IMG/VR virus record: IMGVR_UViG_3300033148_005976
Coordinates: 1-45,352 of that record
Strand: one strand, 5' to 3'
Length of the DNA stretch: 45,352 bases
Source of the DNA: a virus
How positions within the stretch are numbered: the stretch's first letter is position 1; every line of letters starts with the position of its first letter. A program made the position numbers and the translations under genes. Below the pieces are notes generated by a model, which saw only the letters and a list, made by a program, of their open reading frames with translations, had not been told where the DNA came from and did no database searches. Below, piece after piece: positions 1 to 45,352 of this stretch.

Positions 1-114
1 ACTTCTACAACCGCCGGGACGAACCCCCCCGTGGTCTACTCTACCGTAGATTTATAGAGTAGACACCTCCGTGGAATCCGTGGGATGGGTAGACTGCGTA
101 GAAGTCCAAACAAC
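1..114. repeat. Terminal direct repeat, left copy
   Basis: These 114 bases are identical to 45239-45352, read base by base. This is either the overlap of a circular assembly or a true short direct terminal repeat. It contains a nested inverted repeat: arms GTCTACTCTA (34-43) and TAGAGTAGAC (55-64), with a smaller TCTAC-C-GTAGA palindrome at 40-50. Confidence 0.9.
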
Positions 115-122
115 GAGAGTTG

Positions 123-137
123 GTTCAAAATTTGAAC
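123..137 (+). repeat. Dispersed palindrome, copy 1
   Basis: GTTCAAAATTTGAAC with left flank CGAGAGTTG and right flank AACTTCTGGG. It lies about 70 bp upstream of the -35 box at 205. First of twelve intergenic copies. Confidence 0.9.
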
Positions 138-204
138 AACTTCTGGGTCTTGGTGCAGCGGTTGGAGGAGAGAATGCTCGAAAGCGGGAATCTTCCTGGC
201 GGGG

Positions 205-233
205 TTGACGTGGGGAATTGGGAAAGGTACAAT
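205..233 (+). promoter_or_regulatory. Sigma-70 promoter of the first left-arm gene
   Basis: TTGACG (205-210), a 17-bp spacer and TACAAT (228-233) match the bacterial housekeeping consensus closely. The -10 box is part of the first GGTACAA-type palindrome, so a protein bound there would cover the promoter. It shares GGGGTTGAC with the second left-arm promoter at 1360. Confidence 0.75.
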
Positions 234-332
234 TTTTTGGACAATGGGTACAAGATTTTGTACTGGCCAAGTGTCCAGGATCATTGGATTTTTGGGATTT
301 GGTGGAAAAGAGGGTACAAAATTTTGTCCTGG
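226..332 (+). promoter_or_regulatory. Three GTACAA-type palindromes, candidate operator cluster
   Basis: Three related imperfect palindromes follow each other: one starting at 226 (overlapping the -10 box), one at 247-266 with arms GTACAA and TTGTAC, and one at 313-332 (GGTACAAAATTTTGTCC). The first two are 21 bp apart, close to two helix turns, which suits a regulator binding one face of the DNA. No cognate regulator is identified. Confidence 0.4.
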
Positions 333-456
333 TGTTTTGTGGTATGCAGGCAAGTGCCGGAAAGCATGGGATTTTTGGTTTTGGCATGAATCCTGCATAT
401 TGTAATGGCATTTGGGCGGTTTTTCGACAACCAAATAACGAAATGGAGGTTTTATC

Positions 457-927
457 ATGGCTGAAAAAAAGGACACAATCACCTATACGTTCATCGAATT
501 CACGCCTTTCCCGGATTTCTCGGGAACTCGAACCATGACCAGGGTAAAGGTTGATAGTCCTGGTTATTACAAGCCAGAACTACACATGCCCGTGCCGGAA
601 AGTACTGAGCAGGCACAAAAAATGTATGGTCTTACACTTCGACAATTGATTGGGAAAGGTGTTCGCCAGCAAGTGTACGACGTTTCTGAAGAGGTCAAGG
701 TGCATTTTGAATCCGCCATGAAGAATGAAGGTGTTGACCTTGACCAGGTTTCCAAGGACATTCCCGTGGGATTGTTCGTCAAGCCTGAAAGGAAGCGCAA
801 GGTTTCCGAGGCCAAAAAGGCCAAAGAGACCCTCGACGAGGCGGGAATCCGCTCCGTCGAAGAGTTGAAGGCCAAACTTGCCCGCTTGGAGGAGCTCGAA
901 AGGCTTACAAGTAAAAAGAAAAAGTAA
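457..927 (+). CDS. Unknown protein, monocistronic first gene
   Basis: A 156-aa protein I do not recognise. The N-terminal half looks like a compact globular domain with many beta-formers. The last 50 residues are Lys/Glu-rich and probably form a helix or coiled coil ending in a KKKK tail. There are no membrane segments or cysteines. It has a clear ribosome site (TGGAGG) and its own consensus promoter and intrinsic terminator, so it is transcribed alone and probably strongly. Its place next to the divergent control region would suit a regulator or an abundant virion protein, but neither is shown by the sequence. Confidence 0.8.
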   Translation: MAEKKDTITYTFIEFTPFPDFSGTRTMTRVKVDSPGYYKPELHMPVPESTEQAQKMYGLTLRQLIGKGVRQQVYDVSEEVKVHFESAMKNEGVDLDQVSKDIPVGLFVKPERKRKVSEAKKAKETLDEAGIRSVEELKAKLARLEELERLTSKKKK

Positions 928-943
928 AAACCGAACCCCGAAC

Positions 944-974
944 CCCTGGGTCAACCGCCCGCCCAGGGTTTTTT
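944..974 (+). terminator. Intrinsic terminator
   Basis: CCCTGGG (944-950), an 11-nt loop, CCCAGGG (962-968), then a run of T to 974. It lies 17 bp after the stop of the first gene and isolates it from the virion operon. Confidence 0.85.
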
Positions 975-1224
975 ATGTCCGTAAATCCTATCGAGCAGAT
1001 ATATAATTCCCTGATATAGAATCTCCCCCCTTGGATGGTCCTCCATGCAGAGTACTTTGGTATAGAACGCTCTGGTCTATAATTCCGAGATATATATTAA
1101 ATTCCTGGGAAATTCCAGGCCCCCCTGGGGGGTTTCGCAACTTCGGCGGTGGGAACTAAGCCACCAAAAACCGCCACACCAATTTGACCAACTTCCCCTC
1201 GGGGAGGGTTGTCATCGAGAAGTT

Positions 1225-1239
1225 GTTCAAAATTTGAAC
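1225..1239 (+). repeat. Dispersed palindrome, copy 2
   Basis: GTTCAAAATTTGAAC, flanked by CGAGAAGTT on the left and CGCTTCTGGGG on the right, forming a longer imperfect dyad. Confidence 0.9.
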
Positions 1240-1272
1240 CGCTTCTGGGGGGGGTTGGTTTGACGAGAAGGT

Positions 1273-1287
1273 GTTCAAATTTTGAAC
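1273..1287 (-). repeat. Dispersed palindrome, copy 3
   Basis: GTTCAAATTTTGAAC (complement form), flanked by CGAGAAGGT and CAAAACTGGGG. It lies 48 bp from copy 2 and about 70 bp upstream of the virion promoter. This is the only closely spaced pair of copies. Confidence 0.9.
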
Positions 1288-1359
1288 CAAAACTGGGGGG
1301 ATGGGGTGGGAGGGAGGAGGAATGTTGCCCAACGGGCATGCGGGGTGTATGGACGGGGG

Positions 1360-1388
1360 TTGACAAAAGGGTTGAGGTGTAGTAGAAT
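1360..1388 (+). promoter_or_regulatory. Sigma-70 promoter of the virion operon
   Basis: TTGACA (1360-1365), a 17-bp spacer and TAGAAT (1383-1388) nearly match the consensus. Transcription should start near 1395, about 35 nt before the terminase-like gene at 1430. Recognition by host RNA polymerase fits the absence of a phage polymerase in the window. Confidence 0.8.
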
Positions 1389-1429
1389 GGAATGGTGGAA
1401 TGGATTAGTGTCTCGAAAGAGAGGAAGGA

Positions 1430-1900
1430 ATGGGCAGACCACAACAAGGATTGAGTCCCGTAGTAAACCACCTCTGGCCGCATCATCGGAGCATGGCCAG
1501 GTTGGTGGTCTCTGGGCTGAGGCCAGGGGAGATCGCAGAGATCACTGGGTATTCTCCAGGGCAAATTAGCCGGATTATGCAGAGTCCTCTTTTCCAAGCG
1601 GAGGTGAATAGGCTTGAGGCCCAGGCCGATCATGTTGCTGTGGATGTTCATAGGGATCTTAAGGCGCTTGCTGAAAGGGCCGTTGAAGTGCTTAGTGAGA
1701 ATCTTGATCCAGAGGTAAGTGTGGAAAGAGAACTTCGCACGAAGACTGCCTTTGATGTGCTTGACAGAACAGGGTTTGGGAAGAAAGGAAGTCCTTCTCT
1801 GCATCTTCATGCTCACGCTCATGCGAAAGAGGTGGAGAAGATGAGCAGAGAAGAGCTCTACAAGGACGTTCTGGATATTGTTGAGGAGGACGCCGAGTAA
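1430..1900 (+). CDS. Terminase small subunit candidate, HTH protein
   Basis: A 156-aa protein. Residues about 20-55 form a helix-turn-helix (GLRPGEIAEITGYSPGQISR), followed by SPLFQAEV and a helical segment, then a His-rich stretch (HLHAHAHAK) and an acidic tail. This arrangement is typical of phage small terminase subunits, which bind the packaging site and recruit the large subunit. It is the first gene of the virion operon and lies one gene from the large terminase. The assignment rests on the HTH pattern and position. A different HTH protein is possible but less likely. Confidence 0.65.
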   Translation: MGRPQQGLSPVVNHLWPHHRSMARLVVSGLRPGEIAEITGYSPGQISRIMQSPLFQAEVNRLEAQADHVAVDVHRDLKALAERAVEVLSENLDPEVSVERELRTKTAFDVLDRTGFGKKGSPSLHLHAHAHAKEVEKMSREELYKDVLDIVEEDAE

Positions 1901-3069
1901 TGCCTCAGATTTTCATGATAGAAGATCCAAAGAGGCTTAGGAAACTAAGGGAACAGGGTTTCCTTGAACGAGTCAAAGAAATCCCATCTCTTTATCTTCG
2001 CTGGTGGTCTCAGGAGATAGGAAAAAAGCTCCCTTGGCCTACAGAAGCAACTCCGGAGCAGGTCTTTTCTCTTCTACAACCTTTCGGTGGCGTCATAAAA
2101 GCCCCAAGGGCGAAGGCTAGGGCCTTAAGGCAACTTGTAAGGGAGGAGTTAAAAAGACGAAGGCTTGACAGACCCATTGAGGAGCCTTTCCCCGAGGGCT
2201 ACGTTAAGCGTCTTATACGGGATGTTGCTGCAAGACCTTGGTTTCATGGAAGAAGGAGCTATCCCAAGAGGGGTGAGACCTTTGCTTTTGCCTGGAGCAG
2301 GAGAGGATTGGGAAATCTCGGAGAGCCTGCGGGGATAAGTTTGGGGCAACCTTTTAGAAAGAGTGCAGTTAGCTTTGTTACAGTACCCAAAAAGAGGACC
2401 AAAGTGATTCGAGAGCTGGAAAAGAAAGCTAATGCGCTTAGGGTCTCCAGGATGTTTTTGCTAGGTAAGGAACAGTTCTCTGAGGCAGATAAGCTACTTC
2501 GTGAGGCGCTCCGAATTGAGGAAGCTGTAAGGAGGCTTGCGAGAGCGGAAGCTCCTGTTGCTAGGGTATTACCTCTCCTTGGAGAGCCAGCGGAGGAAGT
2601 AATTCTCCCTGGTTGGGTGGGCGAAGGAACAAGGAAGGCACAAGCTCTGCTTAAGGAGGCTTACATTAATGCTCTAAGGGAGACTCCTGAGGCCTTTACG
2701 CCTACAGGAAAACTTTCAGAGTCTTGGCGAAACGCAATAAACCTTAAAGAATTCAACGAGAAGATAACAGAGTATCTTAAGAGAAAGGGCTATAAGGGAA
2801 TACTATACTCTCCTCATAGATATGGAGAATTTGAGCTTAAGATTTTCGATCCTTCAGATGTCGTTCTGCTAGACCTGAGGAGGCCAAGGAAGGATGTTGG
2901 TCTACATAGATTATTAGGAACCTCACCTCTGAACTTCTCTCCGGACGTGTTTCCCAAAACAAGGTATGCTAGGTTTCTCAATGATTGGTTCAGAGAGCTG
3001 CAAGGTCACCCTCATTCGCTTAGGGACATTTATATGACTATGGATCTAAGCAAGGTAACATTGCCATGA
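1900..3069 (+). CDS. ADP-ribosyltransferase-like protein
   Basis: A 389-aa protein whose start overlaps the previous stop by one base. It has WFHG (residues 114-117), GEPAGISLG (141-149), a middle helical region, and near residue 305 KGYKGILYSP followed by ELKIFDPSDVV. The order FHG, then a GxxxSL strand, then GY-GI-Y...FDPSxV, resembles phage-borne ADP-ribosyltransferase-like domains, where the enzyme would move ADP-ribose from NAD onto a target. I cannot assign a catalytic Glu. The N-terminal segment (IEDPKRLRKLREQGFL) resembles that of the gene at 5951. Insertion of such a gene between the terminase genes is unusual. It may be a virion-delivered effector or only a structural protein. Confidence 0.5.
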   Translation: MPQIFMIEDPKRLRKLREQGFLERVKEIPSLYLRWWSQEIGKKLPWPTEATPEQVFSLLQPFGGVIKAPRAKARALRQLVREELKRRRLDRPIEEPFPEGYVKRLIRDVAARPWFHGRRSYPKRGETFAFAWSRRGLGNLGEPAGISLGQPFRKSAVSFVTVPKKRTKVIRELEKKANALRVSRMFLLGKEQFSEADKLLREALRIEEAVRRLARAEAPVARVLPLLGEPAEEVILPGWVGEGTRKAQALLKEAYINALRETPEAFTPTGKLSESWRNAINLKEFNEKITEYLKRKGYKGILYSPHRYGEFELKIFDPSDVVLLDLRRPRKDVGLHRLLGTSPLNFSPDVFPKTRYARFLNDWFRELQGHPHSLRDIYMTMDLSKVTLP

Positions 3070-4910
3070 CCCTCTACCCAAAAGACCCCCAAGAAAACCT
3101 CAAATGGCGAGCCAAGATGCTTCGACGAGCCAAGACGGACTTGCTTTATCGTGAGAAACTCAAGAGGCTCTTTTGGGAAGATCCTCTTTTTGTCTTTAAT
3201 GGTTTCTTTTATACTCTCGATGTCCGAGAAAAACCCTTTCATCATCAGCCTTTTTGCACTTATCCCTACCAAGATGAGGCTATTTTGTCCCTCGTAGAGG
3301 CTATCCAGAGCGGAAGAGATGAAGTTTGGGAGAAATCCCGTGACATGGGGGCTACATGGTGCATTTTGGGAGTTTTCTTCTGGTTCTGGCTCGATCCTAG
3401 AGGCGGAAGCGACTTCCTAGTAGGCTCCCGAAAGGAAGACTACGTCGATCGAAGGGGCGATCCCAGGACTCTTTTTGCCAAACTTCGTTATCTCTATGCT
3501 AGAGTTCCCAAGTGGCTCCGGCCTAAGGGGTTTAATCCTAGAACTCATGACACCTATATGAAGTTTGAGAATCCTGAAACAGGCTCCACCATTACAGGTG
3601 AGTCAAACAACCCTGCCTTTTCCACCGCAGGTCGTTATACGGCCATTCTGTACGATGAGTTTGCTAAGTGGGAGGGTACTGATGAAGCTGCCTGGACAGC
3701 TGGTGGTGACGCTTCGCCGTGTAGAATAGCCAACTCGACTCCCTTTGGTGCAGGAGGACAGTACTACAAGCTCGTGAATGATGGGAAGACTAAGAAGATC
3801 ACCATGCACTGGAGCCTTCATCCCAAAAAGGGTCTTGGTCTGTCCTGTGTATGGCCTCCTCCGAATGAGGACGAGAAACCAAAGCTTGGGGATGCTTGGG
3901 AACCTGAGGTTGTTCTCACAAGTCCTTGGTACGAGAAGGAGAAACAACGAAGGTCCAGGAAGGAAGTTGCTCAAGAGCTTGACATTGACTACATCGGCGC
4001 AGGGAATCCTGTTTTTGCGGAGGATGAAAAGGCATGGAGAAGCCTCCAAATGTACCATAGACAGCTAGACAGGCCCAAGAAGTTCTTCAAACTGGATCTT
4101 GAGGATCTCAAGGCCAAGGAGCTTAAGGAAGAGCCTCTCGAATGGGAAGGCCACTTTCTTGTCTATGAGCCCTACCAGTCAGGAGATTACTACACTATTG
4201 GCGTGGATGTTGTTGAGGGTGTGGAAGATGGAGATTATGCCTTTGTGGTGGTCTACAATCGCAGGACTAAGAGCGTTGATGCTACCTACTACAGCCAAGT
4301 TGATGAAGTAACCCTAGCCAGGGTCGTTTATATAATCTCCCAGTTTTATTCCCCTGAACCTGAGTCCCCTGAGGCTCCTTGGTGTGGTATAGAAACAACC
4401 GGCCCTGGCTTAGCTACCTTTGACGCTGCAGTTACGCTGGGCGTAGTGAACCTGTTCATGGCCCCTAGGTATGATGTCACCAAGGGAGGTGTTACGTACA
4501 AAAAGGGTTGGCGTACTGATACGAATAGCCGAAACGAGCTCATCGCAGGGATTAGAAAGTGGCTCGCAGACGGAGCAGGCAAGTTAAACAATCAAAGACT
4601 CTGTGGTGAGCTCATGACCTTTGTGAGGAGCAAAACAGGCAAGCCAGAAGCTAAGTCTGGCTGTCATGATGACGGAGTGATGGCCTTTGGGATCGCTATT
4701 CAGGTGGATGAGCTGGCTCCTAATCCAGCCCTAGAGGAGGGAACGGAGAAGCCTAAGCCTGTTACTGAGCAGGACTTTGTTGTTCTGGATCGAGAGGCCT
4801 ACAAGCTAGACGAGCCCACTTCCATTCAGGATCGTTGCTTAGCTCAGGTTCTTGCTCGGCAGAGCTTCTTACATGAGGAAGAGCTCTTTTTTGATGGGAG
4901 GTTTTACTAA
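3066..4910 (+). CDS. terL: Terminase large subunit
   Basis: This is the DNA-packaging motor: an ATPase that pumps DNA into the prohead and a nuclease that cuts it. In the 614-aa protein I see a Walker-A-like EKSRDMGATW (about 89-98), Walker B AILYDEF (about 193-199), a Ser/Asn coupling motif ANSTPFG, and a C-terminal RNase-H-like nuclease with IGVDVVEG (Asp near 381) and a late HDDGVMAF. The ATG overlaps the preceding stop (ATGA), implying coupled translation. Length is at the long end for terminases. The tail after residue 580 is probably a phage-specific extension. Confidence 0.93.
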   Translation: MTLYPKDPQENLKWRAKMLRRAKTDLLYREKLKRLFWEDPLFVFNGFFYTLDVREKPFHHQPFCTYPYQDEAILSLVEAIQSGRDEVWEKSRDMGATWCILGVFFWFWLDPRGGSDFLVGSRKEDYVDRRGDPRTLFAKLRYLYARVPKWLRPKGFNPRTHDTYMKFENPETGSTITGESNNPAFSTAGRYTAILYDEFAKWEGTDEAAWTAGGDASPCRIANSTPFGAGGQYYKLVNDGKTKKITMHWSLHPKKGLGLSCVWPPPNEDEKPKLGDAWEPEVVLTSPWYEKEKQRRSRKEVAQELDIDYIGAGNPVFAEDEKAWRSLQMYHRQLDRPKKFFKLDLEDLKAKELKEEPLEWEGHFLVYEPYQSGDYYTIGVDVVEGVEDGDYAFVVVYNRRTKSVDATYYSQVDEVTLARVVYIISQFYSPEPESPEAPWCGIETTGPGLATFDAAVTLGVVNLFMAPRYDVTKGGVTYKKGWRTDTNSRNELIAGIRKWLADGAGKLNNQRLCGELMTFVRSKTGKPEAKSGCHDDGVMAFGIAIQVDELAPNPALEEGTEKPKPVTEQDFVVLDREAYKLDEPTSIQDRCLAQVLARQSFLHEEELFFDGRFY

Positions 4911-5062
4911 TGCCCAAGGCCTTTGAAGAGTGTGTTAGGAAGGGAGGCAAGGTCCGTACTAAGGTAATTGGCAAGAACAAATACATACATATTTGCATCC
5001 CTCCTGGTGGAGGTCCCTCTGTTGGAGGGGAGGTTAAGACCAAAAAGAAAGGAAAGAGCTAA
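4910..5062 (+). CDS. Small basic unknown protein
   Basis: A 50-aa frame from an ATG overlapping the terminase stop (TAATG), ending in a TAA that overlaps the next ATG. Both one-base overlaps support a real, translationally coupled gene. The protein is Lys/Gly-rich, with FEECVRKGGKVRTK at the start and a GGGPSVGG loop, and a KKKGKS tail. Function unknown. Confidence 0.65.
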   Translation: MPKAFEECVRKGGKVRTKVIGKNKYIHICIPPGGGPSVGGEVKTKKKGKS

Positions 5063-5430
5063 TGGACAAGGAAACCTTCATAAATAGTATTCAATGCTTA
5101 GGAAATTTAACAAAGCCTTCTCCAATCGTAAAGGTAGTAGGAGAGGATGGTTATATTTGGATTCGATGGAAGAAGAAAGAGCCTTTCCAGTCATATCTTG
5201 GTATATACCTCTGGAGCGTTCCCATAGGGACTCAGTACATCTACGGAATTGCTTTTGCAAACCCTGAACTCATTAATGCCTCTTCAAGGGGAGATGTTCT
5301 GGCTAAGAATCATCTTAAAAAGACCATAGAAAAAGTACAAGAGGATATGTGGGATTTTGTTTTGAGGAAATATAAGGACTGCTTAGACGAATTGGAGGTT
5401 GCAAATGGGCCTAAGGAAAGAGCTGCGTGA
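5062..5430 (+). CDS. Unknown protein in virion operon
   Basis: A 122-aa protein with no motif I recognise. The N-terminal half is rich in beta-formers and aromatic residues (YIWIRW, YLGIYLWSV), the C-terminal half is helical and charged (KKTIEKVQEDMWDF). It overlaps the preceding small gene by one base and the next by 26, so it belongs to the same coupled string between terminase and portal. No signal peptide or membrane span is evident. Confidence 0.75.
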   Translation: MDKETFINSIQCLGNLTKPSPIVKVVGEDGYIWIRWKKKEPFQSYLGIYLWSVPIGTQYIYGIAFANPELINASSRGDVLAKNHLKKTIEKVQEDMWDFVLRKYKDCLDELEVANGPKERAA

Positions 5431-5686
5431 GTTCATTGTTTTTATGATGAATTTTGTAAACGAGTGGCAAGAGTGGCAGCGTAAACGAGATGCTGCCCTC
5501 AGGGGCTACAAAGTCCTTGTTCAACGCCTAGAGGCCCAAAATCAGGATCTCATGGACCGTCTTATGGCAAGGGATTTACCTGAAGTAAAGACCTATAAAC
5601 TCCCTGACGAGACTCCTATTGAGGATTCCTATGATCCCAAAGCCGATGAAAATTTGGCTGGGGAAGTTGTTCACATTGAGGATTAG
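5405..5686 (+). CDS. Helical unknown protein
   Basis: A 93-aa protein from ATG 5405, chosen because GGAGG (5394-5398) lies six bases upstream. An in-frame TTG at 5399 lacks that spacing. It is predicted helical for its first 55 residues (WQEWQRKRDAALRGYKVLVQ), with an acidic C-terminus. It overlaps the preceding gene. Function unknown. A minor head or assembly role would fit its position only. Confidence 0.7.
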   Translation: MGLRKELREFIVFMMNFVNEWQEWQRKRDAALRGYKVLVQRLEAQNQDLMDRLMARDLPEVKTYKLPDETPIEDSYDPKADENLAGEVVHIED

Positions 5687-5700
5687 TTCAAATTATGAAC
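5686..5700 (+). repeat. Dispersed palindrome, variant copy 4
   Basis: GTTCAAATTATGAAC. One base of the TTTTGAAC half is changed so that an ATG appears at 5695, the apparent start of the next gene. The right flank AAGTTCTGGG matches other copies. Confidence 0.8.
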
Positions 5701-5949
5701 AAGTTCTGGGAATATGAAAGGATGTATGAGGATTTTGGGAGAAGGTTGATGGATTTCTTTCTGGGAAGTGTGGCTGATCCCAGGAGGGAGGAAATTGAGG
5801 ATCTAGGTGCTGCATTGGCACTTAGTAAGGAGTTGGCCGAGAGGAGTTCTATTGGGATAGCTAAGAGGGGTTGGCTAAGTGATGTGGAGTACTATAGAAA
5901 GAAGCTTAGGGAACTGGGTGTGGTGAGTTTGCCTGTTTTGAGGAAGTAG
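5695..5949 (+). CDS. Unknown protein starting inside a palindrome copy
   Basis: An 84-aa protein, helical and charged (EYERMYEDFGRRLMDFF), no known motif. The ATG lies within the palindromic repeat, and the nearest purine-rich ribosome site (GAGG) is 13 bases upstream, further than usual. The true start could be the internal ATG at 5722. It ends just before the metallopeptidase-like gene. Confidence 0.6.
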   Translation: MNKFWEYERMYEDFGRRLMDFFLGSVADPRREEIEDLGAALALSKELAERSSIGIAKRGWLSDVEYYRKKLRELGVVSLPVLRK

Positions 5950-5950
5950 G

Positions 5951-6910
5951 ATGGCTAGCCTTGACCAAAAGATAATTACTATTACTGATCCTGAGCAGTT
6001 AGAGAGAGCCAGGAGAATAGGCTTTTTGCAAGCTGCCGCAACTGCTGGAAGAAATCTGTTGGAATACCTGAGGCCAAAGGAGAAAATTCCCAAAGAGTAT
6101 CCTCTCCTGGCTAAGGCTCTGGCCCTTCCAACGACCTATGTCAATGTTAAGTTAAAGGAGTTAGGAGAGGCCCTGAGGCGGTCGATGTATACTGGGAGAA
6201 TCTCTCCAGAGGATGCCCTTTCTCTGGCTGGATGGGGTACGGCAGGAGGTGCTCCTGGCGCTCCCAAGCCAGTTCCTGGGACGGTGGATGTAGGAATTCT
6301 AAAATCGCAGTTGCTTATGCAGTTGCTTAAGCTTAGGCACACCCATAGGGGCATTACGGTTAAGTTCTCTCCAAAAGGATTAGCTGAGTTTGCTGAGGCC
6401 TTTCTGGCTACTCCTCAACGGGAGTTGAGTCATTTTAGGAAGTTAACTACTACAGATGTAGCTTCTGCAACTTTCCGCCGTGGGGAAAAAGCCATAGGGT
6501 TGAATTTAGTGGACTATAATCCAGAGGCCTCCTGGTTCTTCCATGAGCTAGCTCACGCCAGACAATGGTCACGAAAAGTTGATCCTAGGGAGAGGTTTAG
6601 GAATCTGTATATGATAAAACTCAGGGATGAGACCTGGCCCTATATGCAGGGTTTGGTGAGAGAAGGAAGAATCAGGGCAATCCACGATATAGATCCTGTT
6701 GAATTACACGCAGAACTTGTGGAAAAAAGTCTTGAGAAACTTGGACGCCCCGCAGCTATGGGGAGGGCTTTTGGGAGGGTTTACAGAGAGGCTTTGGATG
6801 ATCCTCGAATATCTTATGAGCTTGAGAAACGTCTACCAAGCGTCTTTCTTGAAAGTGTTGCTAAGGAGGCAGCAAGAAAAGCAAAAACTAAACTTTGGAA
6901 AATGCCATGA
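5951..6910 (+). CDS. Zinc-metallopeptidase-like protein
   Basis: A 319-aa protein with a clear HExxH motif (FFHELAHARQW, HELAH at about 198-202) and downstream DPVELHAELVE that could supply a third zinc ligand. This is the signature of zincin metallopeptidases. The first 25 residues (ITDPEQLERARRIGFL) resemble the N-terminus of the ADP-ribosyltransferase-like protein at 1900 (IEDPKRLRKLREQGFL). A Gly/Ala/Pro linker sits near residues 95-112. It lies just before the portal gene, so it could be a prohead protease or a virion-delivered enzyme. Typical prohead proteases are serine enzymes, so this would be atypical. Ribosome site AGGAAG before ATG. Confidence 0.6.
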   Translation: MASLDQKIITITDPEQLERARRIGFLQAAATAGRNLLEYLRPKEKIPKEYPLLAKALALPTTYVNVKLKELGEALRRSMYTGRISPEDALSLAGWGTAGGAPGAPKPVPGTVDVGILKSQLLMQLLKLRHTHRGITVKFSPKGLAEFAEAFLATPQRELSHFRKLTTTDVASATFRRGEKAIGLNLVDYNPEASWFFHELAHARQWSRKVDPRERFRNLYMIKLRDETWPYMQGLVREGRIRAIHDIDPVELHAELVEKSLEKLGRPAAMGRAFGRVYREALDDPRISYELEKRLPSVFLESVAKEAARKAKTKLWKMP

Positions 6911-8877
6911 GTATAGATGGAATAAAACCAGCGGTACAGAAACTTCTTAAGAGGTCTAATCGTTCCAGTAAGGACGACCTTTGGGCTTATATGAAGGAGC
7001 TCTATGATGTAGGCCTTTCGCTTAGGAGGCCCTATGAGCAGAAGTGGCTTTTGAATCTGAGTTTTTTGGCTGGGAAGCAGTATGTCTTCTATAATGACTC
7101 CACTCAGCTCATCCAACAGCTTATTCATCCCAAGGGCAGGCTTAGGATAGTAGACAATAAGATTCTGCCTAGATTTCAAAAGCAAGTCTCAAGACTCATT
7201 CGGAACAATCCTAGGATGAGTGTTGTTCCTGCTTCTACGGATCAGGAGGATATCAAGGCTGCTAAGATCGGGGATAAGGTGCTTAAATGGTTCTGGCGAC
7301 AGCATACTATGAGGAAGACGATTAGGGTTCTTGGGACTTGGATTTACTCCTGTGGGAACGGCTTCCTGGATGACAGGTGGAACCCAAAGCTAGGGCCTAT
7401 TACTACAGATGCCAAGGGAGAGCTGCGCTATGCCGGAGATGTGGATGTGGGAATCTGGAGCCCGTTTGAGGTTATTGTGCCTTCGGCTTCGCTTACAAGT
7501 ATGGATATTGAGGACTTTCCCTGGGTGATGAAGGCGAAGTATAGGCCGTTGGAGTGGTTTCATAGTAATTTCAAGAGGGGAAAGGAAGTGGCTGCTGAGC
7601 AAAGACCTATTCCCTTTGTGGATGCAGGTGCTTTGTTTGGTGGGCTGACGGATGCTAAGGCTACACACAAGCTTGAAGGAGCTGTATGGATGGAGCTTCG
7701 GGTGAAGCCTAATGCGGAGTACCCGAAGGGGCTTTATCTGGAGGGAGCTAATGGGATTATCCTGGAGAGGAAGGACTATCCTTTTGATAGCTACCACTTG
7801 GAGCACTTCAAGGATATTGAAGTTCCTGGTATCTTCTGGGGGATGGCTACAACGGAGGCAGCTATTTGGCTTCAGAAGGTTTGGAACAGGCAGCTTAGTG
7901 ATATAGCTGAATTTAATAGAACAATGGCTCGTGGGAAGTGGCTTGTTCCTAGGAATTCCAAGATGGAAGTTCTGCCGGATGACTCCCATGGGCAAAGGCT
8001 TCTTTACAATCCTGTGATGGGGCATAAGCCTGAGATGATGGATATCAAAGGACTTCCTGCGACCTATCAGCAGGCCCTTGAGATTGTCTCGGTTAGTTTG
8101 ATGGAGCTTTATCATCAGCATGAAGTGACTCAAGGGACCAATAGGAGTGATATTCGCTCGGGTGAAATGGTGGCTTTGCTCCTTGAACAAGATGACTTTG
8201 GAAATGTGCCTACACATGCTATTTTTGAAGAGAGCCTTGAGCGGGTGATGAGTAGGGTTCTGAGGAGGATTCAAGAGGGCTACAAGGAGCAGAGGATCGT
8301 TTCTGTTACTGGTAGGGATCTCGAACACGATGTCTTTGCCTTTACTGGAGCGGATTTGAGGAACAATACCGATGTCCATGTAGCGAAGGATTCTAGTTTG
8401 CCTGATTCCAAAGTAGCTAGACAGTATCGTATTATGCAGAACTTTGAGAAAGGTCTCTACGGTGATCCTGCGGACGAACGCACCAGGGAACGTGTAATGA
8501 TGATGCTTGAGGATGTGCCTTCTGAGGACGTGAAGGATATTTTCAAGGAGAGTCATTTGGACAGGCAGAATGCTCGGGTTGAGAATGAGGCTATTAAGTC
8601 TCAACCGGATGTGCTCCATTTGGTAAATCCCTACGATGGTCATGCTGTTCATATTGAAGAGCATAGAATGGCCAGGAAGCAGCCGGATTACCAGAGGATC
8701 AAGAGAGAGAATATGGAGCTTTTCACTACTTTGGAGGTAGCCTTTGAGGAGCATGTTGAGCAGCATCAAAAATTCTTGGCTCAGGAGATGGCAGCTCAGG
8801 ACAAGAGAATGGCCAAGGTGCTTGAGCTACGGAAAGGAGTAAGGAGTGGACAAACGGGAAAGGCTAGTAGTAAGTAA
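6907..8877 (+). CDS. Portal protein, P22-like family
   Basis: This protein forms the dodecameric portal ring at the capsid vertex through which DNA enters and leaves. It is about 656 aa from ATG 6907, which overlaps the preceding stop (ATGA). An in-frame TTG at 6895 is also possible. The N-terminal pattern (helical region, FLAGKQY, VDNKILPRFQKQVSRLIRNNP, then STDQEDIKAAKIGDK and GTWIYSCGNGF) is that of the large portal proteins of P22-like and related podoviruses. The C-terminus is highly charged and helical. Order after terminase supports the call. Confidence 0.85.
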   Translation: MSIDGIKPAVQKLLKRSNRSSKDDLWAYMKELYDVGLSLRRPYEQKWLLNLSFLAGKQYVFYNDSTQLIQQLIHPKGRLRIVDNKILPRFQKQVSRLIRNNPRMSVVPASTDQEDIKAAKIGDKVLKWFWRQHTMRKTIRVLGTWIYSCGNGFLDDRWNPKLGPITTDAKGELRYAGDVDVGIWSPFEVIVPSASLTSMDIEDFPWVMKAKYRPLEWFHSNFKRGKEVAAEQRPIPFVDAGALFGGLTDAKATHKLEGAVWMELRVKPNAEYPKGLYLEGANGIILERKDYPFDSYHLEHFKDIEVPGIFWGMATTEAAIWLQKVWNRQLSDIAEFNRTMARGKWLVPRNSKMEVLPDDSHGQRLLYNPVMGHKPEMMDIKGLPATYQQALEIVSVSLMELYHQHEVTQGTNRSDIRSGEMVALLLEQDDFGNVPTHAIFEESLERVMSRVLRRIQEGYKEQRIVSVTGRDLEHDVFAFTGADLRNNTDVHVAKDSSLPDSKVARQYRIMQNFEKGLYGDPADERTRERVMMMLEDVPSEDVKDIFKESHLDRQNARVENEAIKSQPDVLHLVNPYDGHAVHIEEHRMARKQPDYQRIKRENMELFTTLEVAFEEHVEQHQKFLAQEMAAQDKRMAKVLELRKGVRSGQTGKASSK

Positions 8878-9133
8878 GTGGAATGGAGTTATTCGGAAGC
8901 TCATTATTGCCAGTAAGACTTGGGATGAGTTAATGAGGCTGGTTGTGGATGAGGGGGTAGGAGTCGAGGGACTGCCAGTGAAAGCACAGGATTACTTGAG
9001 TATTTTCGAGGGTATGCAGTTCACTGATGCTCTTACTGATATTGCCTACATGAGCCAGGCTGAATTGACGGGTCTTGGCGATTTCTTGGTAGAGCTTGAG
9101 AAGGAAGAGACTCAGGAAGAGTCGAAGGAGTAA
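8846..9133 (+). CDS. Small helical protein after portal
   Basis: A 95-aa frame from a GTG that overlaps the portal gene by 32 bases. A purine-rich GGAGTAAGGA precedes the GTG. The protein is predicted helical with an acidic C-terminus (ELEKEETQEESKE), reminiscent of small scaffold or capsid-assembly partners, but no family is recognised. Confidence 0.6.
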   Translation: MDKRERLVVSKWNGVIRKLIIASKTWDELMRLVVDEGVGVEGLPVKAQDYLSIFEGMQFTDALTDIAYMSQAELTGLGDFLVELEKEETQEESKE

Positions 9134-9156
9134 AATACTGAAAGGAGGAATTTACT

Positions 9157-9984
9157 ATGGGTGATCAGAGTGACCCAGGTGGTGGCTCGGGAGATCAGGG
9201 AAAGATCAAAATTGGCGAGAAGGAGTATACACCAGAGGACCTTCAGAATGCTCTTTCTCAGTTGAGCTCTCACACGGAGAAGATCAACAAGGTTCAGCCT
9301 ATTCTTGATACTATTGCAAGGTATGAGTTGGAACCAGAGGAGTTTCTTGATCAAGCCCTTGGGAGTTTCAGAGTGATTAACGAATTGATGACTGCGGGCA
9401 TTATAGATGCCCAAGGGAATATCATCAAACCTGGAGACAAGAAAACGGATGACAAGGATGGGGACTTTCCCTGGGTGGATAAGGATGGGCCTAAAGGCAA
9501 ACCTTCTCCAAGGGCCACTGATGTGGCAGATAAGGCTCTTGAGAGCATTAATGCGACAGTCAGTCAGGCGATGGAGAAGCTTGAAAGGTTGGAGAAAATC
9601 CAGACTGGGCTTATCCACTCCAGCTATCAGGATAAGATCCTCACTAAGCATCCGGAATTGACTCCAGAGGAGGCGGACGAGGTTCTCGCTAGGGCCATGA
9701 ACGAAGGAAAGAAGAGCGTCTGGCAGTATGCGGAGGACAAAGTCAAGGAGAAGCAAACTACCATTGAGAGTCTTCAAAGGAAGTTTGCAGAGGAGCATGG
9801 GCTCAACTATGAGGAGCTCGTGCAGAGGAAGAAACAACTTAACGATCCTGGTCAGAAGGGTCCAGGGCCTGGTGAGCCTCCCTTGCCAAAGGGGAAGAAG
9901 ATTTCCTTTAGGAAGGGAGAGGATGTTGTTGATCCTTTTGAGGCCTCTCAGGCTTATTGGACCAAACTCCAGGAGGAGAGCTAG
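9157..9984 (+). CDS. Scaffold protein candidate
   Basis: A 275-aa hydrophilic protein with a Gly-rich N-terminus, long charged helices (EKLERLEKIQTG, KVKEKQTTIESLQRKF), Pro/Gly-rich linkers and a basic patch near the C-terminus (KGKKISFRKGED). No cysteines. Low complexity, helix content and position directly before the major capsid gene are typical of scaffolding proteins, which guide capsid assembly and then leave. Strong ribosome site AAAGGAGG. The assignment depends on position and composition. Confidence 0.65.
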   Translation: MGDQSDPGGGSGDQGKIKIGEKEYTPEDLQNALSQLSSHTEKINKVQPILDTIARYELEPEEFLDQALGSFRVINELMTAGIIDAQGNIIKPGDKKTDDKDGDFPWVDKDGPKGKPSPRATDVADKALESINATVSQAMEKLERLEKIQTGLIHSSYQDKILTKHPELTPEEADEVLARAMNEGKKSVWQYAEDKVKEKQTTIESLQRKFAEEHGLNYEELVQRKKQLNDPGQKGPGPGEPPLPKGKKISFRKGEDVVDPFEASQAYWTKLQEES

Positions 9985-10003
9985 AAGCTAGGAGGTGGTT
10001 TAA

Positions 10004-11404
10004 TTGGCAGGAACTGCGACTAACTTAAGCAACTACGACGAGGTGCTGAAGATATACTACCTTCCTGGGATTCAAGACTATCTGAATCATAGCACAATTC
10101 TTGCTGATCTCATTGAGGTTAATGAGAAGGATATTAGTGGGAAGAATGCTAAGATTCAGTGTCACTATGGAAGGAGTCCTGGCACGGGTGCAAGGGCGGA
10201 TGGTGCTGCGCTTCCGAGTGCAAGCTATCAGAAGTACAAAACCTGCACGGTGCCTATGAAGTATGTCTATGGCAGGATCGAAGTAACTGGTCCTACCATT
10301 GCGGCAACTCGTGACGAGAAAGGGGCCTATGGACGAGCCCTGGATCTCGAAGTCAAGGGGATTGTTAACGACCTGAAGAAGGAAGATAACAGAATGATGT
10401 GGGGTTGTGGATATGGAGTTTTGGCGAGGTGGAGGAGTACCGCAAGCGGTACTTCCTATACCCTCCAGAAGAAATATCGTGGCAACTCCGCAGGTGGTGA
10501 TGGTTTTGGGAGCACATTTGGAGCCAAGTATCTGGAAAATCGTGGTGATGCTGTTCCGGTGGTAGTGGCTTCGTTGAGTGGTTCTGGGACCTTCACTGTA
10601 GATACTACTAACATTAACGTCTCGGCTGTCACCAAGGGAACTGGTTCTACAGCAGCTTATGACACGATTACTTGTACAGATCCAAGTGTGTCTGAGTCTG
10701 GAGGGACTTTCTACGTTCGTCCGGCTTCGCTTGGAGCGTATAGTGCAAGCTCTACGAGTGGTGGTTGGAGACTTGAGCCTATGGGCATTAGGGGTATTGT
10801 GACAGATTCGGATCTGGACGAAATCGCTGCCAATGATGGTTCCAATACTGGTCTCGGCACGAACGATCCTCTCCAGGGTCTGGCTGTTGCAACTAATTCC
10901 TGGTTCAAGGCAAAAGTGGACAGTCACAGTGCTGGACGCTATGAAGGCCAAAGAGCTCTTACGCTTGACCTAATGCAGACCATGTTTGACCTGGTTGAGG
11001 AGCAAGCTGGCAAGGACTATGGTCCAAGCCTAATCCTCACCACACGGGCTATCCGAAGGGAGTATCTGAAGAAAGTTCGTGCGGATAAGCGTTTCGTCAA
11101 TACTATGGAGCTTGATGGAGGCTGGACCGCCTTGGACTACAATGGTGTTCCATTCACCGTAGACAATGATGCGATAGACGGGGAAATCTATTTCCTCACT
11201 CTGAAAGATCTCCAGCTCTATCGTATGAGCGACTACGAGTGGATGCAGAAAGACGGAGCAATTCTCTCCAGAATCTCCGGCTATGACACCTACGAGGCTG
11301 TCTTGTTCAGGTATCACGAACTGGGCGTCCTCAATCGTGCAACTCAGGGTGTCCTGACAGACCTCTCGTATACTAAGAGCGGTATCGAGGGCTATGGTGC
11401 GTAG
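10004..11404 (+). CDS. Major capsid protein
   Basis: A 466-aa protein in the expected slot between scaffold and connector genes. N-terminal text (IYYLPGIQDYLNHSTILADLI, here two stretches) and later VPMKYVYGRIEVTGPTI and LILTTRAIRREYLKKVRAD resemble HK97-fold major capsid proteins of podoviruses. Residues about 190-275 are Ser/Thr/Gly-rich and may be a surface insertion. The start is TTG (10004), preceded by GGAGGTGG. No in-frame ATG lies before a plausible N-terminus. A TTG start on such an abundant protein is unusual. Confidence 0.8.
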   Translation: MAGTATNLSNYDEVLKIYYLPGIQDYLNHSTILADLIEVNEKDISGKNAKIQCHYGRSPGTGARADGAALPSASYQKYKTCTVPMKYVYGRIEVTGPTIAATRDEKGAYGRALDLEVKGIVNDLKKEDNRMMWGCGYGVLARWRSTASGTSYTLQKKYRGNSAGGDGFGSTFGAKYLENRGDAVPVVVASLSGSGTFTVDTTNINVSAVTKGTGSTAAYDTITCTDPSVSESGGTFYVRPASLGAYSASSTSGGWRLEPMGIRGIVTDSDLDEIAANDGSNTGLGTNDPLQGLAVATNSWFKAKVDSHSAGRYEGQRALTLDLMQTMFDLVEEQAGKDYGPSLILTTRAIRREYLKKVRADKRFVNTMELDGGWTALDYNGVPFTVDNDAIDGEIYFLTLKDLQLYRMSDYEWMQKDGAILSRISGYDTYEAVLFRYHELGVLNRATQGVLTDLSYTKSGIEGYGA

Positions 11405-11446
11405 TTGGGTAACTTAACTACCTAATCTTTTCCCCATCGAGATTTG

Positions 11447-11461
11447 GTTCAAAATTTGAAC
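11447..11461 (+). repeat. Dispersed palindrome, copy 5
   Basis: GTTCAAAATTTGAAC in the centre of a dyad of about 44 bp: CCCCATCGAGATTTG on the left and CATTTCTCGGTGGGC on the right are near complements. It lies between the capsid and beta-helix genes. No T-run follows, so it is not a standard terminator. Confidence 0.9.
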
Positions 11462-11500
11462 CATTTCTCGGTGGGCTTGGTTGGTTGGAGGGTTTGATTT

Positions 11501-12451
11501 ATGAAGTTAGCAAGTTTTCATCAAGATGTGAGGAATTTTCTTTTCTCTCAGGGGGTTCCTATTCCTTTTCCTGGGAATATTCATGTAGTGATTAAGGGGG
11601 GAACTGACACGGAGGATTATTGGACTCAGAGAGTGGATAGTGGTTTTCTTCATAGCACTATTGCTGATGCTTTTGCGAATGTTGAGGACAAGCAGAATGA
11701 TGTAGTTATAATTACTCCGGAAAGTCATAGCCTTAGTGCTGGTCTGACCATAGACGAGAATATGGTTCATGTGGTAGGCTCGTATATGGGCAGTCGGATG
11801 AACATTCGGAACAGGATTGGGATGAGTACTGCCTTTTCTCCTATGATCACTGTGAGTGGCTATGGGAATACCTTTCATAATATCTACACGATGCATGGGA
11901 CGGCTGCAGCGGACTATATAGGCTGGAGCATTAGTGGAGCCAGGAACTCCTTCTACAATGTGCATTTTGGAGGTCCGATGAATGCCTCTCAGGGTGGACA
12001 TGCCGACTATGAGGGAGTTGCCCTGGATGGTTCGGAGTGTTTCTTTAAGGATTGCGTCTTTGGGACTGACACTATCGGGAGAGATGAAGTTTCGCCTAAT
12101 ATCACACTAGGGGCAGGAACTTTGACCATCTTTGAGAATTGTACGTTTCTCTGCAATTTAAGTGATGGCGATCCTGTGTTTGTTAAGGTGGAGAATTCGA
12201 GTGGCTATACTTGGGCTATTTTCAAAAGTTGCACCTTCATGGCCTTTAATTCTAACTATGCCACAGCTATGACTAAGGCGTTCCACTTCACGGGTGGCTC
12301 TAGTTGTGCAATGGTCTTCACTCCGGATTGCGTCTTCCAGAATGTGACCAATTTGTCTGCAGCGGACAAAGATCAGTACATTTGGCTGCCCAGAACATTC
12401 TCCACAACTACAGATACTGAGGCTATGGTTAGTGTCCAGCTTACTGTGTAG
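11501..12451 (+). CDS. Beta-helix-like structural protein
   Basis: A 316-aa protein with repeated short strands and turns: VVIITPESHSLSAG, VHVVGSYMGSRMNI, ITVSGYGNTFHNIYTM, NSFYNVHFGG, CFFKDCVFGTD, IFENCTFLCN, IFKSCTFMAF. This periodic pattern of about 20-30 residues is typical of right-handed parallel beta-helices. In phages these occur in spikes and capsid decorations. Its position right after the capsid gene, followed by a terminator, suggests a head decoration protein rather than a tailspike. No lyase catalytic residues can be assigned. Confidence 0.6.
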   Translation: MKLASFHQDVRNFLFSQGVPIPFPGNIHVVIKGGTDTEDYWTQRVDSGFLHSTIADAFANVEDKQNDVVIITPESHSLSAGLTIDENMVHVVGSYMGSRMNIRNRIGMSTAFSPMITVSGYGNTFHNIYTMHGTAAADYIGWSISGARNSFYNVHFGGPMNASQGGHADYEGVALDGSECFFKDCVFGTDTIGRDEVSPNITLGAGTLTIFENCTFLCNLSDGDPVFVKVENSSGYTWAIFKSCTFMAFNSNYATAMTKAFHFTGGSSCAMVFTPDCVFQNVTNLSAADKDQYIWLPRTFSTTTDTEAMVSVQLTV

Positions 12452-12457
12452 GTGACT

Positions 12458-12491
12458 AAGGGAGGGGGAATTCTCTTTCCTCTCCCTTTTT
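12458..12491 (+). terminator. Intrinsic terminator after the beta-helix gene
   Basis: AAGGGAG (12458-12464) pairs with CTCCCTT (12482-12488), then TTT to 12491. It should end or reduce transcription of the head module before the connector genes. The next ribosome site (TGAGG) begins at its end. Confidence 0.7.
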
Positions 12492-12501
12492 GAGGTTATT
12501 T

Positions 12502-13371
12502 ATGGCTCTTTACGAGGAATTTGATTCTATTGATGTGATTGGCCCCGTGAGGGAATCCATTGAACGATCTGGGTATATCCTCTGTGAGGACGGTAAGATC
12601 CGTCCCTATATGCCAAGGCATATGACGCTGGATAGTCCTTGGATTAACGCTAAAGTATGTCCACTTCGACATTGCTACAAGTGGCACAAGATTTACTTCA
12701 ATCTCTATGATCTTGTTCCAAGGGGCTGTTTGAATTGCTTTAAGATTGTAACAAGGCCACAGACATTGAAGGATCTGTTTAAGATGCACAAGTTGCAGGC
12801 AAAGTGGGTTGCTCAAGAGGAGGACTTTCTCCCTTGCAAGTGTGGGATTGAAAGGAGGAAATACACTAAGCCCAAGGGACTTTATGGGGCTTACTTCTAT
12901 TGCCCTCTTGGTGAGGGCGTAGAGGTTGCTCGGGAATGGCATAAGAAGGTTGAGAGGCTTGTTCATAGGGAGTTTGGTATTCACTACAAGGTGATCCTGA
13001 AGCGTGGCTGTACGGAGATGGAGAATGCTGCCGGTCCTTCTAATAAATGGGAGTACAACGATGCTCATGCCAGATTTGAGGACTTACTTGATGCTGTTTG
13101 GGAGGTCCCCAAGAGTTTGCTTGAGGAACCTATTGTGCTGAGGCCTTCTATTTTCAAGACTTGGATCGAGCATGGACTTGAGCACAAAGACAAGACAGCC
13201 CTTGAATATGTTGAACGATTGGAGGATTTTACAGGAACTCCTACTGTATTTTACCATGACAAGAAGGTCGAGATAAAGGCCTCGCCTGAACTAGGAAGGA
13301 GGAATGAGAAGGAGTATGTTAGCGAAGGCGTATCAGAACTATCGGAAGGCTCCAGTGGGAAAGGACTTTAA
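12502..13371 (+). CDS. Cysteine-pair unknown protein
   Basis: A 289-aa protein from ATG 12502, chosen because TGAGG lies six bases upstream (an in-frame TTG at 12490 falls in the terminator). It has CPLRHC, CLNC and CKCG clusters in the first 120 residues that may bind zinc, then a helical C-terminal half with an acidic tail. I do not recognise a family. It overlaps the next gene by 68 bases. Lying between head and connector genes, it could be a minor virion protein. Confidence 0.65.
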   Translation: MALYEEFDSIDVIGPVRESIERSGYILCEDGKIRPYMPRHMTLDSPWINAKVCPLRHCYKWHKIYFNLYDLVPRGCLNCFKIVTRPQTLKDLFKMHKLQAKWVAQEEDFLPCKCGIERRKYTKPKGLYGAYFYCPLGEGVEVAREWHKKVERLVHREFGIHYKVILKRGCTEMENAAGPSNKWEYNDAHARFEDLLDAVWEVPKSLLEEPIVLRPSIFKTWIEHGLEHKDKTALEYVERLEDFTGTPTVFYHDKKVEIKASPELGRRNEKEYVSEGVSELSEGSSGKGL

Positions 13372-13912
13372 AACTACTAATGATGGCGTGATGGTTGCTG
13401 ATGTGGGCTTCAAGAAACAGCTTTGGGCTCTCGATCCTGAGTTGGATGTTGTCTGGGATTGGGGAGGACAGAAGTGGGAGATTTGGAAGTTTCCTGGACA
13501 GGCCAAGAGGAAGGCTAAAAGGTTGGATCATAAGGCTCACCATGTGGCGACTGTCCAGACAAGGAATAGAAGTTTCAGGGAGCTTGGAGCGGATATTTTG
13601 CTCAAGTTGCAAAAATTCCGTGCTGAAAGATGGACGCTTCAGGAACTTTGTGATTACTTTGACAAAATGGAAGAAAACATTGAAAGGGCTAGAGAAAGAA
13701 GGTTCGCTGATTTTATGGATGCTCTTGATAAGGATTTTGCGGACTATAGGGGCATTTTCAAGTCTCAGGTTCCCTTTCAATACAAAATAAAGCCCTCTGA
13801 GGAGAGACTCTTGATCAACACAGGGAATGTAAAGACTCGACGAGGGAGAGCCTATCAACTTAAACTTCCCACAAGTACGAGGGTAAGATTGGCTATAACA
13901 GGAGGATGTTAA
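13304..13912 (+). CDS. Unknown protein in connector region
   Basis: A 202-aa protein overlapping the preceding gene by 68 bases in another frame. It has a Trp-rich patch (DPELDVVWDWGGQKWEIWKF), basic helices (QAKRKAKRLDHKAHH) and a C-terminal strand-rich part. ATG 13304 has AGGA seven bases upstream. ATG 13316 is an alternative. The WDWGG...WKFPGQ text suggests a small beta domain followed by helices. Function unknown. Confidence 0.65.
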   Translation: MRRSMLAKAYQNYRKAPVGKDFKTTNDGVMVADVGFKKQLWALDPELDVVWDWGGQKWEIWKFPGQAKRKAKRLDHKAHHVATVQTRNRSFRELGADILLKLQKFRAERWTLQELCDYFDKMEENIERARERRFADFMDALDKDFADYRGIFKSQVPFQYKIKPSEERLLINTGNVKTRRGRAYQLKLPTSTRVRLAITGGC

Positions 13913-14386
13913 ATGGGATTTCTTGAAAGACTTTTAGAAGCGTTTACAATTCCTGAAGTGGAGAAAGCGTTAGATAAAATAGAAATCACTCCAGAACAGG
14001 AAAGGCTCTATCGTGATTGGCTCCATGGTAAAAGAGAGGCCGTGGAGGTAGGTAGAGGGGGTCCTATCTTAGTTGGTCCAAGGAAGAAATCTCCCCAGGA
14101 GAGGGGCAAAAAAGTAGAGAAGTACAAACTTACCCCAGAACAGTTGGAGTTTCAAAGAAAGATAAAGGCCCTCCAGGACACCCAAAAACTCCTTGAGCTT
14201 GGAACTATTAAATTCCAGAGAGATGCTCAGGATCTTCGGGATATGTGGGAGATGCTTAATGAGGAGTTCGAGAACATAAAACCTCCCTTGAAGAAAGTTC
14301 GTGAGCTCCCCGAGATGGACTTTGGAACTGAGGAAACTCCAGAGGAAGATTTGAGTGGACCTCCTCCTTGGGCAATTAAATACTAA
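13913..14386 (+). CDS. Helical unknown protein
   Basis: A 157-aa protein with a strong ribosome site (AGGAGG), starting right after the previous stop. It contains ITPEQERLYRDWLHGK and LTPEQLEFQRKIKAL, two similar helix starts, and a Pro-rich acidic C-terminus (SGPPPWAIKY). Function unknown. The spacing and direction place it in the connector cluster. Confidence 0.7.
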   Translation: MGFLERLLEAFTIPEVEKALDKIEITPEQERLYRDWLHGKREAVEVGRGGPILVGPRKKSPQERGKKVEKYKLTPEQLEFQRKIKALQDTQKLLELGTIKFQRDAQDLRDMWEMLNEEFENIKPPLKKVRELPEMDFGTEETPEEDLSGPPPWAIKY

Positions 14387-14390
14387 AGTT

Positions 14391-14405
14391 GTTCAAAATT
14401 TGAAC
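14391..14405 (+). repeat. Dispersed palindrome, copy 6
   Basis: GTTCAAAATTTGAAC, four bases after a stop codon and 17 bases before the adaptor ATG. Right flank AAGTTCTGG. Confidence 0.9.
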
Positions 14406-14421
14406 AAGTTCTGGTGATGGA

Positions 14422-15291
14422 ATGAATGCTAAGGATATGTTGGATTTATTGAGGGACTTTGTAGCGGAAGCTAGCTCCTCACATTGGTCTGATTTGAATT
14501 TGCTTAGGAGGCTTAATGTGGCCCAGAGAAGGGTGGCCTTGAATGTGGCTACTACGGCTGGGCAATGGCTAACGACAAGCACATCGGTTACACCCTCGAA
14601 TAGTGTGATTACGCTTCCTAGTGATTGTGCAAAGCCCCTTTATTTGGAGGAAGCCTTAAGTGGGACTAAGGTGAGTTGGATTCCCAGTGTGAGCTATAGG
14701 AGAAGGGATAGGGCTACTGGGAGTACACTTAGTACGATTGGGAGCAGGGAAGCTTATCCACTGATGAGCACGATTGTGGTGAATCAGGCCAATTATTCTA
14801 CGGCTTGTACACTTTGGTACCAGATTAGGGTTCCTAAGCTGCATTGTGGAACGGCTCAGAGTGGAAGTGGAGCCAATGCGCTTGAATTGGATGACAGAAG
14901 TGAGGCAAATGGTGGGACTGGAAGGGAGATTGTGCTTATTGATGACTACTATAATGGTGCCGTTGTTGAGGTGATTGATGATACTAGTGGGATTGTAGAT
15001 ATAAGGAGCACGATTAGTGATTATGATAGCGCTACCCATGTGCTTACGATTATGGGGACTCCGGCTGATGGGGATACTTATGGGACTGTAAGTAGGCTCC
15101 CAGAGGAGACTCATGAGTTAATTGTCCTTGAGGCTGCCGTGATGGCCCTTATGAAGCCTGCTTCGACGCTTGATAAGAGCGTCCTGGAGGGCTATATGGT
15201 GGAAAGAGGGGAGATGAGAAAGGAAGTCTATGGTTGGCTTGAGAGTAGGATGCCTGAGCCTGGCTATGTGAATATTGGGGATGAGTACTGA
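14422..15291 (+). CDS. Head-tail adaptor protein
   Basis: A 289-aa protein. The N-terminus (DMLDLLRDFVAEAS, LLRRLNVAQRRVALN) and C-terminus (LPEETHELIVLEAAVMALM followed by helical text) frame a beta-rich middle. Helix bundle, beta insertion, helix is the layout of podovirus adaptors (gp6/gp4-like), which sit below the portal and receive the nozzle. Its position before the nozzle-like gene agrees. The stop overlaps the next ATG by one base. Confidence 0.65.
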   Translation: MNAKDMLDLLRDFVAEASSSHWSDLNLLRRLNVAQRRVALNVATTAGQWLTTSTSVTPSNSVITLPSDCAKPLYLEEALSGTKVSWIPSVSYRRRDRATGSTLSTIGSREAYPLMSTIVVNQANYSTACTLWYQIRVPKLHCGTAQSGSGANALELDDRSEANGGTGREIVLIDDYYNGAVVEVIDDTSGIVDIRSTISDYDSATHVLTIMGTPADGDTYGTVSRLPEETHELIVLEAAVMALMKPASTLDKSVLEGYMVERGEMRKEVYGWLESRMPEPGYVNIGDEY

Positions 15292-17777
15292 TGCCTGTCG
15301 AGCTTTTCAAAGAACAACTTAATGGTAAGTATGATGGAGTGACTCCTGCTACACTCCTTCCTGTTGGTGGTATCTCGGGTGGCAAGAATGTGAGGAAAGT
15401 AAGTGTCCTCGGAGGATGGAAACCCAGGAGGGGGTGTAGCACTCATAATACGACAGCTATTGCAGCGGATAAGGTTTGGTCGCTTCATAGGTATAAGCAT
15501 CCGAGGAATGGAGACTATCATTTCATTGCTCAGTGTGATAGCAAGCTCTATGATGCGACTAATGATCCTCCGGCTAGTGGAACTACCTTTGGAACGGATA
15601 TTACGAATAACAATAATGTCTCGAATAGCCAACCAGGGTTTAGTGACGTGATTGAAGAGATGTGGGTTTATGTTGATGGTGGTTCTCCGCTGATGTGGGG
15701 GGGAGACAGTCCGTTTTGTACGGGCTTTATTGTGGAGGATGATAGTGAAAGCGCTAAGATTGACTACACAAGGCAGGTTACGGATAACAGGACTGATACT
15801 CAGGCAGTTGTGTTGGTGGCTGCCTCTGATGTTTATTATGTATGTAGTCCTGAAATCGCAAAGGGTATTGTTCTTACACTAGGGACGAACAAGAATACTA
15901 CGAGTAGTAGGACCTGTACTGTGAAGGCTTGGAGAAGTGGAGCTTGGGCAGCAGTTAGTGATTTGAGTGATGGAACGGATTCAGGGAGCTCAACTACACA
16001 TGGCCAGAGTGGAACCATTAGCTGGACGGCTGGCTCAGACACCATGAGAGTGATTGGTGGGATTATGGGCTACTGGTATCAGGTGAGTTTCTCGGGTGTT
16101 CTTAGCAATAGTGTCGATGTGACTAAGTGTCAAGTTCAATTCGACTTGGCTACGATGACGAATAAATGGAGTGGTGTTCACGAGATGCCTTTGAGTGTGA
16201 GGTTCTATGATCAGAGTCTAGATACTTATGAGGATCTTACTGGGAAGCTTACGAATGAGAGCACGAGTCAGTACTATAATCTTTCTGGAGCTACTACCAA
16301 TGACTATATTTATGTGAAATCCTCTGAACCTCTTGCCGGAATAGGAATTGGTATTGCTCCTGGGTATGGCTCTGATACCGGAGGTGGGAACATTGACCAG
16401 ATTGATTACTGGGATGGGGACTCGTGGAATGCTATAACTACAGGGATTGTGGATGAGACGTTGAATGGTGCTGGAACGGAGAGCTTTGCCCAGAGTGGAG
16501 TGGTTTGGTGGAATGCTACGGGGCTTACTGTAGCCAAGAGGACGATGGACTTTGACTCGACTCCTGGATATTGGTATAGGATTAGTTGGGATGCTGCACC
16601 GGATAATACAGATAATGATGTGAGGATGTACTATGTAACTACGGCAACTTTTCCAGAAGACCTTCCAAGCTACGATGGAGTGATTGAGTTTAAGGGACGG
16701 GCTATGCTTTGGGGTGATCCTGAGTATCCTAATAGGCTCAGGTTCAGTGCAAAGGATAGGCCAGATTGTTTTAGTGGGAGCGATAGTGGCTATACGGATG
16801 CTTTTGGAGACAAGACGCCTATTAAGTCTGTGGTGAGGTTTTATAATGAACTGTTGGTGTTTAAGGAGAACTCTGTCTGGATGCTAGAAGGCTACTCTCC
16901 GGCAACTTTTGGGACTTTGAGGATTGCTGATACAGTTGGGATTGCTTCGCCTAAGACGGCAAGGGTAATCGAGATGGGCAGTCCTATGATGCACAAGGAT
17001 GAGCCTTTGAGTATTGCTATCTGGATGGATACAGATGGAATTTATGCGCTGGACGGGAGAAAGCCTAGAAAGATTTCAGAGGTTGTAAGTAACTATTTTA
17101 ATCCAGAGAGTTCTGATGCCATTTCTGCATCCTCGCTGGATGGCTGTCAGGCTTTTATAGATCCTATTAATACGGAGTATCATTTGTTGATTCCTGGAAG
17201 TGGGAGTGGACAGGGAACGGAGCTTGTGTATAATCCCCTGACGGATGAGTGGTATCCTCCTTGGGATAGAACAGTAGGAGATGCGAATAGCTATTTGGTG
17301 TGTGGATTGAGTCTAAGGGGAACGGATAATAGATATTATACCTATGGTGGGAATAGTGAAGGAAGAGTGTTTAAGCTGGAGGATGACACCACAGATAAGG
17401 ATGAGAGTAATGCTGATGTGACTATTACGCATAGTGTGAAAACTAGGGCTATTGCTCCGATTCAGAGGCAGTCCACTACGTTTGAGTTCACTTTTCGGAA
17501 AGCTTGGGTTGAGGCTAAGGCTGTTACGAGTCCTGCTACGAAGACTATCACGGTGAAGTTCTATAAGGATATGGCTACAAGTGGGACTGCGCTTTCTACT
17601 CCTGGAGCTATTGATCTGGGGAATAGTGGGTATTCGCTAGCTGTGGACGGAGTAGATGCGAGTCAAGAGAACTGTGTGGCTTTTCAACTGGAATTCGAGG
17701 CAAGCACGGCTGATTTGGAGATGGAACTCTGGTCTTTCATGTATTCGTTGGCTGTGAGGGGAGAAATTGTCCAGTAA
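15291..17777 (+). CDS. Tail nozzle/stopper-like protein
   Basis: An 828-aa beta-rich protein. It starts with LGGWKPRRGC, then repeated strand modules, and near residue 460 FKGRAMLWGDPEYPNRLRFS and later LLVFKENSVWMLEGY, which resemble beta-propeller segments of podovirus nozzle proteins (P22 gp10 or T7 gp12 type). Such proteins form the distal tail hub holding fibres. Two similar modules (IDYTRQVTDNR and IDQIDYWDGDSWNAIT) suggest inserted carbohydrate-binding-like domains. It is ATG-coupled with the adaptor gene, the expected partner. Confidence 0.65.
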   Translation: MPVELFKEQLNGKYDGVTPATLLPVGGISGGKNVRKVSVLGGWKPRRGCSTHNTTAIAADKVWSLHRYKHPRNGDYHFIAQCDSKLYDATNDPPASGTTFGTDITNNNNVSNSQPGFSDVIEEMWVYVDGGSPLMWGGDSPFCTGFIVEDDSESAKIDYTRQVTDNRTDTQAVVLVAASDVYYVCSPEIAKGIVLTLGTNKNTTSSRTCTVKAWRSGAWAAVSDLSDGTDSGSSTTHGQSGTISWTAGSDTMRVIGGIMGYWYQVSFSGVLSNSVDVTKCQVQFDLATMTNKWSGVHEMPLSVRFYDQSLDTYEDLTGKLTNESTSQYYNLSGATTNDYIYVKSSEPLAGIGIGIAPGYGSDTGGGNIDQIDYWDGDSWNAITTGIVDETLNGAGTESFAQSGVVWWNATGLTVAKRTMDFDSTPGYWYRISWDAAPDNTDNDVRMYYVTTATFPEDLPSYDGVIEFKGRAMLWGDPEYPNRLRFSAKDRPDCFSGSDSGYTDAFGDKTPIKSVVRFYNELLVFKENSVWMLEGYSPATFGTLRIADTVGIASPKTARVIEMGSPMMHKDEPLSIAIWMDTDGIYALDGRKPRKISEVVSNYFNPESSDAISASSLDGCQAFIDPINTEYHLLIPGSGSGQGTELVYNPLTDEWYPPWDRTVGDANSYLVCGLSLRGTDNRYYTYGGNSEGRVFKLEDDTTDKDESNADVTITHSVKTRAIAPIQRQSTTFEFTFRKAWVEAKAVTSPATKTITVKFYKDMATSGTALSTPGAIDLGNSGYSLAVDGVDASQENCVAFQLEFEASTADLEMELWSFMYSLAVRGEIVQ

Positions 17778-18573
17778 GGCAAGGAAACCCTATCTTGGGC
17801 TTAAGAGGAGTTTGACTGATTTCTTTAGGACTCCTGTGAGGTATTTGAAGGAGTCTAATGTTAAGGAAAGTCAGTTTGAGAAGCCCTATTTGGGGAGGGA
17901 TTATAGGCGTATGCACTTTGCTCTCCCTGCTCCTGATTGGCCAACTTGGAAGTTTGATCCTGATATTGCTGGAGGCAGGAGGTGGAGTCTTCAGTTACCC
18001 TTTGGTGTAAATCCTTCTGGCGATATTGAATTTGATCCTAATGAATGTCCTTGCTGCTTTCTTGTTAGATGGAATGAGTGTGGAGATGGTATTCTGTCTG
18101 GCGGGCTTTGGATGGGTATTTGGCATAGAGATGAAATTCCATCTGGGCTATTGACAAATGGTCACGGAGAATGGGTTATTGAGGGAGCTTATAAGAATGT
18201 CTCAGAGGTAGTAGGTTTGCCTCTCGAGGGTGGGGCTTATGGTGGCTCTCATAGGCTTTGGTTTGAGTTTGATCCTGATCAATCTACACTAGATGGTTAT
18301 ACTCCTGTTACTTTGTGTTATGAGATTAAAGGTTTTTGTAGACATTGTGTAGACTATTGGGCTTATTGTGAAACTTGCACCTGTCCCTCCGGAGACTTTG
18401 CCTTTGATGACGCCTCAACGCCAGATACTATAGCCCCTGGTGGAAGTATTACAATGTATGTGAGCGGGGGTTGTCCTCCCTATAACTGGAGCGTTTCCGG
18501 GACGGGTTATACATTGGACAAGGCTTCCACAACGGGGTTAAGCAACGGTCTTAATTGCGCCTCTGGGACATGA
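17767..18573 (+). CDS. Cysteine-rich Ig-like protein, N-terminal part before in-frame TGA
   Basis: A 268-aa frame from TTG 17767, with GAGGGGAG upstream. It has a globular N-terminal domain with many cysteines (CPCC, CRHC, CETCTC), then the start of an Ig-like domain: SGDFAFDDASTPDTIAPGG, VSGGCPPYNWSVSGTG, LNCASGT. It stops at TGA 18571, in the middle of the domain. The same frame continues as GTDYDAVASVTVTDDCGDSV, which completes the domain. The frame is therefore most likely one protein of about 424 residues with a recoded or mutated codon. Position after the nozzle gene suggests a tail protein. Confidence 0.7.
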   Translation: MSSKARKPYLGLKRSLTDFFRTPVRYLKESNVKESQFEKPYLGRDYRRMHFALPAPDWPTWKFDPDIAGGRRWSLQLPFGVNPSGDIEFDPNECPCCFLVRWNECGDGILSGGLWMGIWHRDEIPSGLLTNGHGEWVIEGAYKNVSEVVGLPLEGGAYGGSHRLWFEFDPDQSTLDGYTPVTLCYEIKGFCRHCVDYWAYCETCTCPSGDFAFDDASTPDTIAPGGSITMYVSGGCPPYNWSVSGTGYTLDKASTTGLSNGLNCASGT

Positions 18574-19041
18574 GGAACGGATTATGATGCAGTTGCATCA
18601 GTGACTGTAACAGATGACTGTGGAGACAGTGTAGACTTTGATATAATCGTTAGTACTGGCAGGTGGTCGCCAACATATTATGACGGTTTTGTTATAGAGA
18701 CGGAGCGCTGTACTGATACAACAAGTTATTATGGGTACTACTCTGGTGTTGACTGCCTAGAGGTTAACCCTTGGAGAGATATTCGATGTTGTGATAGAGT
18801 GGGGAAGTATCGTCAGTTCCAGAAGGTTGGGTACTCGGCGGGTGGCGGATGTGCGAATTGTTGTAAGTTAACCCCTGTTCCTGAGTGTGGTAATGAAACT
18901 TGGTGTTACAAGCAGGTAGGTTCAGACGGAGTGAAACAAGGCCTGGTCTTGCGCTCTTGGTATCCCATTTGCGATGACTCTTGTCCTGGAAACACTTGCT
19001 TGTATAACTATGAAAGGTACTATCAGGAATGGATCTGTTGA
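18574..19041 (+). CDS. Continuation of the Ig-like cysteine-rich protein after TGA
   Basis: The frame is the same as 17767-18570, with no other stop to 19039. The first residues complete the Ig-like strand pattern broken by TGA, and a Cys-rich C-terminal domain follows (CCDRVGKYRQF, CANCCKLTP, CPGNTCLYNYERYYQ). The first in-frame start codon, GTG 18601, has no ribosome site, so independent translation is unlikely. Alternatives are read-through or Sec insertion at 18571, a nonsense mutation, or a sequencing error (TGC or TGT read as TGA). Confidence 0.55.
   Translation, partial: GTDYDAVASVTVTDDCGDSVDFDIIVSTGRWSPTYYDGFVIETERCTDTTSYYGYYSGVDCLEVNPWRDIRCCDRVGKYRQFQKVGYSAGGGCANCCKLTPVPECGNETWCYKQVGSDGVKQGLVLRSWYPICDDSCPGNTCLYNYERYYQEWIC
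18585..18600 (+). other. Hairpin just after the in-frame TGA
   Basis: TGATGC (18585-18590), loop AGTT, GCATCA (18595-18600) make a perfect 6-bp stem starting 11 bases after the TGA. The loop lies about 17-20 bases after the TGA, close to where bacterial SECIS loops sit. The consensus GGUC loop of E. coli fdhF is not present, only GU within AGUU. Confidence 0.45.
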
Positions 19042-19059
19042 GGACTTCCTGGAGGTCTC

Positions 19060-19428
19060 GTGGATTGGAAAAATAGAATTACTGAGGTCTTTCGTTTCGG
19101 TGTTGTTCAAGACTGTGGGACCTTAATAAAGCTGCTACTCGACAGTGATGTGACAATAGAGGCTTTTCTTAACTGGTTGGAGGAAGAAAAGAGGCGTTAC
19201 AAACCTCCCCCGAGATCGAGGGTGCCTAGACCCCCAAGGGAAGTCCTGAAGCGTAAATGTCCCTCGTGTGGGAAATGGCTTCACCTGGCAGAGGTAAATC
19301 ATTCCCCTCGCTGTCGTGTAGGTGGGGATTACAAATCACAATGGTTCTGTCCGAATTGCTGGTGGGACGAATATAGCAAGAAGGATATACGAGAGGAGGC
19401 TAAGCCTTACATAGAGGAGGTGATCTAG
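19060..19428 (+). CDS. Zinc-ribbon protein
   Basis: A 122-aa protein from GTG 19060 with GGAGG five bases upstream. It is in the same frame as the Ig-like protein after a second TGA (19039), but the ribosome site supports a separate gene. The C-terminal half has CPSCGKWLHLAEVNHSPRC and CPNCWWDEY, a Cys-pair/His/Cys arrangement typical of zinc ribbons. The N-terminal half is helical with a Pro/Arg linker (KPPPRSRVPRPPR). Function unknown. Confidence 0.7.
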   Translation: MDWKNRITEVFRFGVVQDCGTLIKLLLDSDVTIEAFLNWLEEEKRRYKPPPRSRVPRPPREVLKRKCPSCGKWLHLAEVNHSPRCRVGGDYKSQWFCPNCWWDEYSKKDIREEAKPYIEEVI

Positions 19429-19430
19429 AG

Positions 19431-19988
19431 ATGGCCTATGGAGATATAGGAATTTTTCAGCCAGCTGAGAGTCATTACAAGACTCCTGGGAGCTATGAGG
19501 CCATGATGAAAGCGGAAGCTCTTAAGAGGGCTAATTATCTGGCTGCAATGGATCAGTTTTACGAGAATTTGAATGAGGCTCGAAGGCAGTTTAGTGAAAC
19601 ACTTGCCTTTAAGAAGGAAACTAGGGATCTTGAGCTAGACTTTGCTAGGGAGAAGCTCGAAACAACGTCTAGGCTTGAGGAGGAGAGGCTTGCCTCTGAA
19701 AAGGCTTATAGGTCCAGAATGCTTGGCTTGGCGGAGCAGGAACTTGAGCTCAAGAGAAGTTCTACTGTAGGTTCGATTGGAGGGACTGTATCGCAGGGAG
19801 ACATTCTTGATTTTCTAGGAGAGCAAGCAGAAAAGCAAAGGGAAGCAGGTTTTGAGACGGCCAAGCTCTTTGCTGGTCCTTCCCCTATGGCGTCAGGTAA
19901 GATCGAGGCTCCTGAGACTTCTTACAATAAGCCTTATTACGATCCCTTCTGGGAATGGGATAAGGACTTTTATGGGATAGTAGAATAA
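19431..19988 (+). CDS. Internal virion protein candidate, coiled coil
   Basis: A 185-aa protein that is largely one long helix (residues about 25-110, rich in Glu/Arg/Leu with ARREKLE-like heptads), then a Gly/Ser linker and a C-terminal aromatic tail (YYDPFWEWDKDFYG). Strong ribosome site (GAGGAGG). First of three collinear genes before the fibre region, the usual place for podovirus ejection proteins that leave the head with DNA. The stop overlaps the next ATG. Confidence 0.6.
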   Translation: MAYGDIGIFQPAESHYKTPGSYEAMMKAEALKRANYLAAMDQFYENLNEARRQFSETLAFKKETRDLELDFAREKLETTSRLEEERLASEKAYRSRMLGLAEQELELKRSSTVGSIGGTVSQGDILDFLGEQAEKQREAGFETAKLFAGPSPMASGKIEAPETSYNKPYYDPFWEWDKDFYGIVE

Positions 19989-21538
19989 TGGCTGAAAACA
20001 TAATGAATTTTCTGAGGGAAGTAGCTTCAGTTGGCAAATCCATTGGGGCTTTTGGAGGAAACACGGCTCTGGATGTAAAGAGGTTTGCAGATTTGCAGCT
20101 TCAGAGAGAGAAGTTTCAGCATCAAAAGAGAACAGAGTCTCTTAAGCTGCTCTTCAATCAGATGACCCAATTTTACTCTAATATGCCTGCAACTGATCCT
20201 AAGCGAAAGTGGCTTACAGATATGATGGAGAATACCTTCTATGGGCTTGATCCTGCAACTAGAGCTGCGTTTGACTTTACGAAGGAGCTTAGACCGGTTA
20301 GCTCAGAGGAAAAGCTCTACGACTGGTATGTCAGAATGAATCCTCCTCCGGAGCCTCTTTTAGATGAAACTGGAAACCCTCTCCCTGTTACTTTGGAGAA
20401 CGAAATGTATCATGCTAGGAAGGCGTATGAGGCTTCTAAATGGAAGTTCAACGCTCTTGCAGCTTCATTTGGAGCAGACAAGGCTAAGGCTATGTATACT
20501 GTGCCTACATTTTTTGTCGTGAGGACTCCGGAACCTACAGCTGAAGGAGAGAAGGCACAGCCAAACTTGTGGTTTATGGATGAGCGTACTGGCCAAATGA
20601 TGCCTATCAAGGCAGAGGCTCTTGGAGTTGATTTGGCCAAGGCTAAAGAATGGGGTTGGAACCTTCCTATGATGGCGCTTAGAGGGTTTGCGCCTACAGG
20701 GCCTCCAATTACTATGACTGTGAGAGGGAAAACTCTTAGGAGAATTCCTGGAGTAAGTCTAAAGCCTGGAAGTTTAGGTCAGCCAGTTTGGGATGAAGTG
20801 GATTATGGAGCGAAAGATGAGGCTCTCAAACTCCCCAGTGAACTTCGAGACGCTATGAGTTTTGTCGCCTCTGATATTGAGCCAGATGAAAAGAAAGCTG
20901 ATCCAACTACGCTCAATTTGTATAGAATTTTGAAGGACTTTGAGCAAACGTTCAAAAGCCCTGAGGAGGTCACAGCCAATCTGGAGAGGGTAAACAGGCT
21001 TATCGGAATGCTTTATCCTGATAAGGATATTAAGCTTGTCTATGATCCTGAGTCCGCCAAGGAGCCCTCTGCTTGGGGTAGGCTCTGGGGAGGAGTGGTT
21101 AAGTTTGAGAACACAAACTGGGGCGTTCTTCCGAATGCCGAGCTGCTTACCGTACAGAACGAACAGAAAGAGGTCATTTCATTGTATAAAAACAAGGAGA
21201 CAGACGAGGCTCACGATGGTACAGGAAGAGAGATCCCAAAGGCTAAAGGAGCTAATGATGGCGATGTTATAGTTGGTTTGAGGACTCCTTGGACGGAGAG
21301 GCTTGTAAGGAAGCTCACCAGAGGCTCATTAACACCAGAGGAGCGGGAGGAACTTGAAAGGAAAGCCTTTCAAGTGCTTAAAAAGGTCGGAGGTTATCTG
21401 GCTAAGGAATGGCAAGAAGTTAAGGACGCAATCGACGCTCTTGGGATAGGCGAGGTCTTCAAGATTCTCTCCAAGGATATGGGAGAAGAAAAGGCCAAAA
21501 AGCTTGTTGAAGCTTGGTCTGAGGAGTATGGAAAATGA
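19988..21538 (+). CDS. Internal virion / ejection protein candidate
   Basis: A 516-aa protein with no catalytic motif I recognise. It begins with an amphipathic segment (FLREVASVGKSIGAFGG), continues as a helical region, then a strand-rich middle (MTVRGKTLRRIPGV) and a helical charged C-terminus. Length, helix content and position between the coiled-coil gene and the 1008-aa gene match podovirus ejection-protein operons. It is coupled to both neighbours by overlapping stop and start codons. Confidence 0.55.
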   Translation: MAENIMNFLREVASVGKSIGAFGGNTALDVKRFADLQLQREKFQHQKRTESLKLLFNQMTQFYSNMPATDPKRKWLTDMMENTFYGLDPATRAAFDFTKELRPVSSEEKLYDWYVRMNPPPEPLLDETGNPLPVTLENEMYHARKAYEASKWKFNALAASFGADKAKAMYTVPTFFVVRTPEPTAEGEKAQPNLWFMDERTGQMMPIKAEALGVDLAKAKEWGWNLPMMALRGFAPTGPPITMTVRGKTLRRIPGVSLKPGSLGQPVWDEVDYGAKDEALKLPSELRDAMSFVASDIEPDEKKADPTTLNLYRILKDFEQTFKSPEEVTANLERVNRLIGMLYPDKDIKLVYDPESAKEPSAWGRLWGGVVKFENTNWGVLPNAELLTVQNEQKEVISLYKNKETDEAHDGTGREIPKAKGANDGDVIVGLRTPWTERLVRKLTRGSLTPEEREELERKAFQVLKKVGGYLAKEWQEVKDAIDALGIGEVFKILSKDMGEEKAKKLVEAWSEEYGK

Positions 21539-24500
21539 CTTTAGTTGTTCCCGTGAGAAGACAAGTTGAGCAACCTAGGGCTCCTGTACTACCTGTCGGG
21601 GGAGACTTTCCTCTTGAGGAGAAAAGCTGGGAGTTCAAGCTGGCCGCTAAACACACAACGCTTTATCCGCTCATTCGCACTGCTGCGGATATTGTGCCTT
21701 TTGCCAGTAAGTTATTTCCTTCTGGATGGAAGGAATTCCAGAGAATGACCACAGGCCAGAAGGCTCTTGATATTGGGCTTGATGTAGCAATTTTTGTCCC
21801 TGCTGGATGGATAGGAAAGGGCTTTAAGGCAGCCTCAAAGCCTTTGCTTATTCCTGTTCGGGCTGGAGCTAAAAGGCTTCCCTTTAGAGTGAGGGAAATA
21901 GGAGAGTTTTCGAAGCCCTATCTGGATACTCTTGCCAAACAGGTGGATAACTTCGTCCCCAGGGACGAGAACTGGTTCCTTAGGAAGTATCAACTTGACG
22001 ATCTTGAGAAATACATCTACCTCCAAAGGGAGGGAACCTCTGCACAAGGCTTTCTGCGCTATGGTCGTGGAGGCGGGATGGTTCGAGTTGGGAGAAAGGA
22101 GCTCTTTACTCCGGAGGAGATTAAGAGACTCTATACGAAGGAAGGAAAACTCAGGACAAAAGTCCAGAGGGATCTTATTGAGACGCTTAGGCCCTTGAGA
22201 GCTCAAAGACTTGAACACCACGTGAGGGAGTATGAGAGGCTTCTTTCTGGAATTCTTCCTAAAGAGGGAAAAACCATTGAGCAAGTGTTCAATAGACAGG
22301 TTGAAAGACTCTTTGGAAAGGATAAGATAGGTAGGCTCACTCTTAAGAACATCGGAGAGGAGGACTTGAAAACCGTCTTGATGGATCTTCTCATCAATAG
22401 AGGTAGAGTCCTTAGGGGTCTTGATCTTTCCAGCTATCATTGGGTTGCTCCTGTGCGAAAGGTGCTTGGCAAGTTTGACGCTAGATTCGGGACACTTAGG
22501 ATCTACAAAACTATTAATAATGCCACAGGGAATGCCAACAAAGCCTCTATGTTGTATGCTGATCAATTTACTCAGATCCTCAAACAAAAAGGTCTAGTAG
22601 AGGAAGGAAAATTTGGCCTGAAGCGATTCTTCTCTCGAACTGATGCAGATGAGGCAGCCAATCTACTCCGAAAGGTTGACGTCGCCCAGGCTCAAAAGGT
22701 TCCTCAGGAAACTATGCAGAGCTGGATAGATTCCCTAGCCTCACGAAGGCCTGCTGCAGCTCAGCTCTTCCATGCCTACCATCAGTGGACTGACTTCATG
22801 TATGGAGAGTTCATGAAGGAGCATATTCCAGCTCTGTTTAGGAGGGCTGGATTGACCGAGAGAGGGAAGCTCTTCCTCAAGAGAGAGTTTGAGAGGGGCT
22901 TCCATCGTTCTATCACAGCCTATATGTCCGGCGCAGCAAATCTGAGTCAGGCTGTCAAGGCGGAGTTCGTAGAAGGAACACTTTCCTCTCTCCGAAAGCT
23001 GGTCCAAAAGAATCCAGTCTGGTTTAAATCTCCTGGGGGGAAAAGAGTTCAAAGGCTCTTGGAAGAACTAACTCCAAGGGCCAAAGGTGCTGATGTAGGC
23101 TTTCCCAATTATCTTGAGAATTATATGGCCAGGCTGTTCGAAATAGGAAAACCGAAGGCTCCTGTCAAACCTGGAATGACTCCGACTCAATTGGAGGCCG
23201 GCTTCCTCAAGACTAGGGTACTAGAGGAAGTAGGAGAGGACATTGTAAATGACATCTTCAAATTAGTGGAAGTAAGAGCAAGGCAACAAGGAAAACAGCT
23301 TTATCTTTATCCTGAGCTCAACAAACTCACTGGCCTGATCAAGGGCCTTCCTCCCGGCCTGCAGAAATACATAGATCACTATCTGCGCAGACTCCTTGGG
23401 ATGCCTAGTCCCATAGACACTAAGGTCGCTCAGCTTCTCACAAGAACCCTTGGAGGCTCTTGGGACGAGAGGAGAGTAATGCAACTTGCCTGGACCATAA
23501 ACGATCTTGTGATGATGGGAGGACTTGGGTTTAAGCCCTTTAGTGCTCTACGGAACCTCTTTCAGACGCCCCTTCTTGTTCCCACTGATATGGGAGGGAT
23601 TAAGGACATCTATTGGCTTGCAAGGGGGCTTCCAAGAGCTATGAGGCCAGACACGTTTCGGTACTTGAAAGAAATTGGAGCCATAACAGAGTTCAGCCCT
23701 GATATTCTCTTCAAGCCCAAGCTGCCCAGGCCTGGAAGGAAACTCCTTGGGATAGGGGCGAGAGAGCTGGAATTTCCTACCATGCAGAAGACTCGTGATG
23801 TTGCTATGTGGATGTTCAAAAAGAGCGATGAGTGGAACAGAACTTGGACAGGCTCAGCTGCTCTTGAAAAATGGGATCACTTCTTTAGGAAGATTCAGCC
23901 TAAAGACCAGGCTTCTCTTAAGCTCTTTAAGCGCAAAATCAATCTCAAGGGACGAGAAGATTGGGTCCAAGCAGACATTGAAAGAGCTCTCGATGCAGGA
24001 AGCTTCGAAGAAGCCCGTAGAATCTGGGTAAAGGATGTAGTTGCAGATACACAGTTTCTCTATGGGGCTGCTGATTCTCCCCTGTTAGGTCAGCGTGGAG
24101 GTTCCATTGGCAAAACTGCTGTGATCTTCCAGTCTTGGTGGATGAATTACTCAAGCCTTCTTGGTAAGTGGATTACTCGCAGTGGGAGTATAGACGCAGC
24201 AGCCGAGAGAATGTTCTCCTGGATGTTCACGGGAGCTATCCTGGGCACAGCAATGACGCAAATCTGGGGCAAAGGAAGGGGTACGAGAGCTGCCTTGCTT
24301 GGTCCACTTCCCTCACAGCTTGATGTTCCTGCGCCTTGGAGGCCCCTTGTAGAAGCCTTGGATACTATTCGAGTCTTGGCCGAGCAGCCTATAACAAGAG
24401 ACCCAGAGAAGCTCAAACGTCAGGTCAAAACGGCCCTCAAGAGTACAACTATTTATGCTCCTGGTGGTCTATGGGCAACGCAGCTTATAAAAGGAGCTTC

Positions 24501-24561
24501 AAGAGAAGGCTGGAGTGGTTTCAAACGCGCTATAATTGGATACAACCCACCCGAGGATTAG
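21535..24561 (+). CDS. Large internal virion / ejection protein candidate
   Basis: The longest gene, 1008 aa, with ATGA overlap to the previous stop. It is mostly helical and basic. Hydrophobic stretches near residues 75-95 (GLDVAIFVPAGWIG), 655-670 (VMMGGLGF) and 895-915 (WMFTGAILGTAM) could insert in membranes during ejection. Podoviruses usually carry one very large internal protein last in this cluster, forming a conduit through the cell envelope. No transglycosylase or other enzyme motif is obvious. Confidence 0.6.
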   Translation: MTLVVPVRRQVEQPRAPVLPVGGDFPLEEKSWEFKLAAKHTTLYPLIRTAADIVPFASKLFPSGWKEFQRMTTGQKALDIGLDVAIFVPAGWIGKGFKAASKPLLIPVRAGAKRLPFRVREIGEFSKPYLDTLAKQVDNFVPRDENWFLRKYQLDDLEKYIYLQREGTSAQGFLRYGRGGGMVRVGRKELFTPEEIKRLYTKEGKLRTKVQRDLIETLRPLRAQRLEHHVREYERLLSGILPKEGKTIEQVFNRQVERLFGKDKIGRLTLKNIGEEDLKTVLMDLLINRGRVLRGLDLSSYHWVAPVRKVLGKFDARFGTLRIYKTINNATGNANKASMLYADQFTQILKQKGLVEEGKFGLKRFFSRTDADEAANLLRKVDVAQAQKVPQETMQSWIDSLASRRPAAAQLFHAYHQWTDFMYGEFMKEHIPALFRRAGLTERGKLFLKREFERGFHRSITAYMSGAANLSQAVKAEFVEGTLSSLRKLVQKNPVWFKSPGGKRVQRLLEELTPRAKGADVGFPNYLENYMARLFEIGKPKAPVKPGMTPTQLEAGFLKTRVLEEVGEDIVNDIFKLVEVRARQQGKQLYLYPELNKLTGLIKGLPPGLQKYIDHYLRRLLGMPSPIDTKVAQLLTRTLGGSWDERRVMQLAWTINDLVMMGGLGFKPFSALRNLFQTPLLVPTDMGGIKDIYWLARGLPRAMRPDTFRYLKEIGAITEFSPDILFKPKLPRPGRKLLGIGARELEFPTMQKTRDVAMWMFKKSDEWNRTWTGSAALEKWDHFFRKIQPKDQASLKLFKRKINLKGREDWVQADIERALDAGSFEEARRIWVKDVVADTQFLYGAADSPLLGQRGGSIGKTAVIFQSWWMNYSSLLGKWITRSGSIDAAAERMFSWMFTGAILGTAMTQIWGKGRGTRAALLGPLPSQLDVPAPWRPLVEALDTIRVLAEQPITRDPEKLKRQVKTALKSTTIYAPGGLWATQLIKGASREGWSGFKRAIIGYNPPED

Positions 24562-24575
24562 TTCAAATTTTGAAC
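24561..24575 (-). repeat. Dispersed palindrome, copy 7
   Basis: GTTCAAATTTTGAAC immediately after the TAG stop of the 1008-aa gene (whose TAG ends at 24561). Left CCGAGGATTA and right AACTTCTCGG make a nearly perfect larger dyad. Confidence 0.9.
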
Positions 24576-24605
24576 AACTTCTCGGAAAAGTAAGGAGGAT
24601 AACAG

Positions 24606-24920
24606 ATGGGAAATACTACTACAGGAGAATTTCTAAGATGGGAGGCTGCAGATTCTACAGGTATCACAGGCAGCCTTGATGTAGCTATGCTAGCTTGGTG
24701 TTCGACTGACGGCACTAACAGGGACATAGCAGGGGACGACGACTTTGAGATACAAGATCAAAATAGTGTGGTCTTGCTTAAGAAACGTGCTGAGGCGGTG
24801 GGGGATGGAATAGATCCTATAGTCTTTCCTCCTGGTAGTCTTATTTTGGATGGGATTAAGGTGACTAAGCTGGATGGGGGAGAGTTTTTCTTATGGCTCT
24901 ATGGCTATAGACCTAGTTAG
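24606..24920 (+). CDS. Small structural protein candidate
   Basis: A 104-aa beta-rich protein with strong ribosome site (AAGGAGG). It begins GNTTTGEFLRWEAADSTG and ends with FFLWLYGYRPS. Composition suits a small tail or decoration protein. No family recognised. It starts a new cluster after a palindrome copy and precedes another small beta-rich gene. Confidence 0.65.
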   Translation: MGNTTTGEFLRWEAADSTGITGSLDVAMLAWCSTDGTNRDIAGDDDFEIQDQNSVVLLKKRAEAVGDGIDPIVFPPGSLILDGIKVTKLDGGEFFLWLYGYRPS

Positions 24921-24929
24921 GAGTTTACT

Positions 24930-25268
24930 ATGCGACATCAATTACTTTATAGTGACGCTATTAGTGCCAGTGGGAATGTTACTTCAACCGAGGCTCAGTT
25001 GGAGGATGGCTTGAATGAACACGGGCTTCAGTATGAAGTCACCGGAGACGGTACTTGTCAAATAGAAGTGTTTACAAGTATTGAAGGGAGCAATTATGTC
25101 AGTAATGGTGTGGTAGCCTCCTCGGTGACTAAAACCTCTGGGCCAGGTAGTGATGGTAAGGACATAATTCCTCTTCGCCTTAAGCCTGGGGATTTACTCA
25201 GGGCAAAAGTTGCGGAGACAGGAGGGAGCAAGTCTGTCACGGTTTCCCTCTGGCTTGTTCAAAAGTGA
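24930..25268 (+). CDS. Small structural protein candidate
   Basis: A 112-aa beta-rich protein (QLEDGLNEHGLQYEVTGDG, then VEVFTSIEGSN-like and PLRLKPGDLLRAKVAETGG text). The alternating-strand pattern is that of small phage beta-sandwich proteins. The coding end LVQK-stop coincides with GTTCAAAAGTGAA (25257-25269), which may be a decayed palindrome copy. Function unknown. Confidence 0.65.
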   Translation: MRHQLLYSDAISASGNVTSTEAQLEDGLNEHGLQYEVTGDGTCQIEVFTSIEGSNYVSNGVVASSVTKTSGPGSDGKDIIPLRLKPGDLLRAKVAETGGSKSVTVSLWLVQK

Positions 25269-25280
25269 AAGGAGATTACT

Positions 25281-25466
25281 ATGGTTTTTGAAAGACCGCC
25301 TGAGGAACCTAAGATTGTTGTAGAGAAGGTGACTAAAGAAGTTAAAATAAGAGAGAATGTAGGCTTGTGGTTCTCTCTTGGGTTAGTTTTCTTTTTTCTT
25401 ATTTTGCTCTATCTGAAGGTTCAATGGCTTGAAGAAAGAGTGCTTAAGGCTCTTCTAGGAGGATAG
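25281..25466 (+). CDS. Single-span membrane protein
   Basis: A 61-aa protein with charged N-terminus, one hydrophobic segment (about residues 30-47: WFSLGLVFFFLILLYL) and a basic C-terminus. Such small one-span proteins upstream of fibres and lysis genes may act as holins or spanin-like proteins, but size and topology alone do not decide. Ribosome site AAAGGAG. Confidence 0.6.
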   Translation: MVFERPPEEPKIVVEKVTKEVKIRENVGLWFSLGLVFFFLILLYLKVQWLEERVLKALLGG

Positions 25467-25467
25467 A

Positions 25468-28089
25468 ATGACTTGGAGACCTACAGGGGCAACTGTTTTT
25501 GTTGGGAAGACTACGGCTCCGACAGTTAATGATGACGAGAATGATGGTTATCTGATTGGAGATCTTTGGATAGACGAAACGAATGATATTGCCTACGTGC
25601 TAGTAGATAAGACTGCAGGAGCGGCGATTTGGAGGAATCTCTCTGTTCCACAAGATCTTGGTACCAGCGATAGCCCAACATTCGCTACAGTCAAGTTGTC
25701 TGATCTCACTGATGGTCACATTCCTTATCATGTTGACGATTCAAGTGGGCTCACCGATAGCCCGATGTCAACAGACGGAACAGATGTTATCTTTAGCGAC
25801 AATGCGATATTGAGTACTTCGCCCACCGAACTTTATCACTTAACGAATAAAGGATATGTAGACAGAGCAGTGACATCACTTGGAGCGTCCTTTTTTATGT
25901 CCACAACAACGGATGGTGATACAGGGTATTACCTGACTTATCTTAACTCTCCTGATGAGGCGGAGGACTATGTAGAGGGTGCAGATTTGTCTGATGATGA
26001 TCTGATTGGATCTTGGATTTCAGATGTAGGAGAGGCCCCAACAAGACTATTAACTGGTATTTTTAGTTGGTATATTGAGGTTGAAAAGACTGCTGGTACA
26101 CAAACGCTAAAGTTATACTGGAAGATGTATGAACGAAAAGCAGATGACTCTGAAGTGCTGATTGCAACATCTACAGAGTCTAATGAGATTGATAGCAGGG
26201 GAAGTCTCATTATTCCACTCAATCTCACATCTGACTATGTGCCTGCAAGCAATAGTCGGATTGTAGGAAAATTTTATGCGAGCGTGAGTGGTGGTGGAAA
26301 CGCACCTACAGTGAGGATTTACTGCCTTGGCGATACAGGGTCAAGATGGGAGATCCCTGCAAACAGTGAAGTTTTTCGCAGTATCTTTGTGCCATATGAC
26401 AATGCAGTGCAAGATGTTGATTTGGGTAGTTACACTTTGACTGCACCAACCGTCAAACTCTCCAACCTCACCAACGGCTATATCCCTTACCATGTCTCTG
26501 ATGCCGGCGGATTGGCTGATAGTCCTATACGTGCGGATGGGAATCGAGTTGCAATAGGTAATTCAGTTCAAGATCATTTATTGTACCTAGACTATGCCCC
26601 AACTAACAGTGCTTCTGCACATGGTCTAACGATAAAGTATACTCCTAAAATTACATCTACAATGGACAATTACAGTAAGGGCTTGTTCGTAGATGCCAAG
26701 ACAGACATAGCTTCTGGAGTGACAAACACTGGGTATCATATAGCTATACACGGGCAGGTTTTTCATAACTCAGATGGGGATTTGGATGATTTACGGGGAC
26801 TTCAGTTAAGCTACGGAAACTACACAGGAGGCAACCCTACAAGGTCGGTGACAAATACCTACGGCATACGTTTGAGACCCTATATCATAGAAGGTACAAT
26901 AACCAATCTATACGACATCTTTATCGGAACTACTGCAACGGGTGGTACTGTAACCAACCATTGGGGAATTTATCAGCAGGAAGCCAATGACAATTACTTT
27001 GCTGGTAATCTTGGTATCCGAACCACCAATCCCCAGGCCAATGTGGAGATTGAAGACGGCGGGACGAGTAATAGTGTGTTGTTGAAGATTACGCAGGATG
27101 ATAACAACCCTTATGCTTTAGTAATTGGAAACGATACTTACAGTACAACGGATACCTTGGGATTAGTTTTCCGTCTGGATAATAATGGTCATGCTTTCGT
27201 CCAAAATTATGCTGAGGGTGATTTATATCTTAGAGGAGTAGGGACAGTAAATGCTTCACGTATCCTTATTGATGCAGAAGATAAGATTTGTTTCAGAGAC
27301 TACAACGAAGATTCCCCAAGCACCAAGATCACCATGGATATGCAGAATGGCAATTTGGGAATAGGAACAACAGATCAATTTGGCTCAGGTGCAGGAGTCC
27401 TGACCATTGCTAATGCTGGAACAAATCCTACAACCAATCCAACAGATGCAACGATTCTATTTTCTAAAGATTACGATGATGGAGACGCTACGGCGACTTC
27501 TGAACTGTTTGTCCGAGACGAGGATGGGAACGAGACCAATCTTTCTCCTCATGCTTTTGAGATTTACCAACCTGATCCTGACGATCCATTTCCCTGGACG
27601 TATCATTCTGTGAGTAATCTAATCGGAAAGAAAATCAACGTGGACATGAGTGGAGCGATCAGAGAGCTTGAGAGGTTGTCAGGTAAGAGTTTCATTTATA
27701 TTGAAGATGTGGAAAGAATGCCTATTAGGGAGCATTTAGAAAGGAAGAAGAAATATTTAATCGAGAAATACCAGAAGGAGAACGAAAGCGAGATCGAAGT
27801 CTCTCTGAGCGATGCCGTAGAGATAGTTGAAACGGAAGTAGAAGATTATGAGGACATTGTTGGGGAGGAAATAAAATATTGCTTTGAGGATGGAAAAATT
27901 AAGGAAGTTAAAACTCCTATTTATAGAAAAAAGAAGATGACCAGTAAGCAGCTAAAGGAAGGAATAAGACTCGATGAGAAAACAGGAAAACTCTACAAAA
28001 AGGTTCAACCATCAAGAGAGGAGGCAGAGGCTGCTATCAAGGACGGTCCTAAACTTAAGGTAAGAAAATGGATACAAAAAAGGCTATAG
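25468..28089 (+). CDS. Tail fibre / receptor-binding protein
   Basis: An 873-aa protein with fibre-like composition: Gly/Asn/Thr/Ser-rich, beta. The N-terminal module (PTGATVFVGKTTAPTVNDDE, YLIGDLWID) is common in phage fibres. Two related repeats occur: LSDLTDGHIPYHVDD with GLTDSP, and LSNLTNGYIPYHVSD with GLADSP, each followed by DG. The last about 160 residues (after YHSVSNLIGKKI) change to charged helical text, likely a C-terminal assembly or chaperone-like region. It should mediate host recognition. Confidence 0.75.
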   Translation: MTWRPTGATVFVGKTTAPTVNDDENDGYLIGDLWIDETNDIAYVLVDKTAGAAIWRNLSVPQDLGTSDSPTFATVKLSDLTDGHIPYHVDDSSGLTDSPMSTDGTDVIFSDNAILSTSPTELYHLTNKGYVDRAVTSLGASFFMSTTTDGDTGYYLTYLNSPDEAEDYVEGADLSDDDLIGSWISDVGEAPTRLLTGIFSWYIEVEKTAGTQTLKLYWKMYERKADDSEVLIATSTESNEIDSRGSLIIPLNLTSDYVPASNSRIVGKFYASVSGGGNAPTVRIYCLGDTGSRWEIPANSEVFRSIFVPYDNAVQDVDLGSYTLTAPTVKLSNLTNGYIPYHVSDAGGLADSPIRADGNRVAIGNSVQDHLLYLDYAPTNSASAHGLTIKYTPKITSTMDNYSKGLFVDAKTDIASGVTNTGYHIAIHGQVFHNSDGDLDDLRGLQLSYGNYTGGNPTRSVTNTYGIRLRPYIIEGTITNLYDIFIGTTATGGTVTNHWGIYQQEANDNYFAGNLGIRTTNPQANVEIEDGGTSNSVLLKITQDDNNPYALVIGNDTYSTTDTLGLVFRLDNNGHAFVQNYAEGDLYLRGVGTVNASRILIDAEDKICFRDYNEDSPSTKITMDMQNGNLGIGTTDQFGSGAGVLTIANAGTNPTTNPTDATILFSKDYDDGDATATSELFVRDEDGNETNLSPHAFEIYQPDPDDPFPWTYHSVSNLIGKKINVDMSGAIRELERLSGKSFIYIEDVERMPIREHLERKKKYLIEKYQKENESEIEVSLSDAVEIVETEVEDYEDIVGEEIKYCFEDGKIKEVKTPIYRKKKMTSKQLKEGIRLDEKTGKLYKKVQPSREEAEAAIKDGPKLKVRKWIQKRL

Positions 28090-28111
28090 GCGACGAATTA
28101 AGGAGGAAAGT

Positions 28112-28285
28112 ATGGAGAAAGAGATTGACTATAAAAAACTCTATCTAGAACAGAGAGTTGTGTCCCTACGTATAGAATCTCAGGCATTGCAACTTCGCTT
28201 CGCACAGGTACAACAAGGATTGTTAATGGCACAGCGAGAGCTAGATGAGTATGTTAAAGGTGAGGATCAAAATGGCAAATGCTGA
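28112..28285 (+). CDS. Small helical protein, lysis module
   Basis: A 57-aa frame with strong ribosome site (AAGGAGGAAAG) before ATG 28112. It is one amphipathic helix (KLYLEQRVVSLRIESQALQL, then RFAQVQQGLLMAQREL) with no membrane span. It overlaps the next small gene by 14 bases. It may partner the following membrane protein. Function unknown. Confidence 0.65.
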   Translation: MEKEIDYKKLYLEQRVVSLRIESQALQLRFAQVQQGLLMAQRELDEYVKGEDQNGKC

Positions 28286-28445
28286 ATACAATCAGGACTG
28301 GTGCAATGAGCGCCATGAAAGAATCGACGAGGAGTTCAATCAAGTGTGGAAAAGAATTAAGACAGTAGATTCAAGACTTTGGGCTATCCTTGTTGTGCAA
28401 CTTGTGATTCTGGGAGGCATTGTTGGTACTTTGCTTAAACTTTAA
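28272..28445 (+). CDS. XhlA-like small membrane protein, holin candidate
   Basis: A 57-aa protein from ATG 28272, chosen because AAAGGTGAGG lies upstream. A longer frame from 28245 lacks a good site. The N-terminal half is a charged helix (ERIDEEFNQVWKRIKTVDSR), the C-terminal 20 residues are a membrane span (LWAILVVQLVILGGIVGTLL). This layout matches haemolysin XhlA-type proteins, which act with holins. It lies directly before the peptidase gene. Confidence 0.6.
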   Translation: MANAEYNQDWCNERHERIDEEFNQVWKRIKTVDSRLWAILVVQLVILGGIVGTLLKL

Positions 28446-28457
28446 GTGGGAATCAAA

Positions 28458-28934
28458 ATGATTAACTGGAAATACGTTAAATATTTCAAGCCAAAGGAGT
28501 TCGATGATCCTAAATATCCAGGATCAGGAGAGAACATCTCAGGCATTCTTCTTCACAAACTCACGTGCCTTAGGGAACGAACAGCCTGGTTTGATCCTCC
28601 GGACGGTTGGCCTTTGATTATTCACAGCAGCATTGGTGGTGCTATCGACATGGATGGTTCTTGGGGGCATTCAAAGAACAGTTATCATCTCTACAAACCC
28701 GAGAGGAATGAATTAAGTTGTGCTGCCGTGGACTGTCACTTTGTAACTGATGCCCCTCCCAAGATTCAATATTCCCTCATTGAGGAAATAGGATTCGGAG
28801 GGGTAGGGGTTTACTATGACTGGAAATGGAATGGAAAACTCCTTCCTATAGGCTTCCACCTTGATGTTAGGCCGAAGGAAAGTCTGCAGAGATGGAAAAG
28901 AGAAAACGGAAAATATATCTATTTGCTTAGGTGA
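28458..28934 (+). CDS. M15-like peptidase, endolysin candidate
   Basis: About 158 aa from ATG 28458. A GTG at 28446 is in frame but has no ribosome site. FKPKEFDDP near the N-terminus, then SYHLY, AVDCHF and GFHLDVRP supply a His, Asp, His set with spacing like zinc-dependent D-Ala-D-Ala carboxypeptidases / L-Ala-D-Glu endopeptidases of family M15 (Peptidase_M15_3 type). It would cut peptidoglycan peptides for release of progeny. The position next to a holin candidate supports this. Confidence 0.75.
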   Translation: MINWKYVKYFKPKEFDDPKYPGSGENISGILLHKLTCLRERTAWFDPPDGWPLIIHSSIGGAIDMDGSWGHSKNSYHLYKPERNELSCAAVDCHFVTDAPPKIQYSLIEEIGFGGVGVYYDWKWNGKLLPIGFHLDVRPKESLQRWKRENGKYIYLLR

Positions 28935-28937
28935 GCT

Positions 28938-29060
28938 ATGGATAAAGAGGAAATCAAAGAGGAACTGGAACTCTTAACCATCAACGAGCTCATTCGAGGG
29001 ATTCTCCTTCTAGCGGAGGAGCTGAAAAGAAGAGTGGAAAAGGAAAGCAAACCTAAGTAA
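28938..29060 (+). CDS. Small acidic helical protein, last left-arm gene
   Basis: A 40-aa frame starting three bases after the peptidase stop, with AGGTGAG just upstream. It is mostly Glu/Leu/Lys (EEIKEELELLTINELI, LLLAEELKRRVEK), a single amphipathic helix. Its end overlaps the convergent hairpin. Function unknown. Confidence 0.55.
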   Translation: MDKEEIKEELELLTINELIRGILLLAEELKRRVEKESKPK

Positions 29061-29072
29061 CTGCTTTCCTTT
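29039..29072. terminator. Bidirectional hairpin between convergent arms
   Basis: AAAGGAAAGCA (29039-29049), 12-nt loop, TGCTTTCCTTT (29062-29072): 11 perfect base pairs between the last gene of each arm. The T-run and A-run at the stem bases make it usable as terminator from both sides. It is the only point where the two arms converge. Confidence 0.65.
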
Positions 29073-29082
29073 CCCCTCCTCA

Positions 29083-29394
29083 TTAGACAGTTTCCTTCAT
29101 GGGAAAATCAAACAGATCATCCATAATCGTCATAGCGAATTCATCCCACTCAGATTCAGGATCATCTATAGCCTTCGCGAGAACCGGCCTCATAAAGCCA
29201 TAGATCTGTTTCAGAACCATCATCACAGCTTCCGGTTCGATTACAGTGTTATGGGAGGCCCCAAGTGCTCCGTCTAGCATTCCCATTAGAACATCATCCC
29301 AAGTGTGATCAGGATCGTCAATAGCCTTTTTCAACTGTGGTCTGAAAAAGGGATACAACTGCCTAAAGACTGTAAATCCAAGCATCCAACTCAT
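29083..29394 (-). CDS. Internally duplicated small protein
   Basis: A 103-aa protein from ATG 29394, chosen for the strong site AAAGGAGGTGAG. It holds two similar halves: LYPFFRPQLKKAIDDPDHTW...DDV near residues 13-40 and IYGFMRPVLAKAIDDPESEW...DEF near 65-92. The conserved core FxRPxLxKAIDDPxxxWD suggests a tandem duplicated helical motif. Last gene of the right arm, downstream of the helicase and a palindrome copy. Function unknown. Confidence 0.75.
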   Translation of the reverse strand: MSWMLGFTVFRQLYPFFRPQLKKAIDDPDHTWDDVLMGMLDGALGASHNTVIEPEAVMMVLKQIYGFMRPVLAKAIDDPESEWDEFAMTIMDDLFDFPMKETV

Positions 29395-29424
29395 TCTACT
29401 CACCTCCTTTCCTTTCGAGATTTT

Positions 29425-29439
29425 GTTCAAATTTTGAAC
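29425..29439 (-). repeat. Dispersed palindrome, copy 8
   Basis: GTTCAAATTTTGAAC on the + strand, so AAAATTT form in the direction of transcription. It lies in the leader of the 103-aa gene, next to CGAGA, just upstream of its ribosome site. Confidence 0.9.
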
Positions 29440-29451
29440 AAAGTTAGTGGT

Positions 29452-30633
29452 TTACGTTTTGCCTACCCATTTGTAGACCTTCTCTCCGGAGGAGAGGATA
29501 ATTTCCTTGACAACTCTCATGCTGGTTATGGTCTCAAGAATGGCTTCAAGTTCAGTCTTGCTAGTATTTCGATAGTTCATTTGGAGAAGCTCTGTGAAGG
29601 AGACTTCCCCGCTTATTCTGATTTGTCTCAGGACTACTTCTACATCCTGAGCGGATTGTGACCTGCCATGTCCCCCAAGAGCTGTAGAGGCATCATGGAG
29701 GGTGCTTTCTACGATTTCTATCGCTCGCCCTAGGTCGTCCTCGGTGAGAAGGAGTTCATCAGAGTAAGCCACTCGAAGGGCGATAGCGGTTTTGAGAACA
29801 ACTATGTGAATTCTGGACATAAAGGGATGTATCCGAGCATCTTTGATTTGCCTGGTCTTTTCGCCTATTGTACCGTACCAGGATTTGAAGAAATCTTCTG
29901 CTCCTGGAGCCCAATGGAATTCCCCCTTGAGCATAGCTATCCTGTTGAGATCTGTGCAAAGGTTGCTGTAGAGTTGCTCGTCCATCTCGCTTGGGATAGG
30001 TACTTCCTTGTATTTTCTATCCCCATAGACCAAAACGCAACGGCTAGTGAAGCCTCCACCAATTGCCTCAATGGGGAGATTCCCTGCAAGCCAAGTGGGA
30101 GTAGTAGCAGCTAGGCAAGAGACACAGACTCCACGAAGGAGGTCTGAACCAGCTCCGTCGGTCTCGTAGTCCCAAGAGTCATGGCTATCGAAGAGATCAG
30201 TAAGAACCTCTACCATTGCCTTTGGATCAAGGGCAAGGAGGGAGCTCATTTCTTTGGACACTATAGCTAAAGGTGCTTGGGCCACTTGTTTTCCCTTGTA
30301 CTCGAAGTAACTTTTTCCTGAAATGTCACAAAGGATTCTAGTAAGTCTGCGCTTGGAAAGTGAATCTGCTGAGACGTTGTGACCGATCTCTCGTAGGATT
30401 TTTCTAGCAAATCCCACAGGACCACCCTTTCGGCCTCCTGGGGGGGCCACAATGAGAACAAAGATGTTTGGATAGAGGATTTCGATTCCATAGGGAAGCC
30501 AAACTCTGCGTTGAAGAGCTGCACAAAGGGTAAAAATTCCTCCCCAAAGCCAAAAGTGTCTTGGGGCCTCGGTGTCTTCCACGTAGTGTTGTAAGCCTTT
30601 AAGCCAGTTTTCAAGTCGTCGTGTAGGAGGCAC
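29452..30633 (-). CDS. DUF3987-like replicative helicase / ATPase
   Basis: A 393-aa protein from GTG 30633, two bases after the polymerase stop and with GGAG eight bases upstream. The P-loop is APPGGRKGG (about 63-71), a variant of GxxGxGKS. Then RLTRILCDISGK, LAIVSKEMSSLL, SWDYETDG and LAATTPTWLAGNL follow the order seen in DUF3987/RepA-like helicase families. The C-terminal about 60 residues look like a winged helix. The P-loop lacks the usual GKS/T and needs checking. Role: unwinding or loading during phage DNA replication with the adjacent polymerase. Confidence 0.65.
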   Translation of the reverse strand: MPPTRRLENWLKGLQHYVEDTEAPRHFWLWGGIFTLCAALQRRVWLPYGIEILYPNIFVLIVAPPGGRKGGPVGFARKILREIGHNVSADSLSKRRLTRILCDISGKSYFEYKGKQVAQAPLAIVSKEMSSLLALDPKAMVEVLTDLFDSHDSWDYETDGAGSDLLRGVCVSCLAATTPTWLAGNLPIEAIGGGFTSRCVLVYGDRKYKEVPIPSEMDEQLYSNLCTDLNRIAMLKGEFHWAPGAEDFFKSWYGTIGEKTRQIKDARIHPFMSRIHIVVLKTAIALRVAYSDELLLTEDDLGRAIEIVESTLHDASTALGGHGRSQSAQDVEVVLRQIRISGEVSFTELLQMNYRNTSKTELEAILETITSMRVVKEIILSSGEKVYKWVGKT

Positions 30634-30635
30634 AT

Positions 30636-33125
30636 CTAAAGCTCCATTGGAAATTCAGCTTCGTCTTTTATTTCTTCCATATTCCCCCAACTCTTGCCCC
30701 ACTTGAAGTCACAGGGGATTATGAGTTCCCTTCCCTCTACATAGAGGGGCATCTCCATTCGCTTACGGATGGCCTTTATAGCCTTTGGGATGTCCCTGTA
30801 TCTGCATTGCCCAACTACCTCATCGTGGACATTGAGAAGAGGCTCATAGAAATCCAAATCTTCATGAATCTTCTGTATAGCAATTTGAAGAAGCTCTCCC
30901 ACCGTGGATTGGGGAACGAAAGCAACAGCACTACGAAAGAGGTTTTCGTTGAGTCTTCCTCTGAAATGCCTCACTCTTCCAAGCGGTGTTGTGAGTTTGC
31001 GAGTTGCACGAATAGTCTCCTTTACCTTCTCTTGCCAGCGAATGATCATGGGGTTTGCTGCACGAGTTCTAGCAAGGAACTGTCTGCAAGTTGCTTCTGG
31101 AAGGTAGACCTCTTCACGAATAAGGATGTTTTGAAGCATCCTTGGCCCCATGAGATAGTTGGAGGCATGGACTATGGTTTTTGCAATGCGCCGGTAGAAT
31201 TTAAGGGTATGCTCTTCTCCAGTGATTTGGTCCTTGAATAGAGCCTTTCCATTATAGGGGACTTCTTTAGGAATTCCGAAGACCTGTCTTGCGTTTTCCC
31301 AATGAACGTCTCTTCCTGCAAGGAAAGCCTCAATGAGACGAGTATCTCCTGCAAGCCAGGCAACCATTCTTGCTTCAGCTTGAGCAAGGTCCGAGGCAAG
31401 AAGCACAAGCCCCTCATCTGGGATAAAGAGATCTCTGATGAGCTTGCCCTCTTTGGTCCTAACAGGGATGTTTTGGAGATTTCCTCCTCCACCAAAATGA
31501 GACTCTGAGGAGCTGAGCCTATACGTGCTAACCCACCCATAGCTTGTCCGGATTCTTCCATCCTCTTCTATTTTCATACTTGTGTAAGTGTCTGCAAGTT
31601 TGGAGAATTCACGGAATTTAGCGAGATTCTCCAAAACCTCATGTTTCGGGAATTTTTTCCTGAGCCTATTAAGGGCGTCCTTGTCCGTTGTTGGACGCTT
31701 GGTCTTGTGATGGTATTGGATAGGCATATTGAGCTCAGAATAGACAAGGGTATTTACCTGAATCGAGGAGCGTAGATTAATTGGATGTTCTATTTCAGCC
31801 ACAACAGCCCTCTCAGCTTCATCCGCAAGAGAATTGAACTTTGTCGCAAGTTTGTCTCTCTTTTCCAGATCTGCACAAACACCCCTAATCATCATTCTCA
31901 ACAAAGAGGGCGTGACTGACATAGAGCGCAAATAGCCGTTCCAAGTCCCAAGCTCATGAGCATCTCGCTCTATTTGGGGCCAGATTTCTCTGGTCACGCA
32001 ACAATCTCGGGCATTGTAGGTGTATTCTGCCTCATCACTAATACGCCTCCCGTCCCAGACTTTGCCATCATCCTTGTAGTAGGGTTCCCAAGTGAAGACT
32101 GAGGACAGAGTATCAAGACTCTTCTTCATATAGGGATACGTTGCCTGGAAGAGATACATAGTATCATGCCAGGAACCTGGGGCAACTCGGACCCCGTAGT
32201 ATCTCCCAAGGATGGAGAGATCGTAGAGGCCGTTGTGGAAGACTTTAGTAATATTAGCGTTGAGAAAAACCTCCGAAATGGCTTGCCATAGAACGGCTTC
32301 CTCCTTGGGGGACCAACAAAACTGTCCATGCCTCAGAAAAGGAATCACAAAGGCATAGTCAGGCGAGGGAGAAAATCCCATACACCAAAGCAGAGGGCCT
32401 TTCGAGCTTCGAAGAGTCTCTATATCTACGGCAACGATTCCGCTTAGTTTTCTAAGTTCGTCTATAATTTCCTCCAAGGTGAGATTAATCCTAAATGTCC
32501 TTTTTGGTCGTTGCAGTTCTGGGAATTCTGCTTGAATCATAGACCTTTCAAGATCCTTCAATGTAAGGGGAAGCACATTCTGTTGCATAGTTTTCTTCTC
32601 TCCAAGAAGTCTTTCCGTTGGCTCATTCATGAGCCTATTCACGTAGCTTGGGTGGTACATAGCATAGACTTTGAAACCTGGAACGAGTGTGCAAGGAAGG
32701 ACACTTCCCCTCCACTTAGAGATTCTCTTGTGGCCGGTGAGAATGTAAAGGGGTGTGGCTCCCAGGGCCACTAATACATTAGGACCTTTACCGGTTTGCC
32801 TACGTCTTTCAAGGAGTCCCTCAAGCCACCTCTTGAGAGCATCTATATGCTCCTGTCCTTCCCAAGTTGGCCTGGTGCAAGATTTGTCCTGGAAGTAGTA
32901 GCCCACATTATTTCCTGGAGGTTGTTGCTTAAAGACATTAGTAAGCAGAATATCTCTCCTTAAAATTCCCACTGTCTTGAACATTTGATTAAGCCTCATT
33001 CCAGCATCACCCTGGAAGGGAAGGAGAAGTCTGTTTTCCTCCTTTCCAGGAGCCTCTCCAATGAAGCAGACCTTTGAATCTAACGGACCCTCTGGGCCAA
33101 CAACGTTTGTTTGGAGTCTTTCCAT
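30636..33125 (-). CDS. Uracil-DNA-glycosylase / family-A DNA polymerase fusion
   Basis: An 829-aa protein. Residues about 15-200 resemble family 4/5 uracil-DNA glycosylases (CFIGEAPGKEE, LPFQGDAGMRL, LVALGAT, MYHPSYV). Next is a DEDD 3'-5' exonuclease (VAVDIETL, FHNGLYDLSIL, YNARDC). The C-terminal half is a family-A polymerase: motif A ASDLAQAEAR, motif B RRIAKTIVHASNYLMG, motif C NVHDEVVG. It should replicate the phage genome and may sense uracil in the template. Only part of the cysteine set for the Fe-S cluster of family-4 UDGs is visible. Position between helicase and PnuC-like gene fits a replication operon. Confidence 0.88.
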   Translation of the reverse strand: MERLQTNVVGPEGPLDSKVCFIGEAPGKEENRLLLPFQGDAGMRLNQMFKTVGILRRDILLTNVFKQQPPGNNVGYYFQDKSCTRPTWEGQEHIDALKRWLEGLLERRRQTGKGPNVLVALGATPLYILTGHKRISKWRGSVLPCTLVPGFKVYAMYHPSYVNRLMNEPTERLLGEKKTMQQNVLPLTLKDLERSMIQAEFPELQRPKRTFRINLTLEEIIDELRKLSGIVAVDIETLRSSKGPLLWCMGFSPSPDYAFVIPFLRHGQFCWSPKEEAVLWQAISEVFLNANITKVFHNGLYDLSILGRYYGVRVAPGSWHDTMYLFQATYPYMKKSLDTLSSVFTWEPYYKDDGKVWDGRRISDEAEYTYNARDCCVTREIWPQIERDAHELGTWNGYLRSMSVTPSLLRMMIRGVCADLEKRDKLATKFNSLADEAERAVVAEIEHPINLRSSIQVNTLVYSELNMPIQYHHKTKRPTTDKDALNRLRKKFPKHEVLENLAKFREFSKLADTYTSMKIEEDGRIRTSYGWVSTYRLSSSESHFGGGGNLQNIPVRTKEGKLIRDLFIPDEGLVLLASDLAQAEARMVAWLAGDTRLIEAFLAGRDVHWENARQVFGIPKEVPYNGKALFKDQITGEEHTLKFYRRIAKTIVHASNYLMGPRMLQNILIREEVYLPEATCRQFLARTRAANPMIIRWQEKVKETIRATRKLTTPLGRVRHFRGRLNENLFRSAVAFVPQSTVGELLQIAIQKIHEDLDFYEPLLNVHDEVVGQCRYRDIPKAIKAIRKRMEMPLYVEGRELIIPCDFKWGKSWGNMEEIKDEAEFPMEL

Positions 33126-33126
33126 T

Positions 33127-33342
33127 CTACTTTCTCCATTCGTATATGCCCCATAGGGCTAACAGAAAATACAAGAAGAACAATGCTGACTGAGCATAGA
33201 TTTCTTTATAAAAATCTATTACGGTCCAGGTGGCGTTTGTAACTGCCCAAACGAAAAAGCAGGATCTTCTCTTTTTTATGTTCAAAATCACTCCTATAGT
33301 AGCAAGTACAGAACAGGTCCAAGTTACAATCTCGAAAAGCAT
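33127..33342 (-). CDS. PnuC-like small membrane protein
   Basis: A 71-aa protein with three hydrophobic segments: residues about 2-20, 28-42 and 49-68. KKRRSCFFVWAVTNATW and the ALWGIYEW end resemble single repeats of PnuC/SWEET-like transporters, which carry nicotinamide riboside. Here only half or less of a full transporter is present, so an oligomer would be needed. Ribosome site AGGTGAAG. Separated from the polymerase by one base. A role in NAD supply is inference only. Confidence 0.6.
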   Translation of the reverse strand: MLFEIVTWTCSVLATIGVILNIKKRRSCFFVWAVTNATWTVIDFYKEIYAQSALFFLYFLLALWGIYEWRK

Positions 33343-33358
33343 TTCTTCACCTACTTTT

Positions 33359-33373
33359 GTTCAAATTTTGAAC
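33359..33373 (-). repeat. Dispersed palindrome, copy 9
   Basis: GTTCAAATTTTGAAC. The exonuclease gene ends in it: the last codons Phe-Lys-Ile-stop are read from TTC AAA ATT TGA. So the element overlaps a coding end and still keeps its palindrome. Confidence 0.9.
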
Positions 33374-33906
33374 GAATCCTGGATTTTCTTGTAGACTAAG
33401 CGGGTTAAGCGAACATCCTCCATAGCGTCGTGCAGATTCTCCTTGTCGAAGGAAATGCCCAGGAGTCTTGTAGCTTCCCCCAACTTGAGCCACTTGCTAG
33501 TATTAAAGCGTACGTTTAGTAGGTGCATGACGTCAATCACTCCAACCAGGGGTGGATGCTTAAAACGTCCCTGTTTATAAGTGGAAAGGAAGTTCTGGAG
33601 CATTGGGAGGTCAAAGTTTATACAGTTATAGCCTATGAGTAGACATGGTTGATGACTCCAAATAACCCTATGCCAGGCTTCGGCAGCAGCCTCAGCGAAC
33701 ATGCCCACAGCGTCTAGGTACTCTTGGGAGATGCCCGTTAGTTGGGTTATTTTAGAATCAAGCGGCTTTGGGCTCCTGATGTAGAAACAATTTCCAAGGA
33801 GTTCCCCTCCTTCTTTAGGGCCTTCGATTATGTAGGCGACTTGGATGGGCTGATCCTTTATGGTGTCCAAACCTGTGGTTTCTATGTCGAAGTAGATTTT
33901 ATGCAC
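33361..33906 (-). CDS. DEDD-family 3'-5' exonuclease
   Basis: A 181-aa protein of the DnaQ/pol III epsilon family, which removes nucleotides from 3' ends. ExoI FDIETTG (residues 6-12), ExoII NFDLPML (about 97-103) and ExoIII HDAMEDVRLT (about 158-167, DEDDh type with His) are all visible. It starts at GTG 33906 with AAGGAG upstream and overlaps the end of the methyltransferase gene. It could proofread for, or degrade ends alongside, the fused polymerase, which has its own exonuclease domain. Confidence 0.85.
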   Translation of the reverse strand: MHKIYFDIETTGLDTIKDQPIQVAYIIEGPKEGGELLGNCFYIRSPKPLDSKITQLTGISQEYLDAVGMFAEAAAEAWHRVIWSHQPCLLIGYNCINFDLPMLQNFLSTYKQGRFKHPPLVGVIDVMHLLNVRFNTSKWLKLGEATRLLGISFDKENLHDAMEDVRLTRLVYKKIQDSFKI

Positions 33907-35404
33907 TTTCTTTCTCCTTCTTCCATTCTAACATCTCCCCCTGCTTCTCCGGATGGGCTTTCCAATAGCGTTTCCAGTCTGAACTTCCAGGTTCGAGTTC
34001 CCTAAAGTCCTCTGGAAGTGGAGGTAGTTCATAGGAAGCCCTGGGTTGGGTTGGTTCGGTGATTAGGTTGTGGTAGCCTTTGACTAGGTTCATTATGGCT
34101 AGGTCTCGAAATTCCTTCTCTTTTTCAATAAGCACCCAATCGAGCTTATGGGTAGCATTGAGGACCTCACAAGCTACTCCCGTCATCCCACTTCCTGCCA
34201 TTGGGTCGAGGATTTTATCCCCTGGCATAGCAGAACGCCTAAGCAAATCTATCATGACATCGGGATGCTTGGCGGTTGAGTGGCTCTGCTTAAGGCTTGG
34301 AGGGGGTGCAGGAGTGATGATGACATCTGGAACTCCCTTCTTAGATAAAACTTTATTTCCCTTCCTGCCATACGCCACAGGCTCATAACTACGGCCTGGT
34401 CGAGTATCCGGATTTCGAGTGACATGTGCTCCTTGTTTGTACCAAATGAGAGGAATATGATCAACCTCAAAGCCGGCGCTTTGGAGAGCACTATAGACAG
34501 CTTCGTGGTTAACGATCCCAAAGAAGCAGTACAAATGAGAGTCCTTCGCCATTTTAGAAAAAATGAGCCTGAGCCAATTCGGGAAGTTTTTATGGAAAAT
34601 GCTAGGATCGTCTTCAAAAGCACGAGTTCCACCTCCTTTCTTTCGTACTTTGTCTGCATCTACGCCCCAGGGAGGGTCGAAGATTACTATGTCGAAGTAA
34701 TTATCTGGGAAGTTCAAAAGAGCCTTCTCCATTTCTCCATGAATTACCTTCTTGGCGAAGTAGAGAAGTTGAGCGTCTTCATCAACTTTGCCTTCTTCGT
34801 CTGAGGGGAGCTCCTCTTTGAGTTGTTCTTGTTCCCTCAAAGTAACCTCTAAAAGCCTTTCCCTTCGATTAAGCTCTTCCTTGAGACGCTTTACGATCTT
34901 CTTAGCCTCTGTTTTGTTTTTGGCCTGGCGAACTTCTTCAGAGACCTTTGCGAAGGCGGCCAGTTCGAGGTCCTCTGCAACTAAGCCAGGACTTTCTCCA
35001 AGGATTTTAGCGGTTTCCCTTACTCCATGTCCTCCGTAGCCAGAGCCGTGTTGCTCCTGCTTAAGCCTGTGAAGTTCCTCCTTAGCCTCGACGACTTCCA
35101 AGAAAGTTAGATCGACTCGTTTGATGTTTTCCTCAAGCTCGATTTCTCTTATCTTAATCGGGTTTGTTTCCTCACTAAGGGTGTAGGAGAAGGGAATACC
35201 CGCAAGTTCACAGGCTTTGAGCCTCCGCTCTCCTGCTACGAGGATTACCCTTTCTCCCTCTTTGCGACATACCCCAGGCTGAAGCTGCCCGAAGCGGGAG
35301 AAGCTCTCAGCAAGTTCACGGAGTTTGTCTAGTTGGAACTCCTTTCGGATGCGATCTTCTGGGATGATTACTTCATCTGCTGGTGTTTCGTAAACTTGGG
35401 TCAT
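33899..35404 (-). CDS. ParB-domain / DNA methyltransferase fusion
   Basis: About 501 aa from ATG 35404. An open frame reaches 35464 but lacks a start with a ribosome site. Residues about 1-110 are a ParB/Spo0J N-terminal domain (FGQLQPGVCRK, LVAGERRLKACELAG, ELEENIKR), then a helical DNA-binding-like region. The C-terminal half is a beta-class amino-methyltransferase: motif IV FDPPWG, the S-adenosylmethionine motif DPMAGSGMTG. It would methylate adenine-N6 or cytosine-N4 in DNA and could protect phage DNA from host restriction. Such ParB-methylase fusions occur in several phage groups. The target is unknown. Confidence 0.85.
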   Translation of the reverse strand: MTQVYETPADEVIIPEDRIRKEFQLDKLRELAESFSRFGQLQPGVCRKEGERVILVAGERRLKACELAGIPFSYTLSEETNPIKIREIELEENIKRVDLTFLEVVEAKEELHRLKQEQHGSGYGGHGVRETAKILGESPGLVAEDLELAAFAKVSEEVRQAKNKTEAKKIVKRLKEELNRRERLLEVTLREQEQLKEELPSDEEGKVDEDAQLLYFAKKVIHGEMEKALLNFPDNYFDIVIFDPPWGVDADKVRKKGGGTRAFEDDPSIFHKNFPNWLRLIFSKMAKDSHLYCFFGIVNHEAVYSALQSAGFEVDHIPLIWYKQGAHVTRNPDTRPGRSYEPVAYGRKGNKVLSKKGVPDVIITPAPPPSLKQSHSTAKHPDVMIDLLRRSAMPGDKILDPMAGSGMTGVACEVLNATHKLDWVLIEKEKEFRDLAIMNLVKGYHNLITEPTQPRASYELPPLPEDFRELEPGSSDWKRYWKAHPEKQGEMLEWKKEKESA

Positions 35405-35418
35405 TTCAGTAATGTCTC

Positions 35419-35676
35419 CTATAGGGTGTATTTGAAGAAATCGTAGAGTTCTATAATACAGCAATCTGGAGGAAGTTTTGGGAGGTCCATCAGGAGCCCC
35501 TTAATTCTAGCCATGATCTCTCTTCCGCTGTAGGTATTAGAGGATGGGTAGTATTCTCGCAGCTTTAGAACATCTCCCTCTTTAAAGCCTTCGTTTTTTC
35601 TTCCGTATTCTGTGTGCGTTTGACCTCTCCAGAGGTCGTCGAAGAATTCTGGTTGTACTTTAATCTCATGAAGCAT
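35419..35676 (-). CDS. DUF3850 / ASCH-like domain protein
   Basis: An 85-aa protein. HEIKVQPEFFDDLWRGQTHTEY, RKNEGFKEGDVLKLREY and YSGREIMARI reproduce the DUF3850 pattern (PUA/ASCH-like RNA-binding fold): HxLKxxPxYFxxVxxGxKxxExRxNDRxFxxGDxLxLxEY. The usual job of these proteins in phages is unknown, but the fold is linked to RNA. Ribosome site GAGGAG. Confidence 0.75.
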   Translation of the reverse strand: MLHEIKVQPEFFDDLWRGQTHTEYGRKNEGFKEGDVLKLREYYPSSNTYSGREIMARIKGLLMDLPKLPPDCCIIELYDFFKYTL

Positions 35677-35935
35677 TTTCTTTCTCCTCCAGTTTGCTCA
35701 ATCTCTCAAAATCCTCCAAAGTCATTCCTCTTTCGGCAAGCATCTCAAGGAACTTCTTCGGTGTCAGGGAGGAGCTCTTCGCAGAGGACTTTACTCTCCT
35801 GCCCTTGCTTATCTGTGTCCTCTGACTGAAAAGCCCCTCCCTCACACGGAGATGTTCTTGCTGGAGCTTTTGTTCAAGCTCCTCAAGGGAGAGCTCGCTT
35901 GGAGCTGAGCCGATTATTCTAGGGAGTTTTTCCAT
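35666..35935 (-). CDS. Small charged unknown protein
   Basis: An 89-aa protein rich in Glu, Lys and Ser, with predicted helices at both ends and a basic middle (SKGRRVKSSAKSSSLTPKK). It overlaps the DUF3850 gene by 11 bases. No family recognised. Confidence 0.65.
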   Translation of the reverse strand: MEKLPRIIGSAPSELSLEELEQKLQQEHLRVREGLFSQRTQISKGRRVKSSAKSSSLTPKKFLEMLAERGMTLEDFERLSKLEEKENAS

Positions 35936-35963
35936 TTTTCCTTCGTCTTCCTCTTTTAAAATA

Positions 35964-36185
35964 TCATTCTATTTGCTCTTGTTTTACTTTTCCCTTCTCT
36001 CTTGCCCTACACCATTCATCATATGCCCTCTTCACGTCACAGCAAACTTCTGCTTCTCTGCCTTTTCCTAGATTAATCCAGCACATCCAGTAACCCGCAG
36101 CCTCATCTTCATGGCAAGATGTGCAATGGCTACCTTCGAACTTGATTAAACGTACAATCGCCTCTTCTGAAACACACCTGTTCAT
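35964..36185 (-). CDS. Cysteine-rich small protein
   Basis: A 73-aa protein with HCTSCHEDEAAGYWMC and VCCD, giving several Cys and His that could bind one zinc. The pattern is not a standard zinc-ribbon. It sits four bases from the ribbon-helix-helix gene. Function unknown. Confidence 0.65.
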   Translation of the reverse strand: MNRCVSEEAIVRLIKFEGSHCTSCHEDEAAGYWMCWINLGKGREAEVCCDVKRAYDEWCRAREKGKVKQEQIE

Positions 36186-36188
36186 TTC

Positions 36189-36374
36189 CTAAGCTCCTCC
36201 CCATTTTTCCTTTATCCTCTTCTTGAGCGTGTTCTCCTCTTGAGCGATCTCAATAGCCACCTCCATGAGGAGCTTTATCATTCTAGTCCCCTCGCCTCTA
36301 TCAGGAAAGGCTCGATAGAATTCCTCATAGAGGGCAAGAGGAACACGAAGTTGGATGAGCTTTTGGGTGGTCAT
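36189..36374 (-). CDS. Ribbon-helix-helix DNA-binding protein candidate
   Basis: A 61-aa protein with IQLRVPLALYEEFYRAF followed by a second helix (GTRMIKLLMEVAIEIA). A strand (QLRVP), then a helix, turn and helix, is the Arc/CopG fold, which binds palindromic operators as dimers. It is the only small DNA-binding regulator candidate I see and could be the ligand of one of the palindrome families, but no link is shown. Ribosome site AAGGAGG. Confidence 0.65.
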   Translation of the reverse strand: MTTQKLIQLRVPLALYEEFYRAFPDRGEGTRMIKLLMEVAIEIAQEENTLKKRIKEKWGGA

Positions 36375-36406
36375 TGGAAGAAAATCCTCCTTTTCTGCAA
36401 CCTCTT

Positions 36407-36628
36407 TTAAAAACGAAGTTCAGGCAACCCCTTCATCCCTCCATCAAACCATTCTCGCCAAGCTTTTGCCCAGTCAGGCCTATAGTCATCAGAAAGGAGT
36501 AAAGGACCTGGACCAACACAGTTAAAGATAGGACATCTGTGACAAAGACCACCCTGTCCAACAAGCTCGTTATGGCCAGGGCAGTTCTCAGGACATTTTT
36601 CTGGGAATTCTTGTCCGCCCACTAGCAT
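36407..36628 (-). CDS. Cysteine-cluster small protein
   Basis: A 73-aa protein with ECPENCPGH-like text (KCPENCPGHNEL), LCHRCPIFNC, giving CxxxC and CxxCxxxxC. The Cys pattern could hold zinc or an Fe-S centre. The C-terminal half (YRPDWAKAWREWFDGG) is aromatic. Ribosome site AGGAGG, start overlaps the tiny frame at 36622. Confidence 0.65.
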   Translation of the reverse strand: MLVGGQEFPEKCPENCPGHNELVGQGGLCHRCPIFNCVGPGPLLLSDDYRPDWAKAWREWFDGGMKGLPELRF

Positions 36629-36681
36629 ACGCTTTTCCTCCTTGCTCTTGTTCCTTCTCGAAGATATTCCGCAACCTTCAT
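36622..36681 (-). CDS. Tiny coupling ORF
   Basis: A 19-aa frame (basic, EYLREGTRARRKS) from an ATG with a strong purine site (AAAGGAGAGAAAGG). Its stop overlaps the ATG of the next gene by seven bases. It may only couple translation. Too short to judge by sequence. Confidence 0.3.
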   Translation of the reverse strand: MKVAEYLREGTRARRKSVC

Positions 36682-36698
36682 TTCCTTTCTCTCCTTTA

Positions 36699-36959
36699 TC
36701 AAATCACTTCTAAGATTACCCTTTCTCCTGGTCGCAGAGGCGCCACCTTTAACGGCGCGTCCTCTTTATTAGTCCAGCATTCACCCGCCTTCGGCTTACT
36801 CAGATTCATCACTTCGAACTTCCCTGTACTAAGGGTGCGCATGACGAGTGTGCCAGCATAGCCCCAGTTTGGGTCTACAATACGGGCAATTTCACCAGGT
36901 TGCATCTCGGACATCTTCTTAGTTGGTCTGGTTACTGGTTCCTCTCGGACTACAAACAT
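36699..36959 (-). CDS. Small beta-rich unknown protein
   Basis: An 86-aa protein with MQPGEIARIVDPNWGYAG, LVMRTLSTGKFEVMNLS and LRPGERVILEVI. The strand-turn pattern looks like an SH3- or cold-shock-like barrel, but I cannot assign a family. It lies next to the tRNA-like gene. Confidence 0.65.
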   Translation of the reverse strand: MFVVREEPVTRPTKKMSEMQPGEIARIVDPNWGYAGTLVMRTLSTGKFEVMNLSKPKAGECWTNKEDAPLKVAPLRPGERVILEVI

Positions 36960-36986
36960 TACTCTTTGCTTCCTTTCTTTAGTGTG

Positions 36987-37149
36987 GCCACAGCCAGGAC
37001 TCGAACCTGGAACAAAGCGCGCTTTGTCTGTCTACTGGCTTTTGGCAAGTCCCCGCTTACAGGATCGATCAGCATTACCTGTATACTCCTGGTTCACGGT
37101 TCCCCCTACTCAGCATTCAGCAGGTGACTACCAATTCCACCACTGCGGC
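36987..37149 (-). tRNA. tRNA-like gene with large insertion
   Basis: On the - strand, GCCGCAG (37149-37143) pairs with CTGTGGC (36993-36987). The D arm (GTGGAATTGGTAGTCAC) is Leu-type, and the T arm CCAGG-TTCGAGT-CCTGG (37010-36994) is perfect. TGCTG (37122-37118) can pair with CAGTA (37037-37033) as an anticodon stem, leaving about 80 nt instead of a 7-nt loop. A 16-base palindrome, ACAAAGCGCGCTTTGT (37012-37027), would be the long variable arm of a class II tRNA. Alternatively CTGCT pairs locally with AGTAG. No CCA is encoded and the anticodon is unclear. Either an intron-bearing tRNA, a decayed one, or a tRNA-like regulatory RNA. Confidence 0.5.
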
Positions 37150-37163
37150 CACCACTTTAGCCT

Positions 37164-37613
37164 CTAGTCCTCATCAAAGGACTTGAAGCCTTGGAAAATG
37201 TTCACCGAATTTTCCACCTCACCCGAGTTTTGGTTGATCCGTTGCTCTACATACACTTGCCCCATCATACCTTCGTCCAATAGGACTTCATCGTCTCCTA
37301 CATCGCCACCGAAGGCTTCAACAAAGTTCACAATATTCTGCATTTTGGCATCACTTTTCCTCTGGCCTCGCCCAGTGAACTCGTTCTCATCTGCCTCTGT
37401 GGGCATACTGAGCCAGATAGTGAGCATTCTGTTATCATTCTCTGGGACGTCATCTGCGATGGTCCTGAGCTGAACTACTAGATTTTCCCCTGTCTGGTCT
37501 CGGTTGGGCTGGATTTCGGGCTTGCTCGAGATCCTCACCTTGGTCCAGCCTTCAGGGAGCAGCTGAGGTTCTTCAATTTCACTAATAGGCTTTTTAAATT
37601 TAAAAGTTGGCAT
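37164..37613 (-). CDS. Single-strand DNA-binding protein candidate
   Basis: A 149-aa protein resembling the small phage SSB-like group (DUF669-like): MPTFKFKK start, LPEGWTKVRI, ENLVVQLRTI, a central MPTEADENEF segment and VEAFGGDVG, MGQVYVEQRINQNSGEVENS, then an acidic C-terminus (GFKSFDED), as in many SSBs. It lies with the RecA-like ATPase and Fe-S nuclease genes, the expected neighbours. No experimental-type motif proves DNA binding. Confidence 0.55.
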   Translation of the reverse strand: MPTFKFKKPISEIEEPQLLPEGWTKVRISSKPEIQPNRDQTGENLVVQLRTIADDVPENDNRMLTIWLSMPTEADENEFTGRGQRKSDAKMQNIVNFVEAFGGDVGDDEVLLDEGMMGQVYVEQRINQNSGEVENSVNIFQGFKSFDED

Positions 37614-37645
37614 AGTTTTCTCTCCTTTTTCTTTTTGTAGTTTTG

Positions 37646-37660
37646 GTTCAAATTTTGAAC
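37646..37660 (-). repeat. Dispersed palindrome, copy 10
   Basis: GTTCAAATTTTGAAC between the 117-aa zinc-finger gene and the SSB candidate, just upstream of the latter's ribosome site. It lacks the CGAGA arms of the best copies. Confidence 0.9.
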
Positions 37661-37678
37661 AAGTTCTTGTTTCGTTTT

Positions 37679-38032
37679 TTATTCCAAGGATGAGTTTCTC
37701 AGTTGCTCTATTAACCTAGCGAACTCTTGGAAGTGCATCCAACAAAGGAAGAAACTCTTATTAGTCTCATGATCCCATGTGAACTGGAAATGTTCTAGAA
37801 GAATTGGTATAGGCTCCTGACAGACCAAGCACTTTGGATCTTTGCCAGTGACAAGTTGACGCTTTCCTAAATAAAGGGTACAACCTCCTAGGGTTAGCTC
37901 AACCCCTGTTGCTTGAGGAGCTACCCTGTGGGCCTCTTCAAGTAGCTTCTTGTAGCAAAACCAGCAGCGTCCTCTTGCGTAGAGCTTTACTTCTTTCTCA
38001 CACTCCAAGCACTTCCCCATCTCGCCTCTCAT
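37679..38032 (-). CDS. Zinc-finger-like protein
   Basis: A 117-aa protein with two Cys-pair sets, CLECEKEVKLYARGRCWFC and CLVCQEPIPILLEHF with later FLCWMHF. The first is a CxxC...CxxC zinc ribbon. Its start overlaps the end of the ATPase gene (ATGA), with AAAGGAGGTG upstream, implying coupling. Function unknown. Confidence 0.7.
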   Translation of the reverse strand: MRGEMGKCLECEKEVKLYARGRCWFCYKKLLEEAHRVAPQATGVELTLGGCTLYLGKRQLVTGKDPKCLVCQEPIPILLEHFQFTWDHETNKSFFLCWMHFQEFARLIEQLRNSSLE

Positions 38033-38829
38033 TTTTCACCTCCTTTCTTGTGGAATCTGTATTCCCAAAGGCGTTGGAAGCCCACTGGAGGATCGTCGAA
38101 GTTGATCTGGATGGGGTCCTGCCAGTACTTGCCAAGCTGGTTCATAGTGGACTTGAGGAAATCCCAACGGCCTGTTCCAGAGGTGTTCCAGAAGTAGACT
38201 CGATTACCGTCCTTGTCCTTGTCGGAGTAGGCGTGGTAGCATTCATTGAACCAGCTCGGGATCGCAGTTCGGAGCTTCCCTGTGGCCTTTGGAAGAAAGA
38301 CGACTCCCCCCACCTCCTCGTCCTCTATGAGCTCGGCATGAGCAGTGAGGACATAGTGAACCGGAAGGGCTATCATGGAGCGGATGTGCTGTTCAACATT
38401 GAACATCTGTGGGCCGTAGTGGTGTTTCGCAGGAGAGCCTCCAAGACCCTTCTTTGGGTCAAGAGTGAGGCTCCAATTCATGGCATGGTGGAGTAGAGAT
38501 GTAAGGGAGTCTTCTATTACTACATCCCATTCAAGCTCCTCACGACGCATCTTGGACCAAAGGAGCTGAGGGATCTTGTCAGCCTTTTTGAGCCAGGGTT
38601 CTACGGCCCTGGGGTCTTGAGAGTGGATAGGAAGAATGTCTATATCCTTTGTTCCGGCAACGGTTTCGGAGCGGTTGTCGTAGTCGATAAGGAGCTTCTT
38701 GCCTGGGATAGTGATAGAGCTTTGGGTTTTACCTACCCCAGGCTTGCCCACGATGAGAGCTTTGATTTTATAGTTCTCCGTTACTTCAAGCTCCTCCGCA
38801 GGGATTGCTTCATCGAGAATGTTGGTCAT
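38029..38829 (-). CDS. RecA-like ATPase, Sak4 / AAA_24 type
   Basis: A 266-aa protein with Walker A GKPGVGKT (28-35), KKLLIDYDNRSE after it, Walker B-like WDVVIEDSLTSL, and VHYVLTAHAELIEDEE (sensor-like). This order is that of phage Sak4/AAA_24 single-strand annealing ATPases, which promote recombination with SSB. Neighbours, a Cas4/AddB-like nuclease and an SSB candidate, complete a recombination set. Start ATG with GGAAAGGG upstream. Confidence 0.8.
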   Translation of the reverse strand: MTNILDEAIPAEELEVTENYKIKALIVGKPGVGKTQSSITIPGKKLLIDYDNRSETVAGTKDIDILPIHSQDPRAVEPWLKKADKIPQLLWSKMRREELEWDVVIEDSLTSLLHHAMNWSLTLDPKKGLGGSPAKHHYGPQMFNVEQHIRSMIALPVHYVLTAHAELIEDEEVGGVVFLPKATGKLRTAIPSWFNECYHAYSDKDKDGNRVYFWNTSGTGRWDFLKSTMNQLGKYWQDPIQINFDDPPVGFQRLWEYRFHKKGGEK

Positions 38830-38992
38830 TGTTTCCCTTCCTTTCTTCCTTCAGTTCACAGCGGAAAACTTCTAGAATCCTCTTATCTGGGGCAGGACGA
38901 AACTCAAGATTTCGACCTATGGTGCCTTTCTCTAGCACGGTCCGTACCCAATTCTCTGGTCCCTCTATGATTAGGATTCTGAGAACCTTCAT
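38810..38992 (-). CDS. Small unknown protein between nuclease and ATPase
   Basis: A 60-aa frame from ATG 38992, overlapping the end of the nuclease gene and the start of the ATPase gene. It begins KVLRILIIEGPENWVRTVLEK, a strand-then-helix pattern, and is basic at the C-terminus. A longer frame to 39025 is open but lies inside the nuclease gene. Function unknown. Confidence 0.6.
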   Translation of the reverse strand: MKVLRILIIEGPENWVRTVLEKGTIGRNLEFRPAPDKRILEVFRCELKEERKGNNDQHSR

Positions 38993-39930
38993 TTGCCTTC
39001 TCCTTTCCTTCTCCAGGGTTTCCAAGGATGCTCTCTCCAGAGAAATTCCTGGGAGAAATCATACTTATCTTCGAGTTCCCAAGGTTCAGCTTCTTGGAGG
39101 CATAGGTTTTGGTACAAACAGGCACTCTTGCCAGGGCCTCCAGAGCAGGCATAGAGAAGACGTTCTCCAAGCTTGGGCCAGGTCCAAGTTTTCCAGCTTT
39201 CCTGGATTCTTGCGGCAAGGAGGATGGTATCTTTCATGAATTGCTCAACCTGCCAAGGAGATTTCTTGATCAGGTCTCGTTGAAATCTCAAGTCCCGCTC
39301 TTTCCTGGGCCTTTTGGAGGTTATGTTCATAAGGACTCCAAAGGGTTCCTCTCCGAGAAGTTGGCCAAGTGCCCAGTAGTATCCAGTAACCTGGCTGGAG
39401 TGCCTCCACTGCCTGAGGTAGGTTTCTGTTATGTAGGCACCTGTGCTCTTATCCTCACGGACCAGCTTTCCGTAGCCAGTCCATTCTATGTAAGCATCTA
39501 TGGAGCCTGCATAGTAGATCTCTGTTCCTGGAACAGGGAACTGGAAGCCAAGCTCAGCTCCACCCTTGACATGATGCCAATGTTCTTGTGGGCCATAGGC
39601 CTCAATGTAGTCCAGGAAGGAAGCCTCAAGATTCTCCCAAGTGTCCAGCTTGGACATCTCTTCTGCATCTGGGAGGGCCTCTTCAAGCCAGGCCTTCTTG
39701 CCGGTCTTTATAGCAGCCTCGAAGCGTTCTCGAACGGAACCTTGGGTCTCGTACCAGGTGTTTAGAACTAAGCCCCAACAACGGCCCCAGGTGAAATAAG
39801 ATGGGGGAATTTGGTAGTCAAGTCCTCGAAGGAACCAGTAGAGTCTCCTAGGGCACTCGGCGTAAGTGCTGAGCATAGTATTGTCGAACGTATCAGGGAA
39901 TGGTTGTGAACGAAGCTCTTCGTCTCTCAT
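38989..39930 (-). CDS. Cas4/AddB-like PD-(D/E)XK nuclease with Fe-S cysteines
   Basis: A 313-aa protein. SYAECPRRLYW-type start (TYAECPRRLYW, Cys26), a central GSIDAYIEW and REDKSTG (the D...ExK of the nuclease), then QVTGYYWALGQ (QxxxY motif). Three C-terminal cysteines occur in ACSGGPGKSACLYQNLC. One N-terminal plus three C-terminal cysteines is the 4Fe-4S arrangement of Cas4/AddB nucleases. It would resect DNA ends for recombination with the adjacent RecA-like ATPase. No other Cas genes or CRISPR repeats are present. Confidence 0.8.
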   Translation of the reverse strand: MRDEELRSQPFPDTFDNTMLSTYAECPRRLYWFLRGLDYQIPPSYFTWGRCWGLVLNTWYETQGSVRERFEAAIKTGKKAWLEEALPDAEEMSKLDTWENLEASFLDYIEAYGPQEHWHHVKGGAELGFQFPVPGTEIYYAGSIDAYIEWTGYGKLVREDKSTGAYITETYLRQWRHSSQVTGYYWALGQLLGEEPFGVLMNITSKRPRKERDLRFQRDLIKKSPWQVEQFMKDTILLAARIQESWKTWTWPKLGERLLYACSGGPGKSACLYQNLCLQEAEPWELEDKYDFSQEFLWREHPWKPWRRKGEGK

Positions 39931-40123
39931 TAGTTTTTCCTTTCCGGAGGAAAAGCGGGCAAAACTTGCATGTAAATCCCTCCCAATTTTCCCTTGCAGC
40001 TAACTCCAGGCAGTCTGAGTAGCAAGGGCAGCTAAGATTTCTGTGTTTTTGGTAGCCTCCAGTTCTGAGTAGATTCCATTCTCTGGGGTTAGGTTTGTCT
40101 TGTTTCTCTGAGCTCCTTTGCAA
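39893..40123 (-). CDS. Cysteine-rich unknown protein
   Basis: About 76 aa from TTG 40123, chosen because GGAG lies nine bases upstream. The frame is open to GTG 40168, which has no site. The core LSCPCYSDCLELAARENW and GFTCKFCPLF, four or five Cys in CxC...C...CxxC form, suggests a zinc- or Fe-S-binding domain seen in many phage early proteins. It overlaps both neighbours. Confidence 0.6.
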   Translation of the reverse strand: MQRSSEKQDKPNPREWNLLRTGGYQKHRNLSCPCYSDCLELAARENWEGFTCKFCPLFLRKGKTNERRRASFTTIP

Positions 40124-40289
40124 TTTCTTCAGCTCCAATAGCCAAGCACCTTGGGCAGAGATCCCCACTGCAATCTGCCCAGACTGTGAGGTGTTCTTTC
40201 ATACCGTTTCTGATTATTTCAAGGAAGAATTTTCCGTCGGGTCTTTCCCTGTAAATTTCTTTGCACTTATCACATTGGAGAACTTGCAT
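40089..40289 (-). CDS. Zinc-ribbon-like small protein
   Basis: A 66-aa protein with CDKCKEIY near the N-terminus and CSGDLCPRC later: a CxxC...CxxC zinc ribbon with a beta hairpin between. The C-terminal helix (GAEEIAKELRE) is acidic. Ribosome site GGAGGG. Function unknown. Confidence 0.65.
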   Translation of the reverse strand: MQVLQCDKCKEIYRERPDGKFFLEIIRNGMKEHLTVWADCSGDLCPRCLAIGAEEIAKELRETRQT

Positions 40290-40291
40290 CT

Positions 40292-40717
40292 CTATCCCTC
40301 CATCACTCTCCCGTAGCGGTCAAGGAGAAGTCCCTTTTCGGTTGGGGAAATTTCCCCTTGTTTCTCTAGGGAATCCAATAATCTCTTCGGTTCTCTTTCT
40401 CCGATCATGGTCTTGAGGATTTCCTCTAGCCTTGCCGGAAGCGGAGCGTTTTCAATTCTTCCTTTGAGTAAAGGAGAAACTCCTCTTCGTGTTACGACAA
40501 GCTCTAGGAAGCCCATATTGACTGAGATTCTGTAGAAGGCTCCAAGGGCGTTTGCGTTTACCCAAGCGTAGAGTTGATAGCGCAGCTGTGTCAGCTGCTT
40601 GGGGCTCTCGAAGCCCTGGATTACATACCGCTGACCTGGGGAGAGCCCTTCGATTCTCCGAAGGTGCTCCTCCAGGCCAGGGTAGTTCTTAGGGTTAAAG
40701 CGTTGTGGGTAGGTCAT
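40292..40717 (-). CDS. Unknown early protein
   Basis: A 141-aa protein. PGLEEHLRRIEGLSPGQRYV, LTQLRYQLYAWVNANAL and YRISVNMGFLELVVTRRG suggest an alpha/beta fold. The C-terminal 50 residues are helical. Its ATG overlaps the preceding stop (ATGA). No family recognised. Confidence 0.7.
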   Translation of the reverse strand: MTYPQRFNPKNYPGLEEHLRRIEGLSPGQRYVIQGFESPKQLTQLRYQLYAWVNANALGAFYRISVNMGFLELVVTRRGVSPLLKGRIENAPLPARLEEILKTMIGEREPKRLLDSLEKQGEISPTEKGLLLDRYGRVMEG

Positions 40718-41082
40718 TCGAGGGTGATTCCCCTTTCTTCTGCCTCTTTGATTTGCCTACGGAGTTCTTCTATTTCCTTTTCGATCCTTAATTGCTCCCT
40801 ATGAGCTTTGAGATCAATCACCTGGACGTGGGTAATGGATTCCTCCAAGGCCCATTTCTTTCGGAGGAGCTTCATTCTCTCTTTCTTAAGGGGCTCCAGG
40901 ACGGTTTTGATTTCCCCTATTTCTTCGGAAAGCCAAGCGATTTCTTTTCTCAACTCTCCAATCAGCAGGAGCTTCTCGTCCCTAGAGAGCCCTTGGGGAA
41001 CTTTCCACTCTTTCTTGGGCCTCTCTTTCCAGGCCTCTGCTTTTTGCTCCATTAAACTCACAATCTCACCTTTTTTGACCAT
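40714..41082 (-). CDS. Coiled-coil unknown protein
   Basis: A 122-aa protein, mostly Glu/Lys/Leu helices with heptad-like spacing (IAWLSEEIGEIKTVLEPLKK, EKEIEELRRQIKEAEER). The first ATG (41082) would be only about five bases from the predicted transcript start, so the internal ATG at 41052, with GTGAG upstream, may be the real start. It is the first gene after the internal promoter at 41094-41122. Confidence 0.7.
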   Translation of the reverse strand: MVKKGEIVSLMEQKAEAWKERPKKEWKVPQGLSRDEKLLLIGELRKEIAWLSEEIGEIKTVLEPLKKERMKLLRKKWALEESITHVQVIDLKAHREQLRIEKEIEELRRQIKEAEERGITLE

Positions 41083-41093
41083 TTTGTCCCCCC

Positions 41094-41122
41094 ATTATGC
41101 AAAAATTATGGTAATTTGTCAA
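41094..41122 (-). promoter_or_regulatory. Internal sigma-70 promoter, right arm
   Basis: On the - strand TTGACA (41122-41117), 17-bp spacer, CATAAT (41099-41094). A near-consensus promoter in a 77-bp gap between genes, ahead of the coiled-coil gene and the recombination/replication genes. It would split the right arm into two transcription units. Confidence 0.7.
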
Positions 41123-41159
41123 TGGTATGAGAAAGTTAAGCCATTACCAAGGAAACTTT

Positions 41160-41321
41160 TTAGCCCTCCTTTAGGTATCTGAGGAGCACCTTGTAGATAG
41201 CCCTATCAAGCGCAGCTAAGGCGTCTTTCCTGGCTTCGATGTTGAGAGTCTCTAGCTCTAGTACAAATTGTACTCTGATTCGTGGAAGGACCTTTTCCAG
41301 CAACGTTTTCCTTCTACCCAT
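41160..41321 (-). CDS. Small basic helical protein
   Basis: A 53-aa frame (GRRKTLLEKVLPRIRVQFVL, then LETLNIEARKDALAAL and DRAIYKVLLRYLKEG) with GAGGAAGAGG before ATG 41321. It overlaps the preceding gene by eight bases. Amphipathic helices with basic ends. It ends at the gap holding the internal promoter. Function unknown. Confidence 0.65.
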   Translation of the reverse strand: MGRRKTLLEKVLPRIRVQFVLELETLNIEARKDALAALDRAIYKVLLRYLKEG

Positions 41322-41520
41322 TCCTCTTCCTCCTTCCTCTGTAGACAGCCTTCATAGCTTGCTCAATATGCCCTCTTGCAGTGTGCAGGGTTGAGAGCGT
41401 ATCACTGGGAAACGAGTTTGCTCTTCCATGGCTTAATTGGAGCCAGAGATCGTCCAATAGAAGCACAGCCTTGCTTAGCTGATCTATCAATTTTGCTTTC
41501 TCCTTCGGATTAATCCACAT
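41314..41520 (-). CDS. Small helical early protein
   Basis: A 68-aa protein of helices (KEKAKLIDQLSKAVLLLDDL, TLHTARGHIEQAMKAVYRG) with basic C-terminus. Ribosome site AAAGGGG after a palindrome copy. Function unknown. Confidence 0.65.
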   Translation of the reverse strand: MWINPKEKAKLIDQLSKAVLLLDDLWLQLSHGRANSFPSDTLSTLHTARGHIEQAMKAVYRGRRKRNG

Positions 41521-41545
41521 CTCTTTTTCCCCTTTCCGAGACTTT

Positions 41546-41560
41546 GTTCAAAATTTGAAC
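41546..41560 (+). repeat. Dispersed palindrome, copy 11
   Basis: GTTCAAAATTTGAAC with strong outer arms, CCGAGACTTT left and CAAATCTCGTGG right. It is the one right-arm copy whose central base is opposite to the transcription-sense form. Confidence 0.9.
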
Positions 41561-41576
41561 CAAATCTCGTGGTTTG

Positions 41577-41792
41577 TTATAAGGGAGGAAGGTTCTCTGG
41601 AATCTCTAGGATTTCCAGTCCTCTTACTGATTCATAGGACACAACCTCCACCTTGGAGCCTTGGAGATGGTTTTCGAGGAAGTGTTTCATCTCCTGGGCA
41701 TCTGACTCGAATTGGTGAAGGCTGTGAGTCCAACGGATTTTGGTGACCGGTTCGGTTACTAGAACGAGGTAATTTAGTTGTCTGGTTGTCAT
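41577..41792 (-). CDS. Small early protein
   Basis: A 71-aa protein (LNYLVLVTEPVTKIRWTHSL, FLENHLQGSKVEVVSYESV), alternating strands and a helix, like a small ferredoxin-like fold. Coupled to the next gene by ATG overlap. Function unknown. Confidence 0.65.
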   Translation of the reverse strand: MTTRQLNYLVLVTEPVTKIRWTHSLHQFESDAQEMKHFLENHLQGSKVEVVSYESVRGLEILEIPENLPPL

Positions 41793-42043
41793 GGGAGCCT
41801 CCTTTCTAGGCGCAGCTCTCTAAGCTGCTCTAATGTTGCTTCCATGAGCTCATTCCAGTGGGCATCCTCCAAGTGAGCCACTTCCTCTCTGGTGAGTCTT
41901 TTGCCGTTTTCTCGGAAGCCTTTGACGATCTCTAGCTCTGGAGGAGCCCCTGGATAGTTCCAAGCAGGTAGCTCCTCTGGGATGTAGTGGATAATGAGCT
42001 CAAGATCCTCGTCCTCGTGGGAGAAATGAATATAAGTTTTCAT
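41789..42043 (-). CDS. Small acidic early protein
   Basis: An 84-aa acidic protein (FSHEDEDLELIIHYIPEELP, then EVAHLEDAHWNELMEATL). Strong ribosome site GGAGGAGG. Overlaps neighbours on both sides by four bases. Function unknown. Confidence 0.65.
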   Translation of the reverse strand: MKTYIHFSHEDEDLELIIHYIPEELPAWNYPGAPPELEIVKGFRENGKRLTREEVAHLEDAHWNELMEATLEQLRELRLERRLP

Positions 42044-42246
42044 TCCTCCTCCCCCCTTCGTATTTTGATGATATAGCCCTTATTGTAAGCTTCCCTGACT
42101 TCTGTCTCGTCTATCTCCTGGCCAGGGTTGAAGGCTAGAGTGTTCTCAACGGCTTCTACTAGGTAGAATCTACGATAGGGGCGTTTGTTCAACTCGATGG
42201 ATCTTGTACCGAGAAAAATGAGCTTTAGTATTGGCTTCTTGTTCAT
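42040..42246 (-). CDS. Small basic early protein
   Basis: A 68-aa protein with strand-rich N-terminus (ILKLIFLGTRSIELNK) and a helix (DETEVREAYNKGYIIKI). Ribosome site GGAGG. Function unknown. Confidence 0.65.
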   Translation of the reverse strand: MNKKPILKLIFLGTRSIELNKRPYRRFYLVEAVENTLAFNPGQEIDETEVREAYNKGYIIKIRRGEEE

Positions 42247-42259
42247 TTTTTCCTCCTTT

Positions 42260-42682
42260 CTAACACTGTATTAGGGCAGTCATTTGGCATTTTGCATTTT
42301 TGATTGTGAAACCTCTTTGGAGGAGGACTATTTTGACTTTTTCGAGCCTGTCATAGTGCTCTCCCTCCTCGCGGCAGTATGTAGTTAGCTTTAGTCGAGT
42401 TCCTTTGTCTCCAAGAAGGGTTTGTAGCTTTTCTCCTTCTATGCAGATAAAAGAGGATTCAATGGTCCTCTTTGAGAGGGCGGAGGAGAAGTCCTCGGAG
42501 AGGATACCAATTTGCCTAGCAAGCTCCTTGGTTCCTTCCATAGGCCAATCTTCTTGCCAAATGAGCTTGTCCTTATAGAAGACGGAGAGAACCTCTATAG
42601 CTAGTGTGGAGGGAAAAACTTCACGAACCTTGCTGAGAGGCTCCTCCAGCTCAATGGTTGTCGTTAGTTTTTCTGGGTTCAT
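42260..42682 (-). CDS. Unknown early protein
   Basis: A 140-aa protein from ATG 42682, with AAGGAG upstream. A longer frame to 42781 lacks a site. EPLSKVREVFPSTLAIEVLS and KVKIVLLQRGFTIKN suggest an alpha/beta domain. ATG overlaps the preceding stop. No family recognised. Confidence 0.65.
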   Translation of the reverse strand: MNPEKLTTTIELEEPLSKVREVFPSTLAIEVLSVFYKDKLIWQEDWPMEGTKELARQIGILSEDFSSALSKRTIESSFICIEGEKLQTLLGDKGTRLKLTTYCREEGEHYDRLEKVKIVLLQRGFTIKNAKCQMTALIQC

Positions 42683-42864
42683 TTTGTCTTCTCCTTTCTT
42701 TTGATCGAGACTTTGTTCAAATTTTGAACCAAGTCTGTGGGTTGCCTGTCCAGCCAGGGCTTGAGGTAGACGAACTGGCAATGGTCACAGGTAGGGCAGG
42801 CGGAAAGGCTGGCTTGGTAGACTTCGTCGCAGTCTAGGCAAAGTTTTGCTTGGGAGAGTTTCAT
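42679..42864 (-). CDS. Zinc-ribbon small protein reading through a palindrome
   Basis: A 61-aa protein with CLDCDEVYQASLSACPTC: CxxC...CxxC zinc ribbon. Its last about 18 residues (DLVQNLNKVSIKRKEKTK) come from palindrome copy 12 and the following ribosome site, so the coding end runs through the element. The stop overlaps the next ATG. Confidence 0.65.
   Translation of the reverse strand: MKLSQAKLCLDCDEVYQASLSACPTCDHCQFVYLKPWLDRQPTDLVQNLNKVSIKRKEKTK
42715..42729 (-). repeat. Dispersed palindrome, copy 12
   Basis: GTTCAAATTTTGAAC with arms CGAGACTTT and CAAGTCTGTGGG. It is inside the end of the zinc-ribbon frame, 33 bases from the next ATG. Confidence 0.9.
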
Positions 42865-43148
42865 AGTGAATCCTCCTTGATGGGCCAGAATCCAAAGAGG
42901 GCTCCATCGCCTTCGTGGGCTCCGAAGTAGCAGTTAGGTGGAGCAATATTATCAAGGAGTTGAAAAAGATCGTCTAGGAGTTCCTCATCTTCTATTTGCT
43001 GGCGAAAGGCATCAGTGTCTGGGTAGTCGATGGACTCAAGGAAGGAAAGGAAATTCTTGGCCAAATCCTCTGGCTTAAGGGTATGACTGCTCACGACTAG
43101 GCCGGAGCAATCATCGGGGAGCTGGAATTTGGTTCGTTGGGAGTTCAT
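42861..43148 (-). CDS. Acidic early protein
   Basis: A 95-aa protein, acidic (ADAFRQQIEDEELL-like text: DTDAFRQQIEDEELLDDLFQ), with a C-terminal aromatic part (CYFGAHEGDGALFGFWPI). Strong site AAAGGAGG. Function unknown. Confidence 0.65.
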   Translation of the reverse strand: MNSQRTKFQLPDDCSGLVVSSHTLKPEDLAKNFLSFLESIDYPDTDAFRQQIEDEELLDDLFQLLDNIAPPNCYFGAHEGDGALFGFWPIKEDSL

Positions 43149-43172
43149 CTTTTGGTCCTCCTTTCTTTAAGG

Positions 43173-43189
43173 CCTCCCCGAAGGGGAGG
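43173..43189 (-). terminator. UUCG-type hairpin, possible attenuator
   Basis: On the - strand CCTCCCC, loop TTC, GGGGAGG (43189-43173), read as a CTCCCC-TTCG-GGGGAG stem with UUCG tetraloop. It lies seven bases after a stop codon. No T-run follows, so it may stabilise or process mRNA rather than end it. Confidence 0.5.
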
Positions 43190-43196
43190 GAGCTGG

Positions 43197-43889
43197 TTAA
43201 TCTTGGTATTTCCGCTCAAACCTAAGGCCCCATTCTCCAACAGGGCCGACTTCATAATCATCAGAACTTAGCTGAAAGACCCGGAGTACAAGCTTACCCT
43301 TTTCGCCCAAGTCAAATACTTCGTCCTTGTACTTCTGGGCGCAGTTTTGATGGCGAGGAGGGACGTGGTAGTCCCTCTCGTAGAGATACCGTTCTCCGTC
43401 CACCTCTACGAAGTTTCCATGGGCTCTGGCTTTAAGGCATCCAATCTGGAAGGCGCCTTTAGAACGCTCTTGCTCCTCTGTCTTTATAACGAACTCGAGA
43501 TCAACTGGAGGAAGCGCTTCGGCAAGTCGATCCCAATCTCTCTTCGCTTTTTCTGACAGGTCTTGCCATCGAAGAGAGGCTTCAAGGAGTAAACGGAACC
43601 AACCGCCGCTATCCGCTGCGTGCCAGCGGCCAGAGCCTTTGAGGTGTTCCTGGACGCCTTCTGGAAGTTCAAATCGCTGATAACTACCTTCGTTGAGTAT
43701 CTCAATTGAGCTCCACCTGTCGATCTCCCACCAAGGGATCTCCCTGTTTTCTCTTTTACAGACGGCTAAAAACTTTGCTGCCCAGAGAGGCCCGACTTGG
43801 TGCTCTTTAAGCAATCGGACTATTTTCTCTGCGGGGTTGCTGCTATGTCCGCAGAGAAGGTGAAGCTCTCTTACTGCTAACTTTTGCAT
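43197..43889 (-). CDS. Unknown 230-aa early protein
   Basis: A 230-aa protein, the largest in the proximal early cluster. N-terminal helices (EKIVRLLKEHQVGPLWAAKF), a Trp-rich part (EIPWWEIDRWSS, ADSGGWFRLL), and a strand-rich C-terminus (LVLRVFQLSSDDYEVGPVGE). Good ribosome site (GGGAGAAC). I do not recognise a family. Position suits a host-takeover protein, inference only. Confidence 0.7.
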   Translation of the reverse strand: MQKLAVRELHLLCGHSSNPAEKIVRLLKEHQVGPLWAAKFLAVCKRENREIPWWEIDRWSSIEILNEGSYQRFELPEGVQEHLKGSGRWHAADSGGWFRLLLEASLRWQDLSEKAKRDWDRLAEALPPVDLEFVIKTEEQERSKGAFQIGCLKARAHGNFVEVDGERYLYERDYHVPPRHQNCAQKYKDEVFDLGEKGKLVLRVFQLSSDDYEVGPVGEWGLRFERKYQD

Positions 43890-43908
43890 AGTTTGTTCTC
43901 CCTTCTTT

Positions 43909-43935
43909 GGAGGCAGGCCCCTACAGCCTGCCTCC
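43909..43935 (-). terminator. Ten-base-pair hairpin, possible attenuator
   Basis: GGAGGCAGGC (43909-43918) pairs perfectly with GCCTGCCTCC (43926-43935), 7-nt loop. It lies ten bases after the stop of the 57-aa gene. Lacking a T-run, it may be an RNA-processing or partial terminator site. Confidence 0.5.
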
Positions 43936-43944
43936 TTGTTGGGG

Positions 43945-44118
43945 TTAGTCTGCCTCTTCCAGTTCCTCTGGGGAGAAAAACAGGGCTCCTCCTCCAGGCA
44001 TGGTGCACAGGAGCTTGCCTGTCTTGCCTGTGTTCTGGTCTGCTTTCTTCTCGTCGAAGGTCACTGGAGTGCCTGCGGGAAACCAAGGTGTGTCGATTTC
44101 GGTCTTATAGGTTTTCAT
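43945..44118 (-). CDS. Small early protein
   Basis: A 57-aa frame with AAGGAG before ATG 44118. Text KTYKTEIDTPWFPAGTPVTF, GKLLCTMPGGGALFF and an acidic end (SPEELEEAD). Strand-rich, possibly a small beta barrel. A frame crossing at 43877-44086 in another phase lacks a site. Function unknown. Confidence 0.65.
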   Translation of the reverse strand: MKTYKTEIDTPWFPAGTPVTFDEKKADQNTGKTGKLLCTMPGGGALFFSPEELEEAD

Positions 44119-44141
44119 GGAAATCTCCTTGCTTTAAAGGT

Positions 44142-44354
44142 TTAGGTTACTTTCACCACCAGGCCGTTCTTGAGAACTGCTCTGACGTACCACTTATGGG
44201 GTTGCGGATAGTGAGGGCCTTCAAGGTCGATCTCGCCAGTGTAGTTTGTAAGGTCTGGGCCGAGGCCTGGATTGTAGCAGCGAACCTTGGTGCCTTTGGC
44301 CAGGTCCTCTTTGAGGGCCTTTTTGGTTTGGTAGTTTTTGATTGCGTAGGCCAT
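44142..44354 (-). CDS. Small early protein
   Basis: A 70-aa protein with a helical N-terminus (AIKNYQTKKALKEDLAKG) and a strand-rich C-terminus (KWYVRAVLKNGLVVKVT). Strong site AAAGGAGG. Possibly an SH3-like fold. Function unknown. Confidence 0.7.
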   Translation of the reverse strand: MAYAIKNYQTKKALKEDLAKGTKVRCYNPGLGPDLTNYTGEIDLEGPHYPQPHKWYVRAVLKNGLVVKVT

Positions 44355-44357
44355 TGG

Positions 44358-44537
44358 TTAGTCCTCCTTTTGTTCTGGGTTCTCGAAAGTTACAAGGAAA
44401 CTTGTAAGAGGCTTCCCTGCAGGGCGGGAGATATACTGAGGGATGTAGATTGCAAAGTTGAGGGAAGAGTTTTCGTACTTGTCTCCGCCAAATCTCTTGG
44501 CGGGCTTGGTGAGGTTTACTGGGATTGTCTCTTTCAT
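44358..44537 (-). CDS. Small early protein
   Basis: A 59-aa frame (ETIPVNLTKPAKRFGG, LNFAIYIPQYISRPAGKPL) with AAAGGAG upstream of ATG 44537. It is collinear with its neighbours, with only three bases between its stop and the next ATG. Strand-rich. Function unknown. Confidence 0.65.
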   Translation of the reverse strand: MKETIPVNLTKPAKRFGGDKYENSSLNFAIYIPQYISRPAGKPLTSFLVTFENPEQKED

Positions 44538-44552
44538 GGTTTGTTCTCCTTT

Positions 44553-44771
44553 CTAGGCGTATTCCCTGAGGATTTGCAAGACTGGGTTATTTGGGTTCTC
44601 TATTGTTATTCTTGAAACCAACTCGGGAAGTTTGAAGTTTCGCTGGCGTGGTGCCAGGAAGCAGGAGAGGCTGTGATTTCCTTCGAGCCAGCAGCTTGTG
44701 GGCTGTCTGGCTACTTTGCAGCCTTCTCTGGCGCAAGTGTTGCAGGTTTTGATTCTGTTATGAGTTTTCAT
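44553..44771 (-). CDS. Cysteine-rich small early protein
   Basis: A 72-aa protein with KTCNTCAREGCKV, then TSCWLEGNH and LSCF: a CxxCx4C...C pattern. The C-terminal half is helical. Strong site AGGAG, and the ATG overlaps the preceding stop (ATGA). A short sequence (CNTC) recurs in another phase just upstream. Confidence 0.65.
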   Translation of the reverse strand: MKTHNRIKTCNTCAREGCKVARQPTSCWLEGNHSLSCFLAPRQRNFKLPELVSRITIENPNNPVLQILREYA

Positions 44772-44902
44772 TGGTTTGGTCTCCTTTCTTTTGAAGGTTT
44801 TGTGCTGCTTTTCCTTTTGGCGGGCTTTGCTGTTTTGTCCTTATAAAGGCGGGTTCGAATCGGACGGTCCCTTTGGTTGAAAAGCGATTGCAAGTGTTGC
44901 AT
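44768..44902 (-). CDS. Basic small protein, first right-arm gene
   Basis: A 44-aa frame (LQSLFNQRDRPIRTRLYKDK, then a Lys/Arg-rich end) with GAGGAGG nine bases before ATG 44902 and an ATGA overlap to the next gene. Those two signs support it. A competing frame (44758-44955) has a CNTC motif like the neighbour's but its start overlaps the promoter. I prefer the former, with doubt. Confidence 0.45.
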   Translation of the reverse strand: MQHLQSLFNQRDRPIRTRLYKDKTAKPAKRKSSTKPSKERRPNQ

Positions 44903-44945
44903 GATTTAAATCCTCCTCTTTTGGGATTTTTGATTTTGCGTGAAC

Positions 44946-44974
44946 ACCATATCACATCTGGGCGGAAAAGTCAA
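44946..44974 (-). promoter_or_regulatory. Right-arm early promoter
   Basis: On the - strand TTGACT (44974-44969), 17-bp spacer, TATGGT (44951-44946), with TG one base upstream of the -10 (extended -10). It would start transcription near 44938, about 36 bases before the first gene. It is the main leftward promoter candidate. Confidence 0.65.
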
Positions 44975-45238
44975 TTCGGGGAGGGATGTTTTTTGAAGGG
45001 GCTGGAATTTTCTCTACGGAGGCAAATTTGGAAAGGGCTCCTATGGGGGCAGCTTTTTCGATGCCTCACTCTACTCTATTACTCTACCGTAGAGTAGACC
45101 ATAACCACGCATTTTGTTTGGTCGGGTAGAGCTGGAGAGTTGGTTGGTTGGACTGGGGGGGGATATTATTCAGAAAAAAAAAAAAAAAATAAAAAAATCG
45201 AGTAGATTTTAAGTCTACTGAAAAACAATTTTCTACTA
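44975..45238. other. Junction control region, no gene
   Basis: About 260 bases without a convincing gene. It holds a TACTCTAC-C-GTAGAGTA palindrome (45080-45096), a GGTTGGTTGG...GGGGGGGG run (about 45139-45164), a run of about 15 A, a T and 7 A (about 45174-45198) and AGTAGA...TCTACT inverted repeats (45202-45220). A-rich strand, clustered inverted repeats and placement between divergent arms suit a replication origin or packaging/control site. Confidence 0.45.
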
Positions 45239-45352
45239 ACTTCTACAACCGCCGGGACGAACCCCCCCGTGGTCTACTCTACCGTAGATTTATAGAGTAG
45301 ACACCTCCGTGGAATCCGTGGGATGGGTAGACTGCGTAGAAGTCCAAACAAC
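45239..45352. repeat. Terminal direct repeat, right copy
   Basis: Identical to bases 1-114. See the left copy for its inverted repeats. Together they indicate a closed genome or short direct terminal repeats. Confidence 0.9.

Follow-up and report, generated by a model that had tools for sequence, protein, structure and literature searches.

The pairing of an in-frame TGA with cysteine in homologous proteins is the classical signature of a selenoprotein, and cases in which a single sequence carries the TGA have been kept as candidates only, owing to sequencing error (PMC1088965). Selenocysteine (Sec) is used by about 21.5% of sequenced bacteria (PMC5029168), and changes from cysteine to selenocysteine have been described for catalytic redox cysteines (PMC1794560). 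According to the bacterial SECIS model, the hairpin has a stem of 4-16 bp and a loop of 3-9 nt with a G within its first two positions, the distance from the UGA to the loop is 16-37 nt and the energy is at most -7.5 kcal/mol (PMC13188914). As far as phages are concerned, a tRNA-Sec gene has been reported for Basilisk-like phages (PMC6145125), and coat proteins extended by stop read-through, as in the coat/A1 pair of Q-beta, are known to occur (PMC8067240). A limited literature search returned no report of a phage selenoprotein, structural ones included.

A cysteine-rich gene with an internal TGA

The stretch of DNA analysed here (the window) is an entire IMG/VR virus record of 45,352 bases and looks like the complete genome of an uncultured phage. 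An exact direct repeat of 114 bases is present at its two ends (1-114 and 45239-45352), on the basis of which the record is probably a complete genome, either circularly assembled or terminally redundant. The left arm includes genes for a terminase, a P22-like portal and a major head protein, and several of the structural genes neighbouring the locus described below encode no cysteine at all. Two multi-domain chains were observed on the minus strand, one (30636-33125) with matches to uracil-DNA glycosylase, 3′-5′ exonuclease and family A DNA polymerase domains, and the other (33899-35464) with ParB-N and N6/N4 DNA methylase domains. In another genome (G008:C1:20053-22044) the match to the terminase large subunit is split in two, with about 180 bases between the pieces, inside a single open frame of 673 aa, as if a short stretch had been inserted.

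The frame of interest (17767-19041) directly follows an 828-codon gene (15291-17777), the end of which it overlaps. The initial annotation described this frame as continuous except for one TGA, and the open reading frame check bears this out: the TGA at 18571-18573 is the sole internal stop, the terminal stop being the TGA at 19039-19041. More specifically, the 5′ part (17767-18573, plus strand) encodes a cysteine-rich Ig-domain protein in 268 codons, from a TTG start with AGGGGAG upstream of it (17757-17763) to the in-frame TGA, which takes the place of residue 269, the site of an otherwise conserved cysteine. The product has an N-terminal block (ARKPYL...ESxFEKPY) that is conserved among relatives. 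The 3′ part (18574-19041, plus strand) encodes the last two Ig-like strands and a cysteine-rich C-terminal tail, and is without a good start of its own. With the TGA site not counted, there are 26 cysteines in the 424 residues of the product (6.1%), a content that is unusual for a phage protein and hints at extracellular disulfides or metal binding.

The locus could be read as two separate proteins, the second of them started at GTG 18601 or later, and GTG 18601 is indeed in frame and the first start after the TGA. It had been called the only such start, which is incorrect, given that GTG 18799, GTG 18931, TTG 18949 and TTG 19000 follow in the same frame, while the accompanying observation that no ribosome site precedes it still stands. 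A second protein of this kind would moreover begin within the Ig-like domain, and the relatives have one gene in place of two, all of which makes this reading hardly credible.

Relatives, fold and the residue at the break

Searches with the protein encoded by 17767-19041 alone, also in a phage collection, found no relatives. When the upstream neighbour gene was used instead, one relative was retrieved (L001, 59% identical in that neighbour), from which stepwise alignment searches added L004, L005, L006 and L015-L024. The gene is carried by 10 distinct related IMG/VR virus records, and in all ten it is an unbroken single frame; in record G003 it spans the contig ends and corresponds to L005 plus L012. 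The Ig-like domain is found in nine of the ten, the C-terminal half of L019 being wholly different. All nine domain-bearing relatives (L001, L004, L006, L012, L015, L016, L020, L023 and L024) have cysteine at the TGA position, encoded by TGT in eight cases and by TGC in L001, and none of them has TGA. The suggestion that a cysteine would fit at the gap, for which homologue alignment had been named beforehand as the check, is therefore upheld.

The surroundings of the site are conserved as well. The context reads GT-*-G in the window and GT-C-G in L001, the closest relative, and elsewhere it is mostly xAC-G with a TVTDxC-like strand after it; the window and L001 also share a longer spacing and a Y-x-AVA stretch past the site. 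The sequence 3′ of the TGA keeps the frame and matches the C-termini of the relatives, and the alignment of L004 with the window protein continues to the C-terminus. Matching flanks, together with the cysteine in the relatives, indicate that the TGA breaks one ancestral gene at a conserved cysteine codon. About seven cysteines are kept in nearly all relatives, and the TGA site is one of them. Exact DNA search gave no second copy, and no record that is nearly identical but differs in base at the TGA site was found, in searches from which very near records may have been omitted.

The TGA splits the part of the gene that encodes the Ig-like beta-sandwich domain (18394-18675, plus strand, about residues 210-303). 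In an AlphaFold2 model built on the ten-sequence alignment, confidence is low overall (48.6) and reaches about 80 over residues 211-300, which form a beta-sandwich. The best Foldseek match of the model is a chain of phage Moo19 (9d7z_J, E 6.4e-4) and the fourth is a chain of phage N4 (9lbz_q); a HMMER profile search also placed Moo19 and N4 proteins on top, with weak E-values (0.13 and 0.32), and Pfam and PHROGs gave no family for the protein. The single frames of the relatives and the Ig fold recovered by AlphaFold and Foldseek confirm that the text on both sides of the TGA belongs to one Ig-like domain, as the initial annotation had supposed. Residue 269 is placed by the model in a loop between strands 259-264 and 276-282, where a structural role would be likelier than a redox site. 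Termination at the TGA would deprive the sandwich of two strands and the protein of the 155 residues after the stop.

These features also bear on leaky UGA read-through, by which a near-cognate Trp or Cys tRNA would yield a short major product and a little of the full-length form, in the manner of Q-beta coat/A1. The intact and homologous downstream frame is compatible with such a mechanism, and coat proteins of this type do occur in phages, but the relatives encode the full-length form only, all nine domain-bearing relatives have a sense codon where the window has a stop, and the short form would end in the middle of the Ig sandwich, whereas the Q-beta coat is a complete protein. Read-through is therefore regarded as very unlikely.

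The C-terminal tail behaves differently from the rest of the gene. Between L023 (gene at 5001-6290) and L024 (5001-6254), identity is 94% up to and including the Ig domain (280/299) and 37% in the tail (56/150), which implies that change in the tail is frequent; judging from this comparison, the cysteine-rich tail appears to be exchanged or very fast-evolving. A pattern of conserved domain and variable tail may suit a surface or receptor-contacting protein, and the position of the gene among structural genes indicates that its product is probably a virion surface protein, for which the conserved N-terminal block could act as an anchor. A stop variant that lacks the tail might be tolerated, or might be transient. 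As a by-product, the analysis has uncovered a family of cysteine-rich phage proteins with an Ig domain and a tail that changes fast.

The hairpin and the decoding of the TGA

A hairpin (TGATGC-AGTT-GCATCA, 18585-18600, plus strand) with a stem of 6 bp and a 4-nt loop (AGTT) starts 11 nt past the TGA, its loop lying 17 nt past it. Formally, it falls within the bacterial SECIS model in loop, stem, G-U, spacing and energy, and the 42 nt at this place fold with a z-score of -2.8. The initial annotation had emphasized this perfect hairpin at SECIS-like spacing, and its geometry was described correctly, yet it is not exceptional. In the window, a perfect stem of at least 6 bp at SECIS spacing is found after 3.3% of codons and an equally stable 42-nt fold after 6%; among the codons of the window genes, about 22-23% are followed by a sequence that fits the whole SECIS model, or 8% when a stem of at least 6 bp is demanded. 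For synonymous recodings of the encoded peptide GTDYDAVASVTVTDDCGDSV, the share that fits the model rises to 38.5% (20.5% with a stem of at least 6 bp), and 8% fold as stably, the symmetry of the hairpin being supplied by the Ala-Val-Ala codons. A SECIS-like hairpin is present at the site in only one of the nine relatives, and an Rfam search gave no relevant family match. Given the encoded peptide, the hairpin thus does not exceed chance level and adds little weight; with 8/9 relatives lacking it and no Sec genes found in the phage, the emphasis on SECIS is not sustained.

Genome-wide recoding of TGA was ruled out, TGA being an ordinary stop that closes 14 of the 40 genes of this phage. SelA, SelB and tRNA-Sec were not found in the phage genome, nor were any tRNA genes detected in the 45,352-base window. 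Insertion of selenocysteine would proceed via the SelA, SelB and tRNA-Sec of the host, with the hairpin at 18585-18600 as SECIS element and with relatives that use cysteine; the host was sought by scans of genome contigs and was not found. The pairing of the TGA with cysteine in 9/9 homologues, the hairpin within SECIS limits and the fold z-score speak for such a reading. Against it stand the ease with which the SECIS model is matched (about 23% of codons and more than a third of recodings, as above), the lack of TGA in all nine relatives and of the hairpin in all but one, the missing Rfam match and Sec machinery, the limited use of selenocysteine among sequenced bacteria, and the position of the site in an Ig-like loop, whereas changes from cysteine to selenocysteine are described for catalytic redox residues. 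In our judgement, the conserved cysteine raises the odds of selenocysteine about tenfold and the hairpin a few-fold, starting from a prior that is low because the limited literature search gave no phage selenoprotein. Selenocysteine is consequently considered very unlikely, and this estimate is a judgement and not a computed probability; that one dsDNA phage lineage swapped a conserved cysteine of a virion Ig domain for selenocysteine by borrowing host machinery is given marginally less credence still. If selenocysteine were used, the phage would encode a structural selenoprotein, for which the same limited search found no earlier report.

Origin of the stop and known systems

A cysteine-rich gene is an easy target for changes of this type. 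There are 65 single changes that create a TGA in the gene, and 26 of them (40%) strike cysteine codons, because the gene has 26 other cysteines; for stops of any kind the figures are 199 and 26. Therefore, in such a gene little can be concluded from a TGA/Cys pair accompanied by a SECIS-like hairpin, as 40% of the changes that create a TGA strike cysteine codons and 38.5% of the synonymous recodings fit the SECIS model. A random TGA would fall on one of the approximately seven conserved cysteines in about 11% of cases (roughly one in nine), which is a point against a nonsense mutation or base error.

In a comparison that covered 385 kb, every open frame of the related records was set against the others and against the window, and the stop at 18571 was the only convincing internal stop. 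Other Cys/TGA candidates (L046 13005, L054 5048 and 10444, and L024 7333) were rejected after inspection of their context, since they lie in upstream or antisense frames, so that the TGA break stands alone and is not part of a system. Frameshift or poor assembly was ruled out as well: no multi-frame matches and no other internal stops were detected in the window, the check for internal stops covering the large part of it where genes of relatives align. With a lone stop and no frameshift, there is no sign of a virus group that uses selenocysteine or a recoded TGA.

The initial annotation had left four options (selenocysteine, read-through, nonsense mutation and sequencing error), of which nonsense or base error fits best, selenocysteine and read-through being weak. 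The likely explanation is a recent substitution from cysteine to stop, either a true variant or a base error, at a conserved cysteine codon of a cysteine-rich gene. The frame 17767-19041 would encode one 424-residue cysteine-rich protein that combines the conserved N-terminal block with the Ig-like domain and the fast-evolving tail, and a TGC or TGT codon of this frame would have become TGA by a single substitution. This may be a nonsense mutation in the phage or in part of its population, presumably a recent one, as a frame that stays intact and homologous after the stop is what would be expected of a recent event; alternatively, the base at the TGA may be an assembly or sequencing error. Under the ordinary code, the product would end at residue 268, inside the Ig sandwich, with the loss of the last two strands and the tail. 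Two further points count against the substitution or base error: the genome shows no other damage, so that the stop is not due to an assembly with errors throughout, and the gene is full-length in every relative, an argument for a useful tail.

The locus shares features with several known systems and departs from each of them. A proposed link to selenocysteine is common to this phage and the Basilisk-like phages, but the window is without any tRNA gene. As in bacterial selenoproteins, the TGA is aligned with the cysteine of homologues, both flanks are conserved, and a hairpin with G-U in its loop lies at a permitted spacing; unlike them, the TGA is limited to a single sequence with no second TGA-bearing relative, the hairpin is at chance level, and neither a redox enzyme among the known ones nor any known Sec machinery corresponds to this case. 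As in Q-beta coat/A1, an in-frame UGA separates two portions of a structural protein of a phage, although the stop in the window falls within a folded domain and is not shared by relatives. Lastly, an Ig-like domain is shared with Moo19 chain J (9d7z) and the 32 kDa protein of N4 (9lbz, 9e99), from which the gene family of the window is set apart by its own N-terminal block and cysteine-rich tail.
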